Assembly: GCA_025059745.1 (NCBI GenBank)
Contig: JANXDH010000004.1
Location: 1 to 47,782, forward strand
DNA from: Aigarchaeota archaeon
Lineage (GTDB): Archaea; Thermoproteota; Nitrososphaeria_A; Caldarchaeales; Calditenuaceae
Reading direction: 5' to 3'
DNA: 47,782 bases
How positions within the stretch are numbered: position 1 is the first letter of the stretch; each line of letters begins with the position of its first letter. This document shows, one piece after another, positions 1 to 47,782 of this stretch. The position numbers and the translations under genes are program-made. Below the pieces are notes generated by a model. That model had not been told where the DNA came from. It did not search any database and worked only from the letters and a program-made list of their open reading frames with translations.

Positions 1-133
1 GATTATAGACCGGAACGCGCCTGTACACACAGTTCTAGCCAGGATACCCGCGGACTACAAGTGGCTGCCCAACATCATATACCCCGATGACCAGAGGGCC
101 GCGTTCGTCGAGAGGATAAGGGCTATGATGTAG
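1..133 (+). CDS. C-terminal end of an unidentified protein (partial)
   Basis: An open frame entering from the left edge (first full codon at base 2) ends at a TAG at 131-133 and gives 43 residues. It ends with a tryptophan, asparagine and tyrosine-rich stretch followed by a charged helix (FVERIRAMM). Codon use is like the neighbours. The family cannot be recognised from this tail. It lies on the same strand as the isochorismatase-like gene 68 bp downstream, but a T-rich stretch (162-176) and a TATA-like element separate them, so a separate transcription unit is likely. Confidence 0.6.
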   Translation, partial: IIDRNAPVHTVLARIPADYKWLPNIIYPDDQRAAFVERIRAMM

Positions 134-201
134 ACCTCTCATAGAACGCTTATACGAGAATTTTTTTATCATTTTTAAAAACTTTAAATCGGAGCGTCCA
201 G

Positions 202-870
202 TTGATACTATACGTGTATTCATCTAAACCACTCCCCTCGCTAAAGGGGGAGGAGACTGCACTCTTGGTGATCGATATGCAGAACGACTTCGTTAAGCCT
301 GACGGATACGTCGGAAGGTCAGGTAAGGACGTGAGGCCCGTCCTCGAGATAATCCCGAAGATATCTCGTGCGCTCGATTTCTCTAGGAAAATCGGTATGC
401 CGAGGATCTTCGTGAAGACCATACACGCTGACTACACCAACTCAGACGTGTGGGGTAGCAGGTATGGAGGGAGGGAGGCGCCACCACTCTGCGTGCCAGG
501 GACGTGGGGTAGCGAGATAATAGATGAGCTCAGGCCTCTAGAGGGAGAACCGATCGTGATAAAGCACAGGTACAGCGCGATGCTAGATACGGACCTTCCG
601 CTCATCCTCCGGAGCAAGAAGATCAGGAACCTCGCCGTCACTGGTAACATGACCAACGCTTGCATAGATTCTACCGTCAGGCACGCGTTCATGATGGACT
701 ACCTCACTATAACCTTGAGTGACTGTGTCGCCACTCCGGACACCGATCTCCACGAGCCGACCCTAAAGAACCTTGCGAGGTATTTCGGTTACGTGTGTAC
801 ACTGGATGAGTTCATAAATAGCGTCATCTATTTGACGAGAACGGAACAGGCCAATCACCGTAGAACGTAA
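202..870 (+). CDS. Isochorismatase-family cysteine hydrolase
   Basis: A 222-residue protein of the isochorismatase fold, whose members hydrolyse amides, carbamoyl groups or vinyl ethers through an Asp-Lys-Cys triad. Asp25 lies in VIDMQNDF, Lys121 in VIKHRYSAM and Cys154 in TNACIDSTVRHAF, so the site is complete. The substrate cannot be told; N-carbamoyl-amine or ureido hydrolysis would suit a neighbourhood of hydantoinase-family genes, but that is inference. The TTG at 202 is taken as start because a TATA-like ctttaaat (182-189) lies just upstream; an in-frame GTG at 214 is an alternative. The 3' end overlaps the convergent HyuB gene by 47 bp. Confidence 0.85.
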   Translation: MILYVYSSKPLPSLKGEETALLVIDMQNDFVKPDGYVGRSGKDVRPVLEIIPKISRALDFSRKIGMPRIFVKTIHADYTNSDVWGSRYGGREAPPLCVPGTWGSEIIDELRPLEGEPIVIKHRYSAMLDTDLPLILRSKKIRNLAVTGNMTNACIDSTVRHAFMMDYLTITLSDCVATPDTDLHEPTLKNLARYFGYVCTLDEFINSVIYLTRTEQANHRRT

Positions 871-2875
871 GGGCCGACTGGGGTGGGCTCTTTTTCTCCC
901 ACTCTCTCAAAAAGGTCCTAAAAGGTCTCCCACGCTCTAATCTCCGCCGTCTCTCATTCCTTCTCTCGATCTCAGTGGCCTCCCAGTCTATTTTTAAACT
1001 CTCTTCATCATAGACTACCCTGTAGACGTTCCTTGCTGCCCAGTGGGATATTTTGCCTGCCTTCAGGTCCGCCATTACTGATTGTGGGTCCCTCTCGAGT
1101 ACGTCACCGTAACCTCCCGATCCTCCACTGCATTGGGCCACTAGGTCTCCTTCCCTCAGCGTGATTGTGGGGTGCGCGTTAGGGACTATAATCAGGTCCT
1201 TTCCGACTTCATCGATCAGGGCCTTCACTAGCTCCTTGTCGTTCCTTGGCCACACCCCCCTCTTCATTAATTTCTCTTTGGCGTTCCTCAGTATGACTAC
1301 CGGCCTTGTGGATGCAGGGTAACCACCGAAGACCCCGTGAGTTATAGGGAACCGGTTACCGTTTCCAATACATGTGAGGAGTAAGCTGTTCGTGTTATGG
1401 ACGAGGTATCCGAAGGATACTCCGGTTCCTCCCCTGAACTTGCCTGGACCGCCTCCGTCTGGTGCGAAACTCCTCCAGACCGTCATAAGAGGCAATACGG
1501 ATTCATCGTTTTCACAGTCCGCAGCCTCCGCGTACCCACAGAACCAGAAACCCGCTGAGTCGACACCGTCCTTATCGAGTCTCGCGCCCCCTCCCCTCGA
1601 GTTGCTGATCACCACCAAAAAATTAGTTACCGGTCTCCCCCACTGGTTCCTCCCTGAGATTGTAAACGATCTAAGACCTCCGTTTAGCGGCAGGACGATA
1701 GACTCGTCCTTCCTAAACTCAGGGTTTGAGAAGAGCGCCTTTATCAGGACTATTTGTATAGCGTTTATCACCACAGGACACAGGTAGGTCGTGTTCGATA
1801 TGGCCGCATCAGGATCCGGGTTGAGACATGAACCGGGAGTGGTCCTGAACTCGAAAGGTAGTAGACATCCCGAGCTGGCAGGTAGATCGCTCAGAAGGTA
1901 CTGGAAGATGTTGCTCGCGAGGTGAGCTTCTACCGCGTGCTCAAACGCATTGTAGGGTCCAGGGACCTGTGGAGAGGCTCGAGACAGGTCGAAGACCACT
2001 CTCTCCCCCTCTTTTATCAGCTCTACCGGTAACCTAATCAGTCCCTCTGCAAAACCTATCGTATCCAAGAACGCTACGTGCCTATATCTGCCATCTGGGA
2101 TCTTCTTGATCCTCTCACTCACTACCCTACCTGTCTCAACGATTATCTTCCTCAAAAGACCTTTTACGAAATCGTTTCCCTTCTCTTCAGCGATCTCGAG
2201 GATCCTTTTCCTCAATCTCAAGCATGTGGAGACCCTCGCCATCTGGTCATTCGTCAACATCAATGGGTAACGTACGTTGTTCTCGATCAGCTCGATTAGA
2301 TCCTTGCGTACTTTAAAGTTCTCGCCTATCTTTATCGGGGGGACCTTTAGACCCTCATCATACCTCGTCTTAGCCATATTTGGCATCCCGCCGGGTTCCG
2401 TCGCACCGGTCTCCGGTTCATGAGATGCGGCTGCAACCCAGGCTATCAGTTCACCATCGGAATAGACCGGCATGAACGTTATCATATCGGGATTGTGGAT
2501 GCCGCCGTAGATGGCTTCGTTACAGAAGAATATGTCACCGTCCTTTAGGCCCACAGTGGGTTCGTTCACGTAATGCTTCAACACGAACTTTATCGGTATT
2601 ATGCCCGTGACAACGTGGAGGTAGGTTCCTACCTCGGCTATAGACATGTCACCGTTCTTGCAGTAGTAACCCTGTGCCGTATCACCAGCCTTTATAAACG
2701 TAGAAATGCCTAATCGCTTTAGTATCTCGCGCGCTTCCCTACACGCCATCTCCAATCTCCGGCTGTATACCGCGTAGTCGATCGGGTCTATCTTGGCAAT
2801 CGCTAGTTCCTCTTCTTCCGTTGGCGGTTCAGGCTTAAACCGGCCCTTCCATACCAGCTCTAAATCTGCAGGCAC
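824..2875 (-). CDS. HyuB-type subunit of an acetone/ketone carboxylase-like enzyme
   Basis: A 683-residue hydantoinase B/oxoprolinase family protein, the subunit expected to carry the carboxylation active site in acetone and acetophenone carboxylases. It has the family's metal-site region: His127 and Asp130 in YGGIHNPD and His152 in SHEPETG, the 3- and 22-residue spacing also seen in the second HyuB of this window (His105/Asp108/His130). At 683 residues it is longer than the 527-residue copy at 35893 and closer to acetone carboxylase large subunits. The GTG start overlaps the HyuA stop by one base (TAGTG), so the two are translationally coupled. The adjacent gamma-like subunit is the main reason to prefer a carboxylase over a hydantoinase. 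The 3' end runs 47 bp into the convergent isochorismatase gene. Confidence 0.88.
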   Translation of the reverse strand: MPADLELVWKGRFKPEPPTEEEELAIAKIDPIDYAVYSRRLEMACREAREILKRLGISTFIKAGDTAQGYYCKNGDMSIAEVGTYLHVVTGIIPIKFVLKHYVNEPTVGLKDGDIFFCNEAIYGGIHNPDMITFMPVYSDGELIAWVAAASHEPETGATEPGGMPNMAKTRYDEGLKVPPIKIGENFKVRKDLIELIENNVRYPLMLTNDQMARVSTCLRLRKRILEIAEEKGNDFVKGLLRKIIVETGRVVSERIKKIPDGRYRHVAFLDTIGFAEGLIRLPVELIKEGERVVFDLSRASPQVPGPYNAFEHAVEAHLASNIFQYLLSDLPASSGCLLPFEFRTTPGSCLNPDPDAAISNTTYLCPVVINAIQIVLIKALFSNPEFRKDESIVLPLNGGLRSFTISGRNQWGRPVTNFLVVISNSRGGGARLDKDGVDSAGFWFCGYAEAADCENDESVLPLMTVWRSFAPDGGGPGKFRGGTGVSFGYLVHNTNSLLLTCIGNGNRFPITHGVFGGYPASTRPVVILRNAKEKLMKRGVWPRNDKELVKALIDEVGKDLIIVPNAHPTITLREGDLVAQCSGGSGGYGDVLERDPQSVMADLKAGKISHWAARNVYRVVYDEESLKIDWEATEIERRNERRRRLERGRPFRTFLREWEKKSPPQSALTFYGDWPVPFSSNR

Positions 2876-5013
2876 TACGAGTCCACCTCCATCACCATGT
2901 TGAAGTAACGGTCTACCGTGAGGTTGTAGCCTTCTGGAACGACGTAAGTGGTATCAGCGGCCTCGATGACGGAGGGTCCATCCACTACGTTTCCAGGTAA
3001 AAGCCGCGTGACATCATATATGGGCGTCAAGAGATAACCCTCATCACCCCAGTAGACGGGCCTCTTCTCTTTCAAGGCCCTTGATGGATCGGGCGACGAT
3101 AGTTCACGTGGAGAGAGCTTTGGTTTCAGTGGTGCAGGTGCCTCTGAGATCAACCTGATATTCTCTAGCCTTATTACGGCCTCGGGGAACTCGATGCCGT
3201 AGACCGCGTAAAAATGTGATCTGAACGCATTTATGATCTTCTGTACGTCGGCTGCACTATCTATCGATTGAGTAGGAGATGTTAAAGTAGCGACCATAAG
3301 CTGAGTCTCGTATCTCATATCTAGCTCCAATGTAAAGATAAGCTTTTCCCTATTAAGCCCCTCCGAAGTGATATCCCTCATCGCGGTAAGCTTCATCGAG
3401 TCAACTGCAAGATTGAACTTTTCCCTGTAGCCCTCTATCAACTCTTCCAAGGGCCGATTAGGATCGTACAACGTGATCCCCACGCTCCTCTCGTAGATAT
3501 GTTTTATGTCTAGAAACGACGATGCCAGCGCGTCGAACGCGGCGCCGAACGGGAACGTGTAAATCGATCTGACTGACAGATGTTTGTTTACACCTGCAGC
3601 GTGGAGCGGGCCCGCACCTCCAAAGGAGAACATAACGAACCTACGAGAGTCGTAACCCTTCAACGAGATATCCGTCAGTATCTCGGTGCCCATGTGATCG
3701 TCTATGACCTTCTTTATCGCCCAAGCGGCCTCCTCGACGGTAGATCCGAGCACGTCCGCGATCTTCTCCTTTATGGCGCGGGCCGCCTTCTGCTTGTTGA
3801 GTCTCATCTTCCCGCCTAGGAAGTATTTATCATTGAGGTAGCCTAAAACTAGGTCTGCATCGGTTACGGTGGGCTCTCTCCCCCCGAGGTCATAGCATAC
3901 CGGTCCAGGGTTTGAGCCCGCGCTCCTAGGCCCGACCTCGAGTCTGTTCCCCATAGAAGGATTGAACCACGCTATCGATCCTCCCCCCGCGCCTATCGAA
4001 CGGTTCTCTATAATGGAGAGGTTTACGGCCCATCTATCGATTATAGGGTCAAATTCGTAACTTTTTAGTCGCCCATCAGTTATAACGCCCATGTTGAACG
4101 TCGTACCGCCCATCTCGGCGGTTATGATATCGTTTAGACCGTAGAGCTTTCCTATATGGAGGCTGCCTACCATCCCAGCAACCGGTCCTCCGTTATAAGT
4201 ATCGGTTACCCTCGTCCTAGATAGTTTAGCCATACCACCGCTGTTATGGACAAGCATCAATGGTCTCCTGTAGCCCAGCTGCCGAACCTCGTCTGCCAGA
4301 TTGCTGAGCTGATCCCTCATCTCGATGTGGAGGAACGCGTTTAGTATGGTGACGATCGTCCGAGGGTATTCAAGCCATTTCGGGTGTACATCGCTCGACA
4401 ACGTCACAGGTATACTTCCCAAGTAGACGTCTGGCATCTCCCTCTCTATCACCTCCTTGACGAATCTTTCGTTAGAGGGGTTCAGGCACGACCAAAGGAA
4501 TGCTACGACTATTCCACGCGCGCCCCGTTTGATCAGATAACGGAACGCGTCTATCACCTCCTCCTTCGTAGGCCTGAGCACTACGTTACCTAGCGAGTCG
4601 ACCCTCTCCCTAATCCCGACTATCATTTCTCTAGCGATCAAGGGATGGGGGTTAACCGCTGTACCGGTTTTCCTTTGAAGAGTCCTGGGTAACCCGTCGC
4701 CCCACTGTCTAGAACGGCCGATGAGAACTAGGTCCTCCATCCCCGCGGTCGTTATCATGCCTAACTTGATGCCCTTTCTCTGTATCAGGCTGTTCAGCGC
4801 GAGCGTGGTCGAGTAGCGTATTATCTCGGTCTCGGCAAGTAAGTTTACTACGTCCATCTCCAACTTCTTTGCGGCCTCAGAGATAGCTCTTATTACGCCA
4901 ACTGAGAGGTCATGGGTCGTGGTTAGCACCTTCCCCCACACTATCTTGCCGTCTCTATTCACGACGGCCTCCGTGAAGGTGCCTCCTATATCGATGTCTA
5001 TCGTGACTACCAT
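2875..5013 (-). CDS. HyuA-type ATP-dependent subunit of an acetone/ketone carboxylase-like enzyme
   Basis: A 712-residue hydantoinase A/oxoprolinase family protein of the ASKHA fold. It has the N-terminal phosphate loop IDIDIGGTFTEAVV (about residues 5-18), a second glycine-rich loop AEMGGTTFNMG and the adenosine motif FSFGGAGPLHAAG. In acetone carboxylase this subunit uses ATP to make phosphorylated intermediates of bicarbonate and the ketone. The start is ATG at 5013, one base after the stop of the gamma-like gene; HyuB follows with a one-base overlap. The order gamma-HyuA-HyuB on one strand is an operon. ATP-dependent hydantoinase or oxoprolinase is the alternative, but those lack the small zinc subunit. 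Confidence 0.9.
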   Translation of the reverse strand: MVVTIDIDIGGTFTEAVVNRDGKIVWGKVLTTTHDLSVGVIRAISEAAKKLEMDVVNLLAETEIIRYSTTLALNSLIQRKGIKLGMITTAGMEDLVLIGRSRQWGDGLPRTLQRKTGTAVNPHPLIAREMIVGIRERVDSLGNVVLRPTKEEVIDAFRYLIKRGARGIVVAFLWSCLNPSNERFVKEVIEREMPDVYLGSIPVTLSSDVHPKWLEYPRTIVTILNAFLHIEMRDQLSNLADEVRQLGYRRPLMLVHNSGGMAKLSRTRVTDTYNGGPVAGMVGSLHIGKLYGLNDIITAEMGGTTFNMGVITDGRLKSYEFDPIIDRWAVNLSIIENRSIGAGGGSIAWFNPSMGNRLEVGPRSAGSNPGPVCYDLGGREPTVTDADLVLGYLNDKYFLGGKMRLNKQKAARAIKEKIADVLGSTVEEAAWAIKKVIDDHMGTEILTDISLKGYDSRRFVMFSFGGAGPLHAAGVNKHLSVRSIYTFPFGAAFDALASSFLDIKHIYERSVGITLYDPNRPLEELIEGYREKFNLAVDSMKLTAMRDITSEGLNREKLIFTLELDMRYETQLMVATLTSPTQSIDSAADVQKIINAFRSHFYAVYGIEFPEAVIRLENIRLISEAPAPLKPKLSPRELSSPDPSRALKEKRPVYWGDEGYLLTPIYDVTRLLPGNVVDGPSVIEAADTTYVVPEGYNLTVDRYFNMVMEVDS

Positions 5014-5014
5014 A

Positions 5015-5356
5015 CTATGCCGTTCCTCTTTCTCTCGCCAGTTTACTCTTCAATCGATCTATATCGATATCTATATCGTGAGTTATGGGGTGACCCGGTG
5101 GCAAGACCTCACACTCGATCATCAGCCCACACGACGGACAATAATACTCTAGCAGCCTGCACCACCTCGGATCGGGCGCAAAGTTCAGGTCGGTATTGGC
5201 GAGCCTTTCATAGATCTCTTCAGGTGATCTCTCATGGACAAGGCACCCGTACTTGTAGTTCTCTCTGGCGCTCCCCAACCTGTGGTTACATCTGTTACAT
5301 AGCCAGACCTCTTCGTCGAGGTCTATATCCAAGTATTCTGTGATCTGAACCCGCAT
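5015..5356 (-). CDS. Acetone carboxylase gamma-subunit-like zinc protein
   Basis: A 113-residue protein with two CxxC pairs, Cys20/Cys23 (CNRC) and Cys73/Cys76 (CPSC), followed by the signature-like segment ECEVLPPGHPI. This layout matches the small gamma subunit of acetone carboxylase; it is short, lacking most of the N-terminal extension I would expect in bacterial forms. It lies directly upstream of HyuA. The ATG at 5356 follows a TATA-like element (5378-5390, minus strand) by about 29 bp, so this gene probably starts its own leaderless transcript that continues through HyuA and HyuB. The DIDIDID run near residue 95 is unusual but still in frame. Assignment rests on remembered family motifs and context. 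Confidence 0.78.
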   Translation of the reverse strand: MRVQITEYLDIDLDEEVWLCNRCNHRLGSARENYKYGCLVHERSPEEIYERLANTDLNFAPDPRWCRLLEYYCPSCGLMIECEVLPPGHPITHDIDIDIDRLKSKLARERGTA

Positions 5357-5415
5357 CTGTACGATCTAAGGTTTGGTGCCTTATAAAAAATTTTATAATA
5401 ATAGTTAATCCAAGC

Positions 5416-6405
5416 TTACCGTATACCGATCATCTTCCGGTACTCGTCGGCCGTAGCCGGCCTCCTCCCCAGTGCCCTCGCTATGTCGCTCGTTGCCTTG
5501 ACTATCTCCGCATTGCTCGTACAGAGCTCGTTGCTGTGGGGGTATTTCCAGAGAGTGTCCTCCATACCGACCCTTACGTGAAGGCCCATGAGTATGGCAA
5601 GTGCGATGAAGTATATCGACGGCCGTGATGGCTGGGTGACCAATATTATAGCCTCTTTGTCTATCTCCTTTATCCTCTTCACGATGTAGAGAAGCCCCTC
5701 GATCATCGATTCAACATTCGGCATGTAGATAAAACCCCCCGGCATCGGACCTAATATGTGCCAGAAAGTCGGTCTTGAGAGTATGCCCGTATCGATGAGC
5801 CACTTCTTAGCGTTCCATATGTCATGCGTATCGTGTATATCTATGAGCGGTTTTACACCATGGGCCTCACAGTACTCGGCCTGTGCCTGTATTACTCTGG
5901 GCGTGTATACCCTGATGTACTCGCCCATCTGTCCGAGCGCGGGGTTTACTATCGCTACCTCGTAGAGGCCCTCAGTGACGGGGAATAAATTTTCTTCCAC
6001 TGTCTTGCCATAATAGGCTATTCCTCCATCGAAGACCACGTTTCTACCGTACTTCTTTTTTATGGGGTCTATAACTGAGTGGAGGAACTGCGAGGCCTTG
6101 TCAGGGTCATTTATGTTGCCCTTCTCATCCCTTGCGTGGGTGTGTAGAGCTACTGCACCAAGCGGTATGCACTCCTCGAACTCCTTGATTATCTCATGAG
6201 GGTATATGGGTTGAAAGGGGTTCATCTCTCTGTCGATGAATATCCCGTAAGGAGCGACGCCTATTATCAGCTTGTCCGGTAGGTCCCAGGGCGGCTCGTC
6301 AAAGGTAAACCACTTGTCGCTCAGGCCCAATCGGTACCAGTGTCTCGTCGGAACGGGAACGTCTTTGAACCTCTCCCTCCATTCGGGTTCAATGGGTTTT
6401 GTCAC
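5416..6405 (-). CDS. Beta-keto acid cleavage enzyme (BKACE/Kce family, DUF849)
   Basis: A 329-residue TIM-barrel enzyme of the family of 3-keto-5-aminohexanoate cleavage enzyme, which condenses a beta-keto acid with acetyl-CoA to give acetoacetate and a new acyl-CoA. The metal-binding motif ALHTHARDEKG and the late strand VRVGMEDTLW, which carries the conserved Glu, are both present, as is FDGGIAYYG. The frame is open to 6621, but the first 72 codons run into the divergent gins23 gene and look unlike the family. GTG at 6405 is chosen because the TATA-like element at 6426-6435 lies about 26 bp upstream, giving a leaderless mRNA. It is encoded just upstream of, and on the same strand as, the carboxylase genes. 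The substrate is unknown. Confidence 0.87.
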   Translation of the reverse strand: MTKPIEPEWRERFKDVPVPTRHWYRLGLSDKWFTFDEPPWDLPDKLIIGVAPYGIFIDREMNPFQPIYPHEIIKEFEECIPLGAVALHTHARDEKGNINDPDKASQFLHSVIDPIKKKYGRNVVFDGGIAYYGKTVEENLFPVTEGLYEVAIVNPALGQMGEYIRVYTPRVIQAQAEYCEAHGVKPLIDIHDTHDIWNAKKWLIDTGILSRPTFWHILGPMPGGFIYMPNVESMIEGLLYIVKRIKEIDKEAIILVTQPSRPSIYFIALAILMGLHVRVGMEDTLWKYPHSNELCTSNAEIVKATSDIARALGRRPATADEYRKMIGIR

Positions 6406-6425
6406 GAGGGTATAATATATCACAG

Positions 6426-6435
6426 GTATATATTT
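6426..6435 (-). promoter_or_regulatory. TATA box of the BKACE gene
   Basis: Reading the minus strand, aaatatatacc is centred about 26 bp before the GTG at 6405. This is the distance of an archaeal TATA box from its transcription start, so it supports both the short start and a leaderless message. A second TATA-like element for the same strand (6458-6466) could drive an alternative upstream start. Confidence 0.55.
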
Positions 6436-6547
6436 CCTACCTCGGGGTCTCAAGGACGCATATAATATCGTAATAGGACGGACGTAACTCAATCTTCCTC
6501 TCGAACGCATATATTTTAAGGTCAGAGGATCCAAGTAAAGGAGGATC

Positions 6548-7060
6548 TTGATAGACAAAGAGGGTGCGGTCTCGCCTGACGATCTCGCCGAGAGGCGTGT
6601 GACGATAACTACAGAGATCAATAGGTTGGTGGTCGCTGGGAAGAGCTACGATTCGCTCAGGCCAGGCACCGTGATATCCGTCCCGAAGTGGGCGGCCGAG
6701 AAGCTGATAGAGAGGGGTATATGCGAGTACCAGGCACCATCGTTAAACGCCTCCACCATAGCCCAGATCGAGTGGAGGGAGAGAAGAAACAGTTCTGAGC
6801 TCTCCGAGGTTCCGCCGTCGTTCTACGATGAAGTTAGATCGCTGTTAAAGGGCGACCCTCAAAGCTATCACAAAGACCTCGGGGCCAGGGTGATAAACGT
6901 GGTCTCCATGCGAATAAGCAAGATACTGACGTTTGCGGTGAAGGGGGTACCTCCTGAGAAGATCAAGAACCTCACCAGTGAGGAGCTCGATCTATATCTG
7001 AGCTCCAGGAAAGATTTCGTCAATTGGTTGAAAAAGAACACAGGACTTGGTGAGGTTTAG
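6548..7060 (+). CDS. GINS complex subunit, Gins23 type
   Basis: A 170-residue protein placed immediately before mcm, the position of gins23 in several crenarchaea. The N-terminal part (VVAGKSYDSLRPGTVISVPKWAAEKLIERG) resembles the small beta-rich GINS domain, followed by the helical domain to residue 165. This domain order fits the Gins23 type; the Gins51-type copy at 26129 has the reverse. GINS binds MCM and the RecJ-like Cdc45 to form the replicative helicase. The TTG start at 6548 is preceded by a strong aaaggagg ribosome site (6537-6544) and an upstream tatatttta box (6511-6519). The stop abuts the mcm GTG with no gap. Family recognition is partly from context, since GINS sequences diverge widely. 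Confidence 0.75.
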   Translation: MIDKEGAVSPDDLAERRVTITTEINRLVVAGKSYDSLRPGTVISVPKWAAEKLIERGICEYQAPSLNASTIAQIEWRERRNSSELSEVPPSFYDEVRSLLKGDPQSYHKDLGARVINVVSMRISKILTFAVKGVPPEKIKNLTSEELDLYLSSRKDFVNWLKKNTGLGEV

Positions 7061-9079
7061 GTGGCGGGTGAGGGACCGATCGAGGAGAGGTTATCCTCGT
7101 TCTTCAACCAAGAGAAGTACAGGGAGATGATCTCGAGGGCAGTACTGGCCGGCAAGAGATCAGTACCCGTAGATTTCAACGACCTTCTAGTTTTCGACAG
7201 CGAGTTCGCGAGCGCGCTGGTCGAGGACCCAATGAGTAACTTGAAGATACTCGATGCAGCGGCCTTCACACAGGCTCAGATAGAGCACCCCGCACAGGCC
7301 GGTAAGCTCAAACGCTTCCACGCGAGGGTAAGAGGGCTGCCCGAGAAGATCAGTATAAGACAGATCAGGAGCGAGCACTTGGGGAAGCTGATTCAGCTCG
7401 ACGGTATTGTCGTCAGGGCCTCCACCGTCAGACCGATGTTGATGGTTGCGCGCTATAGGTGCAGGTACTGTGGGAGGGAAAAACTCGTCAAGAGCGATGA
7501 CGTGATCCAGCCTCCTGGGAGGTGCGAAAGTCCCCGATGCATAGGGAGGAGGCCGTCGTTTGAGTTGATTCAAGAGTCGTCCGAGTATATCGACTACCAG
7601 CTCATCGGTATCCAAGAGAAGCCCGAGGACCTTCCACCTGGCCAGATACCCAGGTTGATCGAGGTCAGGTTGGTTGATGACATAGTCGACGTTGCATCGC
7701 CTGGTGACAGGGTAGCGATGGTCGGGGTCCTCAAGTCGACTTTAGAGGTGAGGAGGGGTGTGGCGCCCAACTCACTTAAGCTACACCTGGAAGGGATATC
7801 TGTGGAGACCGTGGGTAAGGAGGCTGACGCTCTGTTGATCTCCCCAGAGGAGGAGGAGGCGTTCAGGAGAATGGCCCAGGACAAGGACCTCTACAGCAAG
7901 CTCATCGCATCCGTCGCTCCGTCGATCAAGGGTCACGAGTACGTCAAAGAGGCCATATTGCTCGCGCTGTTCGGTGGTAGGCAGAAGGTCTTCAGCGATG
8001 GAGTGAAGGTGAGGGGGGACGTGCACCTCTTACTCGTGGGCGACCCAGGTACCGCGAAATCGACGCTCCTCCAGTTCGCCTCCCAGATCGCTCCAAGGGG
8101 CGTCTACACCTCGGGACGCGGGAGTACAGCGGCGGGGCTCACTGCGGCGGTCGTTAGGGACGCGGGAGGTCTGTTAGTATTGGAGGCAGGAGCCTGCGTT
8201 CTCGCTGATATGGGGGTCTGTGTGGTCGATGAGATAGACAAGATGAGGCCTGAGGACAGGGTAGCGATGCACGAGGTGATGGCCCAGCAAACGGTCAGTA
8301 TCGCGAAGGGCGGAATAGTTGCGACGCTGAACGCGAGGTGCTCGATTTTGGCGGCAGCTAACCCCGAACTTGGTCGATATGACATCTACAGATCGTTCAA
8401 CGAGAACGTCAACCTGCCCATCACGTTACTCTCGAGGTTCGATATTATCTTCGTCCTGAGGGACGAGCCGATCAAGGAGGTTGATCGGAGCATCGCCTCA
8501 CACATAGTGGGCCTGCACGGTGGCAGCGAGCAGGCTATTCAGCCACCCATACCCCCTAACGTCCTCAAGAAGTACATATCCTACTCGAAAAGAGTTGAAC
8601 CAGTATTATCTAAGGACGCCATGGACGTCCTTCAAGAGTTCTACCTCCAGATGCGTTCTGTCTACGAGAGGACCAGCACGATATCAATAACGGCGCGGCA
8701 ACTGGAGTCTTTGATAAGGTTGGCTGAGGCTAGGGCGAGGGTTGAGCTGAGAAAGGTGGTAACGAAGGAGGATGCGGAGGCCGCGATAGCTCTGATGAAG
8801 AAGAGCCTCTCAGAGGTGGGTATAGACGTGGAGACCGGGAGGCCGGACATAGACGTGATAATGACAGGGAAGCCGAAGAGTGTGAGGGAGAAGCTGACGC
8901 TGGTACTGGATATAATCAAGCGGTTGCAGGAACAGCACGGTTACGCGGACGATACGGCCGTACGTCACGAGCTCGAGGAGCAGGGCCTGACCAGGGGCGA
9001 GATCGACCGGATCATAAACAGGATGTTGAGCGAGGGCAAGATCTACTCCCCCAAACCGGGGGCCTACCGGTTGACGTAG
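7061..9079 (+). CDS. mcm: Replicative DNA helicase MCM
   Basis: A 672-residue minichromosome maintenance protein. It has an N-terminal domain with a zinc site formed by Cys134, Cys137, Cys155 and Cys160, then the AAA+ domain with Walker A GDPGTAKS (327-334, Lys333), Walker B VVDEID (388-393) and arginine finger SRFD (458-461), and a C-terminal winged-helix region (about 590-672). Length and motif order are normal for archaeal MCM, with no intein. GTG start directly follows the gins23 stop, and hel308 starts 9 bp after the MCM stop, so the three are probably co-transcribed. Confidence 0.98.
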   Translation: MAGEGPIEERLSSFFNQEKYREMISRAVLAGKRSVPVDFNDLLVFDSEFASALVEDPMSNLKILDAAAFTQAQIEHPAQAGKLKRFHARVRGLPEKISIRQIRSEHLGKLIQLDGIVVRASTVRPMLMVARYRCRYCGREKLVKSDDVIQPPGRCESPRCIGRRPSFELIQESSEYIDYQLIGIQEKPEDLPPGQIPRLIEVRLVDDIVDVASPGDRVAMVGVLKSTLEVRRGVAPNSLKLHLEGISVETVGKEADALLISPEEEEAFRRMAQDKDLYSKLIASVAPSIKGHEYVKEAILLALFGGRQKVFSDGVKVRGDVHLLLVGDPGTAKSTLLQFASQIAPRGVYTSGRGSTAAGLTAAVVRDAGGLLVLEAGACVLADMGVCVVDEIDKMRPEDRVAMHEVMAQQTVSIAKGGIVATLNARCSILAAANPELGRYDIYRSFNENVNLPITLLSRFDIIFVLRDEPIKEVDRSIASHIVGLHGGSEQAIQPPIPPNVLKKYISYSKRVEPVLSKDAMDVLQEFYLQMRSVYERTSTISITARQLESLIRLAEARARVELRKVVTKEDAEAAIALMKKSLSEVGIDVETGRPDIDVIMTGKPKSVREKLTLVLDIIKRLQEQHGYADDTAVRHELEEQGLTRGEIDRIINRMLSEGKIYSPKPGAYRLT

Positions 9080-9088
9080 CTCACGGAG

Positions 9089-11245
9089 ATGCGTATCGAT
9101 GACTTAGATCTGCCTGAGTGGTTCGCCCGGAGCGTCAGGTCTCAGGGTATAGATGTGCTTTACCCGCCTCAGGTGGACGCGATAGAGAAGGGACTCCTGA
9201 AGGGGGAGAACCTCGTCATAGCAACCCCCACCGCATCGGGAAAGACCCTTATGGCATCGATCACGGCTCTGAAGCATCTCGGAGAGGGGAGGAGGGTCCT
9301 CTATATGACGCCCTTCAAGGCGCTCACGAGTGAGAAATACAGGGATTTCGAGGATTTGTTCGGCAGGGAGGGGGGGTTCAGGTTGATCGCCTCTACTAGC
9401 GATTACGATGACCCTGGCTACAGGTTGAGGTCATCTGACATGATAATCGCGACGTATGAAAAGGCGGACAGTCTGATGCGACACGGGTTCCCGTGGTTCA
9501 AGGAGGTCGGCCTCGTCGTGGCAGATGAGGTTCATCTCATAGGCGATCCTGAGAGAGGGCCGACCCTTGAGATGGTGTTGAGCAAGCTGAGGTCGATGAA
9601 CGAGAACGTTCAGATACTATGTCTGAGCGCGACCGTCAGGAACGCGGAGGAGTTGGCGGAGTGGCTCGGTGGAAGGGTGGTGATTAGCGACTTCAGGCCC
9701 GTTCCTCTCGTAGAGGGAGTGTTGCTGAAGAGGGGGAACAGGCTTTTGATGGCGGACGACACGACCAAGGACCTCAGGCTATCTAGCGATCCCTTGATCA
9801 GCGCGGCCGGAGAGTTCATAGCGGACGGTGGTCAGGTGCTGATATTCGCGTTGACGAGGAGGAAGGCCGAACAGATGGCTCAGAAGCTCGCCACGTCCAG
9901 AGAGTTCATAAGCCTGATAGAATACGACCTAGAGAACAGACTCGCAGAATTATCCGACCAGATCATCTCCGTCGACCCGGACTCACCGCACTCCGAGAGG
10001 TTGGCGAGGCTGGTGTTGAGGGGTGTGGCCTATCATCACGCAGGCCTAAGTTTTCACCACAGGGACCTCATCGAGGGGGCCTACAGGAGTAGGATGCTTC
10101 CGGTTATCTGTGCGACCCCTACTCTCGCCGCTGGCGTAAACCTTCCGGCTAGGGCGGTTCTCATACCTGAGGTGAGGAGGTACGACGTATCAACGGGCTT
10201 CTCCTCCATATCCGTAATGGAGTACAAGCAGTTCTGCGGTCGTGCGGGGAGGCCTAGGTACGATAAAGTGGGGTACGCCGTGACCTTCGCGAATGATGAA
10301 TATGATGTGGAGAGGGTCTTCAACCACTACATCCGCGGTAAACTCGAGAGGGTGGTCTCGTGTCTAGGCGAGTTAAAGCACCTCCGCTCACAGGTCCTAT
10401 CTATTATCGCGAGTGGGTTGATTGATAGTGGGAGAGAGCTTGAGAAGGTCCTGAACAAGACTCTCTTCGTCCATCAGTTCGGTAGCAAGCAAATCATGGA
10501 CAAGGTCGATGAAGTGATTGAGTTCCTCGTGGACAACGAGATGGTGGTCATACGCGGTGGACTGAGAGTCACGCCCTTCGGGAGGAGGGTCTCGGAGTTG
10601 TACATCGACCCACAAACGGCCGTCATCATCAAGAAGTTCATCGAGGGTGCGGAGAGGTGGACGGAGGAGGGGCTCCTCCAGCTCGTGTGTGTGACCCCTG
10701 ACGTGATGGAGCTTAACGTCTCGAAGCTCGGGAGGGGGATAGTGGAGAGGTACCTCGCTGAGCATAATAATTTACTCCTCATTAAGATCGAGGGCTATGA
10801 CGACATCTTCGAAGATTACGAGGTCTTCCTGGAAGCCATGAAGAACTGGATCGTCACCAGAGAGTGGATCAATGAGAGGCCCGATCGAGAGATATACGAG
10901 GACTTGAAGATAGAGCCGGGCGATTTCTTCGTCTTGAGGGAGAGAGCCGAGTGGATATCGTATGCCGCTTGGCAGCTCTCAAGGATACTGAAGGGGCACA
11001 ATGAGGTCGAGGCCGCGTTAAGGACGCTCAAGGAGAGAGTCAAACACGGTGTGAGAAGTGAGCTAATCGAACTCGTGATGCTGCCCGGTATAGGACGGGT
11101 GAGGGGGAGGGCGCTGTGGAGGGAGGGCTACAGGTCTCTGGAGGACGTCAGGAACTCCAGTTTGACTGACCTCGCGAAGGTAGTAGGAGAGAAGACCGCC
11201 GAGAAGGTAATGGAATTCCTAAGGGAGCGGTCGCGAGGTAAGTAG
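9089..11245 (+). CDS. hel308: Hel308-type Ski2-like DNA helicase
   Basis: A 718-residue superfamily 2 helicase that in archaea acts on stalled forks and recombination intermediates. Motif I is ATPTASGKT (45-53, Lys52), motif II is DEVH (146-149), motif III is LSAT (179-182), and the later motifs YHHAGLS and QFCGRAGRP are intact. A helix-hairpin-helix-like segment (LPGIGRVRGRALWREG) near the C-terminus fits the Hel308 ratchet and tail. Its place just after gins23-mcm ties fork repair to the replicative helicase. The last 27 bp overlap the convergent CitG-like gene. Confidence 0.95.
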   Translation: MRIDDLDLPEWFARSVRSQGIDVLYPPQVDAIEKGLLKGENLVIATPTASGKTLMASITALKHLGEGRRVLYMTPFKALTSEKYRDFEDLFGREGGFRLIASTSDYDDPGYRLRSSDMIIATYEKADSLMRHGFPWFKEVGLVVADEVHLIGDPERGPTLEMVLSKLRSMNENVQILCLSATVRNAEELAEWLGGRVVISDFRPVPLVEGVLLKRGNRLLMADDTTKDLRLSSDPLISAAGEFIADGGQVLIFALTRRKAEQMAQKLATSREFISLIEYDLENRLAELSDQIISVDPDSPHSERLARLVLRGVAYHHAGLSFHHRDLIEGAYRSRMLPVICATPTLAAGVNLPARAVLIPEVRRYDVSTGFSSISVMEYKQFCGRAGRPRYDKVGYAVTFANDEYDVERVFNHYIRGKLERVVSCLGELKHLRSQVLSIIASGLIDSGRELEKVLNKTLFVHQFGSKQIMDKVDEVIEFLVDNEMVVIRGGLRVTPFGRRVSELYIDPQTAVIIKKFIEGAERWTEEGLLQLVCVTPDVMELNVSKLGRGIVERYLAEHNNLLLIKIEGYDDIFEDYEVFLEAMKNWIVTREWINERPDREIYEDLKIEPGDFFVLRERAEWISYAAWQLSRILKGHNEVEAALRTLKERVKHGVRSELIELVMLPGIGRVRGRALWREGYRSLEDVRNSSLTDLAKVVGEKTAEKVMEFLRERSRGK

Positions 11246-12169
11246 GTACACTGAGAGCGCTGCATCGATCAAGTCCGCTGTAGAGCCAGGCCTCAGGTCG
11301 CGGCTCCTCATGTATGCGTCCAACTCGCCTAGCAGTCTTGTGAACGTCCTCAGGTCCCCCGGGTCTGCATCGATCAACTTCTCCGCTAGGCCTCTGACTA
11401 TCGTGGCGCTCGCCGCGCCTCTCCTCCTCGTTATGTGGGTGTCAGCTACCTTTGAGAGGACCTCGATCATGGCTCCCACCAAACCGATCTCTGAGAAGTC
11501 ACCCTCCCTCATCCACCTCATCAATGTGGGTAAACAGAGGTCAAACGTCTTGGAGTAGCCGCTCAACAGCTCGTCCATAACTAGATCCCTTCCTTTGTAC
11601 GGTCTCAGCACGTCTATGAATCTGGGTCTCGTCGTCCTGATCAAACGGTACGTGGAGGTGTCTTTGACGTCTAGGAAGGGTACCTTCCCCAGTCCACCAG
11701 GTGAGGCTCTCGCGATAGCCCTGAAGAGGCCGATAGCATCGCGCCAGTCGAGTGAGTCGATGAGCCGATGCAGCGCGCTCCTCATCTCTTTGACTGTTAT
11801 GGTGCCCCCTCTCCTCACCAGATGTCCACTTACGTAGGCTATCGGAGAGAGCAGTATGATGGCGCCCAAGTGCGTGTTGCCGCCCCTCTGAGAGCCGAGC
11901 ATCACATCGACCGACCCCTGAATGAGCTTACCTACCTCGCCACCTACCAGCCCCATTCGACCGCCGGCCCTCGCCGCCCTCTCGAAGGATCTCGAGAGAC
12001 CGATGATTGAGTAGACGAAGTCGGAGAACGATGTCCCTGGGACTCCCCTGTAACGATCGATCAGAGCGGGCTTGGGATACGCGGAGGCCTCGAGGATGAG
12101 GGCGGACGTTATCTGGTCAGCGACCCAGATGTATCGGCTTGAGAGTCTCGAGTCAGAGTTTGCGCGCAT
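11219..12169 (-). CDS. Triphosphoribosyl-dephospho-CoA synthase (CitG) family protein
   Basis: A 316-residue all-helical protein with CitG-family motifs: SAYPKPALIDR near the N-terminus, GGNTHLGAIILLSPIA in the middle and GSTADLIDAAL at the C-terminus. Bacterial CitG makes the prosthetic-group precursor of citrate lyase, but no citrate lyase gene is in this window. Archaeal homologues are widespread without a lyase and their role is not settled, so the reaction here is open. The frame extends to 12298, but those codons lie inside the upstream methyltransferase gene; ATG at 12169 gives a 17-bp overlap with that gene and a family-like N-terminus. The 3' end overlaps hel308 by 27 bp. Confidence 0.8.
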   Translation of the reverse strand: MRANSDSRLSSRYIWVADQITSALILEASAYPKPALIDRYRGVPGTSFSDFVYSIIGLSRSFERAARAGGRMGLVGGEVGKLIQGSVDVMLGSQRGGNTHLGAIILLSPIAYVSGHLVRRGGTITVKEMRSALHRLIDSLDWRDAIGLFRAIARASPGGLGKVPFLDVKDTSTYRLIRTTRPRFIDVLRPYKGRDLVMDELLSGYSKTFDLCLPTLMRWMREGDFSEIGLVGAMIEVLSKVADTHITRRRGAASATIVRGLAEKLIDADPGDLRTFTRLLGELDAYMRSRDLRPGSTADLIDAALSVYLLTSRPLP

Positions 12170-13055
12170 ATACTGACCTCTCTCTCGAACACCACCTGAC
12201 GGAGAACCCTGAGTTACGCAACCTCTCCATGACTCCCTTGTAGATCGACTTACCGGTTCTCGCACCAGGTAGGCCCACGTAATGGACCATCTCTCCACCT
12301 CTCACCATAACCCGGGCGAGCTCGCGATAGAAGGAGGCCGAGTAGAGGTCGCCGGCTACGGAGATCGTGGGAGGGTCGTGGATCACCACGTCAATTACGT
12401 TATCGGATAATCTGGAGACCACGTCCCTGACGTCGTTCAGTATCGTTTTAACCGCGCTCTCGCGGAGTCTCCTAGACCACGGATTCAGCCTCGCCAGCTC
12501 GATCACGTTCCTGTCCCTCTCGACCGTGATTATCAAAGAGGCGCCCCTCCTCAACGAAGCGATGGCCGTGTATCCCAGTCCTGTGCAAGTGTCTAGGACG
12601 GTCCTTCCCCTCACGCTCCTTATCAGCGACACCTTCATGGATGCGTCCTCCTCCGGCGTCACGCCACTAACCCGGTGCATGTGGATGCCGTCTATCTCTA
12701 CGGTCGGTGCGTATCCGAAGGAGGTCTTCACGAGCTTATAGTAGTGATCGCCTCTCACCTCTGCCCTTTTGAGCTCGTTCCCTTCGACGTAGTATATCGA
12801 CCTCTCGTCGCTGATAATTGACTGTAGTAACGTCGCATCGATCTCTCCTTCATCTACCACTAACCGTCGATTGAACAGTCTGAAGGTCTTTGGTGGAGAG
12901 TGACCTAAATCCGGCGAGAAGGAGACTGTCTCGTCTCCCGATTCTAGAGCCTCCACTACCGCTCTACAGGTCTCGGAGGTGAAGAGCGTAAAGTTGAGTG
13001 GCCTGAACTCAAAGAGTCCCTCCAGATCTTCGAGTATCCCGCTCCTTACGAGCAA
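12153..13055 (-). CDS. Predicted archaeal SAM-dependent methyltransferase (COG2521-like)
   Basis: A 300-residue protein with a Rossmann methyltransferase core: motif I VLDTCTGLGYTAIAS (about residues 153-167), motif II ending ITVERD, and motif IV VIHDPPT in place of the usual NPPY or DPP form. The last residues (CSRERSVYARKL) resemble archaeal COG2521 proteins, whose substrate is unknown. The N-terminal 130 residues form a separate domain that might bind RNA or a small molecule. TTG at 13055 is chosen because a TATA-like ggtataagta on the minus strand is centred near 13086, about 30 bp upstream. The gene overlaps the next gene (CitG-like) by 17 bp. Confidence 0.8.
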   Translation of the reverse strand: MLVRSGILEDLEGLFEFRPLNFTLFTSETCRAVVEALESGDETVSFSPDLGHSPPKTFRLFNRRLVVDEGEIDATLLQSIISDERSIYYVEGNELKRAEVRGDHYYKLVKTSFGYAPTVEIDGIHMHRVSGVTPEEDASMKVSLIRSVRGRTVLDTCTGLGYTAIASLRRGASLIITVERDRNVIELARLNPWSRRLRESAVKTILNDVRDVVSRLSDNVIDVVIHDPPTISVAGDLYSASFYRELARVMVRGGEMVHYVGLPGARTGKSIYKGVMERLRNSGFSVRWCSRERSVYARKL

Positions 13056-13166
13056 CTCACATCATACATCAACCGATGGGTTACTTATACCTAGTCGTGC
13101 CGCGGACGGGGGAGGGCGAATAGACGTTATATCTTTAATATCGATGAGTTAGTACAGGAGAGGTGG

Positions 13167-13916
13167 GTGAGGACTTTAAGGTCACGTCTGCTCGAACGGC
13201 CGGAGGAGCTGCTACCCGCGATAAGGGCTGCGTTTTCATATGCCCTCTTCAACAAGCACAAGCTCCGTAAGTCTGAGATAGCAGCGATCCTCGGCGTTAG
13301 TCCGGCGAGCGTCACCCAGTACCTGAACAGCTCACGGGCCGCCAACACCTATAGGGAGATGTTGAGAAACGCCAAGGTGAGCAAGTTGCTAGATTCTCGT
13401 GTTGAGGATCTAGCACAAAGATTCAAGCTCAAAGTCCCCATCGATACATCGCGTGAACTATCGGAGTTATCGATCGAGGTCTTCAGGATGCTGAAGGGTG
13501 AGCCGATGAGTAGAGAAGAGGTGACACTCAAGGGGGACGTCTTGGAGATGATAGCCGAGAGGGTGAAACTAGAGGAGCTGGCAGCCAAAAGGGCTTTGGA
13601 CGTAGCGAGCCGTACGACTGACGAACTACTGAAGAGTGCGTTGAGACAGATAGCGACCGACAGTCTCCGTCACGCCGAGATCCTGACCCTCGTATCCAAG
13701 GGGGCACCACCTTTAGCCTCGATCTCTGATCAAGACCTCGCTCTACTGGAAGAGCTCGCGAGATATGAGAGTGAGGCCGAAGAGAAAGACCTCGACGTCT
13801 TGATGAAGAGGTTCAAAACTCCCACGGCGCTCGCACTGCTGACCTCTATCGAGTACGATGAGAAGAAGCACAGAGCGATGATAGACATACTGTTACAGCT
13901 CACTCGCGGACCCTAA
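13167..13916 (+). CDS. HTH regulator fused to a ferritin-like domain
   Basis: A 249-residue protein with a Cro/sigma-like helix-turn-helix at about 33-58 (KSEIAAILGVSPASVTQYLN), a linker, then a helical domain from about 125 to 245. The latter has carboxylates and histidines spaced as in ferritin-like diiron proteins: Glu137, Asp165/His169/Glu171, Glu201, and Glu232/His235 in DEKKH. Similar archaeal predicted regulators exist (I recall COG1318), but no function is established. A metal- or redox-sensing repressor is inferred. GTG at 13167 follows an aggagagg ribosome site, and a TATA-like ttatatctttaatat lies at 13126-13140. It is divergent from the methyltransferase gene. Confidence 0.75.
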   Translation: MRTLRSRLLERPEELLPAIRAAFSYALFNKHKLRKSEIAAILGVSPASVTQYLNSSRAANTYREMLRNAKVSKLLDSRVEDLAQRFKLKVPIDTSRELSELSIEVFRMLKGEPMSREEVTLKGDVLEMIAERVKLEELAAKRALDVASRTTDELLKSALRQIATDSLRHAEILTLVSKGAPPLASISDQDLALLEELARYESEAEEKDLDVLMKRFKTPTALALLTSIEYDEKKHRAMIDILLQLTRGP

Positions 13917-13962
13917 CTGATCAGTAAGACTTAAGAGTGAAAGAGTCGCGTTCATTATTAAG

Positions 13963-14457
13963 TTGGAGAGGTTGTGGGCTCCCTGGAGGATGGAGTACAT
14001 AAAAGCTCCTAAGAAGATGGGAGAGTGTATATTCTGCACCAAACCGAGGGACAAGGACGATGAGAAGAACCTCATACTCATGCGTGGCAAGCTGGCCTTC
14101 GTTATCATGAACCTATACCCCTACAACCCGGGTCACTTGATGGTCGCTCCTTACAGGCACGTGGGAGAGTTCGAGAAGATGAGGGAGGGAGAGCTCTTGG
14201 AGGTCTTAAGGTACGTGAGGAGGTCGATGAACGTCCTGAAGGAGGTCATGAACCCGCATGGTTTCAATATCGGAGTCAATCAGGGGAAGATTGCCGGTGC
14301 GGGGATAGTCGATCACGTTCACATACACGTAGTCCCTAGATGGTCCGGTGATACAAACTTCATGCCCGTGATATTCGATACAAAGGTTGTGGTGGAGGAG
14401 ATCAACAGGACCTACGCAAAGTTGCGTGATCAATTGACATCTAAGATTAAAAAATAG
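13963..14457 (+). CDS. HIT-family nucleotide hydrolase or transferase
   Basis: A 164-residue histidine-triad protein. The N-terminal CIFC (Cys22, Cys25) is the zinc half-site common in archaeal HIT proteins, and the catalytic triad is HVHIH (His118, His120, His122) followed by VVPRW. Family members hydrolyse or phosphorolyse dinucleoside polyphosphates or nucleoside phosphoramidates. The start is a TTG at 13963 giving the typical MERLWAPWRMEYI N-terminus. It is the first gene after the regulator at 13167, with 46 bp between them, and is followed by the HAD gene on the same strand. Confidence 0.93.
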   Translation: MERLWAPWRMEYIKAPKKMGECIFCTKPRDKDDEKNLILMRGKLAFVIMNLYPYNPGHLMVAPYRHVGEFEKMREGELLEVLRYVRRSMNVLKEVMNPHGFNIGVNQGKIAGAGIVDHVHIHVVPRWSGDTNFMPVIFDTKVVVEEINRTYAKLRDQLTSKIKK

Positions 14458-14506
14458 ATTAATGAATATCAGTTCACAATATGTGCCATAGTAGAGACGG
14501 TATGAC

Positions 14507-15166
14507 ATGAGGGTGAGGGCAATAATAACAGACATCGATTCTACGCTAGTTGATAACAGAAGGAGAAAGGTCATCTCGATGCTGAACGTATCGGGAATAG
14601 AGCGTTCAGAGAAGTTGGTTCAGAGCGCCTTGAGGTGCACGCGAATGGAGGATATGGCAAAGGTCTTGGGGCTAGATCTGAGGGGGGAGCTCCTGGAGAG
14701 GGTGCTTGACGCCTACCTCGACGACATTGATCTGTACTCTCTCGATGAACCGGTGGATGGCGCTGTGGAGGTCATCAACGAGCTCGCCGACGAGGGGCGG
14801 TTGATAATCTACGTGAGCGGACGGCCTGGTTTGAATTACGTCCTGCCCTCGCTGCTGGACATGGGGTTCCCTCGCGGTCCTATATACACCACTAGAATAA
14901 AGGGCGGTCCGGACGCGGTGACCGCGAAGGTCGAGCTCATGAGGCGGGCGCTAACGGAGAACTCCTTGAGACCTGGCGAGACGGTCTCCCTCGGTGATAT
15001 GCCGCACGATGGACTGGCGTCACGCGAGTTAGGGATATTCAGCGTGGGGACCGTCCAACTGAGCCCCTATCAAGTTAGCAAGGTATCACAGTTCTTCGAC
15101 CGAGTGATCAGTCACATATCAGAGTTGAGGAGTGTGATTAGGAGTTTAGAGTCAGAATCGGATTAG
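14507..15166 (+). CDS. HAD-superfamily phosphatase
   Basis: A 219-residue haloacid-dehalogenase fold hydrolase. Motif I is ITDIDSTLVD with nucleophile Asp9 and acid/base Asp11; motif II is the serine in YVSGRPG; motif III is probably a lysine near 145; and motif IV is SLGDMPHDG. The alpha-helical cap lies between motifs I and II. The substrate is unknown. It lies 49 bp after the HIT gene and 53 bp before taw1 on the same strand, so a shared transcript is possible. Confidence 0.88.
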   Translation: MRVRAIITDIDSTLVDNRRRKVISMLNVSGIERSEKLVQSALRCTRMEDMAKVLGLDLRGELLERVLDAYLDDIDLYSLDEPVDGAVEVINELADEGRLIIYVSGRPGLNYVLPSLLDMGFPRGPIYTTRIKGGPDAVTAKVELMRRALTENSLRPGETVSLGDMPHDGLASRELGIFSVGTVQLSPYQVSKVSQFFDRVISHISELRSVIRSLESESD

Positions 15167-15219
15167 ATAGAAAACACTTTAATATTCAGGTAGCGTTTTG
15201 GTGAGAGGGTCCACCTGCT

Positions 15220-16239
15220 TTGAGGGGCGGTATATCGCTCGACAGGCTTTCGAGGTACATCAAGGCGGGTTACAGGATCATTGGCCCCAACAGGCACACG
15301 GGGGTCGAGGTGTGTAGGTGGACCAAATCGAGACTGAGGGGTTCGAGGAACTGCTATAAGTCCATCTACGGTATAGACTCCAGGAGGTGTATCCAGATGA
15401 CCCCTACGCTCGACCTGTGTAACTTTGAGTGTCCTTGGTGCTGGAGGCCGTTCGGCGAGAACAGACACAAGTTTCAAGGTAGGGAGTGGGACGAGCCTCG
15501 GGTCTTGGTAGACGAGATGATCGAGGCCCAGAGGGAGCTCCTCTCAGGCTTCGGGGGGAACGCGAAGACGTCGAGAGAGGCCTACCTCTTAGCGATGAGA
15601 CCGGCGCACGTCGCTATATCTCTCGACGGAGAACCGACTTACTACCCACACCTACCGGAGCTGATCAAGGAGATAAAGAGGAGGGGGATGACAGTCTTCT
15701 TGGTGACTAATGGCACGGTACCTCACAGGTTGAGGGAACTCCTCGAGAAGGACGCGATACCGACAAACTTGTTCATCAGCGTATATGCGACCAATGAGGT
15801 CGACTACGTCAAGTTCACCAAGTCGGTGGTTCCCGACGCGTTCAGACGCGTCCTCGAGAGCCTCTCGATGATGGGGGAGTTCAGCGAACGCGGCTGCAGG
15901 ACGGTCTTCAGGATGACCGTGGCCAAGAACCTCAATATGAAAGACCCTAGTGGTTACGGAGAGTTGATCAGAAGTTCTATGCCCCATTTCGTGGAGGTGA
16001 AGGGCTACGCTTGGCTAGGTGAGTCGCGACTACGTCTTCCCCAGACCGCATCACCGTATTATCACGAGCTCGAGGCCTTCGCTGAGAGCGTCGCAGGTGA
16101 AGCCAACTACGTAATAAAGATGAGGGACAGGGTAAGTAACATCGTTGTGGCTGCACGGGACGAGGAGGTGTGGAGGCGTAACCTCGAGATAGCCAAGGAG
16201 ATCGCCCATCTACCGGGCGTCCCGTTCATTAAAAGGTAG
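15220..16239 (+). CDS. taw1: tRNA 4-demethylwyosine synthase Taw1/TYW1
   Basis: A 339-residue radical SAM enzyme that builds the tricyclic base 4-demethylwyosine at G37 of tRNA-Phe from pyruvate. The radical SAM cluster motif is Cys67, Cys71, Cys74 (CNFECPWCW). Three further cysteines, Cys32, Cys45 and Cys57, match the second cluster known in archaeal Taw1. Archaeal forms lack the flavodoxin domain of eukaryotic TYW1, as here. Start TTG at 15220. No Taw2 or Taw3 gene is in the window. Confidence 0.95.
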   Translation: MRGGISLDRLSRYIKAGYRIIGPNRHTGVEVCRWTKSRLRGSRNCYKSIYGIDSRRCIQMTPTLDLCNFECPWCWRPFGENRHKFQGREWDEPRVLVDEMIEAQRELLSGFGGNAKTSREAYLLAMRPAHVAISLDGEPTYYPHLPELIKEIKRRGMTVFLVTNGTVPHRLRELLEKDAIPTNLFISVYATNEVDYVKFTKSVVPDAFRRVLESLSMMGEFSERGCRTVFRMTVAKNLNMKDPSGYGELIRSSMPHFVEVKGYAWLGESRLRLPQTASPYYHELEAFAESVAGEANYVIKMRDRVSNIVVAARDEEVWRRNLEIAKEIAHLPGVPFIKR

Positions 16240-16321
16240 CAGAGGAGGTCTCAAAACGAATCAGACGGAGAGGAAGGTATAATTCTTGGTTAAGGTATAG
16301 ATCGCGTAACTAGAGGAACTC

Positions 16322-17734
16322 ATGAAATTGATATTCAAGTTCGGTGGGACTTCGTTATCGAGCGGGCAGAATATAGAGCGCGTGGTGAGGATCGTTAAGG
16401 ATTACGTTGACCGAAGGGATAGGGTTGTCGTCGTATGCTCCGCGATGGATGACGTGACCGATCTCCTCATTGAGTTGACGAGAGAGGCGTCGAGCGGCGA
16501 CCACCAGAGAATAGAGAGCGCGGTCTCGGAACTTAATAAGATGCACATAGAGGCGGTAGAGGCGGTGATTAGAGGCCGGGAGGTCAGAGAGACGATCGTC
16601 AGACTGATCAATGGGAGATTAGAGGACCTGAGGCGCGCCCTGCTGGGGGTCTCGTACCTACGTGAGGTCACTCCGAGGTCACAGGATTACATACTATCGT
16701 TCGGTGAACGGTTATCGACCACGATCGTCTGGGGCGCGTTAAAGGATTGGGGAGTGGATGCAGTCTATCTAGAGGGAGGGGACGCGGGGATCGTAACGAA
16801 CTCCAACTTCGGTGAGGCGCTACCCATAATGGAGGTCCTTGTCAGGGAGGTGAGGGAGAAGGTCGGGGGGTTGCTAGATGAAGGCAGGGTACCGGTCATC
16901 ACGGGGTTCATAGGTAAGAACACGGAGGGCGTGATAACGACCCTTGGTAGAGGGGGCTCGGATTACACAGCGACCTTGATAGGGTACGCGATAAATGCTG
17001 ATGAGGTCTGGTTGTGGACCGACGTAGACGGCCTGATGACCGCCGACCCTAGGGTGGTCAAGGACGCCAAGGTTTTGAGCAAGGTATCGTTCGAGGAGGC
17101 CATCGAGATGGCCCTGTTCGGCGCAAAGGGTCTTCACCCGAGAGCCCTAGAACCCGCGAAACAGGCCAACATCAGAGTGCGGATAAAGAATACGTTCAAC
17201 CCTCAATCACCAGGCACGCTGATAGGCGGCAACGCTAGGCAGTCGAGCACCTGCACCGTGAAAGGCGTTATGTTAGTGAGGAACGCGGGCATGATAACCG
17301 TGAGGGGGCCGTCCATGGTCGGTAGGCCTGGCACGGCAGCTAAGATACTTGGAGTCTTCGCGAAAGAGAACGTCAACGTCATGATGATATCACAGAGCGT
17401 CTCCGAATCGAGTATCTCGGTGGTCGTGAGGAGGGAGTGGGTGAAGAGGTTGAAGGAGGTCCTAGAGAGGGAAATGCTGACGGATGAGGAGGTTGAGAAG
17501 ATAGAGGCCGAGGACGACGTCTCGGTCGTAGCGGTCGTGGGCGAGGGGATGAAGGGCACTCCTGGGGTGGCTGGTAAAGTCTTCAGCGCCATCGCCAACA
17601 AGAAGATTAACGTCAGGATGATAGCACAGGGTTCTTCCGAGTTGAACATATCCTTCGTGGTGAAGGAGAGCGATGCACTAGAGGCCGTGAGGGCGCTGCA
17701 TGAGGAGTACCGTCTCAGAGAACTCGAGACCTAG
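16322..17734 (+). CDS. lysC: Aspartate kinase with C-terminal ACT domains
   Basis: A 470-residue aspartokinase, first step of lysine, threonine and methionine synthesis. The N-terminal signature KFGGTS (6-11) and the GRGGSDYTATL loop of the amino acid kinase fold are intact, and two ACT repeats follow (about 315-470; MISQSVSESSISVVV and MIAQGSSELNISFVV), suggesting feedback control by an amino acid. The ATG at 16322 has a gaggaact ribosome site. A TATA-like ggtataattc lies near 16276. It is followed by cmk after 15 bp. Confidence 0.96.
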   Translation: MKLIFKFGGTSLSSGQNIERVVRIVKDYVDRRDRVVVVCSAMDDVTDLLIELTREASSGDHQRIESAVSELNKMHIEAVEAVIRGREVRETIVRLINGRLEDLRRALLGVSYLREVTPRSQDYILSFGERLSTTIVWGALKDWGVDAVYLEGGDAGIVTNSNFGEALPIMEVLVREVREKVGGLLDEGRVPVITGFIGKNTEGVITTLGRGGSDYTATLIGYAINADEVWLWTDVDGLMTADPRVVKDAKVLSKVSFEEAIEMALFGAKGLHPRALEPAKQANIRVRIKNTFNPQSPGTLIGGNARQSSTCTVKGVMLVRNAGMITVRGPSMVGRPGTAAKILGVFAKENVNVMMISQSVSESSISVVVRREWVKRLKEVLEREMLTDEEVEKIEAEDDVSVVAVVGEGMKGTPGVAGKVFSAIANKKINVRMIAQGSSELNISFVVKESDALEAVRALHEEYRLRELET

Positions 17735-17749
17735 CGGGAGGGGAGCGGG

Positions 17750-18322
17750 ATGAGGGAGAGGACGTTGATCATGGTGAGCGGGTTCGCAGCGACGGGGAAG
17801 AGTACGCTCTGTAGACTGATAGGGGAGGACCTGAAGCTGAGAGTCTACTCGGGCGGCGAGGCGCTCCTCCTCGCTGCAAAGAGATTCGGTTATAACCCGA
17901 GGGGGCTAGAGTGGTGGGATACCAAGGAGGGGCTAGAGTTCCTGGAGCGCCGCAAGCTGGATAACAGCATAGACAGATCGGTCGATGAGGAGCTCAAGAA
18001 AATAGCTTCCAGGGAGAGCGCGGTCATAGACAGCTGGGTTCTGCCATGGTTGGTGGACGAGGGTTATAAGATATGGCTCAAGGCGGACCTCGAGGCGAGG
18101 GCGGAGAGGCTGATCAAGCGAAGCAAGCTGGATCTGGAGACCGCGGTCACGACGATAAGAGAGCGCGATGAGGTGAATCGGCAGTTATATTACAGCTTAT
18201 ACAAGATACGACTGGGAGAGGACTTCTCCCCGTTCCATCTTGTCCTAGATACTTCAAGGTTGGAGACGATGAGCGTCTTCAGGATAGTCCGCACCGCAAT
18301 TCACGAGCAATTTAACCTGTAA
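17750..18322 (+). CDS. cmk: Cytidylate kinase, archaeal type
   Basis: A 190-residue P-loop kinase with Walker A GFAATGKST (about 11-19) and the NMP-kinase-like segment VYSGGEALLLAAKRFGY that follows it, typical of archaeal CMP kinases. WVLPWLVDEGYKIWLKADLEARAERLIKR is the usual LID-adjacent region. Archaeal cmk often lies in line with rpl34e downstream of secY; here it is on the opposite strand and its last 11 bp overlap rpl34e tail to tail. The gagggga before the ATG at 17750 is a ribosome site. Confidence 0.88.
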   Translation: MRERTLIMVSGFAATGKSTLCRLIGEDLKLRVYSGGEALLLAAKRFGYNPRGLEWWDTKEGLEFLERRKLDNSIDRSVDEELKKIASRESAVIDSWVLPWLVDEGYKIWLKADLEARAERLIKRSKLDLETAVTTIRERDEVNRQLYYSLYKIRLGEDFSPFHLVLDTSRLETMSVFRIVRTAIHEQFNL

Positions 18323-18554
18323 CTCCCCATTCGTTTAAGACCTCTGCGTCTATCAGTTCACCTAAACACCTGTGACAGAGGGTGCCACCGTAGGGCCTCT
18401 CGACTGACCTCCTAGACTTCGGTCCCTTGGTCAAGGTTCTGTGATCGGTGCCGTGTATGACCGTCCCGCACCTACCGCACCTCGGAAGGCTGTAACTCCT
18501 TCTGGCGTAGTGCACCACGGTTCTACCACTGGGAGTCCTCCTGAAGACCTTCAT
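18312..18554 (-). CDS. rpl34e: Large-subunit ribosomal protein L34e
   Basis: An 80-residue basic ribosomal protein with two CxxC pairs (CGRCG and CHRC) and the L34e signature TKGPKSRRSVERPYGG. The frame is open to 18596, but those codons lie within the upstream insertase gene; ATG at 18554, giving MKVFRRTPSGRTV, matches the family start and follows that gene's stop directly. It ends inside the 3' end of cmk (11-bp overlap). It is the last gene of the uL15-secY-EMC3-L34e operon. Confidence 0.95.
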   Translation of the reverse strand: MKVFRRTPSGRTVVHYARRSYSLPRCGRCGTVIHGTDHRTLTKGPKSRRSVERPYGGTLCHRCLGELIDAEVLNEWGVTG

Positions 18555-18555
18555 C

Positions 18556-19062
18556 TTACTTCTTGTCCTGAGGCTTGGTCTCGGCACGCTGCACACCCCA
18601 GATAGATGGCATCTGTCGGGATAAAAACTTGTTGAGCGGGAGGCTGACAGCCAACGAGGATAGTATATACCATCCGTAAAAGTATATGATACCTCGATCG
18701 GAGATCAGCGGTATGTCGAATCCCTCCGGCATGTAGAGGACCTCCTTACCCGTGTAATAACCGGTTGCCCAGATGAAGAAGGAGAAGAAGATCGCGAGGG
18801 ACCCGGACATTACGACTAGATTCTTTAGTGCGGTCTGAGCCTCTACCCTCCTTATGTAGTCCTTCCGGCGCTCCAACCGCTCTATAGTCTTCTTGTCCCT
18901 CTCCTTCATGGCCTTCATCATCGCCCTCCTGTACTCGTTGGCCTCCATCATCCTCCGTATATCATCGTCCTTGATGAGGGCGCGTCTGATAAGGGCGCTA
19001 GCGATGGCCATGGAGATGGAGAAGAGCAGTATCTCGATGGCAGCACCCGTGAGCGACATCAC
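18556..19062 (-). CDS. EMC3/DUF106-family membrane insertase
   Basis: A 168-residue integral membrane protein with three membrane segments (about 5-24, 87-107 and 126-148) and a charged coiled-coil between the first two (RRAMMKAMKERDKKTIERLERR). This is the layout of archaeal DUF106 proteins, distant YidC/Oxa1/EMC3 relatives that help insert membrane proteins. Its start overlaps the secY stop by 4 bp, which fits a shared role in translocation. Confidence 0.9.
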   Translation of the reverse strand: MMSLTGAAIEILLFSISMAIASALIRRALIKDDDIRRMMEANEYRRAMMKAMKERDKKTIERLERRKDYIRRVEAQTALKNLVVMSGSLAIFFSFFIWATGYYTGKEVLYMPEGFDIPLISDRGIIYFYGWYILSSLAVSLPLNKFLSRQMPSIWGVQRAETKPQDKK

Positions 19063-20489
19063 GCCTCACCCAAGAGCTTGGCTACAGCTGGGTACTGTTC
19101 CGTCAACCTCTGACGGACTAACGTCAGGTAGAGCTGGTGCAGTATACTTATCGTGAGGAGCAGACCTATGCCTGTACCGTATACGTTGAGGTAGTTCGCT
19201 GCACTCGCCATTACCCCTATGATCACCGCGCCCACTATGGTGACAACGTTGACGTATTTCCTCAGCACCGGAGCTATGACTGCGGGGGACCTCCTAAAGC
19301 CCGGGACTTGCATGCCAGCCGAGACCAGTTGCTCGGCGACCTTCTCAGGCGCCAGACCTCCGATTGAGACCCAGAACTTCGCGAAGAGGACGGAGAACCC
19401 AACCATCAGAAAGACGAACGCTACGGCCCTAATTGGATCCGCACTCGCGTCCACGAAGTTAGCGGGCCCCATCACGTAGTAGGCGAGGCCTCCTGTAGGT
19501 GCCGGGGCTGCGTTCTCTACGGTCTTAAAAGTGCCTAGAACGTTCAAGAAGACGTTTGAGTTATCGCTGTTGAATCTCGCCCAGATTATGGAACTGAAGT
19601 AATAGATGTTCTGGAAGACCGTGGAGGCGAAGATTATGGGTACGTTCGAGACGTACAGGAGCTTTATCGGGTACGTGCTTCGGTACCCCGAGACCTTTGC
19701 GTAGGCTATCGGTATATTGACCCGGACCCCCTCGATGTAGACGAGTAACGCTAGCAGCGTGAACGTCGATATCAGTCCCAAGATGTCCCCCCTAAACGCG
19801 ACGTGACGGACGAAGAGGGAGTTTACGTCACCTCCACCGGTGAGGGCCTGGAAGATCGCCAGAATGACGCCGTGATAGAACCCGTCCTGAAGGATGACGG
19901 GTGAGACCAAGTCGTCGAGTACCTGTACAGCCACGCCGCTCACTATGAAGAGGCTTATTCCGCTACCGATGCCCCACCCCTTCTGGACCAGCTCATCGAG
20001 GAATATTATGACGACAGTTGCCGCGACCAGCTGGAGGAATACGAGCGCCTGCACGTTGGGAGACAGGACGCCGAAGAACCCGGCCTGTATGTAGGCGAAC
20101 GCCTGAAAGATGGCTACGATTACGGAGAGGAATTTCGATGTGGAGGTGAAGAGTGCCCTGTCCTCAGATTTGGTGAGATCTAACTTTATTATCTGAGCTC
20201 CCACCAGTAGCTGGAGTATCAGACCAGCTGTGACTATAGGGCCCACACCTAGCGTCGTGAGCGTGCCTATGCTCGACGCGAATATGACGCTCAGCAGGAA
20301 GTTGGTCTGGGTCTGGGCGCCCGTTGGGAGTCCATAGAGGACGATGGAGCTCATGGCCTGGTATATCGCGACCGCTATCGCGCTCCACGCCAGCCTCTCC
20401 CCTAGCGAGAGTTTTCTACCGGGCTTAGATATCTGGGGGAGCGACTTCGAGATGCCCTCCAGCACCGACCTCAGACCGGTAGATGACAT
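19059..20489 (-). CDS. secY: Protein translocase subunit SecY/Sec61 alpha
   Basis: A 476-residue polytopic protein with about ten membrane helices, forming the protein-conducting channel. The early plug/TM2 region (QMSSIVLYGLP to SSIGTLTTLGVGPIVTAGLILQLLVGA) and the FAKFWVSIGGLAPEKVAEQLVSAGMQVPGFR segment before TM9 are characteristic. The start is ATG at 20489, one base after the uL15 stop. Many archaea have adk right after secY, but here the EMC3-like gene follows directly. Confidence 0.98.
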   Translation of the reverse strand: MSSTGLRSVLEGISKSLPQISKPGRKLSLGERLAWSAIAVAIYQAMSSIVLYGLPTGAQTQTNFLLSVIFASSIGTLTTLGVGPIVTAGLILQLLVGAQIIKLDLTKSEDRALFTSTSKFLSVIVAIFQAFAYIQAGFFGVLSPNVQALVFLQLVAATVVIIFLDELVQKGWGIGSGISLFIVSGVAVQVLDDLVSPVILQDGFYHGVILAIFQALTGGGDVNSLFVRHVAFRGDILGLISTFTLLALLVYIEGVRVNIPIAYAKVSGYRSTYPIKLLYVSNVPIIFASTVFQNIYYFSSIIWARFNSDNSNVFLNVLGTFKTVENAAPAPTGGLAYYVMGPANFVDASADPIRAVAFVFLMVGFSVLFAKFWVSIGGLAPEKVAEQLVSAGMQVPGFRRSPAVIAPVLRKYVNVVTIVGAVIIGVMASAANYLNVYGTGIGLLLTISILHQLYLTLVRQRLTEQYPAVAKLLGEA

Positions 20490-20490
20490 G

Positions 20491-20934
20491 TCACCGAGCT
20501 CCTCCAGGCTTCACCAAGATGCACCCCAGCCTGGAAAGCTTCTCCTCGGCTCCCTTGCTCCACTCATCAACGATCACTTTTAGTTTCCTATTGACCGTGC
20601 CGCTATCCACCAGTTTATCCACCCCCAGCTCAGATAGATCGACCAAGAGGTGGTCACCTTCATACCTCGCTTCCTTTGATCTGGATAACTTGCGTGCGAG
20701 AGCGTCGAGCTCGTTTATTGTCATCGCCCTCTTCTCCTTTGAGGTAGGAGGATGAAAGCCCTTCTCACCGAAGTGGTCAGGAGCGTACTTGATTACCCAC
20801 GTCCACTTGTGCTTGTGACCTCCTGCTAACCCCCGCCCACCCTTCGCGCCGTGCTTTCTGTGCTGGCCTATCTGACCCCAGCCGTGGGTCCTAGATCCCC
20901 TCAGTCTCCTTACCTTTCTCAGCCTGGTCGGCAT
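20491..20934 (-). CDS. rpl15: Large-subunit ribosomal protein uL15
   Basis: A 147-residue ribosomal protein of the archaeal/eukaryotic uL15 (L27Ae) type. The glycine- and basic-rich N-terminus (RGSRTHGWGQIGQHR, then KGGRGLAGGHKHKWTW) is the family signature. It is the first gene of the secY operon: a TATA-like tataaata on the minus strand (20965-20974) lies about 35 bp before the ATG at 20934. The upstream neighbours of a usual spc operon (L30, S5, L18) are absent. Confidence 0.96.
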   Translation of the reverse strand: MPTRLRKVRRLRGSRTHGWGQIGQHRKHGAKGGRGLAGGHKHKWTWVIKYAPDHFGEKGFHPPTSKEKRAMTINELDALARKLSRSKEARYEGDHLLVDLSELGVDKLVDSGTVNRKLKVIVDEWSKGAEEKLSRLGCILVKPGGAR

Positions 20935-20992
20935 TAACTCCCTTAGAATGGTAGGCTAGGCCATGTATTTATAGATGCGTCAGATTCTACGG

Positions 20993-21013
20993 CCTCATCT
21001 GATAAAGATGAGG
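20993..21013. terminator. Perfect 8-bp hairpin between the DoxX-like gene and the uL15 promoter
   Basis: CCTCATCT (20993-21000) and AGATGAGG (21006-21013) form a perfect stem with a 5-base loop, 24 bp after the stop of the minus-strand DoxX-like gene and before the uL15 TATA box. No long T-tract follows, so intrinsic termination is uncertain; an RNA-processing or protein-binding site is also possible. Confidence 0.4.
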
Positions 21014-21036
21014 GGCGTTCCTCGCTCTACAACCGT

Positions 21037-21483
21037 TTAACGATTCCGGAGGATAGAGAGAGACCTGTCGTGTCTCTCCCTGATTAGCGCGACGTTCAAT
21101 AAGAGGAGGAAGAGGTGTGACCAGAATACGTTGAACTGACCCGAGAGGTTCCACGAGCAGTCGCAGAAAGTCATTATCATCAAGAGATTGGCGGCTAAAA
21201 CCGACCCTACCGAGCCTGCCACTCTGGGGAAGACCCCGGTCAACAGCAGAGCGCCCACCGATAGCTCGATGCCTATGATGGCATACGGCACCCATAATGG
21301 ACCTGACCTGATGGCCCACTGAAGGAACTCGTTGTAGTAAGGCACGTAGTTACCGAGAAACGCGACCTCAACTTGCTTTCTAAACTCATTGAAGTTCAGG
21401 TAGTTCAGCACCCCGGAGTACGCCCAGAAACCCCCCACGGACGTCCTCAGTACGAGTATCCAAGCGTTGATCAGTCTGCCCAT
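21037..21483 (-). CDS. DoxX-like membrane protein
   Basis: A 148-residue protein with about four membrane helices (near 8-24, 62-82, 88-106 and 116-134) and the early segment RTSVGGFWAYSGVLNYLN that resembles the DoxX/DoxD family. Related proteins include the small subunit of a thermoacidophile thiosulfate:quinone oxidoreductase, but most members are uncharacterised and no partner subunit is nearby. Two cysteines (CDCSW) lie near the third helix. It follows the FAD synthase gene by 8 bp on the same strand. Confidence 0.7.
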   Translation of the reverse strand: MGRLINAWILVLRTSVGGFWAYSGVLNYLNFNEFRKQVEVAFLGNYVPYYNEFLQWAIRSGPLWVPYAIIGIELSVGALLLTGVFPRVAGSVGSVLAANLLMIMTFCDCSWNLSGQFNVFWSHLFLLLLNVALIRERHDRSLSILRNR

Positions 21484-21491
21484 GAGATCAC

Positions 21492-21941
21492 CTACTTAGA
21501 CGCGAGGTTGACCGCTCTGACCAACAGCTTCGACGTGCTGTAGTTCCAGCCCTGAAGTTTGGGAGCCCTCACCACCTTCACGCGCCACCCCTTCTTCATC
21601 GCCTCATCGAGGAACCCGCTCATCACCCTCTTCTGGTCGTACCCAAAGACTATCACGTCCGGTCTCAGCCTCCGCATAACCTTCTCGAAGCTCAGAGGTT
21701 TATAGCCGAGGAGGGCCTCGTCGACGAACTTGATGCTCCTTATGATCTCGAGCCTCGCGCACTCGTCCAGTAGAGGTGGCCTGCCCTTATTCCGCCTTAC
21801 GGTGACGTCCCTCGCGAGCAGCACTATCAGACGGCCTCTCTTACCCGCCAGACGTCTCGCGTACCTCAGTACGAAGATGTGTCCGGGGTGCAAGAGGTCA
21901 AAGGCGCCAGTCGTGAGGACCACGCGCCCCTTAGCTACCAC
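21492..21941 (-). CDS. ribL: Archaeal FAD synthase (RibL-type adenylyltransferase)
   Basis: A 149-residue nucleotidyltransferase with the motif TGAFDLLHPGH (His18, His21) and a lysine- and arginine-rich ARDVTVRRNKGRPPLLDECAR segment, as in archaeal RibL, which adenylates FMN to FAD. Other cytidylyltransferase-like uses (glycerol-3-phosphate, ethanolamine phosphate) cannot be excluded, but length and neighbours favour RibL. It overlaps the dphB-DUF357 gene upstream by 7 bp. Confidence 0.85.
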   Translation of the reverse strand: MVAKGRVVLTTGAFDLLHPGHIFVLRYARRLAGKRGRLIVLLARDVTVRRNKGRPPLLDECARLEIIRSIKFVDEALLGYKPLSFEKVMRRLRPDVIVFGYDQKRVMSGFLDEAMKKGWRVKVVRAPKLQGWNYSTSKLLVRAVNLASK

Positions 21942-22951
21942 TCGAGTTTCACCTTATCCAATGCTCTGAGGGCATCTAAAAGACCTTCTGCGTATACTAC
22001 AGAGACCAAGCCGTCGACGACGCGACCGGAGTTTATGAAGTTCTCGGCGTCCTCGAGATAAGATCGGGCGAGAGCGATCACCTGAGAGACGCCTACCTCG
22101 TTGACTGTCCAGAGATCTCTCATCACCCGCGAGGTGTTCTGGACGTACTTGATGGTCCTCTCCTTGAGCGATGGAGGAGGGTTATGTCTCGATATCGCGT
22201 CCTGTCTCCCCTTCAGCAGCACGCTTAGCGCCTCCCGTTCAGTCGAGTGCAGTCCGGCCGGAAATATCAGGCAGTGTGGGGGCGGCGGGAGTTTAAGGTC
22301 CTCGATCTCACCTATCGTTCCTACCCACCTCACCTCTCCGGACAGGCCCAATCTAGCCAGCACTATAACCAGTCGTTGAGGATCGAGTTGCTCTCGACCG
22401 AGGTTGATTAGTATCCGAGCGGCCTCACCCGCGGTCATACCTCCCATCGCTGTATCGAGTAATACGAGAGTGTGGAGGCCGTATGACGAGTTGCTAGCTA
22501 TCGTCTCGCACACGTGGCCAGCGCTCTCCCTCGCCGGGGACCTAGCCAAAGTCGCTATTCGTCCGAACCTGTAAGGGGAGAGGCCGGAGGAGGCTGAGGC
22601 GGCGGATACTATCGATACGCCGTGTATGACCTCGTACTCGATTGCCATCCTTTCGGCCATTACGAGCATCGCTATGTGGGTGGTGGCAAACAGAGGGTCT
22701 CCGGGTATCGCTACCGTCACGTCCCCTATGCGTGCGTCATCGATCACCTGCTTGACGTCGTCCTCGAGTAGCCCCCTGTCAGCCCTTACGACCTCCCTTG
22801 CGTTAGATATAATATATGATAATAACTCGTCCGAGACGTATCCCGTATATAGATCGAGGTAGACCCTCTTAGAGCGCCTTATAGATTCTAAAGCTCTTAT
22901 CGTCAGGTAATCTGGGCTTCCCAGCCCCAATCCAGCAAGCCTCAGGACCAT
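21935..22951 (-). CDS. dphB: Diphthine synthase with C-terminal DUF357-like domain
   Basis: A 338-residue protein. Residues 1 to about 255 are diphthine synthase, the SAM-dependent methyltransferase that modifies a histidine of elongation factor 2: the N-terminal MVLRLAGLGLGSPDYLTIRAL, VAIPGDPLFATTH and HGVSIVSAASASSGLSPYRFG motifs are typical. DphB is normally about 260 residues; here about 75 extra residues (265-335) form a helical domain (VSQVIALARSYLEDAENFINSG, then VDGLVSVVYAEGLLDALRAL) resembling DUF357. In other archaea DUF357 is usually a separate small protein, often near FAD synthase; here FAD synthase is the next gene. The start is ATG at 22951. Confidence 0.9.
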   Translation of the reverse strand: MVLRLAGLGLGSPDYLTIRALESIRRSKRVYLDLYTGYVSDELLSYIISNAREVVRADRGLLEDDVKQVIDDARIGDVTVAIPGDPLFATTHIAMLVMAERMAIEYEVIHGVSIVSAASASSGLSPYRFGRIATLARSPARESAGHVCETIASNSSYGLHTLVLLDTAMGGMTAGEAARILINLGREQLDPQRLVIVLARLGLSGEVRWVGTIGEIEDLKLPPPPHCLIFPAGLHSTEREALSVLLKGRQDAISRHNPPPSLKERTIKYVQNTSRVMRDLWTVNEVGVSQVIALARSYLEDAENFINSGRVVDGLVSVVYAEGLLDALRALDKVKLEW

Positions 22952-23010
22952 ACAACGATAGTAAGGATCGAGCTGGATTTAAGCAGGGGTGAGACTAGTC
23001 TACCGTGGGA

Positions 23011-23036
23011 GACGTGTCACCTAAATGTTACACGTC
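23011..23036. promoter_or_regulatory. Inverted repeat GACGTGTCAC/GTTACACGTC at the end of the par operon
   Basis: Arms 23011-23020 and 23027-23036 match at 9 of 10 positions around a 6-bp spacer. The right arm covers the stop codon of the gene ending at 23028. No T-tract follows. The arms contain the same (A)CGTGTCAC core, the reverse complement of GTGACACGT, that resembles the sites upstream of the operon, so a partition-protein site is more attractive than a terminator. Confidence 0.4.
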
Positions 23037-23444
23037 GTATATAGACGTCCTCAGCCGCTCCCCCATCTCCTCTAGAAGCGCGATGGCCTCCTCTATCCTA
23101 CCCTCCCTCAAGAGTTCACCCAGTTCCACGAACCAACTGTGCCTCTCTTCTCCCAGTAGGCCGAGGTAACTCACTAGTAATACGGTGAACATGGCCTCCC
23201 TGATGTTCTTCATGGCCTGACCGATGATCTTGGCGTAGGACCCCCTGCTTACGCCCAGGGCGTCTGCCTTAAGTTGATAGCTTGCGCGCCTGCCTAGTCC
23301 TGAGTGGCGGAGCTCGGTCAGTATGGCCTCCAACTGCCTCTCGGTCAGAGAGGACTCCCTTGATAAGAGCCTCAGAACCGGGTTCCTTAGGAGTTCTGAT
23401 GCGCTCTCCAGCTCGAGGAGTGACTCGGATCTTTTTTCACTCAT
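23028..23444 (-). CDS. Small helical protein of the par operon, possible DNA-binding factor
   Basis: A 138-residue, strongly helical, charged protein with no family I recognise. Residues 30-80 include SLTERQLEAILTELRHSG and LKADALGVSRGSYAKIIGQA, which look like a helix-turn-helix; the C-terminal third (WFVELGELLREGRIEEAIALLEEMGERL) resembles a single helical hairpin repeat. It starts 12 bp after the parA stop with an aaggag ribosome site. A DNA-binding partition or cell-cycle partner of ParA is inferred from position only. Confidence 0.55.
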   Translation of the reverse strand: MSEKRSESLLELESASELLRNPVLRLLSRESSLTERQLEAILTELRHSGLGRRASYQLKADALGVSRGSYAKIIGQAMKNIREAMFTVLLVSYLGLLGEERHSWFVELGELLREGRIEEAIALLEEMGERLRTSIYDV

Positions 23445-23456
23445 CTCCTTCCTCAG

Positions 23457-24383
23457 CTAGACAGTTTTGTCAACGCCCAGTTGAAAAAGCTTGGACTCGC
23501 CCTCAACGCCCCCTACACCCGCGGTAATACTCCTGGAGTGTGACCCGATTCTCTCGAGGATCTCAACTGTCAGTGCCTCATAGGCCTTGGAGACGGGTGA
23601 GTCAGGGTTGTATATTACACACGGCCTCCCGAGGAAGTGGCCCTCTTCGAGCCTCACGCTCGACGGTATCTCGGTCCTCAGTAGCGACTCGCCGAGCCTG
23701 TGCCTGAGGTCCTGCCTGATCTCGTGGGTTATCTTGTACCTGTTGTCTACCATCGTGAGGAAGTGACCGAGTACTTCGAGCTCAGCCCTGAGCCTACTAT
23801 GGAGTAGTTCGATGACGTGATAGAGCCGTCTCAGTCCATCTATGCTGAAGTACCTCGGCTGTATTGGGACCAGGACGAACTTGGACGCGTAGAGCGCGTT
23901 GAACGTGAGGACTCCGAGGTTCGGGGGAGTGTCTATTATTATGAAGTCGTACCTCATCGGTAGGCTCTCTATCAGTTTGCTGACCACCGCCTCACGCCCG
24001 GGTTGTCGGGAGATGTACTCCTCGGTGGCCGCGAGGTCCTCATTGCTCGGTAATACGTGAAGCTTATCGATAGGCGTCTCCCTTATGATCTCCTTGACGG
24101 GTTTGTAGGAGGTGAGGGCCGCGGAGATCGAGAACTCGGTGCTCACCCTCTCGAGTCCGAGGGCTAGACTGGCGTGACCCTGTGGGTCGAGGTCGACTAC
24201 CAACACGTCCATCTTGAACTTATGCGCCAGAACCGCAGCGACGTTAACGACCGTGGAGGTCTTCCCTACTCCGCCCTTCTGGTTGGCGACCGAGATCCTG
24301 AGCGGGTGACGTGGGAGATACGTCACATCCGTCTGACTCGTCCCACTAGTCATACGTGTCTCGTGTGGCGCCCCTATTACCAT
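23457..24383 (-). CDS. ParA/SegA-type partition ATPase
   Basis: A 308-residue ParA-family ATPase with deviant Walker A QKGGVGKTS (35-43; signature Lys36 and catalytic Lys41), switch I VDLDPQGHASLALG and Walker B FIIIDTPPNLG. Such ATPases bind DNA as ATP dimers and move chromosomes or plasmids with a DNA-binding partner. About 28 residues precede the usual start; this N-terminal tail could bind DNA, or translation may begin at Met11. The ATG shares one base with the stop of the preceding gene (TGATG), so the two are coupled. Neighbours are all chromosomal, so this is likely a chromosome segregation (Seg-like) system rather than a plasmid remnant. Confidence 0.9.
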   Translation of the reverse strand: MVIGAPHETRMTSGTSQTDVTYLPRHPLRISVANQKGGVGKTSTVVNVAAVLAHKFKMDVLVVDLDPQGHASLALGLERVSTEFSISAALTSYKPVKEIIRETPIDKLHVLPSNEDLAATEEYISRQPGREAVVSKLIESLPMRYDFIIIDTPPNLGVLTFNALYASKFVLVPIQPRYFSIDGLRRLYHVIELLHSRLRAELEVLGHFLTMVDNRYKITHEIRQDLRHRLGESLLRTEIPSSVRLEEGHFLGRPCVIYNPDSPVSKAYEALTVEILERIGSHSRSITAGVGGVEGESKLFQLGVDKTV

Positions 24384-24694
24384 CAGGTATCACCCTTAAC
24401 CAGCCTGCTCTCGATCTCCCTTAGACCCAGCTTGACCGAGAGGCGGAGTACCTTCGAGAAGAGCCCCCTGTTATCGCCCAACAGCTCCTGAGACCTCGAG
24501 AGCTCGGAGACCAGCCTCTCTATTCTCCTGTAGTCCTCCGGGTCTAGGTAGAAGTGCACCTTCCTTCTTTTGTCCGAGGTGACCTTGAGCTCCTCGGTCT
24601 GGGCGACGCTGACGTTAGATATCATGTCCTCGACTCTAGGCAACAACCTGTCTAGATAGTTTTGGGGGAGTCGTCGTTGTGGTTGGCCTGACAT
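24383..24694 (-). CDS. Small DNA-binding protein, possible ribbon-helix-helix partner of ParA
   Basis: A 103-residue protein. After a polar N-terminus, residues 44-50 (RKVHFYL) form a likely beta-strand, followed by helices at 51-68 (DPEDYRRIERLVSELSRS) and 76-98, the order of a ribbon-helix-helix domain. It is the first gene of the parA operon; a TATA-like gataaaag (24717-24724) is centred 26 bp from the ATG at 24694. SegB, the archaeal partner of SegA, is an RHH protein, so an analogous role is inferred; there is no clear sequence match I can claim. Confidence 0.6.
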   Translation of the reverse strand: MSGQPQRRLPQNYLDRLLPRVEDMISNVSVAQTEELKVTSDKRRKVHFYLDPEDYRRIERLVSELSRSQELLGDNRGLFSKVLRLSVKLGLREIESRLVKGDT

Positions 24695-24762
24695 GAGGCG
24701 TATACCTCTCCCGCGAGATAAAAGTACCCCTCAATACCCCGTGGATGATATGGGCGAGGTAT

Positions 24763-24819
24763 TACCCACGGGTGACGTGGGTATACGTGAGTGAACGTAT
24801 CTTACATGTGTGACGTGTC
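24763..24819. repeat. Phased GTGA(A)CGT repeats and inverted repeats upstream of the par operon
   Basis: The motif starts at 24772 (GTGACGTG), 24791 (GTGAACGT) and 24810 (GTGACGTG), exactly 19 bp apart. Two inverted repeats overlap them: TACCCACG/CGTGGGTA (24763-24770 and 24776-24783) and ATACGT/ACGTAT (24783-24788 and 24795-24800). The array lies 40-105 bp upstream of the TATA box for the par operon, in the 139-bp gap after the E1-like gene. It is a candidate centromere-like site or operator for the RHH-like protein. Confidence 0.55.
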
Positions 24820-24833
24820 TGATGAGTGGGATA

Positions 24834-26018
24834 TCAGTAACGCGGCATGCTTGAATCAACCTCTACCGCGTATCTGTCTATACCGCCTGCAAGGTTGAAC
24901 GTTCTACTGAGGCCGATGTCCCTCAGCAGCTTGACCGCTAAGGCGCTCCGCATCCCCGTGTGACAGTAGACGATGATAGTCTTGGTCTGGTCTATCTCGT
25001 GGAGCCTTGAGGGCAATTGGGTGAGGGGAATGAGTTTGGCGTTCTTGAGACGGACGATCTCCCACTCCACATGCTCCCTCACATCGATCACCTCTATATC
25101 GTCACCCCTATCGATCATCTCCTTGAACCTCTTGGGCTCGATAGACATGTTGTAGTCGATCTCCTCTCCCGTAACCCGGACTCCGCACATCTGCTCGTAA
25201 TCTATCAGCTCCTTTATCGTCGGGTTATCGCCGCAGATTGGACAGCGCTGGTCCCGCTTTACGGTAAGCTCTTTAAAGTTCGTCGAGAGCGCATCTATTA
25301 TCAGAAGCCTGCCTATCAGAGGTTGACCGACACCCAGTATGAGCTTGAACGCCTCGTTGGCCTGTATGGCACCGACCATCCCTGGCAGGAACCCTAGCAC
25401 TCCGCCCTCGGCGCACGACGGTACGGTTCCTGGAGGAGGAGGGTCTGGGTAGAGGCACCTGTAGCAGGGACCCTTTCCAGGGTAGAAGACCGTGACCTGA
25501 CCGTCGAACCTGAATATGCTGCCGTAGACAAGCGGTTTACCGGTCATGACACACGCGTCGTTGAGCAGGTACCTCGTCGGGAAGTTATCGGTCGCGTCTA
25601 TTACTATGTCGTATTCACGTATTATATCCAAGGCGTTCGTTGAGTCGATCACCGTATCGTAAATCTTGACGCTAACGTTGGGGTTGAGCGCCTCAAGCCT
25701 CCTCTTGGCCACCTCGACCTTGGGCTTCCCTACGTCGTTAGTATCGAAGAGTATCTGGCGCTGGAGGTTCGTGAGGTCGACCTTGTCGAAGTCTATCAGG
25801 CCGATGGTTCCAACGCCTCCCGCCGCGAGGTACATAGAAATTGGAGATCCGAGGCCCCCTGTACCGACCACCAGCACGCTGGCCCTCTTCAGCCTCTTCT
25901 GACCTGACATGCCGACCTCGGGCATGATGAGCTGTCTCCCGTACCTGCGTATCTCCTCGTAACTGAGGGGGACGTCCCTCTCGGTCTTCAAAACGCTGGC
26001 CGTTGAGCGGGTGACCAT
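24834..26018 (-). CDS. E1-like adenylyltransferase fused to a rhodanese domain (MoeB/ThiF/Uba4 type)
   Basis: A 394-residue two-domain protein. Residues 20-260 are an E1-like domain that adenylates the C-terminal glycine of ubiquitin-like sulfur carriers: nucleotide loop GTGGLGSP (52-59), zinc cysteines 185/188 (CYRC) and 259/262 (CPIC), and probable catalytic Cys202 in PSCAEGG. Residues 295-390 are a rhodanese domain with active-site Cys352 in CHTGMRS, which would supply persulfide sulfur. The same fusion is known for eukaryotic Uba4/MOCS3 and some bacterial MoeB forms. Likely targets are SAMP/MoaD/ThiS-like carriers for tRNA thiolation or molybdopterin; none is encoded here. Confidence 0.92.
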   Translation of the reverse strand: MVTRSTASVLKTERDVPLSYEEIRRYGRQLIMPEVGMSGQKRLKRASVLVVGTGGLGSPISMYLAAGGVGTIGLIDFDKVDLTNLQRQILFDTNDVGKPKVEVAKRRLEALNPNVSVKIYDTVIDSTNALDIIREYDIVIDATDNFPTRYLLNDACVMTGKPLVYGSIFRFDGQVTVFYPGKGPCYRCLYPDPPPPGTVPSCAEGGVLGFLPGMVGAIQANEAFKLILGVGQPLIGRLLIIDALSTNFKELTVKRDQRCPICGDNPTIKELIDYEQMCGVRVTGEEIDYNMSIEPKRFKEMIDRGDDIEVIDVREHVEWEIVRLKNAKLIPLTQLPSRLHEIDQTKTIIVYCHTGMRSALAVKLLRDIGLSRTFNLAGGIDRYAVEVDSSMPRY

Positions 26019-26128
26019 GCCCTCGTACCTACTGAACCCTCTTGAACGCTAAATTTATATTTAATTCGTAGGTCGCTCCTGACCAGAGTTTTTATAGAGT
26101 AGAGCGTTCTCCTTTTTTGAGTCGATCA

Positions 26129-26689
26129 TCACGAGATGACCTTCACCAACCCTTTGGACTCAAATGCATCCAATAGATCGAGCGGTATCTTAGCTACGTC
26201 GCCCGGCAGGTACGGACCAAACCTTCGGCCGTACTTATCGACGACCAGGGGTATCCGTTCAATGATCAGGACGGTCGGCGAGCTAACCTCGGAGAGCGAG
26301 ATGTTCGGCACCTCAAAGTTCGAGACGACACCGTCGATTACTCTCGTGTAGTTCTTCAACACGCGAGACATCATGGTGTAGAGCTCCCGTTCCATGGGTA
26401 GCGCACCGCTCAATCTGTCACCTCTCAGCACCATCTCTGTCACTTTCCTCATCCTTATGGATAAAAGGTCACCCAGCACGTAAGAGATCGCCTGAAGCTC
26501 CCTCTCCCTCAGCTGGGTATTGATCGATTGTCTCTCTGCGGCCAGCCGTATCTGCCTTCTCAAATTTATCGCGTATTCCTTAAGCTCGTTGATGAAGTCG
26601 GTCTTTAGTCCCACGAGCTCGGCCCTCGACTTCTCCTCCCGCCAGAGTTCGATCAGCCTCTCGTATACAGTACTCAACGTGATATTCAA
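26129..26689 (-). CDS. GINS complex subunit, Gins51 (Gins15) type
   Basis: A 186-residue protein with a long helical N-terminal domain (residues 1-125) followed by a small beta-rich C-terminal domain (about 133-186: VLIIERIPLVVDKYGRRFGPYLPGDVAKIP and LLDAFESKGLVKVI). That order is Gins51, opposite to the Gins23-type protein at 6548. It lies 20 bp after priS on the same strand, as often seen in archaea. Together with Gins23 it would complete the tetrameric GINS of the replicative helicase. Confidence 0.88.
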   Translation of the reverse strand: MNITLSTVYERLIELWREEKSRAELVGLKTDFINELKEYAINLRRQIRLAAERQSINTQLRERELQAISYVLGDLLSIRMRKVTEMVLRGDRLSGALPMERELYTMMSRVLKNYTRVIDGVVSNFEVPNISLSEVSSPTVLIIERIPLVVDKYGRRFGPYLPGDVAKIPLDLLDAFESKGLVKVIS

Positions 26690-26709
26690 TGGGTCCGGGG
26701 ATAAAAATA

Positions 26710-27930
26710 CTATGCGACCAAGCTCGCTAACCCCTTACAGATCAGGTACACCGCTGCGTAACGTGGCAGGGAGATCTTTGTAGGCTCCCTCACCTCATCG
26801 ATCGTCACTTCACCTATCGAGAACCGCGGAGAGAAGAACACCGTGAGGGGCACCGGTTCGTCGTCCAGGGCTATCGAGTCACGCAACGGGTCAAAATCAC
26901 TAACGTCCTCGATGCTCAATCTCTTGGTGAGCAGACCCGTCTTGCCGTTCAGGGTGCCTGACAGCCTCAGGAGCCTGTGTAGGTCCTGCGTCACCACCGG
27001 GTCTATGTTTACGCCCTCGACCTTCGCGGCCGCCTCTGATAACGCCCTCCACTGCTTCGCCGTACCGACGTTCCAATCCGGTTCCGCGCTCCAGACCGTA
27101 CTGATCTCTCCGATGTTTTTCAGGTCTCTGAAGGTGCTCTGATCGCCCTGTATGAGAAACTGGTATATACGCCTAATGATCCTCCCCCTCCACCCAAACG
27201 ATCTCAGGTCCGGCGGTGGGTAGTCAGTGAGTCTGGGCCTCCCCTTCTTCCCTTGGACGGGCGAGGGGATACCGAGGTACGAGGGCTCCAGTCCTCTCGC
27301 GGTCAGGTAGTTGACGATCTCCCTCCTGCTTAACTGATCGAGGCCCACGTAATCCGATGAGTAGACGACCAAGTGATAGCCTCTGTTGCCGGAGAAAGCG
27401 ACCTCCAACTCGTCCTCAGACACACCGAAGTCGTCTATCAGCACGTCAATCAATTTCATCAGCTCGTTCTTCGTCCCGTTGAGGCACCTCTCGCAGACCC
27501 ATTCAACATCATAGAGCCTCGACTTACACCTGCCACACGACTCCATCGATTTATCGGCGGTGGTGCCGCAGTTCTTGCAGATCCTGTACTCGTGCTCGGA
27601 TGAGCAGTCTGAGGGTATGTGGTCCGCGTCTATGTCAAATACGAGGTCCGTGCCCATCCACTCCTTCTCCTCCATCGGGGCCGAGGGGTACTTGTAGTAC
27701 GCGGCTGACCTGTAAGCGTGTAATGGGGAGTTCTTGACGATGGCGTCCCTCACCTCCTCTTCGGAGCTGAACGCGAGGTGCCTGACCATCACCTTCTCGC
27801 CGAATTGAAAGTAGGCGTACTCCCTGTTCGCCGGGCTCGTGGGAGGAGCTATCTTATCGCGGTTGTTACGATAGTAGGAGGAGAACGCCCTCTTGACGAA
27901 CGATGCGTCTCTCTCGGTGTTAAACGACAA
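26710..27930 (-). CDS. priS: DNA primase catalytic subunit PriS
   Basis: A 406-residue archaeo-eukaryotic primase small subunit. The catalytic aspartates are Asp99 and Asp101 in VFDIDADH, SGNRGYHLVV is the nucleotide-binding segment, and DPVVTQDLHRLLRLSGTLNGKTG near 310-330 is the late signature. Two cysteine pairs (118/121 and 132/135), with another pair at 146/149, form the zinc region. The TTG at 27930 is chosen because a TATA-like agtaatatta on the minus strand (27957-27967) is about 30 bp upstream; the nearby ATG is out of frame. PriL is not in the window. Confidence 0.96.
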   Translation of the reverse strand: MSFNTERDASFVKRAFSSYYRNNRDKIAPPTSPANREYAYFQFGEKVMVRHLAFSSEEEVRDAIVKNSPLHAYRSAAYYKYPSAPMEEKEWMGTDLVFDIDADHIPSDCSSEHEYRICKNCGTTADKSMESCGRCKSRLYDVEWVCERCLNGTKNELMKLIDVLIDDFGVSEDELEVAFSGNRGYHLVVYSSDYVGLDQLSRREIVNYLTARGLEPSYLGIPSPVQGKKGRPRLTDYPPPDLRSFGWRGRIIRRIYQFLIQGDQSTFRDLKNIGEISTVWSAEPDWNVGTAKQWRALSEAAAKVEGVNIDPVVTQDLHRLLRLSGTLNGKTGLLTKRLSIEDVSDFDPLRDSIALDDEPVPLTVFFSPRFSIGEVTIDEVREPTKISLPRYAAVYLICKGLASLVA

Positions 27931-28018
27931 CCCGGACGCATGTAGTCAGTTCTCCTCTAATATTACTCTTGTGAAGAGCTTAAAATATTCCCATCCGTTT
28001 AAGCGACGGAGATAAGAC

Positions 28019-29356
28019 TTGACCAACGTGGGAGTTCTCGGGCTTGGCTACGTCGGGCTGGTTACCGCTGCGTGCCTCTCGAGCAGGGGGATCAGGACGT
28101 TCTGTTACGATGTAGACGTTGAGAAACTCAGAAGTCTCAGGCGCGGTCTCTCACCGATATTCGAGCCCGGCCTCAAGGAGATGATACGAGACGTCGTCGA
28201 CTCGGGGACCCTGATTGTTACCGATAGTCTCGATGATGTGATCCGTAACACGAGCATTGCGTTCATCACTGTCGGCACCCCCAGTTCTCCCGATGGCCAG
28301 GTCGATCTATCCTATATCAGGGCCGTCTCGGAGAACATAGGAGCTGCGCTGAGGGGGAGACCGGACGGGTACCTCGTTGTAGTCAAGAGCACTGTACCCC
28401 CTGGAACTACTGCGGGCGTGATCAAGCCGGTGATAGAGGGTGGATCCGGTAGGTCATGTGGGAGGGGGTTCTCTCTCTGCGTGAACCCTGAGTTCCTCAG
28501 AGAGGGTAATGCAGTATACGACACGCTAAATCCGGACAGGATAGTGATAGGTGAGGTCGATCCCGGTTCATCGAGGCCGCTCATTGAGCTCTACACGAAA
28601 TTCTACGGAGAGAGGAGGCCACCTACGTTGATAACCAATCACGTCAACGCTGAGCTCATAAAATATACCAATAACCTTTTCCTCGCCATGAGAGTCAGCG
28701 CAATCAATATGATCGCCAACGTCTGTCAGAGGATACCGGGGGCCGACGTCACGGTCGTTGCGGAGGGCGTGGGGATGGACCGGAGGATAGGGCCTCACTT
28801 TCTCCGCGCGGGTCTCGGGTGGGGCGGGTCGTGTTGGCCGAAGGATCTAAGGGGGCTCAGGTACTTGGCTCGCTCGCTCAACGTGGAGGTTCCTCTGATA
28901 GACGCGACCATCGAAGTGAACGAGCAACAGCCATTACTCGCAGTTAAAATGGCCTCTGAGATGTTAGGTACGTTGAGGGGGAAGAGGGTGGCAGTGCTCG
29001 GCCTCTCCTTCAAACCGGGCACCGATGATATACGTGAGGCGACATCCCTCAAGCTGATTAGACACCTCCTCGAGAGCGGTGCTACCGTAGTGGCCTACGA
29101 CCCCGCGGCGATGGAGAACGCTAGAAGGGTCCTCGGGAACTCGATAACCTTCGCCAGATCTCCACGAGATTGCTTGGACGGTGCAGACTGTTGCATATTA
29201 GTCACTGAGTGGGAGGAGTTCAAGTCCCTCACGCCCCTCGATTTCGCCGGCAGGATGAGGTTCCCGTTACTGATAGATGGGAGGAGAGTCTACGACCCCA
29301 CAGTCTTCTCTAAGGGGTTGAGGTACGTGGCCGTCGGCTTGGGTCCCAGAGAGTGA
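28019..29356 (+). CDS. ugd: UDP-glucose/UDP-sugar 6-dehydrogenase
   Basis: A 445-residue NAD-dependent UDP-sugar dehydrogenase that makes UDP-uronic acids for surface polysaccharide or N-glycans. It has the Rossmann loop GLGYVGLVTAACL at the N-terminus, VKSTVPPGTT, the substrate loop NPEFLREG, the catalytic cysteine in GWGGSCWPKDL, and the C-terminal FKPGTDDIREA. UDP-ManNAc or GDP-mannose dehydrogenase are alternatives. TTG at 28019 follows a TATA-like cttaaaatattc (27978-27989) by about 30 bp. No glycosyltransferase is nearby. Confidence 0.93.
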   Translation: MTNVGVLGLGYVGLVTAACLSSRGIRTFCYDVDVEKLRSLRRGLSPIFEPGLKEMIRDVVDSGTLIVTDSLDDVIRNTSIAFITVGTPSSPDGQVDLSYIRAVSENIGAALRGRPDGYLVVVKSTVPPGTTAGVIKPVIEGGSGRSCGRGFSLCVNPEFLREGNAVYDTLNPDRIVIGEVDPGSSRPLIELYTKFYGERRPPTLITNHVNAELIKYTNNLFLAMRVSAINMIANVCQRIPGADVTVVAEGVGMDRRIGPHFLRAGLGWGGSCWPKDLRGLRYLARSLNVEVPLIDATIEVNEQQPLLAVKMASEMLGTLRGKRVAVLGLSFKPGTDDIREATSLKLIRHLLESGATVVAYDPAAMENARRVLGNSITFARSPRDCLDGADCCILVTEWEEFKSLTPLDFAGRMRFPLLIDGRRVYDPTVFSKGLRYVAVGLGPRE

Positions 29357-29379
29357 TCTCAACTCTAGGAGTCTCCAAG

Positions 29380-29408
29380 GTGATAAGAGATAGCGACTTA
29401 GTTATCAC
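29380..29408. promoter_or_regulatory. Inverted repeat GTGATAA/TTATCAC upstream of the first DHS gene
   Basis: Perfect 7-bp arms (29380-29386 and 29402-29408) with a 15-bp spacer lie just upstream of a TATA-like agatagataagc (29421-29432) for the gene at 29451. The position suits a regulator site, but could also be a weak terminator for ugd. A 7-bp repeat of this kind can occur by chance. Confidence 0.3.
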
Positions 29409-29450
29409 GGTGTGAACCCAAGATAGATAAGCGAGCGCCCTCAACTATCG

Positions 29451-30377
29451 TTGAGTATGAGTCAACCTATAAGGGACTTGGAGATCGACCCCGGTACATC
29501 TCTCGCGCAGCTCCTAAGAGAGATGAGTCTCTCAGGAGGATTCATGGGCGCTAACCTCGGTGACGCATTTGGACTCCTCATGGAGATGTTGAGAGACGAT
29601 GAGTGTCTCAAGATCCTTTCCTTCACGGGCAACGTCATAGCCACTGGCACCCGCGGAGTCATCCGAGATATGGTCAGGAGGAGGATCTTCGACGTGATAA
29701 TCACGACGTGTGGAGCACTCGACCACGACGTGGCTAGGACCTATGCGGAGTACGAGAGGTCTAGCTTCGATGACGATGACTACGCCCTGAGGAGAGACGG
29801 CTATCATCGACTAGGCAACGTGAAGATAAGGTTCGAGGATTACGGCCACCTGATAGAAGAGTTCATGCAGAGAGTCGTGACCGGAAAACTATCCGGAAGG
29901 TCGGTGGGGAGCTATGAGGTCGCCTGGTCCATCGGTGAGCACCTAAACGAGAAGTCATTCCTCTACTGGTGTAACGTGAACAGGATACCCGTCATAGTGC
30001 CCGGGATACTTGACGGTGCCGTCGGGTACCAGCTCTGGTTGAGGGGTTCTCAGCACAAGGTCGCTCTCGATCTTTTCAGGGACCAGAAGCTGCTGAACGA
30101 TATGATATGGGATACGGAGAGGGCCGGCGCGTTGATAGTCGGTGGCGGTATCTCGAAGCACCATACTCTATGGTGGGCTCAATTCGCCGACGGTCTCAAG
30201 TACGCCGTTTACGTCACGACGGCCGATGAGTACGACGGGAGTCTGAGCGGTGCGAGACCGAGGGAGGCGGTGTCTTGGAAGAAGATAGCCGATGACGCGA
30301 GGCACGTCTTCGTGAAGGCAGACGCGACCATAGCTCTGCCGATACTGTATCTCGCCCTAATCAGTGAGCTCAAGTAG
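29451..30377 (+). CDS. dys: Deoxyhypusine synthase (family copy 1)
   Basis: A 308-residue deoxyhypusine synthase family protein, expected to transfer the aminobutyl group of spermidine to a lysine of translation factor aIF5A using NAD. ILSFTGNVIATGTRGVIRDMV and VIITTCGALDHDVART are typical of archaeal DHS, and YDGSLSGARPREAVSW is the late spermidine-site segment. At the place of the catalytic lysine (Lys329 in human DHS) the sequence reads FVKADAT, so Lys289 is two residues from where I align the human lysine. TTG at 29451 or ATG at 29457 may be used. It is convergent with the second copy after 3 bp. Confidence 0.88.
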   Translation: MSMSQPIRDLEIDPGTSLAQLLREMSLSGGFMGANLGDAFGLLMEMLRDDECLKILSFTGNVIATGTRGVIRDMVRRRIFDVIITTCGALDHDVARTYAEYERSSFDDDDYALRRDGYHRLGNVKIRFEDYGHLIEEFMQRVVTGKLSGRSVGSYEVAWSIGEHLNEKSFLYWCNVNRIPVIVPGILDGAVGYQLWLRGSQHKVALDLFRDQKLLNDMIWDTERAGALIVGGGISKHHTLWWAQFADGLKYAVYVTTADEYDGSLSGARPREAVSWKKIADDARHVFVKADATIALPILYLALISELK

Positions 30378-30380
30378 GGA

Positions 30381-31442
30381 CTAGAGTTCAGCTACGTCTT
30401 TGAAGACCCAGGAGAGGTCCGGTACGCTCTCACGGGTCTTGACCCTCTCCGCTAGGGCGTGGACTACAAGAGGGAGCGCTATCGTTATATCACAAGAGCA
30501 CTGGACGTTCCTCCCCTCTGGGCTCTCCTTCCCCCAACTCTCAGCCTCCTCGAAGGACGCACCGGATAACCCTCCCCAGTGCGGCGAGTCGGTGGTGATC
30601 TGTATAGCGTAGTTGTGAGGCCTCACTGTGGTCAGGTCGCCCCCCTCAAGCGTATCGACGGCAACGGCGGAGAGCTGTATGAAGTCCTTCGGTACGCCCC
30701 CGCCGAGGTAGATTACACCGCTCTTCGAGAACCGCGACTTTATCCTCACTAACTGTTCAAAGTCCTTGAACTGATCGATCAATAGCTTGCGTTCGGGTCT
30801 GTGATACCTCATATAGAGATAAGCCATCCCGTATCCGCTGTCAACTATCGCGGGGACGAAGACCGGTACCTTCGCTCGCCAGGCCGAAGTCACTATGCCG
30901 TCTATCTTCCTGCCATCTAACCATCTGCCGAATAGGTGTAGGAACTCCGCGGAGGAGATGGGCCTATCTATCTCGAGGTCCATCATGAACTGAGCTATCT
31001 TCTTCTCGATCTCAATGTAGTCCCTCTCGAGCGCGAAGACGTCATAGAACCTCAGTATCCTCATCTTCCTCAGCTCCCAGTCATTGACGTTTGGGCTCCC
31101 CTTCCAGTAACCGTACCCCATAGCGTCCAGGATGTCCTCTGAGACGTTCGCTCCCGTCGAGACTAATACGTCTATGAACCTCCTCTCGATCAACCACTTT
31201 ATTATCTTCCACTGGCCGGTGGTGCTCATAGAACCCGCGTATCCCAACATTATCACTACATCCCTCCCCGAGAGCATGTCCGACCACACATCGACTATCT
31301 CGCCCAGTCTGCGTCCCTGGAATCCCGTATCGGCCATCTCATTCAGTAATTGCGAGACCGACTTCGACCCGATGTCGATCGCTCTCAGCCTCTGCCTCAA
31401 ATAGGATAGAGGCGACGGGTCCGATGAATCGCACATTTTCAT
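30381..31442 (-). CDS. Deoxyhypusine synthase-like protein (family copy 2, no apparent catalytic lysine)
   Basis: A 353-residue paralogue with the fold motifs MLGYAGSMSTTGQWKIIKWL, VLVSTGANVSEDILDAMG, IYLGGGVPKDFIQLSAV and HWGGLSGASFEEAESWGK. It resembles the divergent branch of DHS-like proteins found in some bacteria and archaea. At the position of the catalytic lysine it reads VQCSCDIT, with no lysine in that segment, so lysine modification of aIF5A is doubtful; homospermidine-type or other polyamine chemistry is possible. The ATG at 31442 follows a TATA-like element at 31467-31478. It is convergent with the first copy, with a 3-bp gap. Confidence 0.85.
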   Translation of the reverse strand: MKMCDSSDPSPLSYLRQRLRAIDIGSKSVSQLLNEMADTGFQGRRLGEIVDVWSDMLSGRDVVIMLGYAGSMSTTGQWKIIKWLIERRFIDVLVSTGANVSEDILDAMGYGYWKGSPNVNDWELRKMRILRFYDVFALERDYIEIEKKIAQFMMDLEIDRPISSAEFLHLFGRWLDGRKIDGIVTSAWRAKVPVFVPAIVDSGYGMAYLYMRYHRPERKLLIDQFKDFEQLVRIKSRFSKSGVIYLGGGVPKDFIQLSAVAVDTLEGGDLTTVRPHNYAIQITTDSPHWGGLSGASFEEAESWGKESPEGRNVQCSCDITIALPLVVHALAERVKTRESVPDLSWVFKDVAEL

Positions 31443-31485
31443 TTCTAATGCTATTTAGTCCTCTCGTTAATATATTTTCAAAAAG

Positions 31486-33102
31486 TCAATGAATGGTTTT
31501 CGCTTGTTCCAACTTTTGATTGAGCGCGGCGATGATGAAACCGTTGAAGAGCGGTGATGGTCTACCCGGTCTTGACTTGTACTCGGGGTGAAACTGCCCC
31601 GCGATGAAGAAGGGATGGTCCTTTAACTCAATGATCTCCACTCTTCGTCCGTCGAGAGAGAAACCTGAGAATACAAGTCCCCCCTTAGTGAGTGCACCCC
31701 AATACTCTGGGTTCACCTCGAACCTGTGCCTGTGCCTCTCGTAGACTAGATTAGATCCATAGAGCGAGTGTGCCAAGGTGTTCTCGATGACCTTAACGGG
31801 TTGGCTGCCAAGCCTCATCGTCCCACCCATAGCCCTGACCTCGGTCTGCTCCGGTATCGCGGTCACCACTGGGTGCTCGGTCTCTGGCTCGATCTCCACG
31901 CTATTTGCACCCTCTAGCCCCAAGACGTTTCTGGCGAACTCTATCACTGCGAGCTGCAGACCGAAGCATATCCCCAGATAGGGTATCCGGGACTCTCTCG
32001 CGAACCTTATGGCCTTGAGCTTCCCCTCGGAACCCCTCTTGCCGAAGCCACCGGGGACCAGTATGCCGTCAAGCGACTTTAAAACCGATATCTTGTCCTC
32101 GTCTCGCTCGAATTCCTCAACGTCTATCCAGACTATCTCGACCTTAGTGTCGTTGAAGGCCCCTGCGTGTTTGAGCGCCTCCCTTATGCTGACGTAAGAG
32201 TCCGTGAGGCTCGTGTACTTACCACAGACTCCGATCTTTACTAAGTGTTTGGCCTCCTTGAACCTGCTCACTATCCATTTCCACTCACTGATGCTGGTCT
32301 TTTCGTTCCTCAGGTTGAATCTCTTCGATATGTAGTCGCCGAGCCCCTGCTCCTCCAAGACCAATGGTAGCTCGTATATCGTCTCCACGTCCAAGGAGCA
32401 GAAGACGGCGTCCTTGGGGAGCGTACTGAACAGCGCGATCTTAGACCTGGTCTGGTCGTCTATCATCTTCTTCGACCTAGCTATCACGATGTCTGGCTGG
32501 ATGCCTATCCTCCTCAGCTCGTTGATGCTGTGCTGCAGCGCCTTCGTCTTGAACTCCATAGTGGCTTCTAGGAACACCAAGAGGGCGACGTGCACGAAGA
32601 GCGTCTCCTCCTCAAGCTTCATCTGTCTAGCGGCCTCGTAGAAAGGCTGTCCCTCTATGTCTCCCGCAGTACCTCCTATCTCGACTATCACGAAGTCGGC
32701 GCCACTCCTTGCTGCTACCGACCTGATCCTCCTCTTTATCTCATTTGTGATGTGAGGGATTATCTGAACGCACTGACCTAAGAACTTCCCCTCCCTCTCT
32801 TGGTTGATGACCTCGAGGTAGACCTGCCCGGTGGTCAGGTTGTTATGCCTGCTCATAGGGACGTCGAGGAACCTTTCGTACCATCCGAGATCGAGGTCAG
32901 TCTCACCCCCATCGTCTGTGACGAAGACCTCACCGTGGCTGTAGGGGTTTAGAGTCCCCGCATCGACGTTGACGTAAGGATCGATCTTCAGGAAGTCCAC
33001 CCCGTAACCCCTCCAATGAAGCAACTTGCCTATCGACGCCGCTACCGCACCCTTTCCGACGGAAGATACGACGCCCCCTGTTACGAAGATGTACTTGGGC
33101 AT
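31486..33102 (-). CDS. pyrG: CTP synthase
   Basis: A 538-residue enzyme making CTP from UTP, ATP and glutamine. The N-terminal synthetase domain starts MPKYIFVTGGVVSSVGKG with the usual P-loop, followed by INQEREGKFLGQCVQIIPHIT, and the C-terminal class I amidotransferase domain has the nucleophile cysteine in GICFGLQ and the histidine/glutamate in FHPEYKSRP. The ATG at 33102 is preceded by a TATA-like cttttatatcgg on the minus strand (33119-33130), about 26 bp away, consistent with a leaderless message. Confidence 0.98.
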   Translation of the reverse strand: MPKYIFVTGGVVSSVGKGAVAASIGKLLHWRGYGVDFLKIDPYVNVDAGTLNPYSHGEVFVTDDGGETDLDLGWYERFLDVPMSRHNNLTTGQVYLEVINQEREGKFLGQCVQIIPHITNEIKRRIRSVAARSGADFVIVEIGGTAGDIEGQPFYEAARQMKLEEETLFVHVALLVFLEATMEFKTKALQHSINELRRIGIQPDIVIARSKKMIDDQTRSKIALFSTLPKDAVFCSLDVETIYELPLVLEEQGLGDYISKRFNLRNEKTSISEWKWIVSRFKEAKHLVKIGVCGKYTSLTDSYVSIREALKHAGAFNDTKVEIVWIDVEEFERDEDKISVLKSLDGILVPGGFGKRGSEGKLKAIRFARESRIPYLGICFGLQLAVIEFARNVLGLEGANSVEIEPETEHPVVTAIPEQTEVRAMGGTMRLGSQPVKVIENTLAHSLYGSNLVYERHRHRFEVNPEYWGALTKGGLVFSGFSLDGRRVEIIELKDHPFFIAGQFHPEYKSRPGRPSPLFNGFIIAALNQKLEQAKTIH

Positions 33103-33165
33103 ATATGATATGACAATAACCGATATAAAAGTTCTAATTCCTTAAGGATCAGAGAATCTCGTGTA

Positions 33166-34335
33166 TCAGGAGATCCTCCTGAAGAATTTGAGCTCTCTGT
33201 TGGGGAAGAGGTCCGGGTAGAGTATGGCAGCGATGTCCGCGTACCACTCATCGGTGTATGGGTACCCCAGCTGGAAGTAAGTCTCCGTGAAGACGTAGAC
33301 GCGTCCGTTCCTCACTGCCTTGGAGTTAGCGAGTACTGGGGCCTCTGATACTATGTCCGCGATTCTATTGACTATAGAGCTGTAGATTATGACGTCGACG
33401 TCAGCTGTACGTAAAGCCAGATCCTCTAATGTGACGCGCGGAGAACCTCGTAGGTCTTCAAATACGTAACGAGCGTTCAATTCCTTCAGAGCCTTACCGA
33501 CGTAAGAGTCACCGGCCGCGGCGTACACGGTGCCCCTCCAGACGTTGAACCAAGCGACTTTGACGGGGGGAGCCCTCTCGATATTCTTCTTGATGTCCTC
33601 GATCTTTGAGATCACCCTCTCAACTATCCGGTGAGCCTCGAGCTCCATGTTATAGAACGCAGCGATGAACTTGATCCACTCGAACCTACCCAACGCGGTG
33701 CCCTCACGCCACTCGTTATTTACTGCATACGGTACCTTCAGCTCCTCCAGTTTAGAGACGACTGGGTCGCCTGGGAAAGTGTAGACCATTACCAACTCAG
33801 GCCGCTGAGCGATTATGGCCTCGTAGTCCGGTGAGGAGGCAGATCCGACGTCCCTAATCCTCCCACTCTCCAACCTCTCCTTTATGACCGGTAGGTACCA
33901 CGTGTACTGTTTGCCCCACATGATCGCTATGACGGAATCCAATACCCTAGGATTGTACTCCGCTAACAGAGTGATCAAAGCCACCTGTGTGGCGCTCTGG
34001 AGTATCACCCGCTCCACTGGTATGTAGACTACCGTGCCTCTGACATCGGTCGGTGGAGACCCGCCTCTTGGGACTAGGATGAGGGTCCTGTTGAGTGCGT
34101 CTCTGACGAGCTTGTAGCCGTCCCTGTACTCGACAGAAAAGAGTGTCGAGTGTCCTACGTCCAGCTTAAGTGGCGGTAACTTCGGGGCCTCTACGGTAGG
34201 CGTTACGGTCATGGTGACCGTCGTCGGTGCTCTGACGTTGAGTGAACCGACAAAGAATCCGACGGAGCCGCCTACGATTAAGGAGACGGTTATGGCAATC
34301 ACCAAAGCGACTCGAGTCAACGCATACCTGTTCAT
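33166..34335 (-). CDS. ABC transporter substrate-binding protein (iron-siderophore/cobalamin type), orphan
   Basis: A 389-residue membrane-anchored extracellular protein. An N-terminal hydrophobic segment (8-30) is followed by a threonine-rich linker (TTVTMTVTPTV), then a class III periplasmic-binding fold: VVYIPVERVIL, VLDSVIAIMWGKQYTW, PELVMVYTFPGD, AAAGDSYVGKALKELNARYVFEDLRG and RNGRVYVFTETYFQLG. This family binds ferric siderophores, haem or cobalamin. No permease or ATPase gene is in the window. The promoter carries a palindrome between TATA and start (34342-34354), suggesting regulated expression. Confidence 0.85.
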   Translation of the reverse strand: MNRYALTRVALVIAITVSLIVGGSVGFFVGSLNVRAPTTVTMTVTPTVEAPKLPPLKLDVGHSTLFSVEYRDGYKLVRDALNRTLILVPRGGSPPTDVRGTVVYIPVERVILQSATQVALITLLAEYNPRVLDSVIAIMWGKQYTWYLPVIKERLESGRIRDVGSASSPDYEAIIAQRPELVMVYTFPGDPVVSKLEELKVPYAVNNEWREGTALGRFEWIKFIAAFYNMELEAHRIVERVISKIEDIKKNIERAPPVKVAWFNVWRGTVYAAAGDSYVGKALKELNARYVFEDLRGSPRVTLEDLALRTADVDVIIYSSIVNRIADIVSEAPVLANSKAVRNGRVYVFTETYFQLGYPYTDEWYADIAAILYPDLFPNRELKFFRRIS

Positions 34336-34341
34336 GGATGA

Positions 34342-34354
34342 ATGGATTATCCAT
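34342..34354. promoter_or_regulatory. 13-bp palindromic operator between TATA and start of the binding-protein gene
   Basis: ATGGAT-T-ATCCAT is a perfect inverted repeat placed between the TATA-like element (minus strand, 34356-34366) and the ATG at 34335. A repressor bound here would block polymerase. A further TGGATG/CATCCA pair (34335-34340, 34352-34357) overlaps it, slightly off-centre. A metal-dependent repressor is the likely reader given the gene's family, but that is inference. Confidence 0.5.
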
Positions 34355-34406
34355 CCAATATATGAGGGTTATCGATTGAGTGAAAAAGTTTAAAAAAGCC
34401 TTATAT

Positions 34407-35072
34407 TTAGGAGTTCTCGGATAATTCCTTCAACACCTCGTCCTTTCTCTTTACCTCCGCGTTGTACCAGAACTTCTCGTACTTCAGCGCCTCGTTGTGC
34501 CCCATACCCATCTCACCCTTCGGGTCGTCCATCGCGGATACGCAATCATTAACGATGACGGGTACGTACCCCCTGAACCATGCGTCGGCCGCAGTGTGCT
34601 TGTCACAGCAGTTTGTGTGTAGTCCGGTTATGTAGAGCTTGTCACCCGGTCCGAGGCCCAACTTCTTGAGTAGCGCGTCCATCGCTGTCGGAGTACCACC
34701 GTTGTCCGTGAAGCCGCTGTAGGTACCCTTCTCCACCTCGAACAAGAGCTGACCCTTTGGTATCTTATTGACGTCCTCAATCTTCCAACCCCTCTCCAGG
34801 ACGTAGACGCCCTCTTTCAACAGACCGTTTACGATCTTAGAGCCCTCACTACCTTTCATTGAGTGCGGACCCCATTTCTTCAGCTCGAAGTCCGTAGGGA
34901 GGTGACGGTCGGTGGCGAATATCACGGGGTGACCCTTTTTCAAGAACGCCTCCTGGAGTTCTCTGATCTTAGGGACCAGTTCTAGCCCCTTCTCGTGCGC
35001 CAAGTTAGGATTGTACTTCTTCAGCAAAAAGTCGTTGGTCATATCGACTATTATTAACGCGCGCTTCACCAT
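34407..35072 (-). CDS. Nicotinamidase-like isochorismatase-family hydrolase
   Basis: A 221-residue cysteine hydrolase. The triad is Asp10 (VDMTNDF), Lys115 (FEVEKGTYSGF) and Cys156 (TNCCDKHTAADA). Unlike the enzyme at 202, it also has nicotinamidase-type metal ligands Asp55 and His57 (TDRH) and His70 (WGPHSMKGSEGS), so nicotinamide to nicotinate conversion in NAD salvage is the best guess. It lies between the binding-protein gene and the nitroreductase on the same strand, but 71- and 111-bp gaps argue for separate units. Confidence 0.85.
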   Translation of the reverse strand: MVKRALIIVDMTNDFLLKKYNPNLAHEKGLELVPKIRELQEAFLKKGHPVIFATDRHLPTDFELKKWGPHSMKGSEGSKIVNGLLKEGVYVLERGWKIEDVNKIPKGQLLFEVEKGTYSGFTDNGGTPTAMDALLKKLGLGPGDKLYITGLHTNCCDKHTAADAWFRGYVPVIVNDCVSAMDDPKGEMGMGHNEALKYEKFWYNAEVKRKDEVLKELSENS

Positions 35073-35183
35073 CGATAACTATAACGACGCGGGTTCATAA
35101 TTACCTTTTGAAACCGGCAATTCTGACGAGTCTTAGGTCTGATGTGCAAAGTTTGCGCCCATCAGATATCTCGATATAGGTGA

Positions 35184-35687
35184 TCAGAGTCTCTGACCGA
35201 ATTTGTCGACGTACAACAGCTCGCTCAATGGTCTCCTGCTCTTCTTACCCAGTATCTTTCTCTTCGGGCGGCCGAAACCGACTACGACGTCTATCGAGTA
35301 GTTCTCAGGCACGTTGTAACGTCTCCTCATCTCATCTTCATCGAAACCGGTGTAGATGCATGATACTATACCCCTGTTCCACGCCTCGAGCTGCATGTTG
35401 GTTATAGCACGCCCGGCGTCCATCTTGTGATAGGGGAACTTCCTGTCAGTTAACACTATCACGGCGAAGCTCGCGTCAGCTACCCACTTCCCCGTGGTGC
35501 TAACGGAGGCGAGCTCCCGAAGTTTTTCCCTCCCCTCAATGAGTATGAACCTCCAGTGCTGGGTGTTCTTGCCGCTACCGGCCATCCTGCCAGCATCGAT
35601 TATCGCGATTACGTCGTCCCTGTTCACCGGTTGATCAGAGAACTCTCTGACGTCCAACCTGGTCTTTATTGCTAATGAAGTGTCCAT
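35184..35687 (-). CDS. Nitroreductase-family flavoprotein
   Basis: A 167-residue FMN-dependent oxidoreductase of the nitroreductase fold, about the size of the short archaeal forms. The N-terminal KTRLDVREFSDQPVN and AGSGKNTQHWRFILI are FMN-binding segments, and VVGFGRPKRK is the usual C-terminal loop. The substrate is unknown; members reduce quinones, nitro compounds or flavins, and some dehalogenate. The ATG at 35687 is divergent from the tRNA gene. Confidence 0.9.
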   Translation of the reverse strand: MDTSLAIKTRLDVREFSDQPVNRDDVIAIIDAGRMAGSGKNTQHWRFILIEGREKLRELASVSTTGKWVADASFAVIVLTDRKFPYHKMDAGRAITNMQLEAWNRGIVSCIYTGFDEDEMRRRYNVPENYSIDVVVGFGRPKRKILGKKSRRPLSELLYVDKFGQRL

Positions 35688-35741
35688 GACTATATCGTCG
35701 TAATGACCGCATATAAATTCTTAAAACTTTTCATAGTGACG

Positions 35742-35755
35742 TTTAAACTTAAAAG
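35742..35755 (+). promoter_or_regulatory. TATA box of the tRNA-Gly gene
   Basis: TTTAAACTTAAAAG lies about 30 bp before the first base of the tRNA at 35780, the expected distance for an archaeal promoter giving a short 5' leader for RNase P. Confidence 0.55.
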
Positions 35756-35779
35756 CGTCTAAAGGTCCAGAACACTCTG

Positions 35780-35868
35780 GCGGCCGTAGTCTAGTCAGGT
35801 AGGACGGCGGGGCCCCGTCGTCATTTGGGTATGCCCGCAGGTCCCGGGTTCAAATCCCGGCGGCCGCA
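35780..35868 (+). tRNA. tRNA-Gly(CCC) with a 15-nt intron
   Basis: Acceptor stem GCGGCCG (35780-35786) pairs with CGGCCGC (35861-35867), A73 is at 35868 and CCA is not encoded. The D-stem is GTCT/GGAC, the anticodon stem is GCGGG (35807-35811) with CCCGC (35834-35838), and the T-arm is CCGGG-TTCAAAT-CCCGG. The anticodon loop is 22 bases. GCCC (35812-35815) can pair with GGGT (35827-35830), leaving three-base bulges 35816-35818 and 35831-35833: a bulge-helix-bulge for an intron at the canonical 37/38 site. This removes 35818-35832 and leaves anticodon CCC at 35814-35816. Position 33 is then C rather than U. The acceptor stem fits glycine. Confidence 0.85.
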
Positions 35869-35892
35869 GACTAAACTTGATCTGATTTATTA

Positions 35893-37476
35893 GTGAGCGA
35901 TGAGGGGGAGAGATGGTTGGTCTCCTGGGAGTTAATAGACAAAGCCACCGCCTTCATAGCCGAGGAGATGGGAGTAGCGTTGAAGAGGTCCGCGTTCTCT
36001 CCGAACATCAAGGAGAGGGTCGATCACAGTTGTGCGGTAGTTGATGATGGAGGACGGATTGTAGCTCAGGCAGAGCACATCCCGGTGCACCTAGGGTCCT
36101 TTAGGGTCTGCGTCATGAACCTGATACGGTTCCTCAGTGAGGAGGGGGTCGAGTTAGGAGATGGGGACATGGTCGCATTCAATGACCCTTACATCTCGGG
36201 CACCCACCTGAACGATATGACGGTGGTAGCGCCCGTAATAGTGAAGGGAGAGACCTTCGGTTACGTAATCAACAAGGCCCATCTCGTGGACGTGGGGGGA
36301 CCACTCCCGGGGAGCATAAACCCTAACGCCTCCACCATCTACGAGGAGGGGATCGTAGTGCCTCCCGTACTACTGATGAAGAACGGAAAGATGAGAAGGG
36401 ACGTGCTCGGCCTATTGGCTGCTAACTTCAAGACGCCTGACGTGACCATAGGCGACCTGCTAGCCCAAGTGGCTGCGAATCAGGTGGGGGTGAGGCGCAT
36501 CCAAGAGCTCGTTACCAAATATGGAGCCGACTCGGTGAGGGAGGCATGGGATCAAACTATAGATCATACTAAAGAGCTCGTGATCAGAGAGCTGAGCGCG
36601 TGGCCGCGCGGCGATTACTACGGAGAGGATTACATTGAAGTCGATAACGACGACCTGACTATAAGGGTCAAGTTAAGTATCAGTCCGCACTCTATAGTCG
36701 CAGATTACGAGGGGAGCTCTCGACAGGTTGACCTACCGCTGAACGCGGTCTTCGGTGTGACGTACTCCTCAACCGTCTTCGTCGTGAGGTGCATCCTCAA
36801 CGTGGACGTTGGCGTTAATGAGGGGCTTTACAGTGTCGTCGATGTCCGGGCGGTACCTAGCACTATCGTAAACCCGGTAAGACCCGCCCCGGTCGCTGGA
36901 GGTAACGTCGAGACGTCTCAACGGATTGCAGACGTCATGTTTAGGGCGTTCTCCCAGGCCTTGCCAGGTAGGGTACCAGCTGCGGGGTCAGGTACAATGA
37001 TGAACGTGATGATGGGTGGTAAGTTAGAGTCAGGTGGTTACTGGGCCTACTACGAGACGATCGGGGGCGGAACTGGTGCGAGACCTAACTCAGATGGAGT
37101 CTCGGGCGTCCACGTGAACATGACGAACACGCTAAATACCCCAATCGAGGTGGCAGAACGTACATACCCTCTCTTCTTCACCGGGTACAGGATAAGGGAG
37201 ATGAGTGGGGGACGGGGGAGGTTCAGAGGTGGTGACGGAGTGATCAGGTCCTTTAAGGTACTGGTACCGTGCAGGCTATCCATACTCTCTGACAGGTTCA
37301 AGAGGGGTGCTTGGGGGTTGATGGGCGGTGAGGACGGTGCACCTGGAAAGGTTACGGTGATCAGAGCTAACGGTGAGGTCCTGTCGATGCCCAGCAAGTT
37401 CAGTATAGAACTACGTGTGGGTGACGAGGTGATAATAGAGACGCCAGGGGGTGGAGGTCTCTACTCGAAAGATTAG
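35893..37476 (+). CDS. Hydantoinase B/oxoprolinase-family protein (second HyuB)
   Basis: A 527-residue HyuB-type subunit with metal-site residues His105 and Asp108 (GTHLNDM) and His130 (NKAHLVDVGG), and the glycine-rich C-terminus (GGRGRFRGGDG and IIETPGGGG). It is near the usual length of ATP-dependent hydantoinase or oxoprolinase B subunits and about 155 residues shorter than the copy at 824. Its HyuA partner is probably the gene at 39683, 2.2 kb away on the other strand. The substrate (hydantoin, 5-oxoproline or similar cyclic amide) cannot be told. GTG start at 35893, 24 bp after the tRNA. Confidence 0.9.
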   Translation: MSDEGERWLVSWELIDKATAFIAEEMGVALKRSAFSPNIKERVDHSCAVVDDGGRIVAQAEHIPVHLGSFRVCVMNLIRFLSEEGVELGDGDMVAFNDPYISGTHLNDMTVVAPVIVKGETFGYVINKAHLVDVGGPLPGSINPNASTIYEEGIVVPPVLLMKNGKMRRDVLGLLAANFKTPDVTIGDLLAQVAANQVGVRRIQELVTKYGADSVREAWDQTIDHTKELVIRELSAWPRGDYYGEDYIEVDNDDLTIRVKLSISPHSIVADYEGSSRQVDLPLNAVFGVTYSSTVFVVRCILNVDVGVNEGLYSVVDVRAVPSTIVNPVRPAPVAGGNVETSQRIADVMFRAFSQALPGRVPAAGSGTMMNVMMGGKLESGGYWAYYETIGGGTGARPNSDGVSGVHVNMTNTLNTPIEVAERTYPLFFTGYRIREMSGGRGRFRGGDGVIRSFKVLVPCRLSILSDRFKRGAWGLMGGEDGAPGKVTVIRANGEVLSMPSKFSIELRVGDEVIIETPGGGGLYSKD

Positions 37477-37481
37477 TCGAT

Positions 37482-38441
37482 TTACATCTGGCTCACTATA
37501 CCTGGTATCCTCGGGAACGGTTGAACCTCGCCGACGTGTTTCGCACCGACTATGTACGCGATGAACCTCTCTATTCCGAGTCCCGCACCCGATGAGGGTT
37601 TCAGCTTACCCTTCTTGGCGATCTCCAGCAGGGTCCTGAAATCGTCCTGTCTGAGGCCGTCCCTCTCGATCTTCGCGATCATCTTCTCGTACTCGTACTC
37701 CCTCTCAGCACCCGAGATGACCTCACCGTAGCCCTCTGGGAGAAAGAGGTCGAAGTTGCGCCACTCACCGGTCTTCAAGTCCTCATAGTCGTAGAACTCC
37801 CGGGGTATGTCCGTCACCCACACGGGCTCCGTGATGTCCTTGGGGAGCGCGGTGTCCCATGACTGACCGTACTTCCTCTCCAGCTCCCTCCTGCTGAGGA
37901 CGCGGAAGGGGGGACTGAAACCTTTTAGATCCCTCCCTAGCTTCTTCAGGTCTTCGCCCATATCGGCCTTGACTCGTTTGATGGCCTCTGTCATGATGCG
38001 CTCGTAGACCCTGAAGACGTCCTGCATCTTCGCGTAGGCCATCTCGACCTCAAGCTGGGTGAACTCGTAGAGGTGACGTCCGGTCGCACCCCGTTCCTTC
38101 TTCTCTATCCTTATGTTCGGCGATATGATGAAGAACTTTGGAGGACCGAGCGACACTAAGACCCTCTTGTGGACGATCATCGATTGCATGGTCTTGACCT
38201 TCTCGCCGTATATCTCCACCTCTATCCTCTTCTCTATGCTCGCGCCGGGGTCCGGCCAGAGCGGGTCCGTCGTCCTGGAGAGCATGATCGGTAGGAACCA
38301 CTCGAACCCCATGCCCACCAGCTCATCGGTCATCGTCTTGAGGACCTTCGTGCCCACCTTGTAGTACGTCAGCCTCCTCTCGTCGCCGAGTGACTCTATC
38401 GAGGTCAAGACTTCTATCTCTTTACTCATCACGTGTCTCAT
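37482..38441 (-). CDS. Archaeal asparagine synthetase A, AsnRS-related (AS-AR type)
   Basis: A 319-residue class II synthetase core without the N-terminal OB-fold anticodon-binding domain of Asp/AsnRS. Motif 2 is FFIISPNIRIEKKERGATGRHLYEFTQLEVEMAY and motif 3 GAGLGIERFIAYIVG. This truncated AsnRS form is known in archaea (Pyrococcus) as an ammonia-dependent asparagine synthetase. A role in tRNA charging is unlikely without the anticodon domain. The ATG at 38441 lies 26 bp from a TATA-like tatttatacggc on the minus strand (38462-38473), supporting this start rather than the internal Met5. Confidence 0.88.
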   Translation of the reverse strand: MRHVMSKEIEVLTSIESLGDERRLTYYKVGTKVLKTMTDELVGMGFEWFLPIMLSRTTDPLWPDPGASIEKRIEVEIYGEKVKTMQSMIVHKRVLVSLGPPKFFIISPNIRIEKKERGATGRHLYEFTQLEVEMAYAKMQDVFRVYERIMTEAIKRVKADMGEDLKKLGRDLKGFSPPFRVLSRRELERKYGQSWDTALPKDITEPVWVTDIPREFYDYEDLKTGEWRNFDLFLPEGYGEVISGAEREYEYEKMIAKIERDGLRQDDFRTLLEIAKKGKLKPSSGAGLGIERFIAYIVGAKHVGEVQPFPRIPGIVSQM

Positions 38442-38728
38442 GGGAGATTCATCTTATATCGCCGTATAAATACCTGTCGTTTTGACTAAAGTTCCGTCAA
38501 ATTTCCGTTATTGTTACATAAAGAAGAGTAAAATTTGTTAATTTTGACGTAAAAGAAACCTTATATGTGACTCTTATAAAGTACTCAGTTTCCGGCGGAT
38601 AATATTGAAGATGCTTCTATTTTTTCCCTAATTTATTTATGAATTTTAAAAAACCTTAACAAACACCTTCATTAATTATAACCTTGGTCAATAAGTTTAA
38701 AAATAGGTTAAATCTAGTTCAGGGAAAG
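38442..38728. other. AT-rich noncoding gap with several promoter-like elements
   Basis: This 287-bp stretch is far richer in A and T than the rest of the window and has no open frame of note on either strand. It holds the AsnA-type promoter (38462-38473) and TATA-like runs for the plus strand near 38560, 38573, 38630 and 38690, the last suiting the oxidoreductase at 38729. TTTGAC/GTCAAA (38481-38486 and 38496-38501) is a perfect short inverted repeat. I see no tRNA or snoRNA-like box in it. Confidence 0.5.
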
Positions 38729-39676
38729 ATGGGAGAAATAGGTATAGCGCTCCGAAACTTCTCCTCTCCGGAGGATGGCCAGCCAGACGTCGAGGGACTG
38801 ATCCGGATGGCCAGAAGGGCGGAGGAGCTGGGCCTCGATATAGTGTGGACGTGGGACCACGTGATACTCGGTTCGAGAAAGGTCTTTCCGATCTTGGACC
38901 CGTTCCTCTTGCTATCGGCGATATCTTCGAGAACTCACCGCGTGAAGCTCGGGACTATGTTACTGGTCTCTCTCAGGAACCCGGTACAACTAGCGAAGGA
39001 GATAGCGACTCTGGACTACATCTCGAGGGGTAGGTTGATGATAGGTGGTATAGCGGGGTGGTACGAGAGAGAGTTCAAGGCCATGGGTGTAGAGTACTCG
39101 AAGAGAGGGAGGTTGCTCGAGAGGAACTTTAGTATCATCAGGGAGTTGCTCGCTAATAATTCAGTCACTATGAAAGTAGATAACCTCGACCTGGATAACG
39201 TAACTATTGAACCCAAATCCCTGCAGAGGCCCTCACCACTCATGTTGATGGGAGGGTACTCAGATAACGTCCTGAGGAGAATTGCCAAGTTAGCTGATGG
39301 TTGGGTATCTTACTGCTACACGCCCGAGTCATTCAGGGCCAATTGGGGAAAGATACTTCAATACGCTAGAGAGTATGGACGCGATCAGTCGTCATTGACT
39401 AATCTCGCGATCATTCCGCTCTGCGTATCTAAGGACCGGGAGGTTGGCATGAGTCGGTTGAAGGCCTTTGCATCGAAGGGGTATCTGGACTTCCCCTCTT
39501 GGAGCAGCGCGACTCTCGACAGTTCCATTGTCGGAGGCGTGGAGGAGTGCAGGGATAGACTTACCTCCTACTTCGAGAACGGTATGGAGAAGATCGTGCT
39601 GGTACCGTGCGACTACGACTTGGAGCAGATCGAGGTGCTGGGTAAGGAATTGGTCCCTGGCCTCATCAAGAGGTGA
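38729..39676 (+). CDS. Luciferase-like flavin/F420-dependent oxidoreductase
   Basis: A 315-residue TIM-barrel LLM-family protein: MGEIGIALRNF at the start, WTWDHVILG, VKLGTMLLVSLRNPVQLAKEIATLDYISRGRLMIGGIAGWYEREFKAMG and LMLMGGYSDNVLRRIAKLADGW. These are typical of F420- or FMN-dependent enzymes of the family, and the substrate is unknown. The frame is open to 38684, but ATG at 38729 gives the family N-terminus and follows agggaaag and a TATA-like tttaaaaat by about 30 bp. It is convergent with HyuA after 6 bp. Confidence 0.88.
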   Translation: MGEIGIALRNFSSPEDGQPDVEGLIRMARRAEELGLDIVWTWDHVILGSRKVFPILDPFLLLSAISSRTHRVKLGTMLLVSLRNPVQLAKEIATLDYISRGRLMIGGIAGWYEREFKAMGVEYSKRGRLLERNFSIIRELLANNSVTMKVDNLDLDNVTIEPKSLQRPSPLMLMGGYSDNVLRRIAKLADGWVSYCYTPESFRANWGKILQYAREYGRDQSSLTNLAIIPLCVSKDREVGMSRLKAFASKGYLDFPSWSSATLDSSIVGGVEECRDRLTSYFENGMEKIVLVPCDYDLEQIEVLGKELVPGLIKR

Positions 39677-39682
39677 CCCGAG

Positions 39683-41650
39683 TCACGACCTCTCCAATAT
39701 CAGCTCTGAGAGCCTGCCCACTCTGACTACCCATCCGGCCGGTACGACTATTGTGGTGTCATAGTCATCGATGAAGAGGGGGCCCTCGTCACGGAATGAG
39801 GCCGAGAGGTCCAACCTCCTGAAGTATCTCACGTTCATCCTCTCGCCCATCAAGAACGCGTTCCTCCTCCCCGAAGGTTCCGTCCTGATGGAGTCACCAG
39901 GCCTGGGGAAGTGAGGTCTCTCTCGTCTGATGATCCCAAATACCCGGAGCGTGACCAACTCGATCTCCCTCTCGAGCTTTATGCCGTACACGGAGAGGTG
40001 CTTGGACTCGAAGGCCTTCTTCACGTCCTCCATATTGCATGGCCTCGGTAGGGGTACGACCAGCTCCCAACCCTGCCCAACGTATCTGACGTCTGCGTAC
40101 CTGAGGAAGGCGTCTACCCTACCCAATCGCCTCTCCAGAGACTCCTCGAGCCTCCTGAACCCTTCCTCGACGTCCCTCGGCACAGAGAGCCTCGACTCGA
40201 ACTTCCAATCTGCCATCAGTAGACCTAAGGCGCTGAAGACGCCCGGGTAGGGCGGGACTATTATTTTCTTTATTCCCAGCTCCTCGGCGACGAAGGGGGC
40301 AAACTGAGGGCCTGCACCACCGAAGGCGAAGAGGCTGAACTCTGACGGGTCGAGGCCCCTCTCCACAGTAACGAGTCTGATGGATCTGGCGGCCTCCAGG
40401 TAGGCCAACCTAAGGGCCTCCTCGGCTATCTCATACGGGTCTCCTAACTTTTTGAAGGCCTCCACTACCGGTCCCTTGTAGAGGGCCATCTCTCCGCCTA
40501 GTAGCGCGTCCGGTATGATCCCGGTTAGCAGATTGGCGTCGGTTACCGTGGGTACCGTACCTCCTCGACCGTAGCAGATCGGTCCTGGATCGGAGCCAGC
40601 GCCTAATGGACCGACCCTCAACGCTCCGGCCTCATCCCTCTTTATTATAGTACCCCCGCCCGCTGAGACCTCGGCCAGATCGACGAAAGTGGACCTCACC
40701 GGATACCCAGAACCCTTGACGACTCTGCCGTGATGTGCCTCACCCCCCACCTCGTACTCTCCGGTTATCTCTATCTCGAAGTTGAACACTGAACTCCCCT
40801 TTGCGGTCGTCCCACCAACGTCGAACCCTATCACAGCTCCCTCACCTATCATCCTCGCGAACTCAGCGGTGGCCACAGCACCAGCCGCGGGACCGCTCTC
40901 TATCAGGTGTATCGGCCTCTCCTTCACCTCCTCTACGTCTACGAGTCCACCAGAGCTGGACATAACGTAGAGGTCCCTCCTGGATCCCGCGCTCAGGGCA
41001 GACTTGAGCCTCTCGAGGTATGAGGAGACAAGCGGCATGAGCACGGCGTTTACAACAGCTGTTGATGTCCTCTCGTACTCCCTCGGTTCGGGCGCGACCT
41101 CCGATGAGGTGGTGACGTACCTGAAGTGTCTCTGGAGTATCGATCTGGCGATGAGCTCGTTCTCTTGATTGAGGTAGGAGTTCAGGAAGGCGATGGCAAC
41201 CGACTCGACGCCTTGTGAGCTGAGGAGGTGGGAGGCCTTCGTTACCTCTTCCTCATCGACCCTCTTCAAGACTGTTCCCTGACTGGAGGTCCTCTCGTCT
41301 ATCTCGATCCTCAGCCCTCTAGGTATAAGCGGCCTCGGTTTATTGAAGGAGAGGTCGTAGAGCTTGGCCCTGTTCTGTCTCCCTATCTCTATCACGTCCC
41401 TGAACCCCTTGGTACAGAGTAGAGCGGCCTTTGGGAGGCCGAGGTTCTCCTGGCCCCTGAGAGCGTTAGTAGCCACTGTCGATGCGTGTATTACCTGATC
41501 GACCCCCTCTATCTTGCTCACTCCTTCCAGTATCGACCTCTCGGGTGACGTCACGCTAGTGAGGAGCTTGAACGTCCTGACTGAACCGCTATCATCGATG
41601 AACACGAAGTCCGTGAAGGTCCCTCCTACGTCGACGCCTACCGTCGTCAA
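39683..41650 (-). CDS. Hydantoinase A/oxoprolinase-family protein (second HyuA)
   Basis: A 655-residue HyuA-type ATPase with MTTVGVDVGGTFTDFVF at the N-terminus, GFDVGGTTAKGS in the middle and FAFGGAGPQFAPF as the adenosine motif. It is the likely partner of HyuB at 35893; together they would form an ATP-dependent hydantoinase or oxoprolinase-type enzyme. No gamma subunit is adjacent, unlike the 824-5356 set. The TTG at 41650 follows a TATA-like gcttatattg (minus strand, 41677-41686) by about 30 bp. Confidence 0.9.
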   Translation of the reverse strand: MTTVGVDVGGTFTDFVFIDDSGSVRTFKLLTSVTSPERSILEGVSKIEGVDQVIHASTVATNALRGQENLGLPKAALLCTKGFRDVIEIGRQNRAKLYDLSFNKPRPLIPRGLRIEIDERTSSQGTVLKRVDEEEVTKASHLLSSQGVESVAIAFLNSYLNQENELIARSILQRHFRYVTTSSEVAPEPREYERTSTAVVNAVLMPLVSSYLERLKSALSAGSRRDLYVMSSSGGLVDVEEVKERPIHLIESGPAAGAVATAEFARMIGEGAVIGFDVGGTTAKGSSVFNFEIEITGEYEVGGEAHHGRVVKGSGYPVRSTFVDLAEVSAGGGTIIKRDEAGALRVGPLGAGSDPGPICYGRGGTVPTVTDANLLTGIIPDALLGGEMALYKGPVVEAFKKLGDPYEIAEEALRLAYLEAARSIRLVTVERGLDPSEFSLFAFGGAGPQFAPFVAEELGIKKIIVPPYPGVFSALGLLMADWKFESRLSVPRDVEEGFRRLEESLERRLGRVDAFLRYADVRYVGQGWELVVPLPRPCNMEDVKKAFESKHLSVYGIKLEREIELVTLRVFGIIRRERPHFPRPGDSIRTEPSGRRNAFLMGERMNVRYFRRLDLSASFRDEGPLFIDDYDTTIVVPAGWVVRVGRLSELILERS

Positions 41651-41708
41651 GTCGTCTCAGTATCGTTCAGCTACCAACAATATAAGCATGGATCTCGAGG
41701 CGATGTGC

Positions 41709-42326
41709 TCATGGATTTGTCAGCATCGACTCGCCCCTGTAGTATATTCCGATCGCGGAGAACTCGTGTCCGTATACTGCAGAGGTGGTGAGCGTCTCGT
41801 CCTCACTATCTCGTACTATTATGATCGATGAGTTTGGGGCACGACGTTTGATCGCGTCTATCGCGTCCTCAATCCCCTCGAGTCCACCGAGGTAGAACGT
41901 GAATCTCCTCTGGCCTATGCACTCTCCGAGCCAGACCGCCTCTTGGATCCCATCGTCCAGATCTCGGAACGTACCTGTTGCTATCACGCGTCCATCAACA
42001 CCTACGGCCACACCGTTCTCCAATCCTAGGTCTATTGCGACACCTAGACGTGATATTGACGCAAGTCTTAGAGAGGAGAGTAGGACGTGCGCCAACAGAC
42101 ACTCTACAGAGTCATAAGCCTCGATGTCAAAGACTCTCCTCCAGCTCTCAGGTCGCTTCCCCCTCACTATGATCACTCTCACCCAGACCGGTAGCTCTCC
42201 CTCATCGTTGACCCAGTGGACGTTGAACCCGTGCCTCCCCGCGGCCTCCATGACCTGTGATGCCAGGAAGCTATCGTCTATTATCACACCTATCTTCATG
42301 CCCTCAGAGAGTAGTTTGAGCTTCAA
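41709..42326 (-). CDS. Conserved-looking protein of unknown function, possible RNase H-like core
   Basis: A 205-residue protein whose family I do not recognise. The N-terminal part (MKIGVIIDDSFLASQVMEAAGRHGF) looks like a small Rossmann-type domain, and residues about 94-125 (GVAIDLGLENGVAVGVDGRVIATGTFRDLDDG) resemble the first strands of an RNase H-like nuclease or ASKHA fold, with Asp97 as the candidate catalytic residue. A later strand (SIIIVRDSEDE) adds acidic residues. TTG at 42326 fits a TATA-like aaatagttat about 30 bp upstream; ATG at 42299 is an alternative. Confidence 0.6.
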   Translation of the reverse strand: MKLKLLSEGMKIGVIIDDSFLASQVMEAAGRHGFNVHWVNDEGELPVWVRVIIVRGKRPESWRRVFDIEAYDSVECLLAHVLLSSLRLASISRLGVAIDLGLENGVAVGVDGRVIATGTFRDLDDGIQEAVWLGECIGQRRFTFYLGGLEGIEDAIDAIKRRAPNSSIIIVRDSEDETLTTSAVYGHEFSAIGIYYRGESMLTNP

Positions 42327-42337
42327 TACTGTGTAGT

Positions 42338-42351
42338 CTAGATCGATCTAG
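42338..42351. promoter_or_regulatory. 14-bp perfect palindrome CTAGATCGATCTAG
   Basis: The palindrome lies in the 72-bp gap between divergent genes, between the minus-strand TATA-like element (42352-42366) and the TTG at 42326, where a bound protein would block transcription of the gene at 41709. It could also affect ilvD on the other strand. Confidence 0.5.
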
Positions 42352-42398
42352 CCGATAACTATTTACCTGACCCAGGGGTAACTCACTATGAAGGGCTC

Positions 42399-44078
42399 AT
42401 GCCTTTGAATAGATCTTTGAAGTCTTGGAGTAAGGACGTATCTCAGGGTTTCGAACGCTCACCCAACAGGGCCATGTTGAGGGCCGTGGGACTATCCGAT
42501 GAGGACTTCAACAAGCCTTTCATCGGGATAGCCAACTGCTGGAACGAGTTCACACCTTGTAACATACATCTAGACAGGGTAGCGTCCTTTGCAAAGCAGG
42601 GCGTAAAGAGTGCTGGAGGGGTCGCCTTCGTATTCAATACGATCGCGATCAGTGACGGGGTCTCGATGGGGACTGAAGGAATGAAGGCGTCTCTCGTCAG
42701 CAGAGAGGTCATCGCGGACTCGGTGGAGGTCTCGGCTGTAGCGCAGAGGCTCGACGCGTTGGTCTGCATAGCGGGCTGTGACAAATCGCTCCCCGGGATG
42801 TGCATGGCTATGGCCAGGCTCAACCAGCCCTCCATCATACTCTACGGTGGGACCATAATGCCCGGGAAATTCGGAGATAAGCCGATAACGATACAGGACG
42901 TCTTTGAGGCGGTCGGCATGTACACCAAGGGGGAGATCGATTCCCAGACGCTGTACCAGATAGAGAAGTACGCGTGCCCGGGGGAGGGGTCGTGTGGAGG
43001 CATGTATACCGCCAACACGATGGCCTGCCTCTTCGAGGCCCTCGGCGTCTCACTTCCCGGATCGGCCTCACCACCTGCAGTAGACGAGAGACGCTACAGG
43101 TTCGCGGAGGAGGCTGGGAGGGCCGTGATCAAACTGCTCGAGAACGACATAAGGCCACGCGATATAATGACCTTCGAGGCGTTCGAGAACGCCATCACGG
43201 TGGTCGCGGCCATGGCAGGCTCTACCAACGCCGTTCTGCATCTGCTAGCGATAGCACATGAGGCTGGAGTCAAGCTGACGTTGGACGACTTTGATAGGAT
43301 CAGTCGGAGGGTCCCAATAATAGGAAACTTGAGACCCTCGGGGAAGTACGTGATGTTCGATCTGGACAAGGTCGGAGGTGTTCCTCATGTCATGAAGAAG
43401 CTCCTCGACGCAGGGTTGCTCCATGGCGATACGCTAACGGTCACCGGTAAGACGTTGGCCGAGAACCTGAAGGACTACAGACCGCCCGATGGTAAGGACG
43501 TGGTCTTCAGCGTCGACCGACCGATAAACCCCGAGGGGGGCATAGTCATCCTGAGGGGAAATTTGGCGCCCGATGGTGCGGTCACCAAGATAACCTCACC
43601 AGAGTTAAGGTTTCATAGAGGTCCGGCCAAGGTTTTCGATAGTGAGGATGAGGCCTACAGGGCCACGTTAAGGGGGAAGGTCTCAGAAGGTGACGTGGTG
43701 GTGATAAGGTACGAGGGGCCGAAGGGGGGACCAGGTATGCGAGAGATGCTAGCAGTTACTGCCGCGATAGTTGGACGCGGTCTCGGCAAAAGCACCGCGC
43801 TAGTTACGGACGGTAGGTTCTCGGGTGCGACGAGGGGGTTGATGATCGGTCACGTGGCACCAGAGGCTGCTGATGGAGGGCCGATAGCGGTGGTCAAAGA
43901 CGGAGACCCGATAACCATAGACATAAGCAAGCGACTGTTAAACTTGGAGATCGACGGCGGTGAGTTAGAGGAGAGGATGAGGGCGTGGAGGCCTCTGAGA
44001 CCTAAATATGAGAAGGGGGTCTTCGCGAAGTACGTGAAGTTGGTTAAGTCAGCCTCCCTGGGAGCGGTCTGCTCCTGA
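42399..44078 (+). CDS. ilvD: Dihydroxy-acid dehydratase
   Basis: A 559-residue iron-sulfur dehydratase of branched-chain amino acid synthesis. The cluster cysteines lie in [21 protein letters not shown] and [16 protein letters not shown], and the C-terminal [19 protein letters not shown] is the family signature. In some archaea IlvD also dehydrates sugar acids, so gluconate or galactonate dehydratase activity is possible. The ATG at 42399 is 72 bp from the divergent gene. LeuD lies just downstream on the opposite strand. Confidence 0.96.
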
Positions 44079-44094
44079 GACTCTTTGACGCAGA

Positions 44095-44721
44095 TCACTC
44101 GGTTATTAAGTTCCTCGGCCTCGGATAGAGGAACTTGGGGGCCCTTCGTTCGTGCTCCTCTATCAGGTGACCGTACTGGGAGAGGGTCAGCCCGATATCG
44201 TCCAACCCCTTCAACAACCGCTCCTTAATGTTCGGCTCGATCTCGAACCTCAATATCTTATCGTCGTACTTGATGGTCTGCTCTTCCAGATCTATCGTCA
44301 TCGTGAGCTTGCCGCTCTTCGCAGAGTCCCTTATGGACTTTAGGACCTCGTCGGGTAACTTGACGCAGAGTAACCCGTTCTTGGAACAGTTGACGTAAAA
44401 GATGTCTCCGAATGAGCTCGCCAGTACGGCCTTTATGCCGAAGTCCTGGAGAGCCCATACAGCGTTCTCCCTTGAGGAACCTATGCCGAAGTTCCTCCCA
44501 GCGGCCAGTATAGACGCGTCCTTGAACTCTTGAGAGTCGAGGACGAAACCCGGTATGGGCCGTCCGTCATCTGTGTACCTCCACCTGTAGAAGAGGTACT
44601 TCCCCAACCCTCTCCTCTCGACGAGCTTCAGGAACTGGGCCGGTATAATCTGATCCGTATCGACGTCGTCCGCATCGAGCGGCGCCACCTTCCCCTCCAC
44701 CCTCCGAACCGGCGCAGGCAT
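44095..44721 (-). CDS. leuD: 3-isopropylmalate dehydratase small subunit family (LeuD)
   Basis: A 208-residue aconitase-swivel domain protein: VAPLDADDVDTDQIIPAQFLK near the start, AGRNFGIGSSRENAVWALQDFGIKAVLASSFGDIFYVNCSKNGLL and KLPDEV. It partners a LeuC large subunit, absent from this window. The longer frame to 44826 overlaps the divergent gene; ATG at 44721 gives the family start and follows a TATA-like attattattta. The leucine-pathway role is favoured by IlvD next door; the 2,3-dimethylmalate or homoaconitase forms are alternatives. Confidence 0.92.
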   Translation of the reverse strand: MPAPVRRVEGKVAPLDADDVDTDQIIPAQFLKLVERRGLGKYLFYRWRYTDDGRPIPGFVLDSQEFKDASILAAGRNFGIGSSRENAVWALQDFGIKAVLASSFGDIFYVNCSKNGLLCVKLPDEVLKSIRDSAKSGKLTMTIDLEEQTIKYDDKILRFEIEPNIKERLLKGLDDIGLTLSQYGHLIEEHERRAPKFLYPRPRNLITE

Positions 44722-44773
44722 GGGGTTAACTTCCCTAACCCTAAATAATAATGTTTTACCCTGATCTCTGAGT

Positions 44774-45637
44774 GTGGTCTCATCGGATACGGAGCCTTCT
44801 AAGAGGCGGGTCGAGGTCCACGTCATGGTGCCCAGTAGTTACGCGCGTGATGCATCACACCTGAGGGAGAAGACCTCGAGGATAGGGTTTCTGTGTAGGG
44901 CCCTGGCCATTTTCAGGATAGATAAGCTCGTCCTCTATCACGAGGAGCCAAAAAACCCCGACGTTGGAGAGGCCATCTTGATAAAGAGCATCGCGGATTA
45001 CATGAACACACCGCCCTACCTCAGGAAGAGAGCTTTTAGACTCAGAGAGGACTTACGCTACGTCGGCCTCTTGCCTCCCTTAAACATACCGACGCACCCA
45101 CCTTCACCGGATCTTCAAGAGGGGTCCTCTGAGGTCAGGGAGGGACGGGTAGTAAAGATGGGGCCCGCCTACTTCATAGACGCCGGCCTGAGGAGACTGA
45201 TCCCGTCAAAGTCGGGGATGAGGGAGGGCCAGCGGGTCTACTTGCTGGTCACCAAAAGGGGCGGGAGGCTGAGGTACAAGTCGATCTCGAGGAGGAAAGT
45301 GGGCGTCTACACCGGCTTCAGGACCGTGATCTCCGAGTCCCCTATCAGAGAGTCGCTGAATGGGTACGGGCTCAAGATAGCTACCTCGAGGCTAGGTAGA
45401 GACGTCCGCGAGGTGGTGGATGAGCTGAGGTCCAAGTTCAATACCCTGAATGGGCCAGTTTGCGTGGCCTTCGGGTCTTATAAAAGAGGCCTAGAAGAGA
45501 TATGCGAGGCACAGGGAGAGAGGGTGGATGAGCTGTTCGACTATGTCCTGAACTTCGCCCCCGCGCAGGGCGTGAGGACTATCAGGACTGAGGAGGCTGT
45601 CTACGTGGTTCTCGCGGTGCTGAACTTTATCCTGTGA
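44774..45637 (+). CDS. SPOUT-type putative RNA methyltransferase (DUF171 family)
   Basis: A 287-residue archaeal protein of the DUF171 family (putative RNA methyltransferase; the eukaryotic relative is SPOUT1/C9orf114). VMVPSSYARDASHLREKTSRIGFLCRAL, the inserted OB-like domain (about 115-180: GRVVKMGPAYFIDAGL, then GQRVYLLVTKR) and the C-terminal knot FGSYKRGLEEIC to VRTIRTEEAVYVVLAVLNFIL are typical. The target RNA is unknown. GTG at 44774 is the open-frame start; a later in-frame start near MVPSSY (44825) is possible. Confidence 0.85.
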   Translation: MVSSDTEPSKRRVEVHVMVPSSYARDASHLREKTSRIGFLCRALAIFRIDKLVLYHEEPKNPDVGEAILIKSIADYMNTPPYLRKRAFRLREDLRYVGLLPPLNIPTHPPSPDLQEGSSEVREGRVVKMGPAYFIDAGLRRLIPSKSGMREGQRVYLLVTKRGGRLRYKSISRRKVGVYTGFRTVISESPIRESLNGYGLKIATSRLGRDVREVVDELRSKFNTLNGPVCVAFGSYKRGLEEICEAQGERVDELFDYVLNFAPAQGVRTIRTEEAVYVVLAVLNFIL

Positions 45638-45666
45638 AAGCTTAATTTTTCAAATGAACAAGTGTC

Positions 45667-45703
45667 ATTTACAATAACTTATAATGATTTACAATAACTT
45701 ATA
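45667..45703 (+). repeat. Duplicated 17-bp promoter element upstream of sufB
   Basis: ATTTACAATAACTTATA occurs at 45667-45683 and again at 45687-45703, a period of 20 bp. Each copy ends in a TATA-like ACTTATA. The second is about 26 bp before the ATG at 45726, so it is probably the working TATA box, and the first could be a second promoter or half of a regulator site. A GGAGG follows at 45706-45710. Confidence 0.6.
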
Positions 45704-45725
45704 TAGGAGGTTCTATAACTATGTT

Positions 45726-47126
45726 ATGAAGATGTCTGAACTGACCTTTGACTACTCGAGGTACAACTTCAGGGACCCGCTCGACAGGTACCAGTACATC
45801 TCTAGACCTGGACTCTCAGAGGAGGTCGTGGAGGAGATATCGATGCTGAAGGACGAGCCGGAGTGGATGAGGAGATTGAGGTTGAGGGCCTACAGGGTCT
45901 TCTCGGAGAAGCCGATGCCCATGTGGGGCGCCGATCTCTCGTCTATCGACTTTAACGCGATCAGATACTACATGAAGCCCACCGATAAGAAGTCGAGGAG
46001 CTGGGATGACGTACCCGACTACATAAAGCGAACGTTCGAGAAGCTCGGCATCCCTGAGGCCGAGAGGAAGTTCCTCGCGGGCGTGGGCGCGCAGTACGAG
46101 TCAGAGGTGGTCTATCACAACCTCCGCAAGGATTTAGAGAGGCAGGGGGTCATCTTCGTCGATACGGACACGGCCCTACGCGAGTACCCTGACTTAGTCA
46201 AGAGGTACTTCGGTACCGTAATCCCCCCTGAGGACAACAAATTCGCGGCACTGAACACAGCTGTGTGGAGCGGGGGCAGCTTCATCTACGTACCTGAGGG
46301 GGTTCAGGTTGAGTTCCCACTCCAGGCATACTTCAGGATCAACGCATCTAACGTGGGCCAGTTCGAGAGGACGCTGATCATCGCGGAGCCTCACAGCAAG
46401 GTCCACTACATAGAGGGCTGCACAGCACCCATCTACAGCACCGAGAGCCTACACTCGGCCGTAGTTGAGATTATCGCGTTGAAGGGAGCTTACGTCAGGT
46501 ACACTACCCTCCAGAACTGGAGCACCGACATCTACAACCTAGTTACCAAGAGGGCCTTCGCCTACGAGAACGCGGTCGTCGAATGGGTCGACGCGAATGT
46601 GGGTAGCAAAGTGACGATGAAGTACCCGAGCGTCTATCTGCTCGGAAGGAATGCGAAGGCGGAGATACTATCGGTGGCTTTCGCAGGGAGGGGCCAGCAC
46701 CAAGACACAGGTGCGAAGGCAATACACCTAGCGCCGGATACCACGAGCAGGATTACGTCTAAGTCGGTATGTAAGGACGGTGGTAGGACGTCCTACAGGG
46801 GTCTCTTGCACGTCGGTAAGGGTGCCAAGCGCGTGAAGTCCAGCGTGAGGTGTGACGCGCTGATCTTAGATGACGTATCTCGAACGGACACGTACCCGTA
46901 CAACGAGGTCTATGAGGACGACGCGGTCATAACTCACGAGGCCACCGTTGGTAAGATAGGTGAGGACCAGCTGTTCTACCTGATGAGTAGGGGGATACCG
47001 GAGCAGGAGGCGCTGAACATGATAGTGCTTGGCTTCCTTGAGGGGTTCACCAAGACACTGCCGATGGAGTATGCGATTGAGTTCAACAGGTTGATCGAGC
47101 TCGAGATGAGTGGGAGCGTAGGCTAA
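45726..47126 (+). CDS. sufB: Fe-S cluster assembly protein SufB
   Basis: A 466-residue SufB of the SufBCD scaffold that builds iron-sulfur clusters. The beta-helix core motifs are present ([54 protein letters not shown] and [22 protein letters not shown], with the ISRG-like end and LEGF typical of SufB). The frame is open from 45684, but ATG at 45726 (or 45732) gives the family N-terminus and fits the promoter repeat. Neither SufC nor SufD is in the window; sufC may lie elsewhere. It is convergent with thiI, 3 bp apart. Confidence 0.95.
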
Positions 47127-47129
47127 TTC

Positions 47130-47782
47130 TCAGTGGTCGACCGTCCGGGTCACCAGCTCTAGCTCCTCCAGTCCCTCTAACGCCTTTTCAACGCACTCAT
47201 CGAGATTGAGCCTCGTCCACCACTCTATGATCTCCTCGACCGTGGTCTTGGTCTTCGGCCTCTTGGTGAGTATGGAGCAGCAGTCCTTGTACTCCTTGAT
47301 CGAGATATCGTAGGTGCCTATCTCCTTCGCAATCTTTATGATCTCCTCCTTGTTCATCCCTATCAACGGCCTGTAAACAGGTACTCGCAGGCCATAAGAT
47401 GCCGCGAGTAGGTTCTCCAGCGTCTGAGAGGCGACCTGACCCAATGAGTCTCCGGTGACTATACCGAGCGAGCCGTCCCTCTTGCAGAGCTCCTCCGCCA
47501 CCCTGAGCATATAACGCCTGAACAGGACCAGTTCTATCCTCGGATCCGCATTGAGGACGTACCTCAGGAAGTTCGAGAAGTCTGAGAGGTAAACTCTCGA
47601 TCTCCGCGAGTGCTCGAGGAGCTTAATAGCAAGATGATGGATCTTGCTACCTCTGACCTCGTCCACACTGGATAACGAGTAGAAGTGGAGGAAGTTGACC
47701 AAGCACCCGCGTTTCATCATCATATAGCTCGCTACGGGTGAGTCTATACCACCTGAAAGTAGCACGACGACTCTACCAGTCG
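47130..47782 (-). CDS. thiI: tRNA 4-thiouridine synthetase ThiI, C-terminal part (partial)
   Basis: The frame runs off the right edge, so the N-terminal THUMP region is outside. The visible part has the PP-loop SGGIDSPVASYMM, VTGDSLGQVASQTLENL, and the late ThiI segment KDCCSILTKRPKTKTT. No rhodanese domain follows; the gene ends soon after the PP-loop domain, as is usual in archaea. It adds sulfur to U8 of tRNA or takes part in thiazole synthesis. With the E1-rhodanese protein at 24834 and SufB next door, it belongs to sulfur-transfer functions. Confidence 0.93.
   Translation of the reverse strand, partial: TGRVVVLLSGGIDSPVASYMMMKRGCLVNFLHFYSLSSVDEVRGSKIHHLAIKLLEHSRRSRVYLSDFSNFLRYVLNADPRIELVLFRRYMLRVAEELCKRDGSLGIVTGDSLGQVASQTLENLLAASYGLRVPVYRPLIGMNKEEIIKIAKEIGTYDISIKEYKDCCSILTKRPKTKTTVEEIIEWWTRLNLDECVEKALEGLEELELVTRTVDH

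Follow-up and report, generated by a model that had tools for sequence, protein, structure and literature searches.

What does a short, repeated DNA motif upstream of a chromosomal parA operon do in an archaeon, and which protein recognizes it? We analyzed the terminal 47,782 nt (the window) of a 733-kb contig from a 1.17 Mb archaeal assembly that is 88.8% complete. Along the minus strand, a ThiF-rhodanese gene is followed by the repeat array, a gene encoding a 103-aa protein, parA, and a gene encoding a 138-aa HTH-like protein (gene 3). The features of the locus are as follows.

24834-26018, minus strand: fusion of ThiF (E1-like) and rhodanese domains, upstream of the array and in the same direction.
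24742-24835, plus strand: iteron array of about ten degenerate 9-10-bp units, including the three copies originally reported.
24762-24775, no strand: conserved palindrome core, TTACCCACGGGTGA (TCACCCATGGGTGA in the relatives), from the aligned upstream regions of seven genomes.
24716-24723, minus strand: probable TATA box CTTTTATC, read from the sequence, about 26 nt before the ATG.
24383-24694, minus strand: segB-like gene, 103 aa, assigned from an alignment, a low-confidence model and weak family matches.
24303-24326, plus strand: second iteron site, CGGGTGACGTGGGAGATACGTCAC, at the segB/parA junction in the 5' coding region of parA.
23457-24383, minus strand: parA, a deviant Walker-A ATPase (Pfam AAA_31, 4.9e-50), overlapping the end of segB.
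23028-23444, minus strand: gene 3, 138 aa, HTH_10/sigma-70-region-4-like by alignment A2 and weak Pfam matches.
23006-23042, plus strand: possible third site, TGGGAGACGTGTCACCTAAATGTTACACGTCGTATAT, at the end of gene 3.

The stop codon of the ThiF-rhodanese gene abuts the array. Gins51-like and primase small-subunit genes are found further upstream; the other flanking genes vary between genera. Judging from the usual archaeal promoter geometry, the operon mRNA is probably leaderless. An Rfam search of 22800-26200 returned no match.

The first-pass annotation had described three copies of a GTGA(A)CGT motif at an exact 19-bp spacing, overlaid by two perfect inverted repeats, and had read them as a centromere or operator array with sites lying on nearly one face of the helix. 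Re-reading the sequence confirmed the copies (GTGACGT at 24772, GTGAACGT at 24791 and GTGACGT at 24810, spacing 19 + 19) as well as the inverted repeats, which are TACCCACG-GGTGA-CGTGGGTA at 24763-24783, with perfect 8-bp arms, and ATACGT-GAGTGA-ACGTAT at 24783-24800, with perfect 6-bp arms. One such triple within 60 bp was observed in the window, and none was obtained in 400 second-order Markov simulations of it; for GTGACGT itself, 6.5 occurrences were expected in the window and 18 were found. The spacing, however, is not the basic unit, as 19 bp corresponds to two units (9 + 10) of a degenerate iteron of about 9 bp, TGGGTGACG, with the consensus TGKGTGACG in the array. Tiling the region with a 9-mer core, steps of 9 or 10 and a matrix trained on the relatives only placed unit starts at 24742, 24751, 24760 (inverted), 24769, 24779, 24788, 24798, 24807, 24816 and 24825, so that the array is longer than the three copies. 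This path has a mean score of 1.0, whereas control segments averaged -12.3 (sd 2.0, maximum -4.0, n=13,536). The units at 24760 (the inverted one), 24779, 24788 and 24798 are poor, and the number of functional units is consequently uncertain. The palindrome core consists of one inverted and one direct unit. When all seven loci, those of the window and its relatives, were considered, the same-strand score peaked at a lag of 9, with lesser peaks at 18 and 27. With a unit of roughly 9 bp (some steps in the window measure 10, those in the tandems of the relatives exactly 9), successive sites rotate around the helix, and the one-face argument was abandoned.

A different reading of the array, based on an ACGT core in 10-bp steps (24775, 24785, 24795), was rejected: a three-copy chain of this type arose in 5 of 300 simulations, and the matrix-based 9/10 tiling was therefore preferred. 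Elsewhere in the window, four ACGT tetramers fall within 45 bp at 12388-12433, inside a predicted methyltransferase-like ORF (12153-13055), where they are probably coding.

Conservation in relatives had been set beforehand as a test of the array, and the operons of six related genomes proved to carry the motif at the same two positions. These six, all Candidatus Calditenuaceae, carry the matching operon and provided the entire training set for an 11-bp weight matrix, with which both strands of the window (~95,500 positions) were scanned. The four highest-ranking positions in the window, in descending order 24807, 24769, 24303 and 23006, are all at the operon, and 24742 ranks sixth. The four best sites fall within 1.8 kb (3.9% of the window), an arrangement expected from random placement with a probability of ~2e-6. 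In the reverse test, in which the matrices were built without the genus being scanned, most of the top sites of the relatives were located at the segB promoter and the segB/parA junction.

At the promoter, the relatives carry TCACCCATGGGTGAC-RTG or near variants, with a further unit 27 bp on, and the window has TTACCCACGGGTGACGTG. The palindrome TCACCCATGGGTGA is conserved among them and mostly abuts or straddles the TATA box (CCTATAAAA). At the junction, where the relatives have GGGGTGACGTGTGTGACGTGGGTGAT, tandem repeats with a period of exactly 9 bp (GGGGTGACG-TGTGTGACG-TGGGTGATA and the like) are present in five of the six. The window carries two junction units 9 bp apart, at 24303 and 24312, the second scoring 9.0 bits; beyond the array, sites occupy 24303-24322 and possibly 23006-23042. 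Because the junction motif is kept despite a strand and a protein context other than those of the relatives, it is selected as DNA and not as codons. The 23006 site is tentative, as it is not consistent among the relatives. Around it, at and past the end of gene 3, positions 23000-23052 are rich in inverted repeats (GACGTGTCACCTAAATGTTACACGTC). In two relatives, L018 (2748) and L021 (2953), a strong TGGGTGACGTG site on the minus strand precedes segB by about 3 kb; it lies inside a gene common to both and may represent either a nearby partition site or conserved coding sequence.

The annotation had also called for a genome-wide scan of the motif and its position relative to the origin. Pattern searches showed that the motif is not dispersed above background, and the closest orc1/cdc6 gene lies some 114 kb away. 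Of the 18 genomic matches to YGKGWGACGTG, four are at the operon; the other 14, seen in their own genomic context, are in open reading frames with no second good site nearby. YGKGTGACRTG occurs 13 times in the source genome and 12 times in G001, which lacks the cassette. Exact matches outside the operon are thus no commoner in carriers than in non-carriers, and we rejected the reading of dispersed sites as background. Motif sites cluster only at the operon.

Next to the array, the 103-aa protein combines a conserved N-terminal RRxPxxYLxxLLP motif, a variable linker and, according to alignment A1 and the model, a C-terminal strand-helix-helix, a layout known from RHH partition proteins. This last region is ribbon-helix-helix (RHH)-like, with the strand RKVHFYLD and helices at 52-68 and 75-89. 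Its resemblance to an RHH protein is seen in the sequence pattern, in a monomer model of low confidence (pLDDT 65) and in weak, sub-threshold matches to RHH/Arc/partition families. A fold search with this model, which is too weak for the purpose, gave no match. The protein was found in 6 of the 60 relatives searched, all from one family. Searching 398 genomes of the phylum with the A1 profile retrieved nothing convincing outside that family (one marginal match, E 0.009), and neither relatives on viral contigs nor anything but spurious plasmid matches were found.

ParA carries the deviant Walker A motif KGGVGKT, and its best solved relative is the bacterial-type ParA 8ray (4.9e-50). Seven of the 61 genomes carry segB, and it is exactly these seven that carry parA (E < 1e-25); gene 3 is the next gene downstream of parA on the same strand in all carriers. 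Gene 3 has a wider distribution: it was detected in 46 of the 61 genomes, across the order and also where segB and parA are missing, and it has no confident Pfam family. In the relative L019 (7151-8552), about 1.4 kb separate parA from gene 3, unlike in the other carriers. In G003, apparently a non-carrier, the contig breaks off 45 bases short of gene 3, so an assembly gap may explain why segB and parA are lacking there. Two distant archaeal ParA loci, L052 and L053, were considered and set aside; the partner protein of L052 aligns over 24 columns only, which is not significant. Several relatives yielded no such cassette; it is therefore not a system by which the order in general segregates its chromosomes, and the question arises how the many relatives in which it was not found manage.

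Taken together, the sites at its own promoter and inside its operon, the adjacent ParA and the strict co-occurrence make the RHH-like protein the likeliest ligand of the array, and its binding there is plausible. We consider it probable, with a good deal of room for doubt, that the array is the combined operator and centromere (parS-like site) of a chromosomal ParA-RHH partition cassette. Our model suggests that RHH-like dimers bind successive TGGGTGACG units of about 9 bp, direct or inverted, and cooperate along the helix. With sites lying against the TATA box or on either side of it, the bound protein would repress its own promoter. The same protein-DNA complex would serve as the partition complex, which the ParA ATPase would contact through the N-terminal tail of the RHH protein and move over the nucleoid. 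Both autoregulation and partition are proposals of this model, partition being the less certain of the two. Conservation of the motif lends good support to the idea of a centromere or operator array, once this idea is freed from the 19-bp unit and the single helix face.

We also advance, more tentatively and with the balance slightly against it, that this is a partition system confined, among the genomes searched, to the Calditenuaceae, in which a bacterial-type ParA and an RHH-like protein without sequence relationship to SegB use an operon-built centromere of 9-bp iterons as the main chromosomal nucleation site. None of the papers found in the literature searched describes such a system for this lineage, a weak indication that it is new.

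The cassette could instead descend from SegAB, its SegB having acquired a different site, a reading we regard as somewhat unlikely. It shares with SegAB of Sulfolobales a ParA-type ATPase and a small, presumably site-specific DNA-binding protein encoded by overlapping genes, with sites upstream of and inside the operon (PMC12284271). The C-terminal RHH-like region of the partner, the sites at its own promoter and the archaeal chromosome point the same way. Against it, the A1 profile search of 398 phylum genomes yielded no convincing relative outside the family, searches of solved structures gave no match to a SegB, and the ParA of the window, a ParA-family ATPase, matches bacterial ParA (4.9e-50) far better than S. 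solfataricus SegA (1.1e-16). The gene order is also reversed, segA-segB there and overlapping segB-parA here. The SegB site TCTAGASTCTAGA (TCTAGA motif) differs from the TGGGTGACG iterons and is not enriched: with as many as 3 mismatches allowed, the window has 17 occurrences, and 21.7 were expected. Finally, SegB sites are scattered over the chromosome (PMC12284271), whereas here there is no excess outside the locus.

Sites confined to a single locus could also be an autoregulatory operator only, any partition relying on other or non-specific DNA. The position of the sites against or across the TATA box in most relatives fits this, as does their lack of dispersal. However, the segB/parA junction has further sites at a distance from the promoter, a simple operator would hardly need some ten units, and the RHH partition protein of plasmid pSM19035 uses its operators as a centromere too (PMC9499535). 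We judge a purely regulatory role unlikely. That gene 3, or another regulator, binds the array in place of the RHH protein seems to us very improbable: gene 3 encodes an HTH-like domain and directly follows parA in carriers, but it is also present throughout the order where segB or parA is missing, and such genomes have no tight motif clusters, the sites tracking segB/parA instead. Chance repeats or codon bias, which the mild abundance of GTGACGT in the window and the single copies in coding sequence might suggest, are already refuted by the 0 of 400 simulations, by the independent cross-species matrix that picks out the operon sites and by a footprint falling in non-coding DNA.

In operators of MetJ/Arc-type RHH repressors, tandem short boxes near a promoter are bound by successive dimers. 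The locus described here would share this layout, but its RHH-like gene is paired with parA and the sites recur at a gene junction. It resembles the delta/omega/parS system of pSM19035, in which a ParA works with a small RHH partner, and this RHH ParB binds contiguous short, non-palindromic repeats of 7 bp, direct or inverted, that overlap the par promoters, an established mechanism (PMC9499535). The sequence pattern and predicted helices of the 103-aa protein would fit such a partner with an N-terminal tail for ParA contact. Full activation of ParA in that system requires at least 4 contiguous repeats (PMC9499535), and here about ten 9-10-bp units, several of them degenerate, are present at the par promoter (24742-24835). 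The repeats themselves differ, being 7-bp WATCACW in the plasmid and about 9-10-bp TGGGTGACG here, and tandem WATCACW heptads are not enriched (19 found, 20.2 expected). The setting differs as well, a plasmid there and an archaeal chromosome here, no credible plasmid relative having been found.

Knowledge of chromosome segregation in archaea comes mainly from SegAB of Sulfolobales. As sequence homology to SegB, enrichment of the SegB site and the SegAB gene order were not found, we propose that the cassette would work like SegAB and pSM19035 without being filed as SegAB. The locus would represent a second compact arrangement of ParA and an RHH-like protein with a defined DNA site, from an uncultured hot-spring lineage, and its array sequence is short enough for in vitro testing.
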